64,000 bases of DNA from an uncultured Pseudokineococcus sp. Its GTDB lineage: Bacteria > Actinomycetota > Actinomycetes > Actinomycetales > Quadrisphaeraceae. The notes below the pieces were generated by a model, which made no database searches, was not told where the DNA came from, and was given only the letters and a program-made list of their open reading frames with translations. Numbering within the stretch: position 1 is the first letter of the stretch; each line of letters opens with the position of its first letter. A program made the position numbers and the translations under genes. Shown here piece after piece: positions 1 through 64,000 of this stretch. The DNA lies in assembly GCF_947495735.1 (NCBI RefSeq), contig NZ_CANMAA010000001.1, positions 310,001 through 374,000 on the forward strand. The letters are read 5' to 3'.

Positions 1-675
1 GACGGCGGGCGCTGGCTCCTCGGCGAGGTCGACGCCGACACCAGCCCGCAGATCGCGGCGGCCTTCCAGGTGGAGACGGTGCCTGCGGTGCTCGCGGTCG
101 TCGCCGGCCAGCCGGTGCCGCTCTTCCAGGGCGTGCTGCCCGAGGAGCAGGTGCGCCAGTACCTCGACGCCCTGCTCGACCTGGCCCAGCGCCAGGGCGT
201 CACCGGCCGCCTGGACGTCGGCGACGGGGCGGTCGAGCCGGAGGAGGAGGTGGAGGCCCCGCTGCCGCCGCTGCACCAGGAGGCGTTCGACGCCATCGAG
301 CGCGACGACCTCGACGGCGCGGCCGACGCCTACCGCCGCGCGCTGCTCGAGGCGCCCGCCGACGAGGAGGCCCGCATCGGCCTCGCCCAAGTCGAGCTGC
401 TGCGCCGCTCCCGCGGCGCCGACCTGCAGGAGGCCCGGGCGGCGGCCGCCGCCGACCCGGCCGACGTCGACGCCGCCCTGCTCGTGGCCGACCTCGACGT
501 CCTCGGCGGCCACGTCGAGGACGCGTTCTCCCGTCTCGTCCAGGCCGTCCGCGCCACCTCGGGCGACGAGCGCGAGCGCCTGCGCGCCCGGCTCGTCGAG
601 CTCTTCGAGGTCATCGGCGCCGCCGACGCGCGCGTCGTGGCCGCCCGCCGCGCGCTCGCCAGCGCGCTCTTCTAG
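1..675 (+). CDS. Thioredoxin-like/TPR co-chaperone (CnoX/YbbN type), 5' end outside window
   Basis: The reading frame is open from base 1, so the start and the N-terminal half of the thioredoxin fold lie upstream. What remains begins in the thioredoxin C-terminal half, with the cis-proline loop visible as ETVPAV near residue 24, followed by a helix (PEEQVRQYLDALL). From about residue 90 it is an all-alpha TPR-like region (EAFDAIERDDLDGAADAYRRA and later helices). This order, a thioredoxin domain followed by TPRs, is that of YbbN/CnoX, a holdase that protects proteins under oxidative stress. Whether a CXXC pair is present cannot be seen. It stops at TAG and is followed by a strong hairpin shared with the convergent glpK. 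Confidence 0.8.
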   Translation, partial: DGGRWLLGEVDADTSPQIAAAFQVETVPAVLAVVAGQPVPLFQGVLPEEQVRQYLDALLDLAQRQGVTGRLDVGDGAVEPEEEVEAPLPPLHQEAFDAIERDDLDGAADAYRRALLEAPADEEARIGLAQVELLRRSRGADLQEARAAAAADPADVDAALLVADLDVLGGHVEDAFSRLVQAVRATSGDERERLRARLVELFEVIGAADARVVAARRALASALF

Positions 676-724
676 GCCGCCCGGCGGCGGACCGACGACG
701 ACCCGCTCGCACGACCCGCTTGCA

Positions 725-766
725 CGCACGAGGGCCCCGCACCGACCGGTGCGAGGCCCTCGTGCG
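725..766. terminator. Bidirectional hairpin between the thioredoxin-like gene and glpK
   Basis: A 12-bp outer stem (CGCACGAGGGCC at 725-736 with GGCCCTCGTGCG at 755-766) encloses a second small hairpin. It lies between two convergent genes and has no T-run on either side, which is usual in very GC-rich actinobacteria. Confidence 0.7.
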
Positions 767-808
767 CGTCGGCCCCCGCGGGCGGGTGCCCGCGAGCGCC
801 GGTGCGGC

Positions 809-2347
809 TCAGCTCACGTCGTCGTCGACCCAGTCGAACGTGCGGGTGACGGCCTTCTTCCACAGGCGCAGGACGCGCTCGCGCTCGACCTCCTCCATCT
901 GCGGCTCCCAGCGCCGGTCCTCGGCCCAGTTGGCGCGGACCTCGTCGAGGTCGGACCAGAAGCCGACGGCGAGGCCAGCGGCGTAGGCGGCGCCCAGCGC
1001 CGTCGTCTCGGCCACCTGCGGCCGGACGACCGGGACGCCGAGGACGTCGGCCTGGAACTGCATGAGCAGGTCGTTGACGACCATGCCGCCGTCCACACGC
1101 AGCTCCGTGAGCGGGACGCCGGAGTCGGCGTTCGCCGCGTCGAGGACCTCGCGCGTCTGGAAGGCGGTGGCCTCCAGCGCCGCCCGGGCGATGTGGGCCT
1201 TGGTCACGTAGCGCGTGAGGCCGACGACGGCGCCGCGGGCGTCGCCGCGCCAGTACGGGGCGAACAGCCCCGAGAAGGCGGGCACCACGTACACGCCGCC
1301 GTTGTCCTCCACGCTCGCGGCCAGGCTCTCGATCTCCGAGGCCGACGAGATGAGGCCCAGGTTGTCGCGCAGCCACTGCACGAGGGAGCCCGTGACGGCG
1401 ATGGAGCCCTCGAGCGCGTAGACCGGCTTCGCGTCGCCGAGCTGGTACCCGACGGTCGTGAGCAGCCCGTTGTCGCTGCGCACGAGCTCCTCGCCGGTGG
1501 TGACGATGAGGAAGTTGCCCGTGCCGTAGGTGTTCTTGGCCTCGCCGGGGGAGAAGGCCGTCTGGCCGAAGGTGGCGGCCTGCTGGTCGCCGAGGATGCC
1601 CGCGATGGGCGTCTCCCGCAGCAGGCTCGACCCCTCGACGGTGCCGTAGACCTCGGAGCTGGACCGGATCTCCGGCAGCATCGCCCTCGGGATGTCCATG
1701 GCCGCGAGCACGTCGTCGTCCCACGCGAGGGTCCGCAGGTCCATGAACAGCGTCCGCGAGGCGTTGGTGACGTCGGTGAGGTGCACGCCGCCGTCGGTGC
1801 CGCCGGTGAGGTTCCACAGCACCCAGGAGTCCGTGGTGCCGAAGAGCAGGTCGCCGGCCTCGGCCCGCTCCCGCGCGCCCTCGACGTTCTCCAGGACCCA
1901 CATGATCTTCGTGCCCGCGAAGTACGGGTTGAGCGGGAGGCCGCAGACCTCGCGGAAGCGGTCGACGCCGCCGTCGGCCGCCAGCCGGTCGACGATCGGC
2001 TGGGTGCGCACGTCCTGCCAGACGATGGCGTTGTAGACGGGCTCACCGGTGGTCTTGTCCCAGACCACCGTCGTCTCGCGCTGGTTCGTGATGCCGACCG
2101 CGGCGACGTCGTGGCGGGTGATGTCGGCCCGGGAGAGCGCCTGGCCGATGACCTCGCGCGTGTTGCGCCAGATCTCGGCGGGGTCGTGCTCGACCCACCC
2201 GGCGCGCGGGAAGATCTGCTCGTGCTCCAGCTGCCCGGTGGAGACGATGGTGCCGGCGTGGTCGAAGACGATGGCGCGCGTGCTCGTCGTGCCCTGGTCG
2301 ATGGCGACGACGTAGCGGGCGCTGCTGCCGGAGGTGCTCTGGCTCAT
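809..2347 (-). CDS. glpK: Glycerol kinase
   Basis: Phosphorylates glycerol to sn-glycerol-3-phosphate with ATP in the cytoplasm. The 512-residue product matches the usual length of the family. The N-terminal FGGY phosphate-binding motif is [16 protein letters not shown], followed by [11 protein letters not shown] and a WQDVRTQ segment; the second half carries [13 protein letters not shown] and a GTGNF loop. The ATG at 2347 has an AAGGA element upstream. It lies 57 nt downstream of glpF on the same strand, so glpF-glpK are probably one transcript that takes up and traps glycerol. GlpD, which uses the product, is the next gene upstream. Confidence 0.97.
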
Positions 2348-2404
2348 GGGACGTCGGTGTCCTTCCGGGACGGGGTCTGGGTCTGGGTCGGTGCAGGGGC
2401 CCGG

Positions 2405-3151
2405 TCAGGCGGCCGGGACGACGGGCATGACGTGGTAGACGAGGCCGGCGAGGACGCCGCCGAGCACGGGGCCGACGACCGGCACCCACGAGTAGGCCCA
2501 GTCGGAGGTCCCCTTGCCGCGGATGGGCAGCAGGGCGTGGGCGATGCGCGGCCCGAGGTCACGGGCGGGGTTGATGGCGTAGCCCGTGGGCCCGCCGAGG
2601 GAGGCGCCGATGCCGACGACGAGGAGGGCGACGGGCAGGGCGCCGAGCGCGGCGGGCGTGTTGCCGAACAGGAGGATGACGAAGACGAGGACGAAGGTGC
2701 CGATGACCTCGGTGACGACGTTCCACCCGTAGGCGCGGATCTCCGGGCCCGTGGAGAAGACGGCGAGCTTGAGCCCGGCGTCCTCCGTGGCGTCGAAGTG
2801 CGTCTTGTACGCGAGGTAGGCCACGACCGCACCGAGGAAGCCGCCGACCATCTCCGCGGCGAAGTACACGAGCGTGTTGACGAGCGTGGGCTCGAGGCCG
2901 GGCGCGTACTCGTTGCCCGAGACGAGCAGGCCCAGCGTGACGGCCGGGTTGAGGTGCGCGCCGGAGGCGTAGGCCACGTAGACGCCGGCGAAGACGGCGA
3001 GGCCCCACCCGAAGTTGATGAACAGCGGGCCGCCGCCGAAGCCCTTGCTCCGCGACAGCAGGGCGTTGGCGACGACGCCGCAGCCGAGCAGCGTGAGGGT
3101 GGCGGTGCCGAGGATCTCGGACAGCACGATCTGTGCCAGGGACGGGGTCAT
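2405..3151 (-). CDS. glpF: Glycerol uptake facilitator (aquaporin family)
   Basis: MIP-family channel of 248 residues with about six hydrophobic segments. Both NPA half-helix motifs are present: HLNPAVTLG (about residue 67) and YAINPARDLGPR (about residue 200). The second motif continues with NPARD, and the Arg of the selectivity filter is in place. Genetic context (next to glpK and glpD) argues for glycerol rather than water. The ATG at 3151 follows a GAGGAG Shine-Dalgarno 7 nt upstream. A degenerate copy of the palindrome found in front of the glycerol regulator lies 34 bp upstream of the start, suggesting common control. Confidence 0.95.
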   Translation of the reverse strand: MTPSLAQIVLSEILGTATLTLLGCGVVANALLSRSKGFGGGPLFINFGWGLAVFAGVYVAYASGAHLNPAVTLGLLVSGNEYAPGLEPTLVNTLVYFAAEMVGGFLGAVVAYLAYKTHFDATEDAGLKLAVFSTGPEIRAYGWNVVTEVIGTFVLVFVILLFGNTPAALGALPVALLVVGIGASLGGPTGYAINPARDLGPRIAHALLPIRGKGTSDWAYSWVPVVGPVLGGVLAGLVYHVMPVVPAA

Positions 3152-3184
3152 GCAGGTGCTCCTCGTGACGGCGGTGTCAGGGGC

Positions 3185-3198
3185 TGCAGGTCCGTGTC
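3185..3198. promoter_or_regulatory. Degenerate copy of the glp-region palindrome upstream of glpF
   Basis: Read on the minus strand this is GACACGGACCTGCA, matching 11 of 14 positions of TGCACGGACGTGCA, which occurs twice further on (5267-5280 and 5503-5516). Its place 34-47 bp upstream of the glpF start suits an operator. The single weak match is suggestive only. Confidence 0.35.
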
Positions 3199-3293
3199 GA
3201 GGGCCTGCAGGGGTGCGCGGGAGCGCCGCGGGACGCGGCGCGGTACGGAGGGTGGCGCCCGGGGCGGGGCCCCGTCAGGCGTTCGGCGCAGCA

Positions 3294-3326
3294 CCGGCGG
3301 GCGCCCCTGGTCGGGGCGCCCGCCGG
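3294..3326 (-). terminator. Terminator hairpin of glpD
   Basis: A perfect 14-bp stem (CCGGCGGGCGCCCC and its complement) with a 5-nt loop, 9 nt beyond the glpD stop codon. It implies that glpD ends here and that glpF-glpK have their own promoter in 3152-3290. Confidence 0.75.
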
Positions 3327-3335
3327 GTGAGGGGC

Positions 3336-5147
3336 TCAGGCGGCCTCGGTGCCGCTGGTGGTCGAGACCGGGACGTCGGGACGGATGTCGGGCGCCTCGA
3401 GACGGCGTCGCTCCGCCGCCGCGTCGTCGTCCTCCACCTCGGCGGCGCGCTCGGCGTCGACGCGGGCGAGGTAGGAGGCGACCTCCTCCTCGACCCGGCC
3501 GGCGTCCCAGCCGAGCGGTCCGGCGACGAGCTCGGCCACCGCCCGCGCGCTGGCGGTGCCGCGGTCGGCCTGCTCGTAGGAGAGCCGGGTGCGCCGCGTG
3601 AGCACGTCCTCCAGGTGCAGGGCGCCCTCGTGCGTCGCGGCGTACATCGCCTCGGCGCGCAGGTAGTGCGGGGCGCCCTCCAGGGGCTCGCCGAGCGAGG
3701 CGTCGGCGTCGACGAGCCCGAGGAGCTCGTCGACCTGCGCTCCGTAGCGGTGCAGGAGGTGCTCGACGCGCTCGAGCGACCAGCCCCGCTCCGCCGCGAG
3801 GCGGTGGCGCTGCGCCCAGCGGACCCCGTAGCCGTCGGCGCCGGCCAGGGGCAGCTCCGCCGTGAGCGACGGCCCGGCCGGGCGGTCGCCCGGCGCCTCG
3901 TCGGCGAGGGCGGCGTCGACGACGTCGCGGGCCATGACGCGGTAGGTCGTGTACTTGCCGCCGGCGACGACGGTCAGGCCGGGACGGAGGGTGGCCACCG
4001 TGTGCTCGCGGGAGACCTTGGTCGTCGTCGACGTCGTGGGGTCGCCGCCCGCGCCGCCCTTCTCGCCGGGCAGCGCGCCCTTGGTCGTCGGCTGGAGCAG
4101 CGGCCGGAGCCCGGTGTAGACGCCCATGACGTCGTCGCGGGTCAGCCGGCGGGTCAGCACGGCGTTGGCGTGCTCGAGGAGGTACTCGATGTCCTCGCTC
4201 GTCGCGACGGGGTGGTCCTTGTCCAGGTCCCACGGGGTGTCCGTCGTCCCGATCACCCAGTGCGTCTCCCAGGGGATGACGAACAGCACGCTCTTCTCGG
4301 TGCGCAGGATGAGCCCGGACTCGCCGTCGACGGCGTCCTTGGGGACCACGATGTGCACGCCCTTGGAGGCGTTGACCTCGAGCCCGCGGGTGCGGAACAG
4401 CTCCTGGATCTCGTCGGTCCACACGCCCGTGGCGCCGATGACGTGGCGGGCCCGCACGACGAGCTCCCGACCGGTCTCCAGGTCGACGGCCCGCACGCCG
4501 ACGACGCGCCCGCCCTCCTCGACGTAGCCGACCACCTGGGTGCGGCTGGCGGCGAGGGCGCCGTGCCCGGCGGCCGTGCGCACGAGCACGTGGACGAGGC
4601 GCGCGTCGTCGACCTTGGCGTCCCAGTACTGGATGCCGCCCACGGCGGCGTCGCGCCGGAAGTCGCGGAAGCGCCGGTGCATGCCGCTGCGGGTCAGGTG
4701 GCGGTGCAGGGGGACCGTGCGCCGGCCGTCCCGGCCGCTGCGGCCGAAGACGCCCGCCATGCCGTCGTAGAGGGCGATGCCCGCGCCGATGTAGAACCGC
4801 TGCCACTGCTTCTCGAGCGGGAAGATGAACGGCACCGGGTGCACCAGGTGCGGCGCCAGGCGGTCCACGAGCAGGCCCCGCTCGCGCAGCGCCTCGTGGA
4901 CCAGGTGGAAGTCGAGCATCTCGAGGTACCGCAGCCCGCCGTGGATGAGCTTGCTGGCCCGGCTCGAGGTGCCCGCGGCCCAGTCGCGGCGCTCGAGCAC
5001 GGCGACCGACAGGCCGCGGCTGGCGGCGTCCAGGGCGGCGCCGGCGCCCGTGACGCCGCCGCCCACCACGAGGACGTCGAGCTCCTCGGCGGTCATGCGC
5101 TCCAGCGCCTCGGCGCGGGTCGCGGCGGAGAGGGTGGTGCTGCTCAT
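3336..5147 (-). CDS. glpD: Aerobic glycerol-3-phosphate dehydrogenase
   Basis: FAD enzyme that oxidises glycerol-3-phosphate to dihydroxyacetone phosphate and passes electrons to quinone at the membrane. The 603-residue product has the dinucleotide-binding VVVGGGVTGAGAALDAASRG near residue 25, then SSRASKLIHGGLRYLE, IGATGVWTD and GGKYTTYRVMA, all typical of GlpD. The start is the ATG at 5147, preceded by GGAGG; the frame stays open upstream but that sequence is not GlpD-like. The C-terminal tail (about 570-603) is charged and less conserved. It is divergently arranged with the SorC-type regulator at 5337, and the 189-bp gap holds a perfect copy of a 14-bp palindrome. Confidence 0.96.
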   Translation of the reverse strand: MSSTTLSAATRAEALERMTAEELDVLVVGGGVTGAGAALDAASRGLSVAVLERRDWAAGTSSRASKLIHGGLRYLEMLDFHLVHEALRERGLLVDRLAPHLVHPVPFIFPLEKQWQRFYIGAGIALYDGMAGVFGRSGRDGRRTVPLHRHLTRSGMHRRFRDFRRDAAVGGIQYWDAKVDDARLVHVLVRTAAGHGALAASRTQVVGYVEEGGRVVGVRAVDLETGRELVVRARHVIGATGVWTDEIQELFRTRGLEVNASKGVHIVVPKDAVDGESGLILRTEKSVLFVIPWETHWVIGTTDTPWDLDKDHPVATSEDIEYLLEHANAVLTRRLTRDDVMGVYTGLRPLLQPTTKGALPGEKGGAGGDPTTSTTTKVSREHTVATLRPGLTVVAGGKYTTYRVMARDVVDAALADEAPGDRPAGPSLTAELPLAGADGYGVRWAQRHRLAAERGWSLERVEHLLHRYGAQVDELLGLVDADASLGEPLEGAPHYLRAEAMYAATHEGALHLEDVLTRRTRLSYEQADRGTASARAVAELVAGPLGWDAGRVEEEVASYLARVDAERAAEVEDDDAAAERRRLEAPDIRPDVPVSTTSGTEAA

Positions 5148-5266
5148 CGTCGAGGTCCTCCAGGTGCGGGCCCTCGTCGACCCGCGGTGGTCGGGGAGGC
5201 CGCCCGGTCGGCGCCCTCGTCCGTGGCCGCGAGCATGCGCCCGCGGCCCGTCGCTCGCCCAGCGCC

Positions 5267-5280
5267 TGCACGGACGTGCA
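5267..5280. promoter_or_regulatory. Palindromic operator candidate between glpD and the SorC-type regulator
   Basis: TGCACGGACGTGCA has 6-bp arms (TGCACG/CGTGCA) around a GA centre. Its last two bases overlap a possible -10 hexamer for the regulator gene (CACACT, 5279-5284). An identical 14-mer recurs at 5503-5516 inside the regulator gene, and an 11/14 copy lies upstream of glpF. Binding by the regulator at 5337 is inferred. Confidence 0.6.
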
Positions 5281-5336
5281 CACTGGCGGCGGCGGGGCGG
5301 ACGTCCCCGCGCGCGCGGCGGGCGGGGGAGGCGGAC

Positions 5337-6287
5337 GTGGCGGCCGACGACGAGGACCTCGAGCGCGTGGCCCGTCGGTACTGGGTCGACCGCGTGACCA
5401 TGGACGTCGTCGCCCGCGAGGAGGGCGTCTCCCGGAGCACCGTCTCGCGCATGCTCGACGCCGCCCGGGCGCGGGGGATCGTCCAGGTCAGCGTCGGGAC
5501 CGTGCACGGACGTGCATCGGCGCTGGCGGCCGCGCTGCGCGACCGCTTCGGCGTCGACGCGGTCGTCGAGCCGGTGCCCGAGGGGGCGAGCGACCTCGCG
5601 CGGCTGGAGGGGGTGGCCGCCAGGACGGGGGCGCTCCTGGACGGCCTCATGGGCAGCGGTATGGTCCTCGGCGTCGCCTGGGGGACCACCACCAGCGCCG
5701 TCGGCCGCCAGCTCGGGGCGCGCTCGACCGTCGACGCCCACGTCGTGCAGCTCAACGGGGCCGCCAACACCCGCAGCAGCGGCCTCGGCTACGCCGGGGA
5801 GGTCATCGACCGCTTCGGCGCCGCGTGGGGCGCGGAGGTGCACCAGTTCCCCGTGCCGGCCTTCTTCGACGCCGCCGCCACGCGCCGCGCCATGTGGCGC
5901 GAGCGCAGCGTGCGCGGGGTGCTGGCGCTCCAGCAGCGCTGCGACATCGCCCTGTTCGGCGTGGGCACCGTCGCCGCGGGCGTGCCGAGCCGGGTGTACA
6001 CCGCCGGCTACCTCACCGACGCCGACCGCCTCTCGCTCGCCGAGGAGCGCGTCGTCGGGGACGTGTGCACCGTCTTCCTGCGCGCGGACGGCAGCTGGCA
6101 GGGGGTGCCGCTCAACGCGCGCTCCAGCGGGCCGCCCCCGCCGGCCCTGCGGCGCATCCCGCGGCGGGTGTGCGCCGTCGCGGGCACGGGGAAGGTGCCG
6201 GCCCTGGCCGCGGCGCTGGCCGCCGGCCTCGTCACCGACCTCGTCGTCGACGGCGGCACCGCCCGGGCGCTGCTGGCGCACCGCTGA
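5337..6287 (+). CDS. SorC/DeoR-type sugar-binding transcriptional regulator, likely glycerol regulator
   Basis: A 316-residue regulator. Residues 8-50 form a helix-turn-helix (YWVDRVTMDVVAREEGVSRS, then TVSRMLDAARARG). The rest is the SorC effector-binding domain, with GVAWGTTTSAV, ALFGVGTV and the closing VTDLVVDGGTA typical of the family, whose ligands are phosphorylated sugars. The start is the GTG at 5337 with GGGGGAGG 5 nt upstream; the open frame extends further upstream but has no homology. It is divergent from glpD. A repeated palindrome in the intergenic gap and within its own codons 56-60 suggests autoregulation plus control of glpD, and perhaps glpFK. A glycerol-derived ligand is inferred from context only. 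Confidence 0.88.
   Translation: MAADDEDLERVARRYWVDRVTMDVVAREEGVSRSTVSRMLDAARARGIVQVSVGTVHGRASALAAALRDRFGVDAVVEPVPEGASDLARLEGVAARTGALLDGLMGSGMVLGVAWGTTTSAVGRQLGARSTVDAHVVQLNGAANTRSSGLGYAGEVIDRFGAAWGAEVHQFPVPAFFDAAATRRAMWRERSVRGVLALQQRCDIALFGVGTVAAGVPSRVYTAGYLTDADRLSLAEERVVGDVCTVFLRADGSWQGVPLNARSSGPPPPALRRIPRRVCAVAGTGKVPALAAALAAGLVTDLVVDGGTARALLAHR
5503..5516. promoter_or_regulatory. Second perfect copy of the glp palindrome, inside the regulator gene
   Basis: TGCACGGACGTGCA, identical to 5267-5280 and 236 bp away, lies within codons 56-60 of the regulator. Two identical 14-mers flanking a promoter are typical of looping or roadblock repression. It could instead be coincidental coding sequence. 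Confidence 0.5.
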
Positions 6288-6312
6288 GGGCTCGCGCAGC
6301 GCGCGCACCGCG

Positions 6313-6347
6313 GTGGTGCCCGGCGCCGCCGATGAGCCCGGCACCAC
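6313..6347 (+). terminator. Weak hairpin after the SorC-type regulator
   Basis: GTGGTGCC at 6313-6320 pairs with GGCACCAC at 6340-6347 around a GC-rich loop, 25 nt after the regulator's stop codon. It is a modest 8-bp stem that may extend by imperfect pairs. Confidence 0.4.
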
Positions 6348-6409
6348 GAGAGGGTCTGCTCGAGGACGGGGACGGAGTGACCGGCCCCGCGGACGAGGAG
6401 GAGCGCGCC

Positions 6410-6892
6410 GTGGCGCCGAGCAGGATCACCCCCACCCTCTGGTTCGACGGGCGCGTCGAGGAGGCCGCCGACCTGTACGTCTCCGTCTTCGAGGACGCGC
6501 GCGTCCTGCGGACCACGCCCTACCCCGAGGGGGCGCCGGGGCCGGCGAGCGGCGTGCTCACCGTGGAGCTGGAGCTCGCGGGCCAGCGCCTGGTGCTGCT
6601 CAACGGCGGGCCGGGCTCCCCGCCGACCGAGGCGTTCTCGCTCTCGGTCGCCTGCGCCGACCAGGCCGAGGTGGACCGCGTCTGGGAGGCGCTGCTCGCG
6701 GGTGGCGGCCGGGAGTCGCAGTGCGGGTGGCTCGTGGACCGCTTCGGCGTCTCCTGGCAGGTCGTGCCGGAGGGGCTCGCCGAGCTCCTCGGCGACCCCG
6801 ACCCGGGCCGGGCCCGGCGCGCGACCGAGGCGATGCTCGGCATGCGGCGGCTCGACCTCGCGGCGATGCGGCGGGCGGCGGAGGAGGCCTGA
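6410..6892 (+). CDS. PhnB-like VOC (glyoxalase-fold) protein
   Basis: A 160-residue protein opening with RITPTLWFDGRVEEAADLYVSVF, the signature of the PhnB / '3-demethylubiquinone-9 3-methyltransferase' subgroup of the vicinal-oxygen-chelate superfamily. Later segments include QRLVLLNGG, FSLSVACADQAEVDRVWEAL, then CGWLVDRFGVSWQVVP and a C-terminal ARRATEAMLGMRRLD helix. The start chosen is the GTG at 6410, preceded by GGAGGAG; another in-frame GTG at 6377 has no clear ribosome site and would add residues unlike the family. The substrate is unknown: members of this subgroup often have no assigned reaction. It is probably monocistronic and converges on the Nudix gene. Confidence 0.85.
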   Translation: MAPSRITPTLWFDGRVEEAADLYVSVFEDARVLRTTPYPEGAPGPASGVLTVELELAGQRLVLLNGGPGSPPTEAFSLSVACADQAEVDRVWEALLAGGGRESQCGWLVDRFGVSWQVVPEGLAELLGDPDPGRARRATEAMLGMRRLDLAAMRRAAEEA

Positions 6893-6916
6893 GAGCGGGC
6901 CGGGGGACGAGGCGCC

Positions 6917-7714
6917 TCAGGCCGTCTCGGGGCGCCCGTCGGCGAGGAGCGCGGCGCTCTGCTCCCCGGTCTCGAGGCGGTCGAGGGCCGCCTCGACCCG
7001 CTGGGCCAGGCCCGCTCCCGTCCGGGCCCGGACCTCGGCGGGGGTGCACCACGCCGCCTCGAGGACCTCGCCGTCGAGGAAGCGGCAGCGGGCGGGGAGG
7101 TCGACGTCGTGGACGCCGCCGTCGAGCAGGGCGAGCGCGCGCTCGCCCTGGCGGCCGTCGCCGGAGCGCCGGTCGAGCACGAGCAGGCGCCCGGGCGCCA
7201 GGTCGAGCCCCAGCTCCTCGCGGGCCTCGCGGGCGGCGGCGGCCCGCAGGCCCTCGCCGTCCTCCACCAGGCCGCCGGGCACCTCCCAGGGCTCCTTGTA
7301 GGACGTCCGGAGCAGCAGGACGCGACCTGCGCCGTCGCGCAGCACCAGTCCGGCCGCCAGCAGCGAGGTCGGGAGCAGCGGGAGGATCGCCGGCAGCGCG
7401 TCGGTCCCGGCGTCCGGGTCGCCCGCCACGTGCGCGACCACGGCGAGGTCGTGCACGGCGGGGGCTCCCGGGGTCGGTGAGCCCGGGCCGGGGACGCCCG
7501 GGGCGACGGGGACGCCGCGCAGCACGCCCTCGCGGCGCAGGCCCGCCCGCGCGGCGGCCCACGCGGTGGCTGCGTCGTCGGCGGCGTGCACCGCCTGCAC
7601 CCGCCGCGCGCCCTCGGAGATCGCCAGGGCCACGTGCCGGGCCAGGCTCTCCGACACCGCCTCGTGCGGCCCCGTCCCCGCGAGCAGGTCGGCCAGGTCC
7701 CCGAGGTCGGCCAC
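6917..7714 (-). CDS. Nudix hydrolase with a degenerate GNAT-like N-terminal segment
   Basis: The C-terminal half (about residues 125-265) is a Nudix domain with a complete Nudix box: G-x5-E-x7-REAREELGL, around residues 165-187, preceded by SYKEPWEVPGG. Nudix enzymes hydrolyse nucleoside diphosphates linked to another group; the substrate here is unknown. The N-terminal 75 residues resemble only the second half of a GNAT acetyltransferase: a poor acetyl-CoA loop (LLAGTGPHEAV), a helix, then AGLRREGVLRG. The missing first strands suggest a decayed fused domain. The GTG at 7714 is chosen because the frame further upstream runs into the glgB terminator; the start is uncertain. The gene lies 44 nt downstream of that hairpin. 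Confidence 0.75.
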   Translation of the reverse strand: MADLGDLADLLAGTGPHEAVSESLARHVALAISEGARRVQAVHAADDAATAWAAARAGLRREGVLRGVPVAPGVPGPGSPTPGAPAVHDLAVVAHVAGDPDAGTDALPAILPLLPTSLLAAGLVLRDGAGRVLLLRTSYKEPWEVPGGLVEDGEGLRAAAAREAREELGLDLAPGRLLVLDRRSGDGRQGERALALLDGGVHDVDLPARCRFLDGEVLEAAWCTPAEVRARTGAGLAQRVEAALDRLETGEQSAALLADGRPETA

Positions 7715-7757
7715 GCCGTCCGCGGGCCCGCGCGCGGCGGTCGACCCCGGGACGACG

Positions 7758-7793
7758 GCGCCCCCCGAGGCCCCGGAGGGCCTCGGGGGGCGC
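7758..7793 (-). terminator. Terminator hairpin after mak-glgB
   Basis: A perfect 15-bp stem (GCGCCCCCCGAGGCC with its complement) and a 6-nt loop, 22 nt downstream of the stop codon of the Mak-GlgB fusion. It should end the glgE-treS-mak-glgB transcript. Confidence 0.8.
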
Positions 7794-7815
7794 GCGCCGA
7801 CCGGTGCGGGCCCGG

Positions 7816-10800
7816 TCAGGAGCCGGCCGCCCCGCCCGCGGCGAGGCGCTCGTCCTCGTCGTCCGGCACGAGCCACACCGCGCCGAGCGGCGGCACGCGC
7901 AGGGCCACCGAGGCGTCGCGCCCGCTCCAGGGCACGTCCTCGGCCTGCAGCGGACCGGTGTTGGTGACGCCCGAGCCGCCGTAGGCGGTGTCGTCGGTGC
8001 TGAGCACCTGCCGCCAGGCGCCGCCCTGCGGGAGGGCGACGCGGTAGCCCTCGTGCGGCTGGCCGGCGAAGTTGACCACGGCCACGAGCGGGCGGCCCGC
8101 GGCGTCACGGCGCACGAACGAGACGGCGTTGCGGCCCGCGTCGTCGGCGTCGAGCCACTCGAAGCCGCTGCCGTCGAAGTCGCGCTCCCACAGCTGCGGG
8201 TGGGCCACGTACAGCGCGTTCAGGTCGGTGACCAGCTGCTGCACGCCCCGGTGGCCCGGGTCGTCCAGGTGCCACCAGTCCAGGCTGCGGCCCTCGCCCC
8301 ACTCCTGGTCCTGGGCGAACTCCGAGCCCATGAACAGCAGCTGCTTGCCGGGGTGCGCCCACATGAAGGCCAGGTACGCGCGCACGTTCGCGAGCTGCTG
8401 CCACCGGTCGCCCGGCATCTTCCGCAGCAGGGAGCCCTTGCCGTACACGACCTCGTCGTGGCTGATCGGGAGCACGTACTGCTCGGAGAACGCGTACACC
8501 AGCGAGAACGTCAGCTTGTGGTGGTGGTGGACCCGGTGCATCGGGTCCTCGCCGACGTAGTCGAGGCTGTCGTGCATCCAGCCCATGTTCCACTTCAGGC
8601 CGAAGCCCAGGCCCCCCGCGTCCGTGGGGCGGGTGACGCCCGGCCACGCCGTGGACTCCTCGGCGATCGTGACGATGCCCGGGACCCGGCGGTAGCAGAC
8701 CGCGTTGAACTCCTGCAGCATCTCGATGGCCTCGAGGTGCTCCCGCCCGCCGTGGCGGTTGGGGACCCACTGCCCGCTCTCGCGCGAGTAGTCGAGGTAG
8801 AGCATCGAGGCGACCGCGTCGACGCGCAGCCCGTCGACGTGGAACTCCTCGAGCCAGTACACGGCGTTGGCGACGAAGAAGTTGCGCACCTCGGGGCGGC
8901 CGTAGTCCGGCACGAGCGTGCCCCACTCCACGTGCTCGCCCTTGCGGGGGTCCGGGTGCTCGTACAGCGCCTCGCCGTCGAAGCGGGCCAGCGCGAACTC
9001 GTCCTTGGGGAAGTGGCCGGGGACCCAGTCGACGATGACGCCGATGCCCGCCGCGTGGAGGGCGTCGACGAGGTGGCGGAACTCGTCCGGGGAGCCGAAG
9101 CGCGACGTCGGCGCGTAGTAGGAGGTGACCTGGTAGCCCCACGAGCCGCCGAAGGGGTGCTCGGCGACGGGCAGGAGCTCGACGTGGGTGAAGCCCAGCG
9201 CCTGGACGTGGCTCACGAGCTGCTCGGCGAGCTCGGTGTAGGACAGGCCCTGGCGCCACGAGCCGAGGTGCACCTCGTAGGTGCTCATCGGCCCCGAGTG
9301 CGGGTCCCGGGCGGCGCGCCGCTCGAGCCACGCCTGGTCCCCCCACGCGTACCTCGACTCGGTGACGACCGAGCCGGTGGCGGGCGGCACCTCGGTGGCG
9401 CGGGCCATCGGGTCGGCCTTCTGCCGCCAGACGCCGTCCTGCCCCTGGATCTCGAGCTTGTACACCTCGCCGGAGACGACGCCGGGCACGAACAGCTCCC
9501 AGACGCCGGTGGAGCCGAGGGAGCGCATCGCGTGCGAGCGGCCGTCCCAGTGGTTGAAGCCGCCGACGACGCGGACGCCGCGGGCGTGCGGCGCCCAGAC
9601 CGAGAAGGCCGTGCCGGTCACGTCGCCGAGCTCGCCCGGGTAGCGCAGGACGCGGGCGCCCAGCACCGTCCACAGCTGCTCGTGGCGGCCCTCCCCGATG
9701 AGGTGGAGGTCCACCTCGCCGAGCGTCGGCCAGAAGCGGTACGGGTCGTCCGCGGTGTCGCTCGCGCCGCCCGGCCACGTCGTCTCGACCCGGTAGTCGG
9801 GCACCTCGGACGTCGGCAGGACGCCGGCCCAGACGCCGTCGTGCTCGTGCTCGAGCTCGGTGCGCCCGGCCGCCGTGACGACCACCACGCGCTCGGCGAG
9901 GGGACGGCGCACGCGGACGGTCACGCCCCCGTCGTGCGGGTGCGGGCCGAGGGCGTCGTGGGGGAAGGCGTGCGCGCCGTGCGCGACGGCGTCCAGGACG
10001 TCGCCGGGCACGGGGTGGCGGGCCGCCCCCGCGCTCGCCGGGGCGTCGCCGGTCGGTGCGGGGCTCGTGCCGGGGTCAGCGGGGGTGCTGTCGTCCACGG
10101 GGGTCTCCTCGGGCGAGGGTGAGGGGGTCCGTGCGAGCAGGCGCTCGACGGCTCCCAGGGGCACGGGCAGCCACTGCGGGCGCTGCTGGGTCTCGTAGAC
10201 CACCTCGTACAGCGCCTTGTCGAGCAGCAGGGCCCGGTGGAGGGCGGTGCCGGGACGGGCTCGCGGGTCGTCGTCCACCTCGGCGTAGCCGGACAGGAAG
10301 GCCTCGGTGGCCTCGGCGGTCCACGCGGCGGCGCGCTCGGCGAGCGCCTCGTCCTGGCGGCCGGCGACCACGTGCGCGCCGGCGTAGTCGAGCGAGCGGA
10401 CCATGCCCACGACGTCGCGGACGGCGACGTCGGGGCGCACGCGCTCGGACAGCGGGCGCAGCGGCTCGCCCTCGAAGTCGAGCACGACCCACCCGCGCTC
10501 GGGCACGGCCAGGACCTGCCCGAGGTGGTAGTCGCCGTGCACCCGCTGCAGCGGGGGGAGCTCCTCGGCGGGCGGGAGGTCCCCCAGGGAGGCCGCGTGG
10601 GCCTCGAGGACCTCCCGGTGGGCGGCCAGGGCCGGCGCCGAGCGCAGGGCCCACCGCACCCGCTCGCGCAGGCCCTCGACGAGGTCGTCGCGGGCCGCGG
10701 CCGTCACGGGCGTGCGGCCGAAGGAGCCCGCCAGGGCGCGGTGCACCTCGGCCGTGGCGCGCCCGAGCGAGCGGGCGCCCTCGGCGAAGGAGGTCCCGTC

Positions 10801-11534
10801 CTCGACGGCGCGGCAGGCCTCGCGCCAGGCGTCCTGCGCGCCGGTGAGGAACTCGCTCACGACGGCGAGGTGCCCGGTGGCGGGCGTCCCGTCGGCGTCG
10901 GTCCACGAGCCGCTCACCCATCCCAGGGGACGGGCGACCTGCTCGCAGCCGGCCACCCACAGCGCCGTCGCGACGACGACGTCGGGGTTCTCGCCGGGGG
11001 ACAGGACGCGGAACACCTTGAGGATGGCCGGGTCCGGCGTCCCGGCGCCGAGCACGACGCTGGTGTTCGACTGCTCCCCGCCCAGGACCCTCGAGGCCGC
11101 GGCCGGGTCGAGCGAGGCGCCCGGCGCGAGGCGCCCGGCGGCGCGGGCCGGGGCGTCGCCCGCCGCGGTGCCGCCGGTGGCGACGAGCCCGAGCAGCGCC
11201 GCGACGAGGTCGGGGTCGGCCGGCCCGTCGTAGACGGCGCGGCCGTCGGCGAGGACGCCCACGAGCGCCGCCTCGGCGCCCTCGCGGGGCGCGGGGCGCA
11301 CGGCCAGGGGCACCTGGACGACCGCGGGGCCGTCCTCGGTGCGCACGGCGAGCACGTGGAGGGCGCAGGCCACCCCGTCCGCGCCCGGGGCCGTCGGCAG
11401 GTCGACCGACCCGAGGAGCTCGAGGTCGGCCCGGCGCCCCTTGGCCGGGTACCAGCGCTGGCCCGGCATCCACGCCCGCAGCAGCTCGAGCAGCTCGTCC
11501 TGGGGCACCCGCTCGTCGGGAGCGGTCCCGGCGC

Positions 11535-11538
<4 letters not shown>
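7816..11538 (-). CDS. Maltokinase-glycogen branching enzyme fusion (Mak/Pep2 + GlgB)
   Basis: One uninterrupted frame of 1240 codons holds two enzymes. Residues 1-470 are maltokinase (maltose + ATP to maltose-1-phosphate), with [12 protein letters not shown] near the start, [13 protein letters not shown] and [13 protein letters not shown]. Residues about 515-1240 are branching enzyme GlgB: CBM48 region, then the GH13 barrel with [11 protein letters not shown] (nucleophile Asp), [12 protein letters not shown] (acid Glu) and [13 protein letters not shown]. There is no stop between them; a Pro/Ser/Thr-rich linker of some 50 residues joins them. An internal GTG at 10098 preceded by GAGGAG could also make GlgB alone (760 residues). 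The start GTG overlaps the treS stop (GTGA), so translation is coupled. Usually mak and glgB are separate genes. Confidence 0.92.
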
Positions 11539-13388
<1,850 letters not shown>

Positions 13389-13417
13389 CGGGCCTCCCGT
13401 CGTGGTGGGTGGGGTGC

Positions 13418-15625
13418 TCACGCGGCGCCCCCGTCGGGGGTCGAGGAGGTGCCGCGGGTCAGGGAGGCGACGTGGGCGGGGCGCCCGGGCCCGAGGTCGA
13501 CGTACACGTCGCGGCCCCACGTCCAGCGGTCGCCGCTGAGGCCGTCCTCGGCCACGACCTGCTCGTCCCAGCCGAGGCCGAGGGCGGGCATGTCGAGGCG
13601 GACCCAGGTCTGGTGCCACTGCTGGGGGTCCAGGCACACGACGACGAGGACGAGGTCCTCCTCCCCGGTGGGGGAGACCTCCGCCGGCAGGTGGCGGGTG
13701 TAGGCGATGACCTGGTCGGAGTCGGTGGGGTGGAAGACCGTGCCGCGCAGGCGCTGCAGCGCCGGGTGCTCCCGGCGCAGCTCGTTGAGGCGCTGAAGGA
13801 GGGGGGCGATGCTGCGCCCCTCGACGAGCGCCCGGTCGAAGTCCCGCGGCTTGTACTGGTACTTCTCGTTGTCGATCTGCTCCTGCGCCCCGGGGCGCGG
13901 CACGTCCTCGACGAGCTCGTAGCCCGCGTAGATCCCCCAGGTGGGCGACATCGTGGCCGCGAGCACGGCGCGCAGCTCGAAGGCGGCCCGCCCGTTCTGG
14001 CTCATGAACGGCGTGAGGATGTCGTGCGTGGTCGGCCAGAAGCTCGGGCGCATGTAGGCGGCGGAGTCGCCGGTGAGCTCGGTGACGTACTCGGTGAGCT
14101 CCTCCTTGGTGTTGCGCCAGGTGAAGTAGGTGTAGCTCTGGTGGAAGCCCACCTTCGCCAGGCCGTGCATCATCGCGGGCCGGGTGAAGGCCTCGGCCAG
14201 GAAGACGACGTCGGGGTGGTCGCGGGCCACCTCCGCCACCAGCCACTCCCAGAACTCGACCGGCTTGGTGTGCGGGTTGTCGACGCGGAAGAGCGTCACG
14301 CCGTGCTCGACCCAGTGCAGGACGACCCGCAGCACCTCGGCGTAGATGCCCTCGGGGTCGCGGTCGAAGTCGACCGGGTAGATGTCCTGGTACTTCTTCG
14401 GCGGGTTCTCGGCGTAGGCGATGGAGCCGTCGGCGCGCTGGACGAACCACTCCGGGTGCTCGCGCACCCACGGGTGGTCCGGGGAGCACTGCAGCGCCAG
14501 GTCGAGCGCCACCTCGAGGCCGAGCTCGCGCGAGCGGGCGACGAAGGCGTCGAAGTCCTCGAAGGTGCCCAGGTCGGGGTGCAGGGCGTCGTGCCCGCCG
14601 TCCTCGGAGCCGATGGCGTACGGCGAGCCCGGGTCCTCCGGGGCGGCGTCGAGGGTGTTGTTGCGCCCCTTGCGGAAGGTGCGGCCGATGGGGTGCACCG
14701 GGGTCAGGTAGACGACGTCGTAGCCCTGCTCGGCGATCGCCGGCAGCCGCTCGGCGGCCGTGCGCATCGTGCCCGAGACCCAGCGGCCCTCCGCCTCGTC
14801 GTAGCGGGCCCCCTCGGAGCGGGGGAACATCTCGTACCAGGAGCCGGCGAGGGCCAGCGGGCGCTGCACCACCAGGCGGGCGTCCGGGGTCGCGGTCACG
14901 AGGTCGCGCAGCGGCAGGCGCCCGAGCGCGTCCAGGACCTCCGGCGAGGTGCCCGCCGCGAAGCGCTCCGCGAGGGCGGCGTCCTCCTGGCGCAGGCCGC
15001 GCGCGGCCGCCCGCAGGGCCTCGGCGTCGGCGGCGCCGCGGCCGTCCACGTCGGCGGCGCGCTCCAGCACCAGGGCGCCGTCGGCCAGCGCCAGCGCCGC
15101 GTCGGCGTCGCTCACGCCGGGCGTGGTGACCTTGATGCGGGCGCCGTGCTCCCACGTCCCGAAGGGGTCCGACCACGCCTCGACGCGGAAGGCCCACTCG
15201 CCCGTCGCGTCCGGCACGACGTCGGCGCGGTGGGCGTCGAGCCCCGGGTTGACGCAGGTCATGCGGGTGCGCGAGGCCTCCGAGCCGTCCGGGCGCAGGA
15301 GCACCACCTCGGCGGCGACGGCGTCGTGGCCCTCCCGGAAGACGGTCGCCGTCACGGGGACGGCCTCGCCGACGACGGCGCGCGCCGGCCACCGGCCGCC
15401 GTCGACCACGGGGGCGAGGTCCACCACGGGGATGCGCCCCATGACGCACGTCGGCGAGGAGGTGGCGGGCGAGGCGCCGGCGGGCGCCTGGACGGGGGCC
15501 GCGGACGTCGCCGCGGCGGGCTGCGTCGGGTCGTCGTCGGCAGCCCCTGCGGTCGCGGGCGGGCCTCCTCCGGGGGCCTGCCGGGCGCCGGTTCGGTCGG
15601 TGGACGGGCGTCGCGAGGTCGGCAC
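13418..15625 (-). CDS. glgE: Alpha-1,4-glucan:maltose-1-phosphate maltosyltransferase
   Basis: Extends alpha-glucan chains by transferring maltose from maltose-1-phosphate. Conserved GlgE segments seen are [26 protein letters not shown] (after the helical domain), [36 protein letters not shown] with the nucleophile Asp, [11 protein letters not shown], and [14 protein letters not shown]. The GTG at 15625 gives 735 residues, with about 60 extra Pro/Ala-rich residues before the usual N-terminus; the ATG at 15442 would give the canonical 674 residues but has no ribosome site. The GTG is favoured because TAGGTT lies exactly 7 nt upstream, fitting a leaderless transcript. First gene of glgE-treS-mak-glgB, divergent from glgP. 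Confidence 0.95.
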
Positions 15626-15744
15626 GGACGCGAACCTACCGAGACCGGGCCCGCGCCACACGCGGGCGGACCGCGCGCCCGGTCCCGCGCCCGGTCCCGC
15701 GCAGGGGGCGACGGCGGGCGCCCCGGTGGCTAGCCTCGGCGCCC
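15626..15744. promoter_or_regulatory. Divergent promoter region of glgE and glgP
   Basis: This 119-bp gap holds a -10 hexamer for each side: TAGGTT (minus strand, 15638-15633), 7 nt before the glgE GTG, and TAGCCT (15731-15736), 8 nt before the glgP GTG. Both genes lack a Shine-Dalgarno sequence, so leaderless mRNAs are likely. Glucan synthesis and breakdown therefore start from one shared region. Confidence 0.6.
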
Positions 15745-18324
15745 GTGAGAGCGATCCGACGGTTCACCGTCCGCACCGCGCTGCCCGCACCGCTCGCCGC
15801 GCTGGGCCGCCTGTCCCTCAACCTGCGCTGGTCGTGGCACGCGCCCACCCGCGACCTGTTCCGCGACGTCGACCCGCGGGTGTGGGAGGCGGTGCGCCAC
15901 GACCCGGTGGCCCTGCTCGCCGAGGTGGGCCCGGACCGGCTGGCCGAGCTGGCGCGCGACGAGGCGCTCGTGGCGCGCGTGCGCGACGCCGAGGCCGACC
16001 TCGACGCCTACCTCTCCGAGCCGCGCTGGTACCAGGGCGCCTCGTCGGGCTGGGAGGGCGGCGGGCCCGCCTCGATCGCCTACTTCTCGCCCGAGTTCGG
16101 CGTCACGTCGGTGCTGCCCCAGTACTCCGGCGGCCTCGGCATCCTCGCCGGTGACCACCTCAAGAGCGCCTCGGACCTCGGCGTCCCCGTCGTCGGCGTC
16201 GGCCTGCTCTACCGCCAGGGCTACTTCACGCAGTCGCTGTCCCGCGACGGGTGGCAGACCGAGACCTACCCCGTCCTGGACCCCGCCGGCCTGCCCCTGA
16301 CGCAGCTGCGCGAGGCGGACGGCTCCCCGTGCACCGTCTCCCTGGCGCTGCCGGGGGACCGGACCCTGCACGCGCACGTGTGGAAGGCCGACGTCGGCCG
16401 CGTGCCGCTGCTGCTGCTCGACTCCGACGTCGAGGACAACGACGACGCCGTCCGCTCCACGACCGACCGCCTCTACGGCGGCGGCGGGGAGAAGCGCCTC
16501 CTGCAGGAGATGCTGCTGGGCATCGGCGGCGTGCGCGCCCTGCGCCTGTGGTCGCGCCTGACCGGCGCCCCCGCCCCGGAGGTCTTCCACACCAACGAGG
16601 GCCACGCGGGCTTCCTGGGCGTCGAGCGCATCGGCGAGGCCCTGGGGGCCGGGCTCGGCTTCGACGCGGCGATGCAGGCGGGGCGCGCGGCGACCGTCTT
16701 CACCACGCACACCCCCGTGCCCGCCGGCATCGACCGCTTCGACGCCGCCCAGGTGCGCGAGTACGTCACGGCCGCGGTGCCGGCGGTCGACGGCGCGCGG
16801 CTCGTCGCGCTCGGCGCCGAGGACTACCCGGGCGGCCAGCCCGGCATCTTCAACATGGCGGTCATGGGCCTGCGGCTCGCGCAGCGCGCCAACGGCGTCT
16901 CGCAGCTGCACGGCGACGTCAGCCGGGGGATGTTCGACGGGCTCTGGCCGGGCTTCGACGCCACCGAGGTGCCCATCACCTCGGTGACCAACGGCGTCCA
17001 CGCGCCGACGTGGGTCGACCGCCGCCTGGGCGAGCTCGTCGAGGCCTCGACGGGGCAGGACCCCACCACCCGTCCCGAGGCCTGGTCGCGCGCGGGCGAG
17101 GTCCCGGCCGCGCAGCTGTGGGCGGCGCGCCGCGACATGCGCGCGTCCCTGGTGGCCGACGTGCGACGCCGGCTGCGGGCCTCGTGGCTCGAGCGGGGCG
17201 CCACCTCGGCCGAGCTCGGCTGGGTCGACGACGTCCTGGACCCCGACGTGCTCACCATCGGCTTCGCCCGCCGCGTGCCGACCTACAAGCGCCTGACGCT
17301 GATGCTCCGCGACCCGCAGCGGCTGAAGGCCCTCCTGCTGGACCCCGAGCGGCCCGTGCAGCTGGTCATCGCGGGCAAGTCCCACCCGGCCGACGACTCG
17401 GGCAAGCGGCTCATCCAGCAGCTGGTGCACTTCACCGACGACCCGGAGGTCCGCCACCGCATCGTCTTCCTCCCGAACTACGACATCGGCATGGCGCAGA
17501 CGCTGTACCCCGGGTGCGACGTCTGGCTGAACAACCCGCTGCGCCCGCTCGAGGCGTGCGGCACGTCGGGCATGAAGGCGGCCCTCAACGGCGGCCTCAA
17601 CCTGTCCATCCTCGACGGGTGGTGGGACGAGTGGTTCGACGGCGAGAACGGCTGGGCCATCCCGACCGCCGACGGCGTCGAGGACCCCGACCGGCGCGAC
17701 GACCTCGAGGCCTCGGCGCTGTACGACCTCGTGGAGAGCCAGGTGGCGCCGCGCTTCTACGACGGCTCCGGGCCGGGCGGAGACGGGCCGCCGGCGCGCT
17801 GGCTCGAGATGGTCAGCCACACGCTGTCGACCCTCGGCCCCAAGGTGCTCGCCAGCCGGATGGTCGCGGAGTACGTCGAGCGGCTCTACGTGCCGGCGGC
17901 GCAGAGCGGCCGCGTGGTGGCGGCCGACTCCCACGCCGGCGCCCGCAGCCTGGCCACGTGGGTGCAGGGCGTCCGCAGCGGCTGGGACGGCGTGCGCGTC
18001 GACCACGCCGAGTCGGTGGGCCTGTCCGACGCCCCGCAGCTGGGCGAGGTCCTGTCCGTCCGCGCCCACGTCACCCTCGGCGCGCTGTCGCCGCAGGACG
18101 TCGACGTCCAGGTCGTGCACGGCCGCGTCACCGACGCCGACGAGCTGGAGACCACGAGCACGGTCTCCCTCTCCCTCGCGGAGTCCCTGGAGGACGGGCG
18201 CCACAGCTACGCCGGCGAGATCCCGCTGCGCCGCACGGGCGCCGTCGGCTACACGGTCCGGGTGCTGCCGAGGCACCCTCTCCTGGCCTCGCCGACGGAG
18301 CTCGGGCTGGTCGCGAACGCCTGA
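15745..18324 (+). CDS. glgP: Alpha-glucan phosphorylase
   Basis: Releases glucose-1-phosphate from glycogen with inorganic phosphate and PLP. The 859-residue product has the actinobacterial/short-type layout: LGRLSLNLRWSWHAPTRDLF at the N-terminus, YFSPEFGVTSVLPQYSGGLG, FHTNEGHAGFLGVERI, and the PLP/phosphate region with RRVPTYKRLTL, VIAGKSHPAD and the GTSGMKAALNGGLNLSILDGWW segment near residue 610. GlgP is divergent from the glgE operon and stands 7 nt before a strong hairpin. Its GTG start is fixed by TAGCCT 8 nt upstream and by the conserved N-terminus. Confidence 0.95.
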   Translation: MRAIRRFTVRTALPAPLAALGRLSLNLRWSWHAPTRDLFRDVDPRVWEAVRHDPVALLAEVGPDRLAELARDEALVARVRDAEADLDAYLSEPRWYQGASSGWEGGGPASIAYFSPEFGVTSVLPQYSGGLGILAGDHLKSASDLGVPVVGVGLLYRQGYFTQSLSRDGWQTETYPVLDPAGLPLTQLREADGSPCTVSLALPGDRTLHAHVWKADVGRVPLLLLDSDVEDNDDAVRSTTDRLYGGGGEKRLLQEMLLGIGGVRALRLWSRLTGAPAPEVFHTNEGHAGFLGVERIGEALGAGLGFDAAMQAGRAATVFTTHTPVPAGIDRFDAAQVREYVTAAVPAVDGARLVALGAEDYPGGQPGIFNMAVMGLRLAQRANGVSQLHGDVSRGMFDGLWPGFDATEVPITSVTNGVHAPTWVDRRLGELVEASTGQDPTTRPEAWSRAGEVPAAQLWAARRDMRASLVADVRRRLRASWLERGATSAELGWVDDVLDPDVLTIGFARRVPTYKRLTLMLRDPQRLKALLLDPERPVQLVIAGKSHPADDSGKRLIQQLVHFTDDPEVRHRIVFLPNYDIGMAQTLYPGCDVWLNNPLRPLEACGTSGMKAALNGGLNLSILDGWWDEWFDGENGWAIPTADGVEDPDRRDDLEASALYDLVESQVAPRFYDGSGPGGDGPPARWLEMVSHTLSTLGPKVLASRMVAEYVERLYVPAAQSGRVVAADSHAGARSLATWVQGVRSGWDGVRVDHAESVGLSDAPQLGEVLSVRAHVTLGALSPQDVDVQVVHGRVTDADELETTSTVSLSLAESLEDGRHSYAGEIPLRRTGAVGYTVRVLPRHPLLASPTELGLVANA

Positions 18325-18331
18325 CCCCGGA

Positions 18332-18380
18332 CGCGCAGGCGCCCCCGCACGACGGCCGTCGGGCGGGGGCGCCTGCGCGC
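18332..18380. terminator. Bidirectional terminator between glgP and metQ
   Basis: A stem of about 17 bp (CGCGCAGGCGCCCCCGC and complement) with a 14-nt GC-rich loop separates the convergent glgP and metQ. Confidence 0.8.
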
Positions 18381-18394
18381 TCGGGTCGTGCGGC

Positions 18395-19240
18395 TCAGGA
18401 GGCCGGCAGCACCGCGCCGGCGTAGGTCTCCTCGAGGAAGGCCCGCGTCTCCGGCGAGCGCAGGAGCTCCTGGAGCAGCTGCACGCGCTCGTCGTCCTCG
18501 TCGCCCGCGCGGACGACGAGCAGGTTGGCGTTGGGGTTGCCCTCGGCCTCCTCGAGCGCCAGGGCGTCCTCCGCGGGGGAGAGGTCCGCGTCGATGGCGT
18601 AGTTGCCGTTGACGACGGCGAGGTCGACGTCCTGCAGCGAGCGGGGCACCTGCGCGGCCTCCACCTCGGTGATGTCCAGGTCCCGACCGCCCTCGAGCAC
18701 GTCCAGGGCCGTCGGCGCGTCGTCGCCGGTGTCGTCGAGGACGACCAGGCCCTCGGCCTCCAGGAGCCGCAGCGAGCGGGCGGCGTTCGTGGGGTCGTTC
18801 GGGATGGCGACCGTGGCGCCCTCGGGGACGTCCTCGAGGGAGTCGAAGCGCTGGGAGTAGACGCCCAGCGGCTCCAGGTGCACGGGCTCCAGGGCGGTGA
18901 AGTCGTAGCCGGCGCTCCGCTCCTGCTCCTCCAGGTAGGGCACCGTCTGGAAGTAGTTCGCGTCGAGCGAGCCGTCGTCCAGGGCCACGTTGGGCTGGAC
19001 GTAGTCGGTGAACTCGGTGATCTCGAGCTCGAGGCCGGCGTCCTCGGCCAGCTCCTCGTCCACGAAGCGCAGGATCTCGGCGTGGGGCACGGGCGAGGCG
19101 CCGACGCGCAGCGGCTCGTCCGCGGCGCTCAGCTCCGCCTCGCCGCCGCCGCAGGCGGCCAGGGAGCCGGCGAGCGCCAGGGCGGCCAGGGCCGGCAGGG
19201 GGGTGCGCAGCGCGCGAGGGGCTCGGGTGGTGCGGGTCAC
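18395..19240 (-). CDS. metQ: Methionine ABC transporter substrate-binding lipoprotein
   Basis: NlpA/MetQ family binding protein of 281 residues. The N-terminus is a lipoprotein signal ending in a lipobox, LAGSLAACGGG, with the Cys at about residue 30. The mature part carries LRVGASPVPHAEILRFV, VQPNVALDDGSLDANYFQTV, TVAIPNDPTNAARSL and VVNGNYAIDA, all standard for MetQ. The start is GTG with GGAAGG upstream. It is the last gene of metN-metI-metQ, separated from metI by 104 nt that contain a hairpin. With the SAM riboswitch ahead of metN, this supports import of methionine. Confidence 0.93.
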   Translation of the reverse strand: MTRTTRAPRALRTPLPALAALALAGSLAACGGGEAELSAADEPLRVGASPVPHAEILRFVDEELAEDAGLELEITEFTDYVQPNVALDDGSLDANYFQTVPYLEEQERSAGYDFTALEPVHLEPLGVYSQRFDSLEDVPEGATVAIPNDPTNAARSLRLLEAEGLVVLDDTGDDAPTALDVLEGGRDLDITEVEAAQVPRSLQDVDLAVVNGNYAIDADLSPAEDALALEEAEGNPNANLLVVRAGDEDDERVQLLQELLRSPETRAFLEETYAGAVLPAS

Positions 19241-19293
19241 GGCGGTGCCTTCCGGTGGGTGGGTGGGCCGTCTGGCCCGGCGGGGGGAGCGGG

Positions 19294-19323
19294 CGGGCCC
19301 GGGTCGGTGGTGCGGGACCCGGG
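19294..19323 (-). other. Intergenic hairpin between metI and metQ
   Basis: A 10-bp perfect stem (GGCCCGGGTC and complement) with a 10-nt loop in the 104-nt gap within the metNIQ operon. It may stabilise the 3' mRNA segment or partially terminate, letting the binding protein be made in a different amount from the permease. Confidence 0.45.
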
Positions 19324-19344
19324 CCGGGAGGTGGGCGGGGGCGC

Positions 19345-20013
19345 TCAGCGGTGCGACAGGCGGCGGGCCACGGCGTCGCCGAGCTGCTGGAGCAGCTGCA
19401 CCACGACCAGCAGCAGGGCGACCGTGACGAGCGTGATGTCGGTGCGGAACTGCTGGTAGCCGTAGCGGATCGCGAAGTCGCCCAGGCCGCCCCCGCCGAC
19501 GGCGCCCGCCATGGCGGAGTAGCCGACGAGCGCCACGACGGTGACGGTGCAGCTGGCCACCACCGACGGCATGGCCTCGGGCAGCAGCACGGCGCGGACG
19601 ACGTCGCGGCGGCGCGCGCCCATGGACAGGGCGGCCTGGACCTTGCCGGGCGCGACCTCGCGCAGCGACGTCTCCACCAGGCGCGCGAGGAACGGGACGG
19701 CGCCGATGGTCAGCGGCACGATCGCGGCCGCGGAGCCGATGGTCGTCCCCACGACCGCGCGCGTCACGGGGGCGACGGCGACCAGCAGGATGATGAACGG
19801 CAGCGAGCGGCCGAGGTCGACGGCCAGGCCCAGCACCCGGTGCACCACGCGGTGCGGGGCGAGCCCGCCGGGTGCGGTGAGCAGCAGCAGCACCCCGAGG
19901 GGCACGCCGCCGAGGACGGCGAGGCCGGTGGCGACCGCGACCATGAGCAGCGTCTCGCGGGTGGCCTCGGCCAGCTGGGGGGCCAGGGGCAGCAGGTCCG
20001 CCAGCGCGCTCAC
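19345..20013 (-). CDS. metI: Methionine ABC transporter permease
   Basis: Membrane component of the MetNIQ importer, 222 residues with about five transmembrane helices. The region MGARRRDVVRAVLLPEAMPSV is the EAA-type loop that docks on the ATPase; ATRETLLMVAVATG and LGRSLPFIILLVAV precede it and GYSAMAGAVGGGGLGDFAIRYGYQ follows, as in MetI. The GTG start overlaps the metN stop by 4 nt (GTGA), so the two are translationally coupled. Confidence 0.95.
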   Translation of the reverse strand: MSALADLLPLAPQLAEATRETLLMVAVATGLAVLGGVPLGVLLLLTAPGGLAPHRVVHRVLGLAVDLGRSLPFIILLVAVAPVTRAVVGTTIGSAAAIVPLTIGAVPFLARLVETSLREVAPGKVQAALSMGARRRDVVRAVLLPEAMPSVVASCTVTVVALVGYSAMAGAVGGGGLGDFAIRYGYQQFRTDITLVTVALLLVVVQLLQQLGDAVARRLSHR

Positions 20014-21149
20014 GGGGCGCTCTCCACGAGGACGCCGCGCTCGCGCAGCGCGGCGGTCGCGGCCCGCAGGCGCGGCGCCCGCTCCGCGGCCCCGCCGAGC
20101 ACCTCCAGCTGGAGGTGGCCGGAGCGGCGTCCGCCCAGGTGCTCGACCCGGCCGCCGACGACGGCGACGTCGAGCCCGTGCTCGCGCACGAGGGCGCTGA
20201 GCACCGGCTCCTCGGTGCCGCCGGTGACGACGAGCTGCAGCAGCGCGCTGCCCTCGCGCAGGGGCGCGGGCGGCGGTGGTGGCAGCAGCCGCGAGGCCAG
20301 CGGCGAGCCGGGGCGGTCGGCGACCTCGGAGAGCCTGCCCTCGTCCACGACCCGTCCTCGCTCGAGCAGGACGGCGCTGTCGCACGCGCTGCGGACGACG
20401 TCCATCTCGTGGGTGACGACGACGACCGTCAGGCCCAGCTCGTCGCGCAGCTCGCGCACGAGGGCCAGCACGCCGGCGGTGCTCGCGGGGTCGAGCGCGG
20501 AGGTGGCCTCGTCGCACAGCAGGACCGACGGGCGGGCGGCGAGGGCGCGGGCGATGGCCACCCGCTGCTGCTGCCCGCCGCTCAGCTGCGAGGGGCGCGC
20601 GCCCGCCTTCTCGGCGAGGCCGACGCGGTCGAGCAGCTCGGCGGCCCGGCGCTCGCGCTCGCGGCGGTCGACGCCGGCCAGCTCCAGCGGCAGCGCCACG
20701 TTGCCGAGGGCGGTGCGCGAGCCGAGCAGGTCGAAGTGCTGGAAGACCATGCCGATGCGGCGCCGGGCGGCGCGCAGCCCGGCGGGGCCCATCGCCGTGA
20801 GGTCCTCGCCGTCGACGACGACCCGGCCCGAGGTCGGCCGCTCGAGGAGGTTGACGCAGCGCGCGAGCGTGCTCTTGCCCGACCCGCTGGGCCCCACGAC
20901 GCCGACGACGTCGCCGGCCGGCACGCTGATGCTGACGTCGTCCAGCGCCCGGACCTCCCCGACCCCCTGGGGCGCGCCCCGGCGGGCGCGGGCCCCGGCG
21001 GTCCGGTCCTGCCGAGCCCTCAGCTCCTCCTGCGCCTCCGGCTCGCCCGGGGCTGCGGCGTCGTCCCGGCGCGCGCCGCGGCGGCCCGGGCGCCCGCCCC
21101 GCTGGCCGGACGCCGGGTAGGTCTTGACGAGGGAGGACAGCTCGATCAC
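20010..21149 (-). CDS. metN: Methionine ABC transporter ATP-binding protein with an unusual N-terminal insertion
   Basis: ATPase of the methionine importer, 379 residues. Walker A is VGPSGSGKST, the signature is LSGGQQQRVAIARAL, Walker B is VLLCDEATSALD, and the C-terminal 85 residues form the NIL ligand-sensing domain (SALLQLVVTGG to the end). Between the first strand (VIELSSLVKTYPASGQ) and the second (EVRALDDVSISV) the family has a short turn; here there are about 47 extra residues, rich in Arg, Gly and Glu. The GTG at 21149 is chosen because it starts exactly where MetN homology does, with AGGAG some 12 nt upstream. The gene is headed by a SAM riboswitch and its stop overlaps metI. Confidence 0.94.
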   Translation of the reverse strand: MIELSSLVKTYPASGQRGGRPGRRGARRDDAAAPGEPEAQEELRARQDRTAGARARRGAPQGVGEVRALDDVSISVPAGDVVGVVGPSGSGKSTLARCVNLLERPTSGRVVVDGEDLTAMGPAGLRAARRRIGMVFQHFDLLGSRTALGNVALPLELAGVDRRERERRAAELLDRVGLAEKAGARPSQLSGGQQQRVAIARALAARPSVLLCDEATSALDPASTAGVLALVRELRDELGLTVVVVTHEMDVVRSACDSAVLLERGRVVDEGRLSEVADRPGSPLASRLLPPPPPAPLREGSALLQLVVTGGTEEPVLSALVREHGLDVAVVGGRVEHLGGRRSGHLQLEVLGGAAERAPRLRAATAALRERGVLVESAP

Positions 21150-21239
21150 GGGGGTCGTGCTCCTGGTGCCAGGCGCGACGGCACAGCCGCCGCGGACGCG
21201 GAGGCGCAGACCCGGGTGTGGGCCACGCTTGCCGGCGCG

Positions 21240-21338
21240 CATCCGTCGCGCGACGACCTGGTCCTCACCCGGAGCACCCCGCCGTGGCGGAGGGTTGCTG
21301 ACCAGCGAGCCGGGGCTTCGCGCTGGCACTCGTGACCG
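21240..21338 (-). promoter_or_regulatory. SAM riboswitch (SAM-I/IV clan, probably SAM-IV) ahead of metN
   Basis: On the minus strand the leader begins GGTCACGAGTGCCAGC and continues with AAGCCCCGGCT, GCTGG, then AGCAACCCTCCGCC, GGCGGGGTGCTCCGGGTGA and a closing GGACC. This order (P1 GGTC/GGACC, P2 CCAGC/GCTGG, the conserved CAACCCTCC bulge, P3 GCGGGG, CCGGGTGA) is that of the SAM-binding core; the CCCCGGC/CCGGG pairing and actinobacterial setting favour the SAM-IV subtype. The core is 21260-21337, with a further hairpin downstream of it on the transcript. It should reduce metNIQ expression when SAM is abundant. Confidence 0.85.
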
Positions 21339-21344
21339 TGGCGG

Positions 21345-21374
21345 ACGGTAGGCAGGCGCCCGAGGCGCTGTCAA
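21345..21374 (-). promoter_or_regulatory. Promoter of the metNIQ leader
   Basis: TTGACA (21374-21369) and TACCGT (21350-21345) are spaced by 18 nt, and the -10 ends 7 nt before the first base of the riboswitch core. This is the cleanest sigma-70 type promoter in the window. Confidence 0.8.
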
Positions 21375-21378
21375 AGCG

Positions 21379-21418
21379 GTCCGGCCGTCGCCGCCGGGGG
21401 AGGCGACGACGGCCGGTC
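21379..21418 (-). terminator. Terminator of glgX
   Basis: CCGGCCGTCG pairs with CGACGGCCGG around a GC-rich loop, 58 nt beyond the glgX stop and directly upstream of the metN promoter. Confidence 0.65.
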
Positions 21419-21475
21419 CCGGAGTCGTCCCCGGGTCCGCCTCGAGGTCCGTCCGAGGGCCGGCTCAGGGCCGGC

Positions 21476-23686
21476 TCAGGGCCGCTCGGCGGCGTAGACC
21501 CGCAGCGAGGTGGGGCCGAGCTCGACGACGCCGCCCGCGTCCACGCGCGCCGCCGCGACGTCCTCGGGGCGCTCGCACGTGCTGTCCCACAGCAGCTCCC
21601 ACCGGTGCGCCCACGGCTGCGCCGGCAGGTGGACCGGCGTGCTGCCCGCCCCGGAGTGCAGCACCACGAGCAGCGAGCGGTGGTCCACCGGGTCGCCGTG
21701 CAGGAACATCTGCAGCGTCCGCAGGTGCGCCTCGTGCCAGCGGTCCTCGGTCATCGGCCGCCCGTCGGGGCCGAACCAGGCGAGGTCGGTCGTCCCGTCG
21801 TCGTGCACGGGGCGGCCGCTCGCGAAGGTGTCCTGGCGCAGCACCGGGTGCTCGCGGCGCAGGGCCACCAGCCGCCGCGCCGTCGCCAGCAGGTCGGCCT
21901 CCGGGCCGCCGCGCCGCAGGGCCGGCCAGTCGAGCCAGACGCCCTCGTCGTCGACGACGTAGGCGTTGTTGTTGCCGGCCTGCGTCCGGAGCATCTCGTC
22001 GCCGCCCAGCAGCATGGGCACGCCCGTGGAGAGCAGCAGGGTCCCCAGCAGGTTGCGCACGGAGCGGCGGCGCGCGCTCGCGACCTGCGGGTCCTCGGTC
22101 GGTCCCTCGACCCCGTGGTTGTCGGAGCGGTTGTCCCCGTGGCCGTCCCGGTTGTCCTCGCCGTTGCCCTCGTTGTGCTTCGACACGTAGGCGCACGCGT
22201 CCGCGAGCGTGAAGCCGTCGTGCGCGGCGAGCAGGTTGACCGAGGCCAGCGGGCCCCGCCGGGACGCGTCCGTGCTCGCGCCGTGGGCGAACAGGTCGGC
22301 GGAGCCGGCGAGCCGGGTGGCCAGGTGGCGCACGCCGACCTCGGGGTGCTCCCCGCGGCGGGCCCGCGCGGCGTCGGCGAGCCAGAAGCTGCGCACGTCG
22401 TCGCGGTAGCGGTCGTTCCACTCGGCGAACGGGAGGGGGAACTGGCCCGTGCGCCACCCGCCGGGGCCGACGTCCCACGGCTCCGCGACCAGCTTCACGT
22501 CGGCGAGCACCGGGTCCTGGCGCGCGGCCACGAGGAAGGGGTGCTCGGCGTCGAAGGAGGCCACGTCCCGGCCCCGCGCCAGGGCCGGGGCGAGGTCGAA
22601 GCGGAAGCCGTCGACCCCGTAGGCGTCCACCCAGTGCCGCAGGGAGTCCAGGACGAGCTGGACCACGCGGGCGGAGGAGGAGTCGAGCGTGCCGCCGCAG
22701 CCGGTGACGTCCACGTCGAGGCCCGCGGAGTCCAGGCGGTAGTACGCCTCCGCGTCCAGGCCGCGGAAGGACAGCGTCGGGCCCTCCACGCCCCCCTCGC
22801 ACGTGTGGTTGTAGACGACGTCGAGGAGCACCTCGAGGCCGCCCGCGTGCAGGGCGTCCACCGCGCCGGCGAGCTCGTCGGCGACCGCGGCCGGACCCGC
22901 CGCGCGAGCCGCCGCGCTGGCGTAGCGGGGGGCCGGGGCGAAGTAGGACAGCGTGCTGTAGCCCCAGGCGTTGCGGCGCCCCCGCCGCGCGAGCCACGGC
23001 TCCTCGGCGATGGCGTGCACGGGCAGCAGCTCCAGCGCCGTCACGCCGAGGTCGCGCAGGTGCCCGACCACCGCCGGGTGGCCGAGGGCGGCGTACGTGC
23101 CCCGCAGCTCCGGCGGGACGTCGGGGTGGCGCATCGTCAGGCCGCGCACGTGCGCCTCGTAGACGACGGTCTCCGACCAGGGGGTCCTCGGCCGGCCGGA
23201 GGCTGCGGCGCGCCGCGCGGGCAGCACGACGCCGTGGGGAGCGCTGGCGGTGGAGTCGCTCGTGCTGCGCCGGCGGGCGCCGCCGGAGCGCGCCGGTCCG
23301 TCGACGGGCGCCCAGGCCTCGTCGACCTCGTGGCCGAAGAGCGAGGCGTCCATCCGCACCTCGTCGGCCAGGCCGCGGGCGTAGGGGTCGAGCAGCAGCT
23401 TGTCGGCGTTGAAGCGGTGCCCGCGCTCGGGCTCCCAGGGCCCGTGCGCGCGCACGCCGTAGCGCTGCCCCGCGGCGACGCCCGGCAGGTGCCCGTGCCA
23501 GACGCCGTGGGTCCGGCCCTCCAGCGGGACGCGGTGCTCGGCCCAGCCCCCGGCGCCGTCGTCGTCGAGGAGGCAGACCTCCACCCGCTCGGCGTGCGGG
23601 GCGTAGACCGCCGCGGTGGCGCCGCCCGGCACGAGGTGGACCCCGAGGGGGGAGGGGGCGCTGCGGGGGGCGGGACTGCTGCTCAT
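21476..23686 (-). CDS. glgX: Glycogen debranching enzyme
   Basis: GH13 isoamylase-type enzyme that removes alpha-1,6 branches left by GlgP. The 736-residue product has an N-terminal CBM48 domain (GVHLVPGGATAAVYAPHAER), then VVYEAHVRGLTM, LLDVVYNHTCEGG, YGVDGFRFDLAPALAR (nucleophile Asp), LVAEPWDVGPGGW (acid Glu) and NLLAAHDGFTLADA, followed by KHNEGNGEDNRDGHGDN, typical of GlgX. A 30-residue Ser/Arg-rich insertion near residue 135 precedes the barrel. The ATG at 23686 lacks a Shine-Dalgarno; an in-frame start 13 codons upstream is possible. It stands away from the glgE/glgP cluster and has its own terminator. Confidence 0.93.
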   Translation of the reverse strand: MSSSPAPRSAPSPLGVHLVPGGATAAVYAPHAERVEVCLLDDDGAGGWAEHRVPLEGRTHGVWHGHLPGVAAGQRYGVRAHGPWEPERGHRFNADKLLLDPYARGLADEVRMDASLFGHEVDEAWAPVDGPARSGGARRRSTSDSTASAPHGVVLPARRAAASGRPRTPWSETVVYEAHVRGLTMRHPDVPPELRGTYAALGHPAVVGHLRDLGVTALELLPVHAIAEEPWLARRGRRNAWGYSTLSYFAPAPRYASAAARAAGPAAVADELAGAVDALHAGGLEVLLDVVYNHTCEGGVEGPTLSFRGLDAEAYYRLDSAGLDVDVTGCGGTLDSSSARVVQLVLDSLRHWVDAYGVDGFRFDLAPALARGRDVASFDAEHPFLVAARQDPVLADVKLVAEPWDVGPGGWRTGQFPLPFAEWNDRYRDDVRSFWLADAARARRGEHPEVGVRHLATRLAGSADLFAHGASTDASRRGPLASVNLLAAHDGFTLADACAYVSKHNEGNGEDNRDGHGDNRSDNHGVEGPTEDPQVASARRRSVRNLLGTLLLSTGVPMLLGGDEMLRTQAGNNNAYVVDDEGVWLDWPALRRGGPEADLLATARRLVALRREHPVLRQDTFASGRPVHDDGTTDLAWFGPDGRPMTEDRWHEAHLRTLQMFLHGDPVDHRSLLVVLHSGAGSTPVHLPAQPWAHRWELLWDSTCERPEDVAAARVDAGGVVELGPTSLRVYAAERP

Positions 23687-23904
23687 GGGAGGGGTATCGG
23701 CAGGCACGGGCGGCCACTGTGCCACTGCCCGACCCGTGCGCCGGAGCCGGCGGACCCCGGCGGAGAGGGCGCCTCGGAGGTCGTCCGTCGTCGCCCCCCG
23801 CGTCGCGGACCGGTCGGCCCCGGCCTCGGCCCGGGCTAGCGTCCACCGTCCCGGGTCGCCGCAGCCGCCGGCGCCGCGGCCACCGCCCCGCCGCAGGAGG
23901 ACCC

Positions 23905-24732
23905 GTGCCCGACGCCCGTCCGGAACCCGCCCCGGCCGCTCGGCCCGCCGCCGTCCTGGAGCCGCCCGTGCGCGGGGTCGCCGTGCTGCGGCTGGACAGG
24001 CCCCCCGTCAACGCGCTGGACGCGGCGGCGCAGGACCTCGTGGCGGCGCTCGCGCGCGAGGCCGACGGGCGCCAGGACGTGCGGGCCGTCGTCGTCACCG
24101 GCGGGGAGCGCTTCGGCGCCGGCGCGGACGTGCACGAGATGGCCGCGATGTCGGGGGAGGAGATGGCCGCGCGCGCGCCGGGCCTGCAGGGCTTCACCGA
24201 CGCCGTCGCCGCGGTCGGGGTGCCGGTGGTGGCGGCCCTCGAGGGCCCCGTCCTGGGCGGGGGCCTGGAGCTGGCGCTCGCGTGCGACGTCCGCGTGTGC
24301 GGCGAGGGCGCCCGGCTGGGTCTGCCCGAGGTCGGCCTCGGCGTCGTGCCCGGCGCGGGCGGCACCCAGCGCCTGGCGCGGCTCGTCGGGCCCGCGCGCG
24401 CCAAGGACCTGCTGCTGTCGGCGTCGCCGGTGGGGGCGCAGGAGTCCTGGCGCCTCGGGCTCGTGGACCGCGTCGTGCCCGCCGGCGAGGCGCTCGGCGC
24501 CGCGCGCGCCCTCGCCGAGCGCTACGCCGCCGCTGGCCCGCGCGAGGCCCTGCGCGCCGCCAAGAGGGCGGTCGACGGCGGCCTGGAGCTCCCGCTGCCG
24601 CAGGGCCTGGCGCTCGAGCGCGCCCTGTTCACCGAGCTCTTCGCCGGTCCGGAGCGCGCGCGGCGCATGGGCGCCTTCGCGGTGCGGCGCCCGGGCACCG
24701 GCGCCGTGCCTGGTGACCACCGGCGCACCTGA
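23905..24732 (+). CDS. Enoyl-CoA hydratase/isomerase (crotonase) family protein
   Basis: A 275-residue crotonase-fold protein. RLDRPPVNALDAAAQDLV, then FGAGADVHEMAAMS (first oxyanion-hole segment), GPVLGGGLELALACDVRV (second), and LPEVGLGVVPGAGGTQRLARL with the catalytic Glu position, are all present. The C-terminal helix carries AKRAVDGG. It is most likely an enoyl-CoA hydratase of fatty-acid or amino-acid oxidation, but the acyl substrate cannot be read. The GTG at 23905 has AGGAGG 5 nt upstream; a TAGCGT -10 lies near 23836, giving a leader of roughly 55 nt. There is no beta-oxidation gene next to it. Confidence 0.9.
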   Translation: MPDARPEPAPAARPAAVLEPPVRGVAVLRLDRPPVNALDAAAQDLVAALAREADGRQDVRAVVVTGGERFGAGADVHEMAAMSGEEMAARAPGLQGFTDAVAAVGVPVVAALEGPVLGGGLELALACDVRVCGEGARLGLPEVGLGVVPGAGGTQRLARLVGPARAKDLLLSASPVGAQESWRLGLVDRVVPAGEALGAARALAERYAAAGPREALRAAKRAVDGGLELPLPQGLALERALFTELFAGPERARRMGAFAVRRPGTGAVPGDHRRT

Positions 24733-24765
24733 CCGGCGGGTGCGGCCGCTCGCCGGCGCCGACCC

Positions 24766-24783
24766 CTTCCCCGGGCGGGGAAG
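24766..24783 (+). terminator. Short hairpin after the crotonase gene
   Basis: CTTCCCC and GGGGAAG form a perfect 7-bp stem with a GGGC loop, 33 nt after the stop codon. It is short for a terminator and has no T-run. Confidence 0.4.
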
Positions 24784-24890
24784 ACGCCCTTCAGGACCCG
24801 CCGGTCGCCGCCGATGGACGGGCAGGCGCCGCCCCGCGGGGGCGGCAGGAGCTCGGCGGGCCACCCCGCCGGAGGGACGGAGGGCGGGCA

Positions 24891-25448
24891 GTGCGCGAGG
24901 GGACCGTGCGGCCGACAGGCGTCGAGCGCCGCTTCGAGGAGGACGAGGTCATCGTGACCAAGACCGACCTGCAGGGGCGGATCACGTACGCCAACGACGT
25001 CTTCCTGCGGGTCTCGGCCTATCCCGAGGCGGCCATGCTCGGCCAGCCGCACAACATGATCCGCCACCCGGAGATGCCGCGCTGCGTCTTCGCGCTGCTG
25101 TGGAGCACGCTGAAGCAGGGGCGGGAGCTGTTCGCGTACGTCGTGAACCTCGCCGGTGACGGCGCGCACTACTGGGTGCTCGCCCACGTGACCCCCACCC
25201 GGGGGCCCGACGGGTCGACCGTCGGGTACCACTCGAACCGGCGCCTCCCCAGCGCCCGGGCGCTGGCCGAGATCCGACCGCTGTACGCCCGGCTGCTCGC
25301 CGAGGAGGCCCGCCACCCGCGGCCGGCCGACGCGGTGGCCGCGTCGACGGCCCTGCTCGAGGCCGTGCTGGCCGAGCGCGGGCAGGACTACGACCGCTTC
25401 CTGTGGAGCCTCGCGGGCGCCCCCGCGACCGCCGGGCGGGCGGCGTGA
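24891..25448 (+). CDS. Aer-type PAS domain protein (probable FAD redox sensor)
   Basis: A 185-residue soluble protein whose residues 15-125 are a PAS domain of the aerotaxis (Aer) class: [20 protein letters not shown], then [21 protein letters not shown] and [12 protein letters not shown]. In E. coli Aer the HN-RHPDMP segment and the nearby Trp contact FAD, so flavin binding is plausible here. The rest is helical. There is no membrane segment and no signalling domain of its own: the stop codon overlaps the start of a soluble chemoreceptor gene (GTGA), so the two appear to be one sensor split into two proteins. The GTG start has GGAGGG upstream. Confidence 0.85.
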
Positions 25449-26413
25449 GGCGCTCGGCCCCGTGGGGCCGCGACGAGAGCCCCGCCGAGCGCGCCGCGGG
25501 CGTCTCCTCGGCGGCCGTGCGCGAGATGCTCCGGGTCTGCCGCCTCGTCGCCGCGGGGGACCTGGAGGCCCGGGTCCAGCACGTGCCGGGCAGCGAGGAC
25601 GACCCCGACCTGGTCCTGCTGCGCCACGAGCTCAACCGCTTCATCGACCGCACGGACGCCTACGTCCGGGAGTCGGCGGCGTCCCTGGAGGCGGCCAGCG
25701 AGGGCCGGTTCCACCGGCAGTTCCTGCTCACCGGCCTGGCCGGGGCCTTCGCCTGCGGTGCCCACACCATCAACGCCGCCCGCGAGGCCATGGCCTCGGC
25801 CGCCGCGCGGGCGACCGAGGTGGCCGACGCCCGGCTCCGCCTCGCCGACGAGTTCGAGAGCACGGTCATGACGGTCTCCCAGACCGTCGCGGCGGCGGCG
25901 ACCGAGCTGAGCGCCTCGGCGGCCAGCCTGTCGGGCTCCGTCGCGCTGGCCGTCCGGGAGGCGGACGACGCCCGGGAGGCGGTGGGGCGCCTGGAGCGCT
26001 CCTCGCAGCAGATCCGGCAGGTCGTCACGCTCATCTCCCAGGTGTCGGGGCAGACCCGCCTGCTCGCCCTCAACGCCACCATCGAGGCGGCCCGGGCGGG
26101 TGCGGCGGGGCGCGGCTTCGCCGTCGTCGCCTCGGAGGTCAAGCAGCTCGCCGACCAGACCTTCGGCGCCACCGACGAGGTGACGGCGCAGGTGGGCGAC
26201 GTCCAGGAGGTCGCCTCGACGAGCACCTCGGTGATGTCGCGCATCAGCCAGACCGTGCGGGAGATGGACTCGATGGTCGAGGGCGTCTCCGTCGCGGTGG
26301 ACGGCGGCGGCGAGCACGGGGGTGCCGCGGACGGCGCTCCGGGCCTCGCCCAGCTCGCCGAGGTCCTGCGCGCGGAGGTCGCCCGCTTCCTCGCCGTGCT
26401 GCGCGAGGGCTGA
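25445..26413 (+). CDS. Soluble methyl-accepting chemotaxis protein
   Basis: A 322-residue chemoreceptor without transmembrane segments. The N-terminal 110 residues are helical and HAMP-like ([30 protein letters not shown]). The methyl-accepting signalling domain fills the rest, with the receptor tip [20 protein letters not shown] followed by [14 protein letters not shown], which binds CheA and CheW. Its start overlaps the stop of the Aer-like PAS gene, so that protein is the likely input module. The stretch after residue 290 is short, so the descending helix seems a little shorter than usual. No che or flagellar genes lie in the window. Confidence 0.88.
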
Positions 26414-26481
26414 GCCCGGCGCGCCCGCCCGCCGGGCTCCCGCCCGCCGGGCGGGCGGCGCCGCGCGTCTACCCTCCTCGC

Positions 26482-27735
26482 GTGAGCGCCAGCAGCCCCG
26501 CCGGGCGACCGGAGCCCGGCGCCGCGCCCCGTCGGGTCTACGCCGACCACGCGGCCAGCGCCCCCGTGCTCCCCGCGGCCGCCGAGGCCGTGCTCGAGGC
26601 CCTCGGCCTGCCGGGCAACGCCTCCTCCGCCCACGCGGAGGGGCGCGCGGCCCGCCGGCTCCTCGAGGAGTCGCGGGAGGAGGTGGCCCGGGTCCTGGGT
26701 GCCCGCCCGGACGAGGTCGTGCTCACCTCGGGCGGCACCGAGGCCGACAACCTGGCCGTGGCCGGCCTGTACCGCGCGCGGCGCGCGCAGGACCCACGGC
26801 GTCGCCGCGTCCTCGTCAGCGCCGTCGAGCACCCCGCGGTCCTCGACCCCGCGCGCCGGCTCGCCGCCGCGGAGGGCGCCGAGCTCGTGCTCCTGCTCGT
26901 CGACGCCCGCGGCCGCCTCGACCTCGCGGCCCTGGCCGTCGAGCTCGAGCGGGCGCCCGGGGAGACCGCGCTCGTCAGCGTCATGTGGGCCAACAACGAG
27001 ACCGGCGTCCTGCAGCCGCTGCCCGAGGTCGTGGCCCTGGCCGCCGCGGCCGGCGTCCCCGTCCACAGCGACGCCGTGCAGGCCCCGGCGACGCAGGCGG
27101 TGGACCTCGCGGCCAGTGGCCTCGCGGCGCTGTCGGTCTCCGGGCACAAGGTCGGGGCGCCGGTCGGCACCGGGGCGCTGCTGGTGCGCCGGGGCGAGGG
27201 GCTCGAGCCGCTGGTGCGCGGCGGGGGGCACGAGCGCGGGCTGCGCTCGGGCACCTCGGCGGTGGCGCTGGCGCGGGGCCTCGCGGTCGCGCTCGCCGCG
27301 GCCGCCGCAGACCGCGACGCTGAGGCCCCGCGGCTGCGGGCCCTGCGCGGGCGGCTGCTCTCCGGTGTCTCGCAGGACGTCCCGGACGCCGTGCTGCGCG
27401 GGGACGCGCGCGAGGGGGCGTCGCTGCCCGGGACGGCCCTGCTCACGCTGCCCGGCTGCGACGGCGACGCGCTGCTGTACCTGCTCGACGCCCGCGGCAT
27501 CGCCATCTCGACCGGGAGCGCCTGCAGCGCAGGGGCTCTGCAGACCAGCCACGTGCTGGCCGCGATGGGGGTGCCCGGCGAGGAGGCCCGGGGCGCGCTG
27601 CGGGTCAGCCTGGGGCGCACCAGCACCGCCGCGGACGTGGACCGGCTGCTCGAGGCGCTGCCCCCCGTCGTCGCCGCCGCGCGGCGCGCCCGGGCCGCCT
27701 CCGGGCCGGTCGCCGCTGCGCCGGTGGGGGTCTGA
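26482..27735 (+). CDS. Cysteine desulfurase (NifS/IscS family)
   Basis: PLP enzyme that takes sulfur from cysteine as an enzyme-bound persulfide. In 417 residues it has YADHAASAPVLPAA at the N-terminus, SSAHAEGRAARRLLEE, VLTSGGTEADNLAV, a catalytic His in SAVEHPAV, the PLP Lys in SVSGHKVGAPVGTG, and the persulfide Cys in STGSACSAGALQTSHVL near residue 350. The GTG start lies 6 nt after TACCCT and has no Shine-Dalgarno, fitting a leaderless transcript. MnmA follows after 3 nt, so this copy probably supplies sulfur for tRNA 2-thiouridine. Whether it also serves Fe-S assembly cannot be told. Confidence 0.94.
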   Translation: MSASSPAGRPEPGAAPRRVYADHAASAPVLPAAAEAVLEALGLPGNASSAHAEGRAARRLLEESREEVARVLGARPDEVVLTSGGTEADNLAVAGLYRARRAQDPRRRRVLVSAVEHPAVLDPARRLAAAEGAELVLLLVDARGRLDLAALAVELERAPGETALVSVMWANNETGVLQPLPEVVALAAAAGVPVHSDAVQAPATQAVDLAASGLAALSVSGHKVGAPVGTGALLVRRGEGLEPLVRGGGHERGLRSGTSAVALARGLAVALAAAAADRDAEAPRLRALRGRLLSGVSQDVPDAVLRGDAREGASLPGTALLTLPGCDGDALLYLLDARGIAISTGSACSAGALQTSHVLAAMGVPGEEARGALRVSLGRTSTAADVDRLLEALPPVVAAARRARAASGPVAAAPVGV

Positions 27736-27738
27736 GGC

Positions 27739-28824
27739 GTGCGCGTCCTGGCCGCGATGAGCGGCGGCGTCGACTCGGCCGTGGCCGCGGCGCGGGCGGT
27801 GGACGCCGGCCACGACGTCGTGGGGGTCCACCTCGCCCTGTCCCGCGCGGCGGCGGGCGGGGCGGGAGCGGCGCCCCGGGCGCGGGGCTGCTGCACCGTC
27901 GAGGACGCCGGGGACGCCCGGAGGGCCGCCGACGTCCTCGGCATCCCCTTCTACGTCTGGGACCTGTCCGAGCGCTTCCAGGCCGACGTCGTGGACGACT
28001 TCACGGCCGAGTACGCGGCCGGCCGCACGCCCAACCCGTGCGTGCGCTGCAACGAGCGCGTGAAGTTCGCAGCGCTGCTCGACCGGGCGCTCGCCCTCGG
28101 CTTCGACGCCCTCACGACCGGGCACTACGCGCGCCTGGAGGCGGCCGCGGACGGCGGGCCGCCGTCTCTGCACCGGGCGCGGGACGCCGCCAAGGACCAG
28201 TCCTACGTGCTGGCCGTGGTGCCGCCCCACCGGCTCGCGCGCGCGCTGCTGCCGCTCGGGGAGTCGGCGTCCAAGGCCGACGTGCGCGCCGAGGCCGCCG
28301 ACCGCGGGCTCGCGGTCGCCGAGAAGCCCGACAGCCACGACATCTGCTTCGTCCCGGGCGGTGACGCCCGCGCCTGGCTGCACGAGCGGGTGCCCGCCCG
28401 GCCGGGGCTCGTGCGCGACGAGGAGGGCGCGGTCCTGGGCGCCCACGACGGCGCGGCCGGCTTCACGGTGGGCCAGCGCCGCGGCCTGCGGGTCGGGACG
28501 CCCGCGCCGGACGGCCGCCCCCGGTACGTGCTCTCGCTCTCGGTGGCCACCGGCGACGTCGTGGTCGGGCCCGGCGAGCGGCTCGAGCGCACCCGGGTCG
28601 TCGGCGGCGCCCCGGTGTGGACGGGGGCGGAGCCGGCGGTGGGGGAGCGGCTCGGCGCCCAGCTGCGCGCGCACGGCGCCGAGGTGCCGTGCGTCCTGAC
28701 CTCCCGCGACCCGCTCGCGGTCGAGCTCGCCTCCCCCCTCCGCGGCGTCGCGCCCGGGCAGACCCTGGCCCTGTACGACGGCACCCGCGTCGTCGGCTCC
28801 GCCACGGTGGACTCCGCCGCCTGA
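27739..28824 (+). CDS. mnmA: tRNA-specific 2-thiouridylase
   Basis: Thiolates U34 of Lys, Glu and Gln tRNAs using a persulfide delivered from a cysteine desulfurase, here presumably the product of the preceding gene 3 nt upstream. The 361-residue protein has the PP-loop [17 protein letters not shown] at its start, [12 protein letters not shown] with the first catalytic Cys (about residue 99), [17 protein letters not shown], and [12 protein letters not shown] with the second Cys near 204. The C-terminal domain follows from [13 protein letters not shown]. The GTG start is fixed by homology. Operon with the desulfurase is clear. Confidence 0.96.
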
Positions 28825-28907
28825 CGCTGTGCCGGTCTCGAGCGCCCCGACGGCGTCGACCGCCTCGGGCGGGCGGGCGGGCCGCCGGGCGCGGCTACGG
28901 TCGGCTC

Positions 28908-29996
28908 GTGAGCCAGCGCGAGGACTCCCCGACCGAGGTGGACCCGGCGGCGGGCGGGCCCGCGGACGACGAGCCGGGCCGCCCCGCCCTGCTCGGGCGC
29001 GCCAGCGGCACCGGCTCCTGGCCGGAGCAGGACCCGCTGGAGGCCGCGCGCACGGTGCTCGGCGAGCTCGGCGCCCCGCCGGGGCTGCCGCACGTCGTGG
29101 AGATGCCCGGCCGGGGCCCGGGGGCGGAGCTGGTCGGGCGCGCGGCCGCTCTCCTGGTCGGCCTCCCTGTCGACCTCCAGCCCTCCGGGTGGCGCTTCGT
29201 GGACCACCCCGGGCGCGACCTCCAGCGCGCCCGCAGCTACCGGCGGGCGGACCTCGACGCCCTGGCCGAGGCCGCCGACGGCTACGCGGGCGAGCTCAAG
29301 GCGCAGGTCGCGGGCCCGTGGACCCTGGCCGCCTCGGTGCGGCTCGGGCGGGGGGAGCGCTCCACCACCGACCCCGGGGCGCGGCGCGACGTCGTCGCCT
29401 CGCTGGCCGAGGGGGTGCGCGAGCACCTGGCGGACCTGGCCCGGCTCGTCCCGGGCGCGCGCCTGGTGCTGCAGCTGGACGAGCCCTCCCTGGGCGCCGT
29501 GCTGGACGGGCGGCTGCGCCGCTCCAGCGGCTTCGGCCACCTCGAGCCCGTGCCGGCCGACGAGGTCGAGGCGGGGCTGCGCGCCGTGGCGGAGGCGGCG
29601 CGGGAGGCCGGTGCGGAGCACGTCGTCGTGCACTCGTGCGCGGACGACGTCCCCTTCCCCGTGCTGCGCCGCAGCGGCGCCGACGGCCTGTCGGTCGACC
29701 TGTCGCGCCTGCGGGCCGCCGGGTGGGAGTCGGTCGCCGTCGCGGTCGAGGAGGGGCGGCGGCTGTGGGCGGGGCTGGGCGTCGCCGACCCGCAGGCGGG
29801 TGCGGCGTCCGTCGACCGCCTCGTGGAGGCGGTCCGCGAGCCGTGGCGGCGCGTGGGCCTGCCGCTCGCCGGGCTGGCCGACGTCGTGCTCACGCCGGCC
29901 TGCGGCCTCGCCGGCTCCTCGCCCGCCGCCGCGCGGGCGTCGCTGCGCCGGCTGCGCGAGGCGTCCGACGCGCTGGGAGAGGCCGCGCAGGCCTGA
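28908..29996 (+). CDS. MetE C-terminal-like methionine synthase family protein
   Basis: A 362-residue protein related to the C-terminal (catalytic) half of cobalamin-independent methionine synthase. Seen are PHVVEMPGRGPGAELVGRA, QVAGPWTLAASV, VLQLDEPSLGAVL, a zinc-type HSC in EHVVVHSCADDVPF, and the last Cys in VVLTPACGLAGSSP. The zinc ligands are thus present, but the N-terminal half of MetE is absent. Actinobacteria often carry such a gene between mnmA and ligA; I do not know its true methyl donor or acceptor. The GTG start is 6 nt after TACGGT, with no Shine-Dalgarno. Confidence 0.85.
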   Translation: MSQREDSPTEVDPAAGGPADDEPGRPALLGRASGTGSWPEQDPLEAARTVLGELGAPPGLPHVVEMPGRGPGAELVGRAAALLVGLPVDLQPSGWRFVDHPGRDLQRARSYRRADLDALAEAADGYAGELKAQVAGPWTLAASVRLGRGERSTTDPGARRDVVASLAEGVREHLADLARLVPGARLVLQLDEPSLGAVLDGRLRRSSGFGHLEPVPADEVEAGLRAVAEAAREAGAEHVVVHSCADDVPFPVLRRSGADGLSVDLSRLRAAGWESVAVAVEEGRRLWAGLGVADPQAGAASVDRLVEAVREPWRRVGLPLAGLADVVLTPACGLAGSSPAAARASLRRLREASDALGEAAQA

Positions 29997-30146
29997 GCAG
30001 CGCTGCTCGGTGCCCGGGCGCACTACCACGCTCCGTCACCCGGTGGGGGTCCCGGACGCCACCCGTTCGGCGCTGTCCGGTCGCTCGCCGTGCCGCCCCG
30101 TGGAGTTGGCCCGGCGTTTCCACCAAGGCCATTGCCTCGTCGTGAT

Positions 30147-30165
30147 CGTTCTGAGAACGTACGGT
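30147..30165 (+). promoter_or_regulatory. Inverted repeat abutting a -10 box upstream of the secreted protein gene
   Basis: CGTTCTGAGAACG (30147-30159; 6-bp arms with one central base) directly precedes TACGGT (30160-30165), a -10 candidate for the gene at 30265. The surrounding 60 bp are richer in A and T than the rest of the window. The -35 is weak, so a bound regulator would cover the promoter. Confidence 0.5.
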
Positions 30166-30264
30166 CCGTCCGATTGACACCGACGTCCGTTCCGGCAGAC
30201 CACGACCCCGGGTCAGCCCGATCACCTCGCCCTCTCACGAGGCCCTCGAAGGAGCCACTCCCTC

Positions 30265-33931
<3,667 letters not shown>

Positions 33932-34089
33932 CGGGTGCCGCGCCGGGTCGCAGGAGAGCTCCCTCTCGGACGGGGCGGTCCGCGGCCGCCGGCGTCGTGC
34001 CCGCCCGCGCTCCGGGGGCGCTCCCGCGACCCGGCGCGGTCGGGTCGGTCCGCGGCCGGGCGTCGGGTGCGACTCCTAGACTCCCCGGC

Positions 34090-34386
34090 ATGCCCGTTCT
34101 CTCCACCGACGACGTGGCGCGCCTGGCCGCCCTCGCGCGCATCGACCTCGACCCCGACGAGCTGGAGCGGCTGGCCGGTGAGCTCGACGCCGTCGTGGCC
34201 GCCGTCGCCTCGGTGTCCTCGGTCGTCTCCGACGACGTGCCCGCCACGAGCCACCCGCTCCCGCTGACCGACGTCTACCGCGAGGACGTGGTCCAGCCGT
34301 CGCTGCCGGTCGACGACGTGCTCGCCGGCGCGCCGGCCGCCCAGGACGGGCGCTTCCTCGTCCCGCAGATCCTCGAGGAGGACTGA
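34090..34386 (+). CDS. gatC: Asp-tRNA(Asn)/Glu-tRNA(Gln) amidotransferase subunit C
   Basis: Small 98-residue scaffold of GatCAB, which amidates misacylated Glu-tRNA(Gln) and Asp-tRNA(Asn). It opens with [20 protein letters not shown] and ends [10 protein letters not shown], as expected. TAGACT lies 7 nt before the ATG and there is no Shine-Dalgarno, so the mRNA is probably leaderless. The stop overlaps the gatA start (TGATG). Confidence 0.95.
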
Positions 34387-35966
34387 TGGCCCCCGCCGAG
34401 AGCGGCCGCCCCGGCGCCGACGACCTGGTGCGCGCCACCGCCGCCGACCTCGCGCAGCGCCTGGCCGCGCGCGAGGTCTCCAGCGAGGAGGTCGTGCGCG
34501 CCCACCTGGACCGCATCGCCGCCGTGGACGGCGCGCCCGGCGACGGCCGCGGCGTCGCGGCCTTCCTGCACGTCAGCGGCGAGGAGGCCCTGGCCGCCGC
34601 CCGCGACGTCGACGCCCGCCGCGCCGCCGGCGAGGACCTGCACCCCGCCGCGGGCGTGCCCGTCGCCGTCAAGGACGTCGTCGTCACGCGGGGCACGCCC
34701 ACGACGGCCGGGTCGAAGATCCTCGAGGGCTGGGTGCCGCCCTACGACGCCACGCTGGTCGAGCGGCTGCGCGCGGCCGGCATGCCGCTGCTCGGCAAGA
34801 CGAACATGGACGAGTTCGCCATGGGCAGCTCGACCGAGCACTCCGCCTACGGGCCCACCCGCAACCCGTGGGACACCTCCCGGACCCCCGGCGGCTCCGG
34901 CGGCGGCAGCGCCGCTGCGGTGGCGGCCTTCGAGGCGCCGCTCGCCGTCGGCACCGACACGGGCGGGTCCATCCGCCAGCCGGCCGCCGTGACGGGCTCG
35001 GTGGGGGTCAAGCCCACCTACGGCGGCATCTCGCGCTACGGCCTCGTCGCCATGGCCTCGAGCCTCGACCAGGCCGGTCCCTGCGCCCGCACCGTGCTCG
35101 ACGCCGCCCTGCTGCACGAGGTCATGGGCGGGCACGACCCCCGCGACGCGACGTCGCTGACAGATCCCGTCGGGGCGCTCGCCGACGCGGCGCGCTCGCG
35201 CGACGTCCGCGGCATGCGCGTGGGCGTGGTGCGCGAGCTGACGGGCGAGGGCTTCTCGGACGGCGTGAGCGCCAGCTTCCGGGCGTCGCTGGACCTGCTG
35301 GCCGACGCCGGGGCCGAGGTCGTGGAGGTCTCGTGCCCGACCTTCGCGCACGCCCTGGACGCCTACTACCTGATCATGCCCAGCGAGGCCTCCAGCAACC
35401 TGGCGCGCTTCGACGGCATGCGCTTCGGCCTGCGGGTCGAGCCGTCCGAGGGGCCCGTCACGGCCGAGCGCGTCATGGCCGCCACGCGCGGCGCCGGGTT
35501 CGGCGCGGAGGTCAAGCGTCGGATCATCCTCGGCACCTACGCCCTGTCGGCGGGCTACTACGACGCCTACTACGGCTCGGCCCAGAAGGTGCGCACGCTC
35601 GTCCAGCGCGACTTCGCGGCGGCCTTCGAGCAGGCGGACGTGCTGGTCTCCCCGACGGCGCCGACGACGGCGTTCCCGCTCGGCAGCAGGCTGGACGACC
35701 CCCTGGCCATGTACGCCGCGGACATCGCCACCATCCCGGCCAACCTCGCCGGGGTGCCGGGCATGTCGCTGCCGAGCGGCCTGGCCGAGGACGGCCTGCC
35801 CGTCGGCTTCCAGGTGATGGCGCCGGCCCGGGCCGACGAGCGCCTGTACCGCCTCGGCGGCGCCCTCGAGGCGCTGCTCGAGGAGCGCTGGGGCGGACCG
35901 CTGCTCGCGTCCGCGCCCCGCCTCGAGACCGTCCCCGCCACCCGACCGGAGGTCGCGCCCGCATGA
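34386..35966 (+). CDS. gatA: Asp-tRNA(Asn)/Glu-tRNA(Gln) amidotransferase subunit A
   Basis: Amidase subunit that releases ammonia from glutamine. The Ser-Ser-Lys triad is visible: the Lys in [12 protein letters not shown], the first Ser in [14 protein letters not shown] and the nucleophile Ser in [13 protein letters not shown]. Further segments, [20 protein letters not shown] and ASSLDQAGP, are standard, and 526 residues is slightly long for the family (480-500). ATG overlaps the gatC stop, and its stop overlaps gatB (ATGA), so the three subunits are coupled. Confidence 0.97.
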
Positions 35967-37507
35967 GCACCACCACGACCGCGCCGGCGGCGACGGGCGG
36001 CGCCGAGCCCCTCGTCGCCTACGACGACGCCACGGCCCGCTACGACGTCGTCATCGGCCTCGAGGTCCACGTCGAGCTCGGCACGGCGACCAAGATGTTC
36101 GACGGCTCGTCCACCGCGTTCGGCGCCGAGCCCAACACCCAGGTCTCGCCGGTGTCGCTGGGGCTGCCGGGCGCCCTGCCCGTGGTCAACCGGCTCGCCG
36201 TCGAGCACGGCATCCGCATCGGCCTGGCGCTGTCCTGCGACATCGCGGAGTCCTGCCGCTTCGCGCGCAAGAACTACTTCTACCCGGACATGCCGAAGAA
36301 CTTCCAGACCTCGCAGTACGACGAGCCCATCGCCGCGGACGGCCACCTCGAGGTCGTCCTGGACGACGGGACGCCGTGGCGGGTGGAGGTCGAGCGCGCG
36401 CACCTGGAGGAGGACACGGGCAAGTCGACGCACGTGGGCGGGTCCACCGGGCGCATCCACGGGGCCGACCACTCCCTCGTGGACTACAACCGCGCGGGCA
36501 TCCCGCTCGTGGAGGTCGTCACCCGCCCGGTCACCGGCGCCGGCGCCCGGGCCCCCGAGGTGGCGCGCGCCTACGTCGCGGCGCTGCGCGACCTGCTGCG
36601 CGCCCTCGGCGTCTCCGAGGCCCGCATGGAGCAGGGGCAGATGCGCGCCGACGTCAACGTCTCGCTGCGCCCCTCGCCCGACGCCCCGCTCGGCACCCGC
36701 ACGGAGACGAAGAACGTCAACTCCTTCCGCTCGGTGGAGCGGGCGGTGCGCTACGAGGTCTCGCGCCAGGCGGCCGTGCTGGACGCCGGTCGCGCGGTGC
36801 TGCAGGAGACCCGGCACTGGCACGAGGACACCGGCATCACGACGTCGGGGCGCGTGAAGTCCGACGCCGACGACTACCGGTACTTCCCCGAGCCCGACCT
36901 GGTCCCCGTGACGCCGTCGCGGGCGTGGGTCGAGGAGATCCGCGCGACGCTGCCGGAGATGCCCGTGGCCCGCCGCGCCCGGCTCCAGGGCGAGTGGGGG
37001 TACAGCGACCTCGAGATGCGCGACGTCGTCAACGCCGGGCTCCTGGAGACCATCTCGGCCACCGTCGCCGCCGGCGCGAGCCCCGCGGCGGCCCGCAAGT
37101 GGTGGGGCGGCGAGCTGGCCCGCACGGCCAACGAGCGCCAGGTCGAGGTGACGTCGCTGCCCGTCGGCCCGGAGGGTGTCGCGGAGCTCGCCGGGCTCGT
37201 GGAGTCCGGGCGCATCAACGACCGCATGGCCCGCCAGGTGCTGGAGGGCGTCCTCGCGGGGGAGGGGACGCCGACCGAGGTCGTCTCCGCCCGGGGGCTC
37301 GAGGTCGTCTCCGACGAGTCCGCCCTCGTGGCCGCCGTCGACGAGGCGCTCGCCGCGCAGCCCGACGTCGCGGAGAAGATCCGCGGCGGCAAGGTCGCGG
37401 CCGCCGGGGCCGTCGTCGGCGCGGTCATGAAGGCGACGCGCGGCGCCGCGGACGCCCAGCGCGTGCGCGAGATCGTGCTGGAGCGGGTCGGGGCCGCGGG
37501 CTCCTGA
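35963..37507 (+). CDS. gatB: Asp-tRNA(Asn)/Glu-tRNA(Gln) amidotransferase subunit B
   Basis: Kinase/tRNA-binding subunit of GatCAB, 514 residues. The catalytic cradle begins [20 protein letters not shown], followed by [39 protein letters not shown], and the metal/ATP segments [11 protein letters not shown] and [29 protein letters not shown] and a C-terminal YqeY-like domain (from about 360) close it. The presence of GatCAB implies that this organism lacks GlnRS, AsnRS, or both. Last gene of gatCAB. Confidence 0.97.
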
Positions 37508-37526
37508 CCCGTGGCGGCGTCGCCCG

Positions 37527-37569
37527 CGCCCGAGGGGCCGGTCTGCGGTGCGGACCGGCCCCTCGGGCG
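37527..37569. terminator. Bidirectional terminator between gatB and phoD
   Basis: A perfect 17-bp stem (CGCCCGAGGGGCCGGTC and complement) with a 9-nt loop, between two convergent genes. Confidence 0.82.
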
Positions 37570-37608
37570 TGCGACGCCTCGTCGCGGCCCGGAGCAGAGG
37601 CCCGGAGG

Positions 37609-39384
37609 TCACACGCGGTGGAGCCCCGGACGACCCTCCTCGACGACGAAGGACGCGCGGGTGGAGACCGGCGCGCCCGGCTCCTGGACGGCGGGGAGCA
37701 CCTTGAAGTCGGCGCGCACCTGACCCGCCTCGAGCCGGGTCAGCACGTACCCGCGCTGGCTGCTCGCGAAGCGGATGTGCGGGTTCTCCACGAGCTGGAG
37801 GTCGGTGCCGGCCGAGGTGTCCGAGCCGTCGCCGCCGGTGGAGATGGACGTCGTGACGAGCTCGGTCGCCACCGGGGCGCGCGAGAGGTCGGGCACCCCC
37901 TCGCCGCCGGGCGCGTCGGGGTGGACGTCGCAGGCGTAGTGGCGGTGGACGTCGCCGGTGAGGACCACCGGGTTGCGCACGCCGCGCTCGGCGAAGCCCT
38001 CGAGGAGCCGTGAGCGCGACGCCGTGTACCCGTCCCAGCCGTCCATCGAGAGCCGTCGCTCCGGCCCCTCGGCGAAGTCCCGCGGCGCGAAGAAGACCTG
38101 CTGGCCCAGCACGTCCCAGGTCGCGGGGGAGTCCGCGAGGCCGTCGAGCAGCCAGCGCTCCTGCTCGTGCCCGGGCAGCGAGCGAGCCGGGTCCAGGCGC
38201 TCCTCGCAGCCGACGTCGGTGCCGTCGCCGCAGGCCTGGTCGTCGCGGTACTGCCGCGTGTCGAGCATGTGGAAGGCGGCGAGGCGCCCCCAGTCCAGGC
38301 GCCGGTAGAGCTGCATGTCGAGGCCCCGGGGCACGCTGGTGCTCCGCAGCGGCATGTTCTCGTAGTAGGCCTGGAAGGCGGCGGCGCGGCGGTCCAGGAA
38401 GCCCGGCAGGGGGTCGCGCTCCAGGCTCTCCGGCACCTCGTCGGCCCAGTTGTTGTCGACCTCGTGGTCGTCCCAGACGACGGCCCACGGGGCCACGGCG
38501 TGGGCGGCCTGGAGGTCGGGGTCGGCCTTGTACTGGGAGTGGCGCTGGCGGTAGCCGGCCAGCGTGGTGGTCTCCGGACCGGCGTGGTCGCGGACGTTGC
38601 CCCCGGGCGCGACGTAGGAGTCGGCCCGGTACTCGTAGATGTAGTCCCCGAGGTGCAGGACGAGCTCCGGCTCCTCCTCGGCGAGGCGCCGGTAGGCGGT
38701 GAAGTAGCCGTGCTCGTACTGCGCGCACGAGGCGAAGGCCATCGTCAGCGACGCCGGCGAGCTCCCGACCGCCGGCGCCGTGCGGGTGCGGCCCACGGGG
38801 GAGAGCCGGCCCAGGGACTGGAAGCGGTAGAAGTACTCGCGGCCGGGCTCGAGCCCGGTGAGCTCCACGTGCACGCTGTGACCGAGCTCGGGCCGGGCCG
38901 TCGTCGTCCCGATCCGCTCCAGGCGCCGGAAGCGCTCGTCGCGGGCGACCTGCCAGCGCACGTTGACGCCGCGCTCCGGCATGCCCCCGCGGCCGTCCTC
39001 CGCGAGCGGGTCCGTCGCCAGGCGCGTCCACAGCACGACGCCGTCGGGCGACGGGTCGCCCGAGGCGACGCCGAGCGTGAAGGGGTCCCCCGGGCGCGAG
39101 CCGGCCGCGGCGAGGGCGCGGGGCGCCTGCGCACCGCCGACGAGGGACCCGGTGAGGACGGCCGCCGCCCCCGCCCCGAGCAGGACGCCCCGGCGCGACG
39201 GCGCGGAGGGGGAGGCTGCGACGAGGCCGGCCAGCGGGGACGCGGCGACCGGCCGGCCCGCCCGAGCGGGCTGTCGCGCAGGCGTGCCCGCGGCGGCCGG
39301 GACGGTGCGGGCGGCACGAGGACCGGCACCCGCAGCGGGCGGGGCCGTGACGGCGGTGGGAGGGACGGAGCGGGGCACGGGCAT
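37609..39384 (-). CDS. phoD: Alkaline phosphatase D (Tat-exported phosphodiesterase/phosphatase)
   Basis: Metal-dependent PhoD enzyme that frees phosphate from phosphodiesters outside the cell. The 591-residue product has a long N-terminus leading to a twin-arginine signal, SRRGVLLGAGAAAVLTGSLV (about residues 63-82), cut after ALAAA. The N-terminal PhoD domain (FTLGVASGDPSPDGVVLWTR) precedes the metallophosphatase core with HLGDYIYEYRAD, WDDHEVDNNWAD and VVLTGDVHRHYACD. ATG 39384 has GGAGG 5 nt upstream; a 7x8-bp tandem repeat touches that ribosome site. A PHO-box-like sequence lies about 180 bp upstream, fitting phosphate-starvation control. Confidence 0.94.
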   Translation of the reverse strand: MPVPRSVPPTAVTAPPAAGAGPRAARTVPAAAGTPARQPARAGRPVAASPLAGLVAASPSAPSRRGVLLGAGAAAVLTGSLVGGAQAPRALAAAGSRPGDPFTLGVASGDPSPDGVVLWTRLATDPLAEDGRGGMPERGVNVRWQVARDERFRRLERIGTTTARPELGHSVHVELTGLEPGREYFYRFQSLGRLSPVGRTRTAPAVGSSPASLTMAFASCAQYEHGYFTAYRRLAEEEPELVLHLGDYIYEYRADSYVAPGGNVRDHAGPETTTLAGYRQRHSQYKADPDLQAAHAVAPWAVVWDDHEVDNNWADEVPESLERDPLPGFLDRRAAAFQAYYENMPLRSTSVPRGLDMQLYRRLDWGRLAAFHMLDTRQYRDDQACGDGTDVGCEERLDPARSLPGHEQERWLLDGLADSPATWDVLGQQVFFAPRDFAEGPERRLSMDGWDGYTASRSRLLEGFAERGVRNPVVLTGDVHRHYACDVHPDAPGGEGVPDLSRAPVATELVTTSISTGGDGSDTSAGTDLQLVENPHIRFASSQRGYVLTRLEAGQVRADFKVLPAVQEPGAPVSTRASFVVEEGRPGLHRV

Positions 39385-39394
39385 GACGACCTCC

Positions 39395-39450
39395 GGACGG
39401 GCGGACGGGCGGACGGGCGGACGGGCGGACGGGCGGACGGGCGGACGGGC
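39395..39450. repeat. Tandem 8-bp repeat (7 copies) in the phoD leader
   Basis: Seven exact copies of GGACGGGC (minus strand GCCCGTCC) end right at the Shine-Dalgarno of phoD. Copy number could change by slippage and would lengthen or shorten the 5' leader or the promoter-to-gene distance while leaving the ribosome site intact. Confidence 0.9.
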
Positions 39451-39562
39451 GCCGGAGCCGTGGTCGGCGGACGCGCGCGGCGACGCGGCGTGGGGCGGAC
39501 GCCAACCACCCGGACAAGGGGCGCACAACGGTCAGGTCCACGCTGGACCGCTCGGTGCGGCT

Positions 39563-39620
39563 CGCGGGCGACGGCCGGGTGAACGTCTCCCGGCGGTGGC
39601 GTGCGCGCCCGGCGTTCACC
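39563..39620. promoter_or_regulatory. PHO-box-like repeats between phoD and the Eis-like gene
   Basis: On the minus strand GTTCACCCGGC (39584-39574) is followed by a poorer repeat CGTCGCCCGCG (39573-39563). A second GTTCACC lies on the plus strand at 39614-39620, so GTGAACG/CGTTCAC form an inverted pair. GTTCACC direct repeats of 11 bp are the Streptomyces PhoP target. The rest of this 340-bp gap holds only the 8-bp repeats and the -10 box TAGCGT of the next gene. Confidence 0.4.
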
Positions 39621-39724
39621 TCGTCCACGGCGCCCCCGGCGCGACCGCTGCCCGGCCCGGTCCCCCGTGCCCGGGGCCTCGTCGTGGACGAGGGGCACGA
39701 CCAGCCGGCCGGTAGCGTTCCGGG

Positions 39725-40957
39725 GTGCCTGCCGAGACGACCGCCCCGTCCCCGGACGCCCGCCCCGACGACAGCGCTCCCCGGGTGCGCCCCCTCGGGC
39801 CCGAGGACCACGCCCGGCAGTGGCGCCTGCACGCGCTGTCCTTCGGCGAGGACCTCACCTCCCCGCCGGACCCGGGGTCCGAGCCCGAGGGCGCCGTCCG
39901 CTACGGGGCGGTCGGCCGGGGCGAGGACCTCCTCGGGGCGGTGACGCTGCTGCCGCGCGAGCACTGGTGGGGCGGGCGCCGCGTGGGGGCCGCCGACGTC
40001 ACCGACGTCGCGGTGCAGCCGGAGGCGCGCGGGGCCGGCGTGGCGACGTCGCTGCTGCGCGCGCTGCTCGAGGGGGGCCGCGAGCGCGGCGCCGCGGTGT
40101 CCGCGCTGTTCCCCACGGTCGCCGGGCTCTACCGCCGCGCGGGCTGGGAGGTCACGGGCACGCTGACCACCGTCGAGGTGCCGACCCACGCGCTCAACCG
40201 CGGCGGCCCGGCCCCGGGGCTGGCGACCCGCACCGGCGGGCCCGCCGACCTGCCGGCGGTCGCCGAGCTCTACGAGCGCGAGGCGCGGGCCCGGAGCGGG
40301 ATGCTCGTGCGGCCGGCCCCGCCGACCGATCGTCTGCCCGAGGGCGTCGACGGGCTCACGCTCGTCGAGGACGGCGACCGGCTCGTGGCCGCGGCCAGCT
40401 GGCACCGCGGCCGCGGCTACGGGCGCGAGGCGGTCTTCACCGTGCGCGACGTGGTGGCCGACACCCCGGCCGCGGCGCGGACGCTCCTCGGCGTCCTGGG
40501 GGGCTGGGCGCCCGTGGCCCGCAACCTCCACCTGCGGCTGCTGCGCGGGGACGCGGTCGCCGCGGCGCTGCCGGTCGAGCTGGCGCGCGTGGTGGACCGC
40601 AAGGTCGTCATGCACCGCGTCGTCGACGTCGAGCGGGCGATGGCCCAGCGCGGCTGGCCGTCCGCGGTGCGCGGCTCCGTCGTCGTCGCGCTGGAGGACG
40701 ACCTGGCCCCGTGGAACAGCGGGACCTGGGAGCTCGCCGTCTCCGGCGGCGAGGGCGCCGCGCGGCGCACCGACGCCGAGCCGGTCGTGCGGCTCACCCC
40801 CAGCGGGCTGGCCGGGCTGTACGCCGGGTCGACGACGGCGCTCGGCGCCGTCCGCACCGCGGGCGCCGAGGTCCTCGTCGAGGACCGGGCCGCCGGGCTC
40901 GCGGCCCTCGACGTGCTCGCCTGCGGCGACCTCGTCGAGGTCCTCGACTACTTCTGA
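39725..40957 (+). CDS. Eis-family GNAT N-acetyltransferase
   Basis: A 410-residue protein of the Eis type: an N-terminal GNAT domain with VTDVAVQPEARGAGVATSLL (acetyl-CoA loop R-G-A-G-V-A, about residue 100), a second degenerate GNAT domain in the middle, and a C-terminal SCP2-like sterol-carrier domain (VVRLTPSGLAGLYAGSTTAL) ending in DYF; the C-terminal carboxylate of Phe acts in catalysis in Eis. Members acetylate aminoglycosides and lysines of proteins; the natural substrate here is unknown. GTG start 6 nt after TAGCGT, with no Shine-Dalgarno. Confidence 0.9.
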   Translation: MPAETTAPSPDARPDDSAPRVRPLGPEDHARQWRLHALSFGEDLTSPPDPGSEPEGAVRYGAVGRGEDLLGAVTLLPREHWWGGRRVGAADVTDVAVQPEARGAGVATSLLRALLEGGRERGAAVSALFPTVAGLYRRAGWEVTGTLTTVEVPTHALNRGGPAPGLATRTGGPADLPAVAELYEREARARSGMLVRPAPPTDRLPEGVDGLTLVEDGDRLVAAASWHRGRGYGREAVFTVRDVVADTPAAARTLLGVLGGWAPVARNLHLRLLRGDAVAAALPVELARVVDRKVVMHRVVDVERAMAQRGWPSAVRGSVVVALEDDLAPWNSGTWELAVSGGEGAARRTDAEPVVRLTPSGLAGLYAGSTTALGAVRTAGAEVLVEDRAAGLAALDVLACGDLVEVLDYF

Positions 40958-40964
40958 GCCGCTC

Positions 40965-40999
40965 GCGGTACCCGGGCCGTGCGCCGGCTCGGGTACCGC
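40965..40999 (+). terminator. Hairpin after the Eis-like gene
   Basis: GCGGTACCCG (40965-40974) pairs perfectly with CGGGTACCGC (40990-40999), 7 nt past the stop codon, with a 15-nt loop. Confidence 0.65.
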
Positions 41000-41036
41000 C
41001 CTCGCGGACCGGGCCGCGTCGGGCAGGCTCTGCGGC

Positions 41037-43814
41037 GTGCTGCTGACGACCGCGGAGGACGCCCTGGCGCGGGCGGGCACCCGGCTGCCCGCGTCGGCCG
41101 TGCTGCCCGAGCTGGTCTCGGTGCTGGGCGCCGCCGGTCGCGCGCTCCTCGTGGCCCCGCCGGGCACGGGCAAGACCACGCTGGCGCCCCTGGCGCTGGC
41201 CGACGCCCTCGACGCCGCGGACGCCCGGGACGGGCGGCGGGGTCCCGCGCGGCGCGTCGTCGTGACCGAGCCGCGCCGCGTCGCGGTGCGCGCCGCGGCG
41301 CAGCGGATGGCCTCCCTGCTCGGGGAGGACGTCGGCGGCCTCGTCGGCTACGCCGTGCGCGGCGAGCGGCGCACGGGGCCGCGCACGCGGGTGGAGGTCG
41401 TCACCACGGGACTGCTGCTGCGCCGGCTGCAGGCGGATCCCGAGCTGCCGGGCGTCGGCGCGGTGCTGCTGGACGAGGTCCACGAGCGGGCGCTGGACGC
41501 CGACCTCGCGCTGGCCCTCGTCGTGGACGTGCGCGAGGTGCTGCGCCCCGACCTCCTGCTCGTCGCGGCCTCGGCCACGCCCGACCAGGCGGCGCTGCGA
41601 CGGGCGCTCGCCGGGGCTCTCCCGCCGGGGGCGGGCGCTGTCGCCGGCGCGTCGTCCGCGCCCGCGACGCCCGGGGACGGGGTCCCCCTGGTGGTCGCGA
41701 CCGCGCCCGTGCACCCGCTCGCGGTGGTCCACGACCCCCCGCCCGCCGGCCTGGACCCTCCGCGGGGGCTGCGGGTGGACCCGCGCCTGCTCGACCACGT
41801 CGCCGCGGCGGTCCGCCGGGCCCTGGACGCCCATCCCGGCGACGTCCTCGTCGTGCTGCCCGGGGCCCGCGAGATCGCCCGGGTGTCCTCGCTCGTGCGC
41901 GCGGCGCGCCCCGACGTCGACGTCCTGGCCCTGCACGGGCGCACGCCCCGCGCCGAGCAGGACGCCGCCCTGCGCGCCGGCCCCCGGCGGCGCGTCGTGT
42001 GCGCCAGCGCGGTGGCCGAGTCCAGCCTCACGGTGCCCGGCGTGCGGGTCGTCGTCGACGCCGGCCTGGCGCGCGTCCCGCGGTCCGACCACGCCCGGGG
42101 CCTCGCCGGGCTGGACACCGTGCGGGTCTCCCGCGCCTCGGCGGTGCAGCGCGCGGGCCGTGCCGCGCGCGAGGGGCCGGGCGTGGTCGTGCGCTGCTGG
42201 TCCGAGGCCGACGACGCGCGCCTGCCGCCGCGGCCCGAGCCGGAGGTCGCGACCGCCGACCTCGCGGGCGCCGTGCTGGACCTCGCCTGCTGGGGCAGCC
42301 CCCGCGGCGAGGGCCTGGCCCTGCCGGACCACCTGCCCGCGGGCGCCGTCGCCGCGGCCGAGCAGGCCCTCGCGGTGCGGGGCCTGCTGGACGCCGGCGG
42401 ACGGGCCACGCCGCTCGGACGCGCCGTCGCCCGCACGGGCGTCGACCCGCGGCTGGGCCGCGCCCTGCTGCTCGGCGCGCGGGCGGTCGGCGGTCGCCGC
42501 GCCGCGGAGGTCGTCGCGCTCCTGTCCGAGGACGGCCTGCTCGGCCGCGGGGCAGGGCCCGCGGGCGGGGACGACGTGGTGGCGACCTGGCGGGCGCTGC
42601 GGCACGGGGACGACCCTGCGCGCACGAGCCGCTGGGAGCAGGAGGTCCGCCGCCTGCGGTCCGCCCTGCGCGGGCTCGAGCGGGACGGGCAGGAGCGGGA
42701 CGGGCCGGAGCGGCACGGGGTGGCGCGGGACGAGCCGGCGAGGGGCGGCCTCGGAGGAGGCGGTGGCTCGGCCGAGGCGCCCGGTGGTGCGGCGACGAGC
42801 GCCGGTGACGAGGAGGCCGCCGGGCACGTCGTCGCGCTCGCCCACCCCGAGCGGGTCGCGCGCCGGCGCCGCTCGGCCGCCGGCGGTCCCGGGCGCGACG
42901 AGGTGCTGCTCGCGGGCGGCACGGGCGCGCGGCTGCTGCCGGGATCGGCCTGGGCCGCGAGCGGACCGACGTCCGGGGCGGCCGCGCACGGCGCCCAGCA
43001 GGACTGGCTGGCCGTGGCGCTGCTCGACCGCCCCGTGGGCGCCGTCGACGCGGTGGTCCGCGCCGCGGCGCCCCTGACCGAGGCGGGCGCCCGCGCGGCC
43101 GCCGGCCCGCTGCTGGCCACGACGAGCGAGGTCGTCTGGGACGGCGGTGCCGGCGGGGACGTCGTCGCCCGGCGCGTCGAGAGGCTCGGGGCGCTGGTGC
43201 TCGCCGAGGCCCGGCTCCCCGACCCCCCGCGGGAGCTGCTGGAGGCGGCGCTGCTCGAGGGGCTGCGGCGCGGCGGCCTGGCGCTGCTGGCTCCCTCGGA
43301 GGGCGCCGAGCGCCTGCGCCAGCGCCTGGCGGCGGTCCGCGCCGCGCTGGGGGACCCGTGGCCCGACGTCTCGCCCGAGGCGCTCCTGGCGGGTGCGCAG
43401 ACCTGGCTCGCCCCGGAGCTGGCCGGCGCGCGCCGCCGGGCCGACCTCGCGCGCACGGACGTCGCCGCGGCCCTGCGCCGGCTGCTGCCCTGGCCGCAGG
43501 CCGCCCGTCTGGACGAGCTGGCCCCCGAGCGGCTCCCGCTGCCCTCGGGCCGCGGCGCGCGGCTGGACTACGCCGACCCGGCCGCGCCGGTCCTCGCCGT
43601 CCGGCTGCAGGAGGTGCTCGGGTGGGAGGCCGGCCCGCGCGTCGCCGACGGCCGGACGGCCGTCGTCGTGCACCTGCTCTCCCCGGCGGGGCGACCGCTC
43701 GCCGTCACCGCGGACCTCGCCTCCTTCTGGCGCGGCCCCTACGCGCAGGTGCGGGCCGAGATGCGCGGCCGCTACCCCAAGCACGCCTGGCCGGCGGACC
43801 CGCTGGGCGGGTGA
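41037..43814 (+). CDS. hrpB: ATP-dependent helicase HrpB
   Basis: DEAH-box type helicase of 925 residues. Motif I is VAPPGTGKTTLAPLAL, Ia TEPRRVAVRAAAQRMA, II VLLDEVHERALDADLAL, III SATPD (commonly SATLD), and VI QRAGRAAREGPGV. The C-terminal HrpB domain closes with LPSGRGARLDY and VTADLASFWRGPYAQVRAEM and the KHAWPADP end typical of HrpB. Between about 540 and 600 lies a low-complexity stretch with repeated RDGxER-like units, not seen in most homologues. The exact RNA role of HrpB is unclear; in other bacteria it is dispensable. The GTG start is 7 nt after CAGGCT. Confidence 0.93.
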   Translation: MLLTTAEDALARAGTRLPASAVLPELVSVLGAAGRALLVAPPGTGKTTLAPLALADALDAADARDGRRGPARRVVVTEPRRVAVRAAAQRMASLLGEDVGGLVGYAVRGERRTGPRTRVEVVTTGLLLRRLQADPELPGVGAVLLDEVHERALDADLALALVVDVREVLRPDLLLVAASATPDQAALRRALAGALPPGAGAVAGASSAPATPGDGVPLVVATAPVHPLAVVHDPPPAGLDPPRGLRVDPRLLDHVAAAVRRALDAHPGDVLVVLPGAREIARVSSLVRAARPDVDVLALHGRTPRAEQDAALRAGPRRRVVCASAVAESSLTVPGVRVVVDAGLARVPRSDHARGLAGLDTVRVSRASAVQRAGRAAREGPGVVVRCWSEADDARLPPRPEPEVATADLAGAVLDLACWGSPRGEGLALPDHLPAGAVAAAEQALAVRGLLDAGGRATPLGRAVARTGVDPRLGRALLLGARAVGGRRAAEVVALLSEDGLLGRGAGPAGGDDVVATWRALRHGDDPARTSRWEQEVRRLRSALRGLERDGQERDGPERHGVARDEPARGGLGGGGGSAEAPGGAATSAGDEEAAGHVVALAHPERVARRRRSAAGGPGRDEVLLAGGTGARLLPGSAWAASGPTSGAAAHGAQQDWLAVALLDRPVGAVDAVVRAAAPLTEAGARAAAGPLLATTSEVVWDGGAGGDVVARRVERLGALVLAEARLPDPPRELLEAALLEGLRRGGLALLAPSEGAERLRQRLAAVRAALGDPWPDVSPEALLAGAQTWLAPELAGARRRADLARTDVAAALRRLLPWPQAARLDELAPERLPLPSGRGARLDYADPAAPVLAVRLQEVLGWEAGPRVADGRTAVVVHLLSPAGRPLAVTADLASFWRGPYAQVRAEMRGRYPKHAWPADPLGG

Positions 43815-43877
43815 GGACCCGGCGGAGGAGCGGCTGAGGTGCCGGGCGGCCGAGGAGGCGGGCCGCGCCGCCCGCCC

Positions 43878-45104
43878 TCAGGCGAGCGGCACCCGCAGGA
43901 GCTCGTCCTCGCCGTCGCCGTCGTTGGTCAGCACCCACAGGGCGCCGCCGCCGGGCGCGGGCGAGACGTCGCGCAGGCGCCCGTGCTCGCCGACCAGGTG
44001 CGCCTCCGGCTGGCCGACGGCGCCGCCCGCGGGGGAGGTCTCGACCGGCACCCTCCACAGCCGCTCGCCCCGCAGGGCGCTGACCCACACCGCGTCGCGG
44101 ACGACGGCCAGCCCGCTCGGCGACGCCTGCGCCGGCGACCACCACGCCACCGGGTCGGTGAAGCCCTGGCGCGCCGCGTCGTCGCCGCCCGGCCCCTCGA
44201 CCTCCGGCCAGCCGTAGTTCGCCCCCGCGGTCAGGAGGTTCAGCTCGTCCCAGGTGTCCGCCCCGAACTCGGTGGCGTACAGGCGCCCCTGCGCGTCCCA
44301 GCCGAGCCCCTGCACGTTCCGGTGCCCCAGCGTCCACACCGGCGAGCCCTCCTCGGGGTTCCCCGGGGCCGGGGCGCCGTCGGGCGCCAGCCTGAGCACC
44401 TTGCCCGCCAGGGAGTCCGGGTCCTGGGCGAGGACGGGGTCGCGCGCGTCGCCCGTGGTGACGTAGAGCATCCCGTCCGGCCCGAAGGCCACGCGGCCGC
44501 CGTTGTGGACGCGCGCGCGGGGGACGCCCTCGAGGAGCACCTCCGGCTCGCCGAGGGAGTCCCCGTCCAGCACGGCGCGGACGACGGCGTTGTCGTCGGC
44601 GCGCGTCACGTAGGCGTAGACGAGGCCGTCCTCGGCGAAGCCTGGGGACAGGGCGAGGCCGAGGAGGCCGCCCTCGCCCGCCGGGGCGGCGCCGCCGAAG
44701 GAGCCGTCGGGCGAGGTGGTCGCCACGTCGACGACGTCGCCGTCCGGGCTCACGCGGACGACGCGGGCCTCGTCGCGCAGGCTGACCAGCGCCGAGCCGT
44801 CCGGCAGGGCCGCGACCGACCAGGGCAGCGGGAGGTCTCCGGCCACCACCTCGGCCTCGTCGGCGGGCACCCCCGCGACGACCGGCTCGGGCGGCGGGGG
44901 CGTCGCGTCCGGGCTCGAGGAGGGGGTCTGCGCCGCCTGCGGGGTCGAGGGCGGGACGACGCCGGTCGGGACCGGGGTCGCCGGCTCGGACGCCCCGCAC
45001 CCGCCGACGAGGAGGGCGCCGGCCAGGAGCCCGGCGACCCCGTGCCGCGGTCGCCGGCCGTCCGGGGGCAGGGGTCGGCGGGGGCGCGGCCGGAGGACGT
45101 CCAT
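43878..45104 (-). CDS. PQQ-dependent sugar dehydrogenase-like lipoprotein
   Basis: A 408-residue exported lipoprotein: basic N-terminus, hydrophobic stretch and lipobox LLVGGCGAS (Cys about 36), then a Pro/Ser/Thr-rich linker to about residue 75. The rest is a six-bladed beta-propeller of the glucose/sorbosone dehydrogenase (GSDH) family: LPLPWSVAALPDGSALVSLR, GGLLGLALSPGF, HNGGRVAFGPDGMLYVTTGD (catalytic His position), GHRNVQGLGWDAQGRLYATE and GANYGWPEV. It probably oxidises an aldose with PQQ at the outer face of the membrane, but many homologues have no tested substrate. ATG with GGGAGG upstream; divergent from the next gene and convergent with hrpB. Confidence 0.88.
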   Translation of the reverse strand: MDVLRPRPRRPLPPDGRRPRHGVAGLLAGALLVGGCGASEPATPVPTGVVPPSTPQAAQTPSSSPDATPPPPEPVVAGVPADEAEVVAGDLPLPWSVAALPDGSALVSLRDEARVVRVSPDGDVVDVATTSPDGSFGGAAPAGEGGLLGLALSPGFAEDGLVYAYVTRADDNAVVRAVLDGDSLGEPEVLLEGVPRARVHNGGRVAFGPDGMLYVTTGDARDPVLAQDPDSLAGKVLRLAPDGAPAPGNPEEGSPVWTLGHRNVQGLGWDAQGRLYATEFGADTWDELNLLTAGANYGWPEVEGPGGDDAARQGFTDPVAWWSPAQASPSGLAVVRDAVWVSALRGERLWRVPVETSPAGGAVGQPEAHLVGEHGRLRDVSPAPGGGALWVLTNDGDGEDELLRVPLA

Positions 45105-45218
45105 GCCCCTCCCAACGCGCGGGGGGCGCGCCGTGCTCCCGGCCCCGGGCGGGCGCCGGCCCGGCTCGCCCGGTCGCTCCGGCGGGCCGGTGCCCGCACG
45201 GGCGGCCACGATGGCTGG

Positions 45219-46205
45219 GTGAGCACCCCCGACGGCCCGCGGCTCGTGTCCTTCCCCGACGAGGAGCTGGCCCGCGAGGTGGGGATCCCCCTCGTGGGGT
45301 CCGGAGGAGGGGCCCGTCCGGACGGCGTCGAGGCGGTGGTGTGGGACGTCGGGACGCCGCCGGCGCAGGCGCTGGCCCCGCAGGAGCTGGACCGGCTGTC
45401 CCTCGTCGTGCTGCCGTACCACGGAACCCCGTCGGCCATCGGCTCGCTCGGCGACCTGCCGGCGCTGCGCGTCGTCCAGACGCAGACGACCGGCGCCGAC
45501 GCCGCGGCGCCGCACGTGCCCGAGGGAGCGGCCCTCGCCACGGCGTCGGGGGCGCACGACGCCGGGACGGCCGAGATCGCCGTCGCGCTGCTGCTCGCGA
45601 GCGTGCGCCGGCTGGACGAGGCCGTGCGCGACATGGCGCAGGAACGCTGGCGCGCCCCCGACGGCCTGCGCCCGGGACTGGCCGGTCGGACGGTCGTCGT
45701 CCTCGGCGCGGGCGGCATCGCCAACGCGATCGCGCGGCGCCTGGCCCCCTTCGAGCTGGAGCTCGTGCGGGTGGCCACCCGCGCCCGCACCGACGACCTC
45801 GGCGCCGTGCGCTCGACGGACGAGCTGCCCGGGCTGCTGCCGTCCGCCGACGCGCTCGTCGTCGCCGTCCCCCTCACCGACGGCACGCGCGGGCTCGTCG
45901 ACGCCGACGTGCTCGCCGGGCTGGCGGACGGCGCCGTGGTGGTGAACGTGGCCCGCGGCCCGGTCGTGGACACGGACGCCCTCGTCGCGGAGGTCTCGGT
46001 CGGGCGCCTGCGGGCGGCGCTCGACGTCACCGACCCCGAGCCGCTGCCGCAGGACCACCCGCTGTGGAGCCTGCCGGGCAGCATCGTCACGCCGCACGTG
46101 GGCGGGGCCACCGACGCGATGCGCCCGCGCGTCGTCGCCCTCCTGCAGCGCCAGCTGCGAGCCTTCGCCTCGGGGCAGGACCTGGAGAACGTCGTCGGCG
46201 GCTGA
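45219..46205 (+). CDS. D-isomer-specific 2-hydroxyacid dehydrogenase
   Basis: NAD-dependent dehydrogenase of 328 residues. The cofactor fold has [16 protein letters not shown] (about residue 150), and the catalytic triad is in place: Arg in [15 protein letters not shown], Glu in [15 protein letters not shown] and His in [12 protein letters not shown]. It is shorter than phosphoglycerate dehydrogenase and lacks an ACT domain, so glyoxylate/hydroxypyruvate or another small 2-oxoacid is likelier. It lies 91 nt before ilvD but both have their own -10 boxes. GTG start 6 nt after CACGAT. Confidence 0.9.
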
Positions 46206-46296
46206 GGGCCCCCGCCGAGCCGGTCGACCGCAGGGCGCCGACCGACGGGCGGACGCGCTGCCCGGGGAGTGGGACGGCGTCCTTACACTCCCCGGC

Positions 46297-48075
46297 ATGG
46301 ACCCCCGCACGGCCGAGGCACCCGAGCGCACCCGTCCCTCCGGCACCGGGGGCGGCGTCCCGTCCGGCGGGCCCGTCGCCGGCGAGGTCGACCGCAAGCC
46401 GCGCAGCCGCCAGGTCACCGACGGCCTCGAGGCCACCGCGTCGCGCGGCATGCTGCGCGCCGTCGGCATGGGCGACGACGACTTCAGCAAGCCGCAGATC
46501 GGCGTGGCCAGCTCCTGGAACGAGATCACGCCCTGCAACCTGTCCCTCGACCGCCTCGCGAAGTCGGTCAAGGACGGCGTCCACAGCGCGCAGGGCTACC
46601 CCCTGGAGTTCGGCACCATCTCCGTCTCCGACGGCATCTCGATGGGCCACGAGGGCATGCACTTCTCCCTCGTCAGCCGCGAGGTCATCGCCGACAGCGT
46701 CGAGACCGTGATGCAGGCCGAGCGCCTCGACGGCTCGGTGCTGCTGGCCGGCTGCGACAAGTCCCTGCCCGGCATGCTCATGGCCGCGGCGCGCCTGGAC
46801 CTCGCCAGCGTCTTCCTCTACGCCGGCTCGATCCTGCCCGGCATCGCCAAGCTGTCCGACGGCAGCGAGAAGCAGGTCACGATCATCGACGCGTTCGAGG
46901 CCGTCGGCGCCTGCTCGCGCGGCCTCATGAGCCGCGAGGACGTCGACGTCATCGAGCGCGCCATCTGCCCGGGAGAGGGCGCCTGCGGCGGGATGTACAC
47001 GGCCAACACGATGGCCAGCGCCGCCGAGGCGCTCGGCATGTCGCTGCCCGGCTCGGCCGCGCCGCCGGCCACCGACCGCCGCCGCGACGGCTACGCCCGC
47101 CGCTCCGGCGCCGCCGTCGTCGAGCTGCTGGCCCGCGGCACCACCGCCCGCGACATCATGACCAAGGAGGCGTTCGAGAACGCCATCGCGGTCGTCATGG
47201 CCTTCGGCGGCTCCACCAACGCGGTGCTCCACCTGCTCGCCATCGCCCACGAGGCCGAGGTCGACCTCACGCTCGACGACTTCGACCGGATCGGCAGCAG
47301 GGTCCCGCACCTCGCCGACGTGAAGCCCTTCGGCCGCCACGTCATGACCGACGTCGACCGCGTGGGCGGCGTGCCCGTCGTCATGCGCGCTCTGCTGGAC
47401 GCCGGTCTCCTGCACGGGGACACGCTCACCGTGACGGGCCGCACGACGGCGGAGAACCTCGCCGACATCGCCCCGCCGGACGTCGACGGCACCGTGCTGC
47501 GGGCCATGGACCGGCCCATCCACAAGACCGGCGGCCTGACCATCCTCAAGGGCTCGCTGGCGCCCGGGGGCGCCGTCGTGAAGTCGGCCGGCTTCGAGTC
47601 GGACGTCTTCGAGGGCACGGCGCGCGTGTTCGACCGCGAGCGCGCGGCGATGGACGCCCTCGAGGACGGCACCATCAGCGCCGGCGACGTGGTCGTCATC
47701 CGCTACGAGGGCCCCAAGGGCGGGCCCGGCATGCGGGAGATGCTCGCCATCACCGGGGCCATCAAGGGCGCCGGCCTCGGCAAGGACGTGCTGCTGCTGA
47801 CCGACGGCCGCTTCTCCGGCGGCACGACGGGCCTGTGCGTCGGGCACGTGGCGCCCGAGGCGGTGGACGGCGGCCCCATCGCCTTCGTCCGCGACGGCGA
47901 CCGCATCCGCCTCGACGTCACCGGCAAGACCCTCGACGTCCTCGTCGACGACGCCGAGCTCGCGCAGCGCCGCGCCGACGGCTGGCAGCCGCTGCCGCAG
48001 CGCTACACCCGCGGCGTCCTCGCCAAGTACGCCAAGCTCGTCGGCTCGGCCTCGCACGGCGCCGTCCTGGACTGA
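46297..48075 (+). CDS. ilvD: Dihydroxy-acid dehydratase
   Basis: Iron-sulfur enzyme that dehydrates dihydroxy-isovalerate and dihydroxy-methylvalerate, the third common step of valine and isoleucine synthesis. The 592-residue product has the cluster Cys positions [19 protein letters not shown] (about 152) and [17 protein letters not shown] (about 228), plus [16 protein letters not shown] and the C-terminal [20 protein letters not shown]. It is separated by some 7.7 kb from ilvBNC. TACACT lies exactly 7 nt before the ATG and there is no Shine-Dalgarno, so a leaderless transcript is likely. A long hairpin follows. Confidence 0.97.
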
Positions 48076-48102
48076 GCGGGGACCCGTCGGCGGCCCGGCC
48101 GC

Positions 48103-48159
48103 CGAGACCGACGAACGGCACCTCCCCGGTCCTCCGGGAGGTGCCGTCCGTCGGTCTCG
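48103..48159 (+). terminator. Terminator hairpin of ilvD
   Basis: A stem of 11 bp, one A-C mismatch, then 12 bp (CGAGACCGACG... with ...CGTCGGTCTCG) and a 9-nt loop, 28 nt after the ilvD stop. Confidence 0.82.
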
Positions 48160-48185
48160 ACGCCGGCCTGGGTAGCGTCCCCGCC

Positions 48186-48647
48186 ATGCCGACCCAGCCC
48201 GCGGAGGTCGACGACGTCGACCGCGCCATCGTCGCCGCGCTCGTGGCGGACGGCCGCACCAGCTACACCGACCTGGGCAAGCAGGTGGGGCTGCCGACGT
48301 CGACGGTCCACCAGCGCGTGCGGCGCCTCGAGCAGCGCGGCGTGGTGACGGGGTACACGGCCGTCGTGGACCCCGAGGCGCTGGGTCTGCCGCTGTCGGC
48401 CATCGTCTCGGTGACGCCCTTCGACCCGGCGGCGCCGGACGACGTCCCCGAGCGCCTGGCCACCGTCGCCGAGGTCGAGTCCTGCTGGTCGGTCGCGGGG
48501 GAGGAGTCCTACGTGCTCCTCGTCCGCACCGAGACGCCGGGACGCCTCGAGGAGGTGCTCGCCGAGATCCGCACCGCCGGCTCGGTCGCCACCCGCACGA
48601 CGGTGATCCTCTCCACCCCGTTCGAGGGCCGCCGCCGCACGTCCTGA
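48186..48647 (+). CDS. Lrp/AsnC family transcriptional regulator
   Basis: A 153-residue feast/famine regulator. The N-terminal winged helix reads VDDVDRAIVAALVADGRTSY, then TDLGKQVGLPTSTVHQRVRR; the C-terminal RAM ligand domain has VVDPEALGLPLSAIVSV and VESCWSVAGEESYVLLVRTE. Such proteins bind an amino acid and control its synthesis or breakdown. Here it lies after ilvD and 2.1 kb upstream of a lysine-degradation gene set, so either lysine or a branched-chain amino acid is a reasonable ligand; the sequence cannot decide. TAGCGT lies 7 nt before the ATG. Confidence 0.92.
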   Translation: MPTQPAEVDDVDRAIVAALVADGRTSYTDLGKQVGLPTSTVHQRVRRLEQRGVVTGYTAVVDPEALGLPLSAIVSVTPFDPAAPDDVPERLATVAEVESCWSVAGEESYVLLVRTETPGRLEEVLAEIRTAGSVATRTTVILSTPFEGRRRTS

Positions 48648-48783
48648 GGACACCGACGACCGATCTCCCTCTCGAGCGCCACCGAGGGGCACACTGGCCG
48701 GCGGTCGCGGCGCCCCGAGGGCGGGCGCGCCGCGGGGCTCGTCGGGGGACGAGAGCCAGGACGACGGGATCCGGGGGACCGCT

Positions 48784-49776
48784 GTGGCGATGCGCGAGGG
48801 CTGGCCGTTCGACCGCGACGACGGGCGTGAGACCGCCCCGACGGACGACGGCTCGACCACCGGGCGCGGGGACGGCGGGCCGCGGGTCCGCTCGGGGTCG
48901 CGCCCCGTGCTGCGCGCCCTCGGCATCACGGCCGTCACCACGACCTCCGCGCTGGGCGTGCTGGGGCTCGGCGCTCTCGTGGTGAGCGGCCTGGGCGGGC
49001 TCGACGTCGTCCTCACCGGTGCGCGGGAACCCGCGGAGGCGTCCGCGCCCGCCGGCTCGGCGGGGTCCCAGGGCTCGAGCGAGCTCGGCGACGACTACCT
49101 CGCCTCCCTGGCCGAGGAGGAGCCGACGCCCCCGCCTCCCCCGCCCGACGCCGTCGAGCCGGCGGACGTGCCCGAGCCCGTGGTGCGGGTGGTGCCGCTC
49201 GCGCCGGGGGAGTCCTTCGCCGAGGACGACCACCCGTGGGCCGTCGCGTACGAGGTCCCGGACACCGGGGCGAGGTGGTCGGAGGCCCTCCCGGAGGGCC
49301 TGCTGCCGCTGGGCGACATCGGGCAGCACCGCTCCCAGCCCACCGTGCCGGGGCAGAGCTGCAACGGCCCGTCCTCGGCCGCCGTCGCGGGCCGCCAGTG
49401 GATGTGGGCGGAGGAGGACTCGAACAGGCTCGACCAGACCAGCGTCAGCCTCGTCGTCACGGGCTGGCCCACGGGCACCGGGCCGGCGGCCTTCGCCGAC
49501 GTCCGCCAGGACGACGGACCCTGCTCGTGGCTCGACGACGTACCGGTCGAGGTCGACGTCCACGTCCCCTCCGGCGACGAGGACTGGGCCGGCGTGCGCG
49601 CGAGCCCGACGGGCGACGGGTCCGAGGTCCTGCTCGGCGCAGCGCGCACGGGCGACCTGGTCGTCGGCGTCGAGGTGCGGCCGCCCGGCGACGGCTCCGC
49701 CGAGCTCGTCGGCGAGCTGCTCGAGGCTGCCGTCGTCGAGCTGCGGGAGGCCGATCCCGGCAGCGCCGCCGGGTGA
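48784..49776 (+). CDS. Single-pass membrane-anchored extracellular protein, unknown
   Basis: A 330-residue protein I do not recognise. Residues 1-40 are charged and cytoplasmic, 42-72 form one hydrophobic helix (LGITAVTTTSALGVLGLGAL), followed by an Ala/Ser-rich and Pro-rich spacer (PTPPPPPPDAVEP, about 118-130). The outer domain (130-330) has two Cys, in GQSCNGPSS and GPCSWLDD, that could form a disulfide, and a closing segment resembling lipoproteins that coat the cell wall. The GTG at 48784 has GGGGGA upstream; an ATG two codons later is possible. It is alone on its transcript as far as can be seen. Confidence 0.7.
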   Translation: MAMREGWPFDRDDGRETAPTDDGSTTGRGDGGPRVRSGSRPVLRALGITAVTTTSALGVLGLGALVVSGLGGLDVVLTGAREPAEASAPAGSAGSQGSSELGDDYLASLAEEEPTPPPPPPDAVEPADVPEPVVRVVPLAPGESFAEDDHPWAVAYEVPDTGARWSEALPEGLLPLGDIGQHRSQPTVPGQSCNGPSSAAVAGRQWMWAEEDSNRLDQTSVSLVVTGWPTGTGPAAFADVRQDDGPCSWLDDVPVEVDVHVPSGDEDWAGVRASPTGDGSEVLLGAARTGDLVVGVEVRPPGDGSAELVGELLEAAVVELREADPGSAAG

Positions 49777-49820
49777 GGTCCGGGGGCTGGTGAGGCGGCC
49801 CCGCGGCTACGGTCGCGCGC

Positions 49821-50675
49821 ATGACCTTCTCGATCGTGGGCCGCAGCCCCGACGGCTCGGCCCTCGGCGTGGCCGTGGCCTCGAAGTTCCTCGCCGTGGG
49901 CGGGTACGTGCCCGCCCTGGAGGTGGGCGTCGGCGCGCTCGCGACGCAGGCGGCGGTCAACCTCGCGCTGAAGGCCGAGGGTCTGGACCTCATGCGTGCC
50001 GGGGCGACGGCGGGCGAGGCCCTGGACCGCTTCCTCGCGCAGGACGCGGGGCGCGCCGAGCGCCAGGCCGGGGCCGTCGACGCGCACGGGCGCGCGGCCA
50101 CCCGGACGGGGGAGGACTGCCACCCCTGGGCCGGGGGCGTGACCGGCGAGGGGCCCGAGGGCTCGTTCGCGGCGCAGGGGAACGTCCTCGCCGGGCCGGA
50201 GGTCGTCGACGCCATGGCCGCCGCCTGGCGCGCCTCCTCCGGGGAGCCCTCGCTGGCCCGGCGGCTGCTCGCGGCGCTCGAGGCCGGTGACGCCGCGGGC
50301 GGGGACCGGCGGGGCCGGCAGTCCGCCGCCCTCGTCGTGGTCGCGCCGGGCGGCGGCTACGGCGGGCACGACGTGGTCGTCGACCTGCGCAGCGACGACG
50401 ACCCCGCGCCCGTCCCGCACCTGGCGCGGATGCTCGCCGAGCACGAGCTGCTCTTCGGCCGCACGGCGCCGGAGGACCTGCTGGCCTGGGACGACGCCCT
50501 GCGCGCCGAGGTCCGCCACCTCCTCGACGCGGCGGGCGTGAGCGGTGGCGACCTCGAGGCGGACCTCGAGCGGTGGGCGGGGGCGCAGAACCTCGAGGAG
50601 CGCGTGCGCCCCGGCGGCCTGGACCGCCTCGACCCGGTCGTCCTGACGCACCTCCGGGACGCCGGGGAGCGCTGA
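49821..50675 (+). CDS. DUF1028 family protein
   Basis: A 284-residue protein with the DUF1028 N-terminus MTFSIVGRSPDGSALGVAVA, then VGVGALATQAAVNLALKAEG and the GSFAAQGNVLAGPEVVDAM segment. The family has an Ntn-hydrolase-like fold and is often linked with peptide or amino-acid use; no reaction is firmly established to my knowledge. The C-terminal 60 residues form an extra helical part with a putative peptidoglycan-binding-like look, uncertain. TACGGT lies 7 nt before the ATG. It directly precedes the lysine-degradation genes on the same strand, 85 nt upstream of lat, though lat has its own promoter. Confidence 0.88.
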   Translation: MTFSIVGRSPDGSALGVAVASKFLAVGGYVPALEVGVGALATQAAVNLALKAEGLDLMRAGATAGEALDRFLAQDAGRAERQAGAVDAHGRAATRTGEDCHPWAGGVTGEGPEGSFAAQGNVLAGPEVVDAMAAAWRASSGEPSLARRLLAALEAGDAAGGDRRGRQSAALVVVAPGGGYGGHDVVVDLRSDDDPAPVPHLARMLAEHELLFGRTAPEDLLAWDDALRAEVRHLLDAAGVSGGDLEADLERWAGAQNLEERVRPGGLDRLDPVVLTHLRDAGER

Positions 50676-50723
50676 TCCTCCCGGCGGCCGCGTCTCGATC
50701 GGGAGAGAGTGCTCCAAGGGGGG

Positions 50724-50753
50724 TTGTCCGGCGGAGGATCTCCCACCTAGTCT
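50724..50753 (+). promoter_or_regulatory. Promoter of the lat-hglS lysine operon
   Basis: TTGTCC (50724-50729), an 18-nt spacer, and TAGTCT (50748-50753) end 7 nt before the lat ATG. The spacer holds a small palindrome, GGAG-GAT-CTCC, which could be an operator half-site. Confidence 0.7.
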
Positions 50754-50760
50754 CGGCGCC

Positions 50761-52230
50761 ATGAGCGCACCCACCGTCGACCGCGCGGCGACGACGCCGC
50801 CCGCCGCCCCCGCGCCCGGCAGCGGGGTGGTGACCGCCGCCACCGCGCACGAGCACGTGGCGGCGCACATGCTCGACGACGGCCTCGGGCTCGTCCTGGA
50901 CCTGGCGGCCTCGCGCGGCTCGCGCCTCGTCGACGCGCGCGACGGCAGCTCCTACCTCGACATGTTCACGTTCTTCGCCTCCTCGGCCCTGGGCATGAAC
51001 CACCCGGACGTCGCCGAGGACGAGGACTTCGCGGCCGAGCTCCTGCGCTCGGCGCTGTCCAAGCCGAGCAACTCCGACATCGTCACGGTCGAGCGCGCGC
51101 AGTTCGTCGACGTCTTCGCCCGGGTCCTCGGCGTCCCCGAGCTGCCGCACCTGTTCTTCGTGGAGGGCGGCGGCCTCGCCGTCGAGAACGCCCTCAAGAC
51201 GGCCTTCGACTGGAAGAGCCGCTGGAACGAGAGCCACGGCCTGGACCCGGCGCTGGGCACGAAGGTGCTGCACCTGCGCCAGGCCTTCCACGGCCGCACC
51301 GGCTACACGATGTCCCTGACCAACACCGACCCGAACAAGGTCGCGCGCTTCCCGCAGTTCGACTGGCCGCGCATCGACAACCCCCACCCGGTCGAGGGCG
51401 AGGACGAGGCCGTCCTGCGCGCCCGCGAGGACGCCGCCCTGGCGCAGGCCCGTGCTGCGTTCGAGGCCGCCCCCCACGACGTCGCGTGCGCGATCGTCGA
51501 GCCGATCCAGGGCGAGGGCGGGGACAACCACCTCACCCCGCGCTTCCTGCAGGGTCTGCAGGCCCTCTGCCACGAGTTCGACGCCCTGTTCGTCTGCGAC
51601 GAGGTGCAGACGGGCTGCGGCCTGACCGGCACGGCGTGGGCGCACACCCAGCTCGGCCTCGAGCCCGACGTCGTCGCCTTCGGCAAGAAGACGCAGGTCT
51701 GCGGGATCATGGCCGGTCGTCGCGTGGACCTCGTGCCCGACAACGTCTTCCGCGTCTCCAGCCGGATCAACTCCACCTGGGGCGGAGGTCTCGTCGACAT
51801 GGTGCGCGCGCGCCGGATCCTCGAGGTGTGCGAGCGCGACGACCTCTTCGCCGGTGCGGCCCGCGCCGGGGAGCACCTGCGCGCCGGGCTCCGCGACCTC
51901 GCCTCCCGGCACCCCGAGGTCACCGACGTGCGCGGTCGCGGCCTGATGTGCGCCTTCGACCTGCCCGACGGCGAGCGCCGCGGGGCGCTGCTCGCCCACC
52001 TCGAGGAGCACGAGCACGTGCTCGCGCTCGGCTGCGGCTCGCGCAGCGTCCGCTTCCGCCCGGCGCTGACGGTGTCCACCGCGGAGCTGGACGAGGCCCT
52101 CGCGGCGGTCGACCGCTCCCTGGCGGCCCTGGCCGGCGCGGCGGCGGGTGACACGGCGATGGCCGGCGCCGCCGCGGGCGCGTCGGTCGGGACGCCGGCA
52201 CCGGGCGGACCGTCGGGGGAGCCGTCCTGA
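50761..52230 (+). CDS. lat: L-lysine 6-transaminase
   Basis: Class III PLP aminotransferase that moves the epsilon-amino group of L-lysine to 2-oxoglutarate, giving 2-aminoadipate 6-semialdehyde (in equilibrium with piperideine-6-carboxylate). The 489-residue product carries LDMFTFFASSALGMNHPD, FFVEGGGLAVENALKTAFDW, HGRTGYTMSLTNTDPNK, EPIQGEGGDNHLTP, CDEVQTGCGLTGTAW and the PLP Lys in VVAFGKKTQVCGIM, all specific to Lat. The C-terminal 30 residues are an Ala/Gly-rich tail. The stop overlaps the putative CTG start of hglS. First gene of a lysine-to-2-hydroxyglutarate set. Confidence 0.95.
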   Translation: MSAPTVDRAATTPPAAPAPGSGVVTAATAHEHVAAHMLDDGLGLVLDLAASRGSRLVDARDGSSYLDMFTFFASSALGMNHPDVAEDEDFAAELLRSALSKPSNSDIVTVERAQFVDVFARVLGVPELPHLFFVEGGGLAVENALKTAFDWKSRWNESHGLDPALGTKVLHLRQAFHGRTGYTMSLTNTDPNKVARFPQFDWPRIDNPHPVEGEDEAVLRAREDAALAQARAAFEAAPHDVACAIVEPIQGEGGDNHLTPRFLQGLQALCHEFDALFVCDEVQTGCGLTGTAWAHTQLGLEPDVVAFGKKTQVCGIMAGRRVDLVPDNVFRVSSRINSTWGGGLVDMVRARRILEVCERDDLFAGAARAGEHLRAGLRDLASRHPEVTDVRGRGLMCAFDLPDGERRGALLAHLEEHEHVLALGCGSRSVRFRPALTVSTAELDEALAAVDRSLAALAGAAAGDTAMAGAAAGASVGTPAPGGPSGEPS

Positions 52231-53624
52231 CCGGGGTAGCGGGGTTCGTCGGGACGACCGAGCTGCGGGCCCGCTTCGCCGCCGCGCTCTCCGCGCTGTA
52301 CGCCACCGAGGTGCCCGCCTACGGCACGCTCGTCGAGGTCGCCGGCCAGGTCAACGCCGACGTCCTGGCCCAGGACCCGGCCGCGGCGCAGGCGCTCGGC
52401 AGCATCGAGCGCGTCACCGCGGAGCGGCACGGCGCCATCCGCGTGGGCACGGCGCGCGAGCTGGGGCAGGTCGGGCAGGTGTTCGCGGCCCTCGGCATGA
52501 GGCCGGTGGGCTTCTACGACCTGCGGGAGGCGGGGCAGCCCGTGCCGGTGGTCTCGACGGCCTTCCGGCCCGTCGACGACGACGAGCTGGCCGCCAACCC
52601 CTTCCGCGTCTTCACCTCCGTGCTCGCCACGGACGACCGCCGCTTCTTCGACGCGGACCTCCAGGCCCGGCTCGAGGAGCGCCTGGAGGCGCGTGAGCTC
52701 TTCAGCCCGCTGCTGCTCACCCTCTCCGCCCGGGCCGAGGAGGACGGCGGGCTCGCGCCGGAGGACGCCGACGCCCTCGTCCGGCTGGCGACCGCGGCCT
52801 TCGCGCTCTCGCCCGAGCCCGTCGACGCCGCGTGGTACGCCGAGCTGGAGCGGGTCTCCGGCGTCGCCGCGGACATCGGCGGCGTCGGGTCCACCCACGT
52901 CAACCACCTGACGCCGCGGGTGCTCGACATCGACGCGCTGTACGCCCGGATGACCGGGCGCGGGGTCGCGATGATCGACGCCATCCAGGGTCCGCCCGGC
53001 GGTGGTGCGCCGGTCCTGCTGCGCCAGACGAGCTTCCGCGCGCTGTCGGAGCCGCGGGCGATGCGCGACCCCGACGGCTCCGTGCGCGCCGGGTCCCTGC
53101 GCGTGCGCTTCGGCGAGGTGGAGGCCCGCGGCTGCGCCCTGACCCCGGCGGGGCGGGCCCGCTACGACGCCTGGATGGCGGCCGGCGGCACGCCCTCCGA
53201 GCAGGACCGCCTGTGGCGCAGCCTGATCCCGGACGACCCCGACGAGCAGGCCGCTGCCGGGCTCACCAGCGTGCGGTGGGTGCCGGTGGCCGACCGCCCG
53301 CGCGACGGCGCCGTCCCCGCGGCCGACCTGGCGCGCCTGCTCGCCGACGGGTGGGTGCGCGCCGAGCCCGTCGTCTACGAGGACTTCCTGCCCGCCTCGG
53401 CGGCGGGGATCTTCGCGTCCAACCTGGACGGGACGGGGGAGCGGGACGCCTCGGCGGGCCGCAGCCACCGCGACGCCGGCTGGCTGGCCGACGCGCTCGG
53501 CCGCGAGGTCCTCGAGCCGGCGGACCTGTACGCCGCCACGAGCGCGGCGAGCGCGGCCGAGGTGGCGCGCGTGCTGGACCTGCCCCCGCTCGAGCAGCCC
53601 GTCGCACCGTCGGCTCCCGCCTGA
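52227..53624 (+). CDS. hglS: 2-oxoadipate dioxygenase/decarboxylase (HglS, DUF1338)
   Basis: Fe(II) enzyme that converts 2-oxoadipate to D-2-hydroxyglutarate with loss of CO2. The metal ligands are seen: His in VTAERHGAIRVGT, His in GSTHVNHLTPRVLDID and Glu in RFGEVEARGCALTP. There is no ATG or GTG where the family begins. The homologous N-terminus (FVGTTELRARFAAALSALYA) lies upstream of the first GTG (52311), and the only fitting start is CTG at 52227, overlapping the lat stop (CTGA) with GGGGGAG 5 nt upstream. This gives 465 residues, the usual family length. Coupled with lat, it places 2-oxoadipate downstream of lysine. Confidence 0.9.
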   Translation: MTGVAGFVGTTELRARFAAALSALYATEVPAYGTLVEVAGQVNADVLAQDPAAAQALGSIERVTAERHGAIRVGTARELGQVGQVFAALGMRPVGFYDLREAGQPVPVVSTAFRPVDDDELAANPFRVFTSVLATDDRRFFDADLQARLEERLEARELFSPLLLTLSARAEEDGGLAPEDADALVRLATAAFALSPEPVDAAWYAELERVSGVAADIGGVGSTHVNHLTPRVLDIDALYARMTGRGVAMIDAIQGPPGGGAPVLLRQTSFRALSEPRAMRDPDGSVRAGSLRVRFGEVEARGCALTPAGRARYDAWMAAGGTPSEQDRLWRSLIPDDPDEQAAAGLTSVRWVPVADRPRDGAVPAADLARLLADGWVRAEPVVYEDFLPASAAGIFASNLDGTGERDASAGRSHRDAGWLADALGREVLEPADLYAATSAASAAEVARVLDLPPLEQPVAPSAPA

Positions 53625-53751
53625 CACGCTCGCCCACGAGAACCGGGGCGTCCCGGCGGACCGCCGTCCCCGACGACCCGGGCGCCGCACCCGCCACCCG
53701 CGGTGCGGCGCGACCGCCCCCGCACCGACCACTCCCACCGGAGGAACCACC

Positions 53752-55407
53752 GTGACCAGCCCTGAGCCCCCCACCCCCGGCCGCACCCCCGAGGGCGAGC
53801 CGCTCGAGGGGGCGCTCGCCGAGCCGGGGGGCCCGGCCGGCGCCGCCCTCGGCCTCGTCGCCGGCACCGACGAGATCCGCGAGCGCGCTCTGGCCGCGCT
53901 GCGGGCCTGCGGCGTCGACATCGACGGCCTGCGCGCCGAGGGCGAGGGCGCGGCCGCCCGCGGCGCGGCCGTCGTCACCGCACGCACCCCGGTGACGGGG
54001 GAGGACCTGCTGCCCCTGCCGGCCACGAGCGCCGACGGCGTCGAGGCCGCCGTCACCCTGGCCACGGGCGCCTTCGGCGTCTGGCGCACCACGCCCGCAC
54101 CGGTGCGCGGCTTCCTCGTCAAGCGCCTCGGGGAGCTGCTGGTCGACCACCTCGACGACCTCGCCGTGCTCGTGACGACCGAGGTCGGCAAGACGCCGTC
54201 CGAGGCGCGCGGCGAGGTGCAGGAGATGGTCGACGTCTGCGACCTCGCCGTCGGCCTCTCGCGCCAGCTGACCGGGCGCACCATGCCGTCGGAGCGGCCC
54301 GGGCACCGCCTCATGGAGACCTGGCACCCCCTGGGGCCGGTCGCCGTCATCAGCGCCTTCAACTTCCCCGTCGCCGTCTGGGCGTGGAACAGCGCCCTGG
54401 CGCTCGTGTGCGGGGACCCGGTCGTGTGGAAGCCCTCGGAGCTGACGCCGCTGACCGCGCTGGCGTGCACCGCGCTCGCCGAGCGGGCGGCCCGGGAGAG
54501 CGGCGCCCCGGAGGGCCTCGTCCCGCTCGTGCTCGGCGGTGCCGAGGTCGGGAAGGCCCTGGTCGACGACGCCCGCGTCCCCCTGGTGTCGGCGACGGGC
54601 TCGGTCCCCATGGGCCGGGACGTCGGCGCCCGCGTCGCCGGCCGGTTCGGCCGGACGCTGCTGGAGCTCGGGGGCAACAACGCCGCCGTCGTCGCGCCCT
54701 CGGCCGACCTGGACCTCGCCGTGCGCGGCATCGTCTTCGCGGCCGCGGGGACCGCGGGCCAGCGCTGCACCACGCTGCGCCGCCTGCTCGTGCACTCCTC
54801 GGTCGTCGACGAGCTGCTGGCGCGGCTCGTGGACGTCTACCGACGGCTGCCCGTGGGCGACCCATCGGCGCCGGGCGCTCTGGTCGGGCCGCTGGTGGCG
54901 CCCCGCGCGCACGAGGCGATGGAGCGGGCCCTCGAGGCGGCCCGCGCCGACGGCGGCGAGGTGCTCGTCGGCGGCGAGCGCGTCCTCGTCGAGGAGGCGC
55001 CCGCGGCCCGCTACGTGCGCCCGGCCGTCGTGCGGATGCCGGCCCAGACCGACGTCGTGCGCGCCGAGACCTTCGCGCCGGTGCTCTACGTCCTCACCTA
55101 CGACGACCTCGACGAGGCGATCGCCCTGCAGAACGACGTCCCGCAGGGGCTCTCGAGCGCGATCTTCACCCTCGACGCCCGCGAGGCTGAGCGCTTCATG
55201 GCCGCCGACGGCTCGGACTGCGGCATCGTCAACGTCAACATCGGCACCTCGGGGGCCGAGATCGGCGGCGCCTTCGGGGGCGAGAAGGAGACCGGGGGCG
55301 GTCGGGAGTCGGGCTCGGACTCCTGGCGCGCGTACATGCGCCGGGCCACCAACACGGTGAACTACAGCCGCGAGCTGCCGCTGGCCCAGGGCGTCGACTT
55401 CGGCTGA
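53752..55407 (+). CDS. ALDH7-type aldehyde dehydrogenase (2-aminoadipate semialdehyde / piperideine-6-carboxylate dehydrogenase)
   Basis: NAD(P)-dependent dehydrogenase, 551 residues. Segments WHPLGPVAVISAFNFPVAVW, LLELGGNNAAVVAPSADLDL (catalytic Glu) and AGTAGQRCTTLRRLLVHSSV (catalytic Cys, about 341) are those of the antiquitin/AmaB group, which oxidises 2-aminoadipate 6-semialdehyde, the product of Lat. The first 60 residues are an Ala/Gly/Pro-rich extension. GTG start with GGAGGA upstream, 127 nt after hglS; probably the same transcript. The aminotransferase needed between 2-aminoadipate and 2-oxoadipate is not in the window. A 14-bp hairpin follows. Confidence 0.92.
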   Translation: MTSPEPPTPGRTPEGEPLEGALAEPGGPAGAALGLVAGTDEIRERALAALRACGVDIDGLRAEGEGAAARGAAVVTARTPVTGEDLLPLPATSADGVEAAVTLATGAFGVWRTTPAPVRGFLVKRLGELLVDHLDDLAVLVTTEVGKTPSEARGEVQEMVDVCDLAVGLSRQLTGRTMPSERPGHRLMETWHPLGPVAVISAFNFPVAVWAWNSALALVCGDPVVWKPSELTPLTALACTALAERAARESGAPEGLVPLVLGGAEVGKALVDDARVPLVSATGSVPMGRDVGARVAGRFGRTLLELGGNNAAVVAPSADLDLAVRGIVFAAAGTAGQRCTTLRRLLVHSSVVDELLARLVDVYRRLPVGDPSAPGALVGPLVAPRAHEAMERALEAARADGGEVLVGGERVLVEEAPAARYVRPAVVRMPAQTDVVRAETFAPVLYVLTYDDLDEAIALQNDVPQGLSSAIFTLDAREAERFMAADGSDCGIVNVNIGTSGAEIGGAFGGEKETGGGRESGSDSWRAYMRRATNTVNYSRELPLAQGVDFG

Positions 55408-55423
55408 ACGCCCGCCCGGTCCT

Positions 55424-55458
55424 GAGACGCCCGTCCCGCATCCTGGGACGGGCGTCTC
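55424..55458 (+). terminator. Terminator of the lysine-degradation genes
   Basis: A perfect 14-bp stem (GAGACGCCCGTCCC and complement) with a 7-nt loop, 16 nt after the dehydrogenase stop and just ahead of the ilvBNC promoter. Confidence 0.8.
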
Positions 55459-55463
55459 GTCGG

Positions 55464-55492
55464 TTGACGACGCCCGGCCGCAGGAGCACTGT
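55464..55492 (+). promoter_or_regulatory. Promoter of the ilv leader
   Basis: TTGACG (55464-55469), a 17-nt spacer and CACTGT (55487-55492), ending 7 nt before the ATG of the leader peptide, which would make its mRNA leaderless. Confidence 0.7.
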
Positions 55493-55499
55493 TGGCCCC

Positions 55500-55544
55500 A
55501 TGTCGAGCCAGCAGGGCCTCCTCGTAGTTCCCGGGCGTGCGTGA
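55500..55544 (+). CDS. ilvBNC leader peptide with Leu-Leu-Val-Val
   Basis: A 14-residue reading frame, MSSQQGLLVVPGRA, with four consecutive branched-chain codons (CTC CTC GTA GTT). It begins 7 nt after a good -10 box and lies 222 nt upstream of ilvB. GTA and GTT are rare choices in this GC-rich DNA, as expected of codons meant to stall ribosomes when charged Val-tRNA is scarce. It is followed by GC-rich hairpins that could act as attenuator. This organisation is the classical transcription-attenuation layout of ilv operons. Confidence 0.7.
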   Translation: MSSQQGLLVVPGRA

Positions 55545-55640
55545 GCCCACCGCCCTGACGGCTCCGCACGCGACCCCTCGAACCGCCCGCGCCCCGCGCA
55601 GGCCGAGGGGTCTCGTCATGTCCGGGCCCTGACGGGCCCG
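55545..55640 (+). promoter_or_regulatory. Possible attenuator hairpins of ilvBNC
   Basis: GACCCCTCG (55572-55580) pairs with CGAGGGGTC (55604-55612) over a 23-nt loop, and CGGGCCC/GGGCCCG (55623-55640) form a second stem. The 125 nt between here and ilvB contain more small GC hairpins and the Shine-Dalgarno GGAGGA; no other gene is visible in this 358-bp gap. Alternative pairings were not computed. Confidence 0.45.
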
Positions 55641-55765
55641 CCGGCACGACCAGGCACGATGAGCACCAGGAACGAGCACCACGGCACCACGAGCAGCACC
55701 GGGCCCTCCTGGGCCCATCGGAGCCCCTCGGGGCCCCGTCGACACCACTCGCGTGGAGGACAGCC

Positions 55766-57736
55766 ATGGCCAGCGCCGACCAGCGCACCGCCCCTCGTCC
55801 GGGACCCCGCCCCGCGCCCCCGGCGCACTCGCAGGTCACGGTCGGGCAGGCGCGCCCGGCCGACCCGGCACCGACCGACGAGCACGGCGAGCCGATGACC
55901 GGGGCCCAGAGCCTCGTCCGCTCGCTGGAGGCGGCCGACGTCGAGGTCGTCTTCGGCATCCCGGGCGGCGCCATCCTGCCCGCGTACGACCCGCTGCTCG
56001 ACAGCCCGACGGTGCGCCACATCCTGGTGCGCCACGAGCAGGGCGCCGGCCACGCCGCCCAGGGCTACGCGCAGGCCACCGGCCGCGTCGGCGTCTGCAT
56101 GGCCACCTCGGGCCCGGGCGCCACGAACCTCGTCACCGCGATCGCCGACGCCCACATGGACTCGATCCCCATGGTCGCCATCACCGGGCAGGTCTCGTCG
56201 GCCGCGATCGGCACCGACGCCTTCCAGGAGGCCGACATCGTCGGGATGACGATGCCGGTGACCAAGCACAACTTCCTCGTCACCGACCCCCGGGACATCC
56301 CGCGGACGATCGCCGAGGCCTTCCACATCGCCTCCACCGGGCGGCCCGGGCCGGTCCTGGTGGACATCTCCAAGGACGCCCTCCAGGCGCGGACGACCTT
56401 CCGCTGGCCCACCCGCCTGGACCTGCCGGGCTACCGGCCCACCACCACCCCGCACCGGCGCCAGGTGCGCGAGGCCGCGAAGATGCTGGCGGCGGCCGAG
56501 CGCCCCGTCCTCTACGTGGGCGGCGGCGTCCTCAAGGCGCACGCCGCGGCCGAGCTGGCCGAGCTCGTCGAGCTCTCCGGCGCCCCCGTCGTCACGACGC
56601 TGATGGCCCGGGGCGCCCTGCCGGACAGCCACCCGAGCAACCTCGGCATGCCGGGGATGCACGGCACCGTCGCCGCCGTGACGGCGCTGCAGAAGGCCGA
56701 CCTCCTCGTCGCCCTCGGCTCGCGCTTCGACGACCGCGTGACCGGCAAGCTCTCCAGCTTCGCGCCGGACGCCCGGGTCGTCCACGCCGACGTCGACCCC
56801 GCCGAGATCGGCAAGAACCGGGTCGTGGACGTGCCGATCGTCGGGGACGCGCGCGAGGTCCTCGCCGAGCTGGTGCCGGCCCTGCGCGCCGAGCACGCCG
56901 ACGGCTCCCGCGCCGACCTGGCGGAGTGGTGGCGCCAGCTCGACCAGCTGCGCCGCACCTACCCGCTCGGCTACGCCGAGGCCGAGGACGGCTCGCTGGC
57001 CCCCCAGCGGGTCATCGCCCGCCTCGGGGAGATCGCCGGTCCGGAGGCGATCTACGTCTCCGGCGTCGGCCAGCACCAGATGTGGGCCGCCCAGTTCATC
57101 GGCTACGAGCGCCCCGGGAGCTGGATCAACTCCGGCGGCCTCGGCACGATGGGCTTCGCCGTGCCCGCGGCGATGGGCGCCAAGGTCGGCGACCCCGACC
57201 GCGTCGTCTGGGCCGTGGACGGCGACGGCTGCTTCCAGATGACCAACCAGGAGCTCGCCACCTGCGCCCTGAACGGCATCCCCATCAAGGTCGCCGTCAT
57301 CAACAACTCCAGCCTGGGCATGGTGCGCCAGTGGCAGACCCTCTTCTACGAGGGCCGCTACTCCAACACCGACCTGCACACCGGCGCGGCGGTCGAGATG
57401 GGCCAGCGCATCCCCGACTTCGTCAAGCTCGCCGACGCCTACGGGTGCGTGGGGCTGCGCTGCGAGCGCCCCGAGGACCTCGACGCGACGATCGAGGCGG
57501 CCATGGCCGTCACCGACCGACCCGTCGTCGTGGACTTCGTCGTCCACCGCGACGCCATGGTGTGGCCGATGGTCGCCGCCGGCGTCAGCAACGACGAGAT
57601 CCAGTACGCGCGCGGCGTCTCGCCGGAGTGGGACCGCGACGAGGAGACGAGCACCGAGGACGACACCGCCCCCACCCCGACCGGCCCCGGCGTCGCCCTC
57701 GAGGACGTGGTGGGCGACGAGGAGGGGCAGCGATGA
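55766..57736 (+). CDS. ilvB: Acetolactate synthase large subunit
   Basis: Thiamine-diphosphate enzyme making acetolactate or acetohydroxybutyrate, first common step of valine, leucine and isoleucine synthesis. The 656-residue product has [15 protein letters not shown], the TPP Glu in [15 protein letters not shown] (about residue 95), [18 protein letters not shown], the FAD domain, and the TPP/Mg motif [17 protein letters not shown] ending at [13 protein letters not shown]. About 45 N-terminal residues precede the conserved [11 protein letters not shown], as in mycobacterial IlvB. The ATG has GGAGGA 5 nt upstream; its stop overlaps ilvN (ATGA). Confidence 0.97.
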
Positions 57737-58299
57737 CGCTCCTGCAGCCGGCCCAGCAGGCCGGGCGGCCGTCGACGACGCGCCACACGCTCTCCGTCCT
57801 GGTCCAGGACGTCCCGGGCGTGCTCGCCCGGGTCGCCGGGCTCTTCTCCCGGCGCGGCTTCAACATCGTCAGCCTCGCGGTCGGACCCACCGAGCAGGTC
57901 GGGGTCTCGCGGATGACGGTCGTCGTCGACGTCGAGTCCCTGCCGCTCGAGCAGGTGGTCAAGCAGCTCAACAAGCTCGTCAACGTGCTCAAGATCGTCG
58001 AGCTCGACCCGGGTGCGGCCGTCCAGCGCGAGCTGCTGCTCGTCAAGGTGCGCGCCGACGCGACCACCCGCTCGCAGGTGCTCGACGTCGTGCAGCTCTT
58101 CCGCGCGCACGTCGTCGACGTCGCGCCGGAGGCCCTGACGATCGAGACCACCGGCGAGCCCGACAAGATCGCGGCGCTGCTGCGCATGCTCGAGCCCTTC
58201 GGGGTCCGCGAGCTCGTGCAGTCCGGCCAGGTGGCCCTCGCCCGCGGCTCGCGGGCGATGACCGACCGCGCCTCCGACCGGCCGCTCCGCTCCGCCTGA
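57733..58299 (+). CDS. ilvN: Acetolactate synthase small (regulatory) subunit
   Basis: Regulatory subunit that activates IlvB and gives feedback inhibition by valine. The 188-residue protein has the ACT domain [20 protein letters not shown] followed by [16 protein letters not shown], and the C-terminal domain [20 protein letters not shown] ending in [18 protein letters not shown]. The start overlaps the ilvB stop by 4 nt. It is followed 84 nt later by ilvC. Confidence 0.97.
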
Positions 58300-59409
<1,110 letters not shown>

Positions 59410-59443
59410 TGCCGCCGACGAGCTCATCCGGCTCGCGGCCCTG

Positions 59444-59484
59444 ACGAACGGCGTGGTCCCCCGCGGGGGGACCACGCCGTTCGT
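59444..59484 (+). terminator. Terminator of ilvBNC
   Basis: A perfect 18-bp stem (ACGAACGGCGTGGTCCCC and complement) with a 5-nt loop, 34 nt after the ilvC stop. Confidence 0.85.
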
Positions 59485-59518
59485 GCGTCCGGGCCGGGCG
59501 AGGAGGAAGACTGGTGCC

Positions 59519-60082
59519 ATGGACGACGTCGACCCGCGCAGCTCCGCCACCGGCAGCGAGATCAACCGCTTCTGGGAGACCGCCCGCGGCCGGGCGGGCC
59601 TGGGCCGGCTGGCCGTCGTCACGGGCGTGAGCGCCGCGACCGCCGTGCCGCCGCCCGCCTGGGCGTTCGGCGCGACGCCGGAGCAGGCCGACGAGCTGCT
59701 CGCCCTCGTGCTCGACGGCACCAAGACGGCCACCGCCAGCGCGCACTGGGAGTACGAGGCCGAGGGCGAGGCGCTCCCGAGCCCCGGCGACCTGTCGATC
59801 GTCCTCGACGGCGCCGGGCACCCCCGTGCGCTCGTGCGGACGACGGCGGTCGCCGTCGTGCCCTTCTCGCAGGTGGGGGAGGAGCACGCCCGCGCCGAGG
59901 GCGAGGGCGACCTCTCCCTGGCGCACTGGCGCGACGTCCACCAGCGCTTCTTCACCGCGACGCTGGCCGAGGTCGGGCGCCCCTTCGACGACGCGATGCC
60001 CGTGGTGTGCGAGACGCTCGAGCTGCTCTACCCGAGGCGGCGAGGGGCGCGCGAGCGCTCCCCGGAGCTCGTGGACGCCTGA
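59519..60082 (+). CDS. ASCH domain protein
   Basis: A 187-residue protein of the ASCH/DUF984 type: FWETARGRAGLG near the N-terminus, WAFGATPEQADELLALVLDG, then TKTATASAHWEYEAEGEALP, PGDLSIVLDGAGHPRALVRT and a C-terminal LAHWRDVHQRFF helix, all usual for the group. The ASCH fold resembles PUA RNA-binding domains, and some members cleave acyl-cytidines; the role here is not known. ATG 6 nt after AAGACT; an AGGAGG 12 nt upstream could serve instead. It converges on sdhA across a hairpin. Confidence 0.86.
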   Translation: MDDVDPRSSATGSEINRFWETARGRAGLGRLAVVTGVSAATAVPPPAWAFGATPEQADELLALVLDGTKTATASAHWEYEAEGEALPSPGDLSIVLDGAGHPRALVRTTAVAVVPFSQVGEEHARAEGEGDLSLAHWRDVHQRFFTATLAEVGRPFDDAMPVVCETLELLYPRRRGARERSPELVDA

Positions 60083-60104
60083 GCGGCGCTCCGCGCCGAC
60101 GCGA

Positions 60105-60138
60105 GACGCCCGCCCCGGCAGCAGCCGGGGCGGGCGTC
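60105..60138. terminator. Bidirectional terminator between the ASCH gene and sdhA
   Basis: A perfect 15-bp stem (GACGCCCGCCCCGGC and complement) with an AGCA loop, between convergent genes, 22 nt from each stop. Confidence 0.82.
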
Positions 60139-60159
60139 GTCGTCAGCGGGCGAGGGGCG

Positions 60160-61926
60160 TCAGTACTTGCGCTCCATCGGCTGGTAGCGCGTCTGCACGA
60201 CGGGCTTGTAGTCCAGGCGCACGGCCTCGCGGCCGTCCTCGTCCACGGCCCGGTAGGCCATGGTGTGGCGCATGAAGTTCACGTCGTCGCGGGCGGTGTA
60301 GTCCTCGCGGAAGTGGCCGCCGCGCGACTCCTGGCGGGCGAGGGCCCCGACGACGATGACCTCGGACAGCTCCAGCAGGAAGCCGAGCTCGACGGCCTCG
60401 AGGAGGTCGGTGTTGAAGCGCCGGCCCTTGTCCTGCACCACGACGCGGCTGTAGCGCTCGCGCAGCCCGGCGAGGTCGGTCAGGCACTGCTTGAGCGTCG
60501 CCTCGGTGCGGAACACCTGGGCGTTCGCGTCCATGGTCTCCTGCATGGCCTGGCGGATGGTGGACACGCGCTCGCCGCTCTCGCGGCCGCGGATGGTCTC
60601 CAGCGTCGTGATGACGCCCGCCTCGGCGCCCTCGGGCATGTCCACCAGCGACGTCGTCTCCGCGGTGGCGAAGTGCGCGGCCGCGAGGCCGGCGCGCTTG
60701 CCGAAGACGTTGATGTCGAGCAGGGAGTTGGTGCCCAGGCGGTTGGAGCCGTGCACCGAGACGCAGGCCACCTCGCCCGCGGCGTACAGGCCGCGGATGA
60801 CGGTCTCGTTGTCGGACAGGACCTCGGCGTCGACGTTGGTCGGCACGCCGCCCATGGCGTAGTGCGCCGTCGGGTAGACCGGCACCGGCTCGGTGTAGGG
60901 CTCGACCCCGAGGTAGGTGCGCGCGAACTCGGTGATGTCGGGGAGCTTGGCGTCGATGTGCGCCGGCTCGAGGTGGGTCAGGTCGAGCAGCACGTAGTCC
61001 TTGTTCGGGCCGGCGCCGCGGCCCTCGCGCACCTCGTTGGCCATCGAGCGGGCGACGATGTCGCGGGGCGCGAGGTCCTTGATGGTGGGGGCGTAGCGCT
61101 CCATGAAGCGCTCGCCGTCGGCGTTGCGCAGGATGCCGCCCTCGCCGCGGGCCGCCTCCGACAGGAGGATGCCGAGGCCCGCCAGGCCCGTCGGGTGGAA
61201 CTGGAAGAACTCCATGTCCTCCAGCGGGATCCCGCTGCGGTAGGCGATGCCCATGCCGTCACCCGTGAGGGTGTGGGCGTTGGACGTCGTCTTGAAGACC
61301 TTGCCGACGCCGCCGGTGGCGAGGACGACGGCCTTCGCGCGGAAGATGTGGATCTCGCCGGTGGCCAGCTCGTAGGCGATGACGCCCGCGGCGCTCTGCT
61401 CGCCGAGGTCGTTGGTGCCCATGATGAGGTCGAGCACGTAGAACTCGTTGTAGAACTCCACCTCGTGCTTGACGCACTGCTGGTAGAGCGTCTGCAGGAT
61501 CATGTGGCCGGTGCGGTCGGCCGCGAAGCACGAGCGGCGGACGGCGGACTCGCCGTGGTTGCGCGTGTGCCCGCCGAAGCGGCGCTGGTCGATGGTGCCC
61601 TCGGGCGTCCGGTTGAAGGGCAGGCCCATCTTCTCGAGGTCGAGGACGGCGTCGATGGCCTCGCGGCACATCACCTCGGCGGCGTCCTGGTCGACGAGGT
61701 AGTCGCCGCCCTTGACCGTGTCGAAGGTGTGCCACTCCCAGTTGTCCTCCTCGACGTTCGCGAGGGCGGCGCACATGCCGCCCTGGGCGGCGCCGGTGTG
61801 GGAGCGGGTCGGGTAGAGCTTGGTGAGCACCGCCGTGCGCGAGCGCTGGCCGGACTCGATGGCGGCGCGCATGCCGGCGCCGCCGGCACCCACGATCACC
61901 ACGTCGAAGATGTGCGTCTGGACCAC
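60160..61926 (-). CDS. sdhA: Succinate dehydrogenase/fumarate reductase flavoprotein subunit
   Basis: FAD subunit of complex II, 588 residues. DVVIVGAGGAGMRAAIESGQ binds FAD, TRSHTGAAQGGMCAALANVE holds the His for covalent flavin, and FQFHPTGLAG, RYAPTIKDLAPRDIVARSM and AHYAMGGVPTNVDAEV line the dicarboxylate site. The GTG at 61926 is preferred over that at 61935 because GAGAGG is then 8 nt upstream and the N-terminus matches other SdhA proteins. Unusually, sdhB does not follow: sdhA ends at a terminator and no sdhB, C or D lies in the window. It is divergent from a LysR-type regulator. Confidence 0.95.
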   Translation of the reverse strand: MVQTHIFDVVIVGAGGAGMRAAIESGQRSRTAVLTKLYPTRSHTGAAQGGMCAALANVEEDNWEWHTFDTVKGGDYLVDQDAAEVMCREAIDAVLDLEKMGLPFNRTPEGTIDQRRFGGHTRNHGESAVRRSCFAADRTGHMILQTLYQQCVKHEVEFYNEFYVLDLIMGTNDLGEQSAAGVIAYELATGEIHIFRAKAVVLATGGVGKVFKTTSNAHTLTGDGMGIAYRSGIPLEDMEFFQFHPTGLAGLGILLSEAARGEGGILRNADGERFMERYAPTIKDLAPRDIVARSMANEVREGRGAGPNKDYVLLDLTHLEPAHIDAKLPDITEFARTYLGVEPYTEPVPVYPTAHYAMGGVPTNVDAEVLSDNETVIRGLYAAGEVACVSVHGSNRLGTNSLLDINVFGKRAGLAAAHFATAETTSLVDMPEGAEAGVITTLETIRGRESGERVSTIRQAMQETMDANAQVFRTEATLKQCLTDLAGLRERYSRVVVQDKGRRFNTDLLEAVELGFLLELSEVIVVGALARQESRGGHFREDYTARDDVNFMRHTMAYRAVDEDGREAVRLDYKPVVQTRYQPMERKY

Positions 61927-62001
61927 GGGGGCCACCTCTCGGTCGTGCGGCGGGCGGGTCTGCCACGCGGCCTGCGCGCGGGGTCCACCTCGAGTGCCCC
62001 C

Positions 62002-62021
62002 AGAGTAGGGCGCTACGCCCT
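62002..62021. promoter_or_regulatory. Inverted repeat overlapping the sdhA -10 box
   Basis: AGGGCG-CTA-CGCCCT (62007-62021) touches a minus-strand -10 candidate TACTCT (62007-62002) for sdhA. Between it and lysR lie further imperfect repeats containing TCGGTC and GATCG (62023-62053). The LysR-type protein next door is the natural candidate to bind here. Confidence 0.5.
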
Positions 62022-62095
62022 CTCGGTCGACGATCGAGCGACTCGGTCCGATCGCGAGTGCCTATCGACGACGGCGACAGGGCTACCGTCGGCGC

Positions 62096-62983
62096 GTGCA
62101 GCTGCAGCAGCTCGCCTGCTTCGTCGCCGTCGTCGACGAGCGCCACTTCACGCGCGCCGCCCAGCGCCTGCACCTGGCCCAGCCGTCGCTGTCCGCGCAG
62201 GTGCGCGGCCTGGAGCGCGAGGTCGGGGGCCCGCTGCTGCACCGACAGCGCGGCGCCGTGCGGCCGACCGAGGCGGGGGAGCGCCTCCTGCCCTACGCGC
62301 GGCGGATCCTCGCCGACGCGGAGGCCGCGGCCGCCGAGATGCGCCGCGTGCGCGGCTTGGAGACCGGCGTCCTGCGGGTCGGCGCCACGCCGAGCGCCGG
62401 CACGGCGCTGCTGCCGCCGGTGCTCCGCCGCTTCCACGACGCGCACCCCGGCGTCCTGCTCCGGCTCGCCGAGGCGGGGTCGCGGGACCTCGTCGAGCAG
62501 CTGGCCGTGGGCGCCCTCGACCTCGCCGTCGTCGTCCTGCCGGTGGCCGCGCACGGCGGCGCGCTGGCGACGACGCCGCTGCTGCGGGACGCGCTCGTCC
62601 TGGCCAGCGCCGCCGGCTCGCCGGCCCCGGTGCCGGGGCCCAGCGCCGGTCCCGAGGACCTCGCCGAGGTCGGGCTCGTGCTCCCGGGGGAGGGCTACGA
62701 CCTGCGCGCGACGGCGCTCGCCGCCTGCGCTGCGGCGGGGGTCGAGCCGCGGGTCGTCGCCGACGGCGGCGAGCTCGACGTCGTCGTGGCGCTGGTGCGC
62801 GCCGGGGTGGGGGCCGCGGTGCTGCCGCGCACCGTCGTCGACGGCGCGGGCGGGGCGCTGCGGTGGACGCCGCTGCGCGGGCCGTCCCTGCACCGGACCG
62901 TCGGCGTCGCCCACCGCAAGGACGTCCCGCTCGGGCGCGCCGCCGCCGAGGTGCGACGGCTGCTCATCGAGCAGACGTCCTGA
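62096..62983 (+). CDS. LysR family transcriptional regulator
   Basis: A 295-residue LysR regulator. The winged helix is MQLQQLACFVAVVDERHFTR, then AAQRLHLAQPSLSAQVRGLE; the periplasmic-binding-like effector domain runs from about residue 90 (VLRVGATPSAGTALLPPVLR). It has no Cys pair of the OxyR type, so peroxide sensing is unlikely. Divergent arrangement with sdhA and inverted repeats between them suggest control of sdhA. GTG start 6 nt after TACCGT. The effector is unknown. Confidence 0.92.
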   Translation: MQLQQLACFVAVVDERHFTRAAQRLHLAQPSLSAQVRGLEREVGGPLLHRQRGAVRPTEAGERLLPYARRILADAEAAAAEMRRVRGLETGVLRVGATPSAGTALLPPVLRRFHDAHPGVLLRLAEAGSRDLVEQLAVGALDLAVVVLPVAAHGGALATTPLLRDALVLASAAGSPAPVPGPSAGPEDLAEVGLVLPGEGYDLRATALAACAAAGVEPRVVADGGELDVVVALVRAGVGAAVLPRTVVDGAGGALRWTPLRGPSLHRTVGVAHRKDVPLGRAAAEVRRLLIEQTS

Positions 62984-62987
62984 CCCC

Positions 62988-63037
62988 GGGCCTCGCCTCG
63001 ACGTCGACCGCTCCACCACCTGGGTGTGGTGAGGCCC
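62988..63037 (+). terminator. Branched hairpin after lysR
   Basis: GGGCCTC (62988-62994) pairs with GAGGCCC (63031-63037) and encloses a CACCAC/GTGGTG hairpin, starting 5 nt after the lysR stop. Confidence 0.5.
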
Positions 63038-63150
63038 ACAGGGCGCTGGTCGAGAAGTCGTGCCGCGAGGCGCTGCCCGCGCGTAGCGTCGTCCCGCAGG
63101 GCTCGACGGGGAGTCCTGCACCGATCCGGTGATGGGAAGGGACATCGGTC

Positions 63151-63699
63151 ATGAGAGCTCCCACAGCACTCCTCGCCCTCCTCCTCGGCGCCGCGCTCCT
63201 GGCGCCGACCGCCGCCCCAGCGGCGGCAGCCCCCTCCTGCGGCATCCGCTGGGGCTCGCTCCCCGAGCAGGTCACCGAGCCGGCCACGGGCGTCGTCGAG
63301 GACGTCCGCGCCGGCCGGCACGGCTGCTTCGACCGCCTCGTCGTCGACGTCGACGGCGACGTGGAGGGCTACTTCGTGGCCTACGTCGACCAGGTGCGAC
63401 GCCCCGGCAGCGGCGACGTCGTCCCGCTGCGCGGGGGCGCCGCCCTCCAGGTCGTCCCGTACGTCCCGACCTACGACGTCGAGGACGGCAGCGCCACCTA
63501 CGAGCCCGCTGATCCCGACGAGCTCGTCGACGTGGCCGGGTACCGCACCTTCCGCCAGGTCGCCCTCGCGGGGAGCTTCGAGGGCACGACCGACCTCGGG
63601 CTCGGCGTCCGGGCGCGGCTGCCCTTCCGGGCCTTCGTCCTGGACGGCCCGGGCGACGGCTCCCGCCTCGTCGTCGACGTCGCGCACCGCTGGTCCTGA
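63151..63699 (+). CDS. Secreted AMIN-like domain protein
   Basis: A 182-residue exported protein. Residues 1-27 form a signal peptide (LLALLLGAALLAPTAAPAAA). The mature part starts PSCGIRWGSLPEQ and holds FDRLVVDVDGDVEGYFVAYV, VPLRGGAALQVVPYVPTYDV, and a C-terminal GDGSRLVVDVAHRW. This is the actinobacterial AMIN-like domain, related to the cell-wall-binding AMIN domain of amidases; two Cys (30 and about 58) may pair. ATG with GGGAAGGGA upstream, and a TAGCGT -10 candidate near 63083. The precise role is not known. Confidence 0.85.
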   Translation: MRAPTALLALLLGAALLAPTAAPAAAAPSCGIRWGSLPEQVTEPATGVVEDVRAGRHGCFDRLVVDVDGDVEGYFVAYVDQVRRPGSGDVVPLRGGAALQVVPYVPTYDVEDGSATYEPADPDELVDVAGYRTFRQVALAGSFEGTTDLGLGVRARLPFRAFVLDGPGDGSRLVVDVAHRWS

Positions 63700-63707
63700 G
63701 CGCCACG

Positions 63708-63753
63708 GTCCCTGCGCAGGTGCTCCCCGCACCAGTGCTCCCTGCGCAGGGAC
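63708..63753. terminator. Terminator between the AMIN-like gene and the last gene
   Basis: GTCCCTGCGCAGG (63708-63720) and CCTGCGCAGGGAC (63741-63753) form a perfect 13-bp stem with a 20-nt loop. It separates two convergent genes. Confidence 0.8.
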
Positions 63754-63802
63754 TGGCCTCGCGGGCCCGCGTCTCACGCAGGCCGCCGGGCAGGAGGGCG
63801 GG

Positions 63803-64000
63803 TCAGCCGGCGCGGGACGGGCGGCGCCGGCTCGCCGCACGGGCGAGGCCCCAGCCGACGAGCGCCGAGACGCTGACGCCGACCGCCAGCCCCGCGCCCA
63901 GCAGCACGGCGCCGACGGCGAAGAGCGGGGAGCCCGACGTCGCGGCGGCCCACGTGGTCCAGGCGACCCAGGAGCCGCCGGCGAGGCCGAGCGGTGCGAG
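63803..64000 (-). CDS. C-terminal end of a membrane protein, 5' end outside window
   Basis: The minus-strand frame is open from the window edge to a TGA at 63803, giving 65 residues. They contain two hydrophobic stretches (about GLAGGSWVAWTTWAA, and PLFAVGAVLLGAGLAVGVSV continuing to LVGWGLA) and end in a basic tail (RAASRRRPSRAG), as expected of the last two transmembrane helices of an integral membrane protein with its C-terminus in the cytoplasm. The family cannot be told from this fragment. Confidence 0.6.
   Translation of the reverse strand, partial: LAPLGLAGGSWVAWTTWAAATSGSPLFAVGAVLLGAGLAVGVSVSALVGWGLARAASRRRPSRAG

What the first reader, a model, noticed from the sequence alone, without database searches (positions are those of the whole stretch)
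50761..55407. A lysine-to-2-hydroxyglutarate route encoded in one actinobacterial cluster
lat, hglS and an ALDH7-type dehydrogenase are adjacent. Lat and the dehydrogenase turn L-lysine to 2-aminoadipate; HglS uses 2-oxoadipate. HglS was worked out in Pseudomonas D-lysine catabolism and plants; here it is coupled to L-lysine 6-transaminase. A 2-aminoadipate aminotransferase and a D-2-hydroxyglutarate dehydrogenase must be elsewhere, unless Lat itself also transaminates 2-aminoadipate.
Basis: partly seen in the sequence, partly recalled or inferred. Interest (0 to 1): 0.55.

Follow-up and report, generated by a model that had tools for sequence, protein, structure and literature searches.

The report
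Lysine breakdown cluster with HglS
An actinobacterium carries, side by side, three genes of an L-lysine breakdown route that runs through 2-hydroxyglutarate; the enzymes are of known kinds, and relatives suggest that the front end of the route is swappable.

Summary
The genome is Pseudokineococcus-like. Two of three genus relatives show the whole cluster with an Lrp regulator of mycobacterial type upstream; the third is cut before lat. hglS has no ATG/GTG/TTG in its conserved N-terminus; an in-frame CTG overlapping the lat stop (CTGA) is conserved in four genomes. Most likely role: L-lysine catabolism. Lat and Pcd give 2-aminoadipate, then 2-oxoadipate; HglS gives D-2-hydroxyglutarate, then 2-oxoglutarate forms. 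Of the two missing steps, a D-2-hydroxyglutarate dehydrogenase candidate lies elsewhere in the genome, and its homologues lie within 10 kb of hglS in 11 of 71 loci; the 2-aminoadipate step is unresolved, an AspC-like aminotransferase being the best candidate. The coupling is not unique: mycobacterial loci carry lat-lrp divergent from hglS-pcd, and NCBIfam already names the enzymes. In 42 of 71 loci a FAD oxidase sits where lat sits here. Verdict: real, mostly ordinary enzymology, a new variant of a known route.

The parts
48186..48647 (+). lrp/asnC-type regulator, 153 aa (ATG 48186)
   Evidence: PF01037 on a shorter piece; no NCBIfam match at E 1e-20; best solved relatives 2vbw/2ivm/2qz8, 158 bits, E 1e-45, which I recall as the mycobacterial Rv3291c LrpA; 52-58% identical to the Lrp divergent from hglS in five mycobacterial loci
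48784..49776 (+). hypothetical protein between lrp and lat; no family
   Evidence: no Pfam or NCBIfam match; 51 and 67% identical over parts in two Pseudokineococcus relatives
49821..50675 (+). DUF1028 protein, role unknown
   Evidence: PF06267, 223 bits; solved relative 2imh, hypothetical protein; 85-86% identical in two Pseudokineococcus relatives; among the 71 HglS loci matched only in L002
50761..52230 (+). lat, L-lysine 6-transaminase (class III, PLP)
   Evidence: TIGR03251 682.2 bits, cut-off 520.8; 275 of 429 aligned residues identical to chain 2cin; K300, E243, R422, R170 and five other positions conserved (residue roles recalled)
52227..53624 (+). hglS, 2-oxoadipate dioxygenase/decarboxylase (hydroxyglutarate synthase); probable CTG start at 52227 overlapping the lat stop (CTGA); GGGGGAG at 52215-52221
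   Evidence: PF07063; NF050083 622.8 bits, cut-off 600; 196 of 434 aligned residues identical to P. putida HglS; His68, Arg72, His227, Glu297 align with H70, R74, H226, E294; junction conserved in four genomes of the genus
53752..55407 (+). pcd, piperideine-6-carboxylate / 2-aminoadipate semialdehyde dehydrogenase (ALDH7 type)
   Evidence: NF050084 785.1 bits, cut-off 730; best solved relative 6rtr, semialdehyde dehydrogenase Pcd, 742.7 bits
46297..48075 (+). ilvD, flanking gene of branched-chain amino acid synthesis (context only)
   Evidence: NF002068 and TIGR00110 above cut-off
55766..57736 (+). ilvB, acetolactate synthase large subunit (context only)
   Evidence: name from my reading of the translation, no family search; 91-95% identical in the three genus relatives whose stretches were fetched, behind pcd in each

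Best explanation
The cluster encodes three of the five steps of an aerobic L-lysine catabolic route, probably under an Lrp-type regulator. (1) Lat moves the epsilon-amino group of L-lysine to 2-oxoglutarate, giving 2-aminoadipate semialdehyde, which cyclises to piperideine-6-carboxylate. (2) Pcd oxidises it to L-2-aminoadipate. (3) An unlinked aminotransferase, most likely the AspC-like enzyme on contig 6, gives 2-oxoadipate. (4) HglS, with Fe(II) and O2, decarboxylates and hydroxylates 2-oxoadipate to D-2-hydroxyglutarate. (5) An unlinked flavin and iron-sulphur D-2-hydroxyglutarate dehydrogenase on contig 3 returns 2-oxoglutarate, the amino acceptor of steps 1 and 3. Steps 1, 2 and 4 are assigned by curated equivalog models and intact residues; steps 3 and 5 and the regulation are inferred from relatives; no activity was measured. 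lat and hglS are probably translationally coupled through a CTGA overlap.
For: All three enzymes pass equivalog cut-offs. HglS keeps the metal triad and Arg74, the residue that sets 2-oxoadipate specificity in P. putida (PMC7286885, passages). HglS is strongly tied to Pcd in the class: odds ratio 178, 20 of 22 within 5 kb. The order lrp...lat-hglS-pcd is held in the two genus relatives with whole stretches; the third is cut at a contig end just before hglS. Five mycobacterial loci place lat-lrp divergent from hglS-pcd (L057, L058, L061, L062, L063), and two MAGs have lrp-lat-hglS (L068, L070). Homologues of the genome's D-2-hydroxyglutarate dehydrogenase candidate (47-53% identical) lie in 11 of 71 hglS loci (flanks up to 10 kb), directly upstream of hglS in three Nonomuraea loci. 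Of four plasmid regions read, out of 77 plasmid records with a match, two alphaproteobacterial ones have hglS, the aldehyde dehydrogenase, an aminotransferase and a FAD-linked oxidase in a row; in L087 that oxidase passes the YdiJ cut-off, in L086 it is GlcD-like below cut-off. Their aminotransferase is nearest to the contig 6 enzyme (39-45%, against 22-29% for the genome's other class I enzymes that matched).
Against: 67 of 78 Lat genomes in the class sample have no HglS match at E 1e-50, and 6 genomes have lat and pcd linked with no HglS, two of them in genus g18, so Lat plus Pcd often serve without HglS; in G152 HglS is on another contig than the lat-pcd pair. The two MAG loci have no Pcd in the stretch held, and hglS of L068 is broken into two frames. 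The step 3 candidate is below its own equivalog cut-off (371 of 617 bits, 'aspartate transaminase') and may be plain AspC; the step 5 candidate scores 430 bits against the YdiJ model (cut-off 1350). Of the other two plasmid regions read, one has hglS with a LysR gene and an AmaA-like oxidase only, one has no annotation. No expression, growth or enzyme data were seen for this organism.
Confidence: 0.8

Rival explanations
1. Lat itself does both transaminations: it accepts 2-aminoadipate in its glutamate site and so gives 2-oxoadipate, making the cluster self-sufficient down to D-2-hydroxyglutarate.
For: No other 2-aminoadipate enzyme was found in the cluster. The genome gave no match at E 1e-10 to the GDH-like dehydrogenase found near hglS elsewhere (the tool warns that an empty answer without a positive control shows nothing). 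Lat's checked residues are those of the solved enzyme, which takes both lysine and glutamate (residue roles recalled). 2-Aminoadipate is glutamate plus one carbon.
Against: Some hglS loci cluster a separate amino acid dehydrogenase or aminotransferase, and the genome has several general aminotransferases. No assay was seen.
Confidence: 0.15
2. Lat and Pcd supply 2-aminoadipate as a building block (beta-lactam or other peptide), and hglS is a side branch or chance neighbour.
For: Lat plus Pcd are the precursor pair of cephamycin producers (recalled; PMC6746716 passages). The genome has a peptide synthetase on two proteins reading A-T-C-A-T and C-A-T-TE: three adenylation domains, the same number as ACV synthetase (recalled).
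Against: That synthetase lies about 310 kb from lat. The genome has only two condensation-type domains at E 0.001, so no epimerisation domain of the kind ACV synthetase has (recalled) was seen, and no ACV-synthetase model or structure is among the best rows. By reading, its neighbours include a phosphopantetheinyl transferase and sugar-nucleotide genes. Isopenicillin N synthase was not searched for. lat-hglS-pcd is kept in the genus and linked in mycobacteria.
Confidence: 0.06
3. The cluster is a lysine overflow or stress-response module rather than a growth route: it drains excess lysine when Lrp senses amino acid imbalance.
For: The regulator is of the mycobacterial LrpA type. In M. tuberculosis lat and pcd rise when lysine builds up (PMC6746716, passages). 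The cluster sits inside a branched-chain amino acid synthesis neighbourhood.
Against: HglS and a D-2-hydroxyglutarate dehydrogenase would carry the carbon to 2-oxoglutarate, which suits use as well as disposal. The two readings share one chemistry.
Confidence: 0.3
4. This HglS acts on a substrate other than 2-oxoadipate.
For: It is 45% identical to the P. putida enzyme over aligned residues and Val402 is Ala here.
Against: Arg74 and the metal triad are kept; in 84 HglS rows Arg is in all 84 and the triad in 83, the exception being a 295-residue fragment. Val402 is reported to act through its backbone amide (PMC7286885, passages).
Confidence: 0.04

Closest known systems
Pseudomonas putida D-lysine route (amaA, amaB, 2-aminoadipate transaminase, hglS, ydiJ)
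   Same: Same trunk: piperideine-6-carboxylate to 2-aminoadipate to 2-oxoadipate to D-2-hydroxyglutarate to 2-oxoglutarate; HglS 45% identical over aligned residues with the same active site.
   Different: Entry here is by L-lysine 6-transaminase, not by pipecolate oxidase. The P. putida gene layout and route are recalled; the 2019 paper was not held.
Mycobacterial lat-lrp / hglS-pcd divergent cluster (recalled as Rv3290c-Rv3293)
   Same: Same four genes; HglS falls with the mycobacterial ones at SH-aLRT 93, below the 95 mark; linked Lat-HglS in 9 genomes of genus g18 that score over the NF050083 cut-off.
   Different: Here all four are co-directional, with two extra genes between lrp and lat, hglS directly behind lat, and ilv genes on both sides.
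Streptomyces/Actinoplanes-type cluster: LysR-type regulator, FAD oxidase, hglS, pcd
   Same: Same hglS-pcd core in the same order.
   Different: A DAO-family FAD oxidoreductase takes the place of lat in 42 of 71 loci; it is not listed under the AmaA model at E 1e-20. Lat was not found in 15 of 16 Streptomyces genomes searched; 14 of the 16 have the oxidase.
Cephamycin precursor pair lat and pcd of Streptomyces (recalled)
   Same: Lat and Pcd are homologous; the best solved Pcd relative is 6rtr.
   Different: hglS in between here. A three-adenylation-domain peptide synthetase exists elsewhere in the genome but was not matched to ACV synthetase.

Membership tests
L-lysine 6-transaminase (TIGR03251) | score above curated cut-off; catalytic lysine and glutamate switch residues | tested here: met
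   682.2 of 520.8 bits; K300, E243, R422, R170 conserved (roles recalled)
L-lysine 6-transaminase (TIGR03251) | transfers the epsilon-amino group of lysine | not testable with these tools
   needs an assay
HglS, 2-oxoadipate dioxygenase/decarboxylase (PF07063, NF050083) | score above cut-offs over full length | tested here: met
   PF07063 394.5 of 25; NF050083 622.8 of 600 with the CTG start; 588.4 if started at GTG 52311
HglS, 2-oxoadipate dioxygenase/decarboxylase (PF07063, NF050083) | His-His-Glu metal triad and substrate-binding arginine | tested here: met
   His68, His227, Glu297, Arg72; requirement from PMC7286885 passages, numbers of the triad residues recalled
P. putida-type HglS (NF049974) | score above curated cut-off | tested here: not met
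   385.8 of 550: it belongs to the actinobacterial branch
Piperideine-6-carboxylate dehydrogenase (NF050084) | score above curated cut-off | tested here: met
   785.1 of 730
D-2-hydroxyglutarate dehydrogenase YdiJ (NF049975), for the contig 3 candidate | score above curated cut-off | tested here: not met
   430.6 of 1350; FAD, 4Fe-4S and CCG domains present; the works-like claim rests on linkage of its homologues to hglS
2-aminoadipate transaminase (NF049976) | a genome copy above cut-off | tested here: inconclusive
   of the genome's four class III enzymes only L101 shows a score with this model, 220 of 650 bits; Lat's own score was outside the 25 rows shown; the ArgD-like and HemL-like proteins were named by reading only
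Complete lysine-to-2-oxoglutarate pathway in one cluster | all five steps encoded together | tested here: not met
   no gene for the 2-aminoadipate or D-2-hydroxyglutarate step was recognised in the cluster; one neighbour gene has no known family

The most novel reading that the evidence does not exclude
Actinobacteria run a modular catabolic trunk, Pcd and HglS, fed by interchangeable entry modules: Lat with an Lrp regulator (L-lysine) or a DAO-family FAD oxidase with a LysR regulator (probably pipecolate or another cyclic or secondary amine). In some lineages the trunk is completed by two further clustered genes: a YdiJ-like D-2-hydroxyglutarate dehydrogenase and a glutamate-dehydrogenase-like enzyme that would be an L-2-aminoadipate dehydrogenase, for which I recall no dedicated enzyme. 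Pseudokineococcus has the Lat module where seven genomes of other genera of its family have the oxidase module.
Probability: 0.5. Interest if true: 0.5.

Novelty: new variant of a known kind. Interest (0 to 1): 0.33.

Why it matters
One paper on M. tuberculosis says that mycobacteria kept only the first two reactions of this aminoadipate branch (PMC6746716, passages). An HglS between lrp and pcd in the mycobacterial loci seen here (M. tuberculosis itself was not examined) argues that the branch can go on to 2-oxoglutarate. D-2-hydroxyglutarate would then be a normal lysine intermediate in a number of actinobacteria. The recurring glutamate-dehydrogenase-like gene near hglS gives a cheap test for a dedicated 2-aminoadipate dehydrogenase.

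Tried and rejected
Missing steps in the genome. PF02913 gave two places: one YdiJ-like protein on contig 3 (kept) and one 589-residue FAD oxidase beside a hydrolase gene (dropped by reading: too short for the Fe-S part, no link to hglS seen). PF00155 gave eight places: AspC-like, AlaT-like, DapC, PatB-like and two MocR-type regulators, and two named HisC-like by reading only. PF00202 gave four: Lat, an ArgD-like and a HemL-like (by reading) and one general enzyme. The GDH-like gene of relatives gave no match at E 1e-10 (no positive control), and the FAD oxidase c2 only matches of 24-34% identity.

The NAD-dependent 2-hydroxyacid dehydrogenase at about 45261-46205 was considered for the D-2-hydroxyglutarate step: it passes no equivalog cut-off, is the second least conserved neighbour in two genus relatives (75-76%) and is matched in only one hglS locus outside the genus (L055, 44%). 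Set aside.

Horizontal transfer of the cluster: in the quick HglS tree the genus groups with mycobacteria (SH-aLRT 93) and not with its own family, but the tests reject neither one family clade (p-AU 0.66) nor one Lat-linked clade (p-AU 0.726), and in both the held tree scored better than the free one. Undecided. The 'latlinked' label there includes L003 and L060, whose contigs end before lat.

Checked again: it has three adenylation domains on two proteins. I raised that rival from 0.04 to 0.06.

Papers: ten searches listed no paper whose title or abstract start treats Lat coupled to HglS in actinobacteria. Four papers were opened (PMC7286885, PMC6746716, PMC12910592, PMC9504171), as passages. 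The library lacks most subscription papers, so this is weak evidence of absence.
Full report
What is there. The window lies in a 4.2 Mb actinobacterial assembly of 59 contigs. Its nearest named relatives are Pseudokineococcus (HglS 89% identical in L002 and L003). On the + strand run a 2-hydroxyacid dehydrogenase (about 45261-46205), ilvD, an Lrp/AsnC regulator, a hypothetical gene, a DUF1028 gene, lat, hglS, pcd and then ilv genes (ilvB and ilvC named by reading, with 91-96% identical genes in the same order in relatives). Lat, HglS and Pcd each reach their curated equivalog cut-off. One HglS-family match was found in the genome.

hglS start. The reading frame holds no ATG, GTG or TTG before 52311, yet the alignment to the P. 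putida enzyme begins at 52242. In the window, in L002 (same contig as L113), in L003 (same contig as L112) and in L111 an in-frame CTG overlaps the lat stop as CTGA, behind GGGGGAG. Over 21 codons upstream of GTG 52311, window and L111 differ at 9 codons synonymously and 1 non-synonymously, window and L113 at 5 and 1. So the stretch is very probably translated, and CTG is the likely start. Gene callers that demand ATG/GTG/TTG will clip hglS by 28 residues, and the clipped protein falls below the NF050083 cut-off (588.4 of 600; 622.8 unclipped).

Active sites. P. putida H70, R74, H226 and E294 align with His68, Arg72, His227 and Glu297; V402 is Ala, S403 is Ser. Arg74 and the His-His-Glu requirement come from PMC7286885 (passages); the numbers of the two histidines and the glutamate are recalled. 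In 84 HglS rows the arginine is in all 84 and the full triad in 83; the exception is a 295-residue fragment, L068. Lat keeps all nine residues checked against the solved mycobacterial enzyme.

Conservation of the arrangement. A scan of genome contigs gave 71 HglS loci, many cut by contig ends. Pcd lies in 61 of 71. A Lat of at least 64% identity lies in 8 of 71: one Pseudokineococcus (L002), five mycobacterial loci with lat-lrp divergent from hglS-pcd, and two MAGs (Jatrophihabitans L070, Pseudonocardiales L068) with lrp-lat-hglS but no Pcd in the stretch held. L003 and L060 end just before hglS. In 42 of 71 a DAO-family FAD oxidoreductase (c2) lies directly upstream of hglS, and in 26 of 71 a LysR-type gene (c3, by reading) is present. 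In the own family 11 of 13 genomes have HglS. All ten besides the own were fetched: the seven from other genera have c2, hglS and pcd together, in six in that order and in one (L105) with hglS inverted; of the three of the same genus, two have lrp to pcd complete and one is cut before lat. So this genus has Lat where its family has the oxidase; whether those seven genomes have Lat elsewhere was not searched. The own genome has no close c2 (24-34% identity, against 47-55% in the family). Tree tests do not tell transfer from replacement.

Statistics. In one even sample of 296 genomes of the class (analysed): Lat in 78, HglS (NF050083, E 1e-50) in 23, Pcd (E 1e-200) in 52. HglS and Pcd: 22 shared, 20 within 5 kb, odds ratio 178, Fisher p 6e-18. 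Lat and HglS: 11 shared, 10 within 5 kb, odds ratio 2.8, p 0.024. Lat and Pcd: 17 shared, 17 within 5 kb, odds ratio 1.5, p 0.30. None is corrected for kinship; 9 of the 10 close Lat-HglS pairs are in genus code g18, the tenth is the window. Against a general coupling: 67 of 78 Lat genomes lack HglS, 6 genomes have lat and pcd linked with no HglS (two of them in g18), and in G152 HglS lies on another contig than the lat-pcd pair.

Lat in genomes with other entries. Of 50 genomes searched (50 of the 71 loci; 21 Streptomyces dropped because of a cap), 27 have Lat. Of the 16 Streptomyces among them, one does. Loci of Nonomuraea, Sinosporangium, Promicromonospora and Myceligenerans show no close lat near hglS, but their genomes have one. 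So c2 is not simply a substitute for Lat everywhere.

The missing steps. D-2-hydroxyglutarate oxidation: a 1060-residue FAD/4Fe-4S/CCG protein on contig 3 (L083 7351-10530, minus) is YdiJ-like (430 bits, below the 1350 cut-off). Its homologues at 47-53% identity lie in 11 of 71 hglS loci, directly upstream of hglS in three Nonomuraea loci. YdiJ itself is an experimentally shown D-2-hydroxyglutarate dehydrogenase (PMC9504171, abstract start and passages). 2-Aminoadipate deamination: in 7 of 71 loci (two by partial hits) and in one family genome (L108) a glutamate-dehydrogenase-like gene lies nearby; in L071 the order is YdiJ-like gene, GDH-like gene, hglS, pcd. In L108 its neighbour is a FAD hydroxyacid dehydrogenase nearest to glycolate oxidase among solved structures (311.7 bits; D-2-hydroxyglutarate dehydrogenase 148). 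The best solved relatives of the GDH-like protein are glutamate dehydrogenases. It keeps the KGG-R motif whose lysine, as I recall, binds the side-chain carboxylate in glutamate dehydrogenase. A 2-aminoadipate dehydrogenase is a fair guess. The own genome gave no match to it at E 1e-10 (without positive control). On two of four plasmid regions read (of 77 records with a match) the aminotransferase beside hglS is of the 'aspartate transaminase' PRK06107 type, below its cut-off. The nearest enzyme of the own genome is the contig 6 AspC-like one: 39-45% identical, the others that matched 22-29%. Since it too is far below the cut-off and AspC is a housekeeping enzyme, this is only a candidate.

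A rival use of 2-aminoadipate. The genome has a peptide synthetase about 310 kb away: one protein with a 600-residue unmatched N-terminus and then A-T-C-A-T, a second with C-A-T-TE. Three adenylation domains is the number of ACV synthetase (recalled). The genome has two condensation-type domains only, so no epimerisation domain was seen; the best model and structure rows name other synthetases. Isopenicillin N synthase was not searched for. I hold this unlikely, not excluded.

What is known. PMC7286885 (outline and passages) describes HglS in P. putida and plants; a find for actinobacteria, mycobacteria, aminotransferase and gene-context words gave none. PMC6746716 (passages) describes Lat and Pcd in M. 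tuberculosis and holds that only the first two reactions remain. PMC12910592 (passages) lists Lat; a find for Rv3292 gave none. NCBIfam holds an actinobacterial HglS equivalog and a piperideine-6-carboxylate dehydrogenase equivalog, so the enzyme names are already in annotation pipelines. I therefore call the window cluster a new variant of a known kind: known trunk, different entry, new layout.

Judgement. The finding is real and the chemistry is likely. The surprise is modest. The more interesting part lies in the relatives: swappable entry modules and a possible dedicated 2-aminoadipate dehydrogenase.

Noticed in passing
52215-52230: hglS appears to start at CTG overlapping the lat stop (CTGA), behind GGGGGAG, conserved in four genomes of the genus; automatic gene calls would clip 28 residues.
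   Followed up: yes
L071 5914-11374; L108 12056-14607; L007, L018, L021, L023, L012: A glutamate-dehydrogenase-like gene recurs near hglS with a hydroxyacid dehydrogenase; possible L-2-aminoadipate dehydrogenase.
   Followed up: partly
L028 8746-9921 and 41 other loci: DAO-family FAD oxidoreductase (c2) upstream of hglS; nearest solved relative 1y56_B; possible pipecolate-type oxidase, not listed under the AmaA model at E 1e-20.
   Followed up: partly
49821-50675: DUF1028 gene kept between lrp and lat in this genus; role unknown.
   Followed up: no
G000 contig 1, 42679-53570 (L119): A peptide synthetase on two proteins (A-T-C-A-T, C-A-T-TE) near an ABC transporter gene and, by reading, a phosphopantetheinyl transferase and sugar-nucleotide genes.
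   Followed up: partly
L055 (Mycobacterium sp. GA-2829): A divergent HglS beside a YdiJ-like gene with no Lat in the stretch; the genome has Lat elsewhere. Possible second HglS lineage in mycobacteria.
   Followed up: no
67 of 78 Lat-bearing genomes of the class sample have no HglS match; the fate of their 2-aminoadipate is unknown.
   Followed up: no
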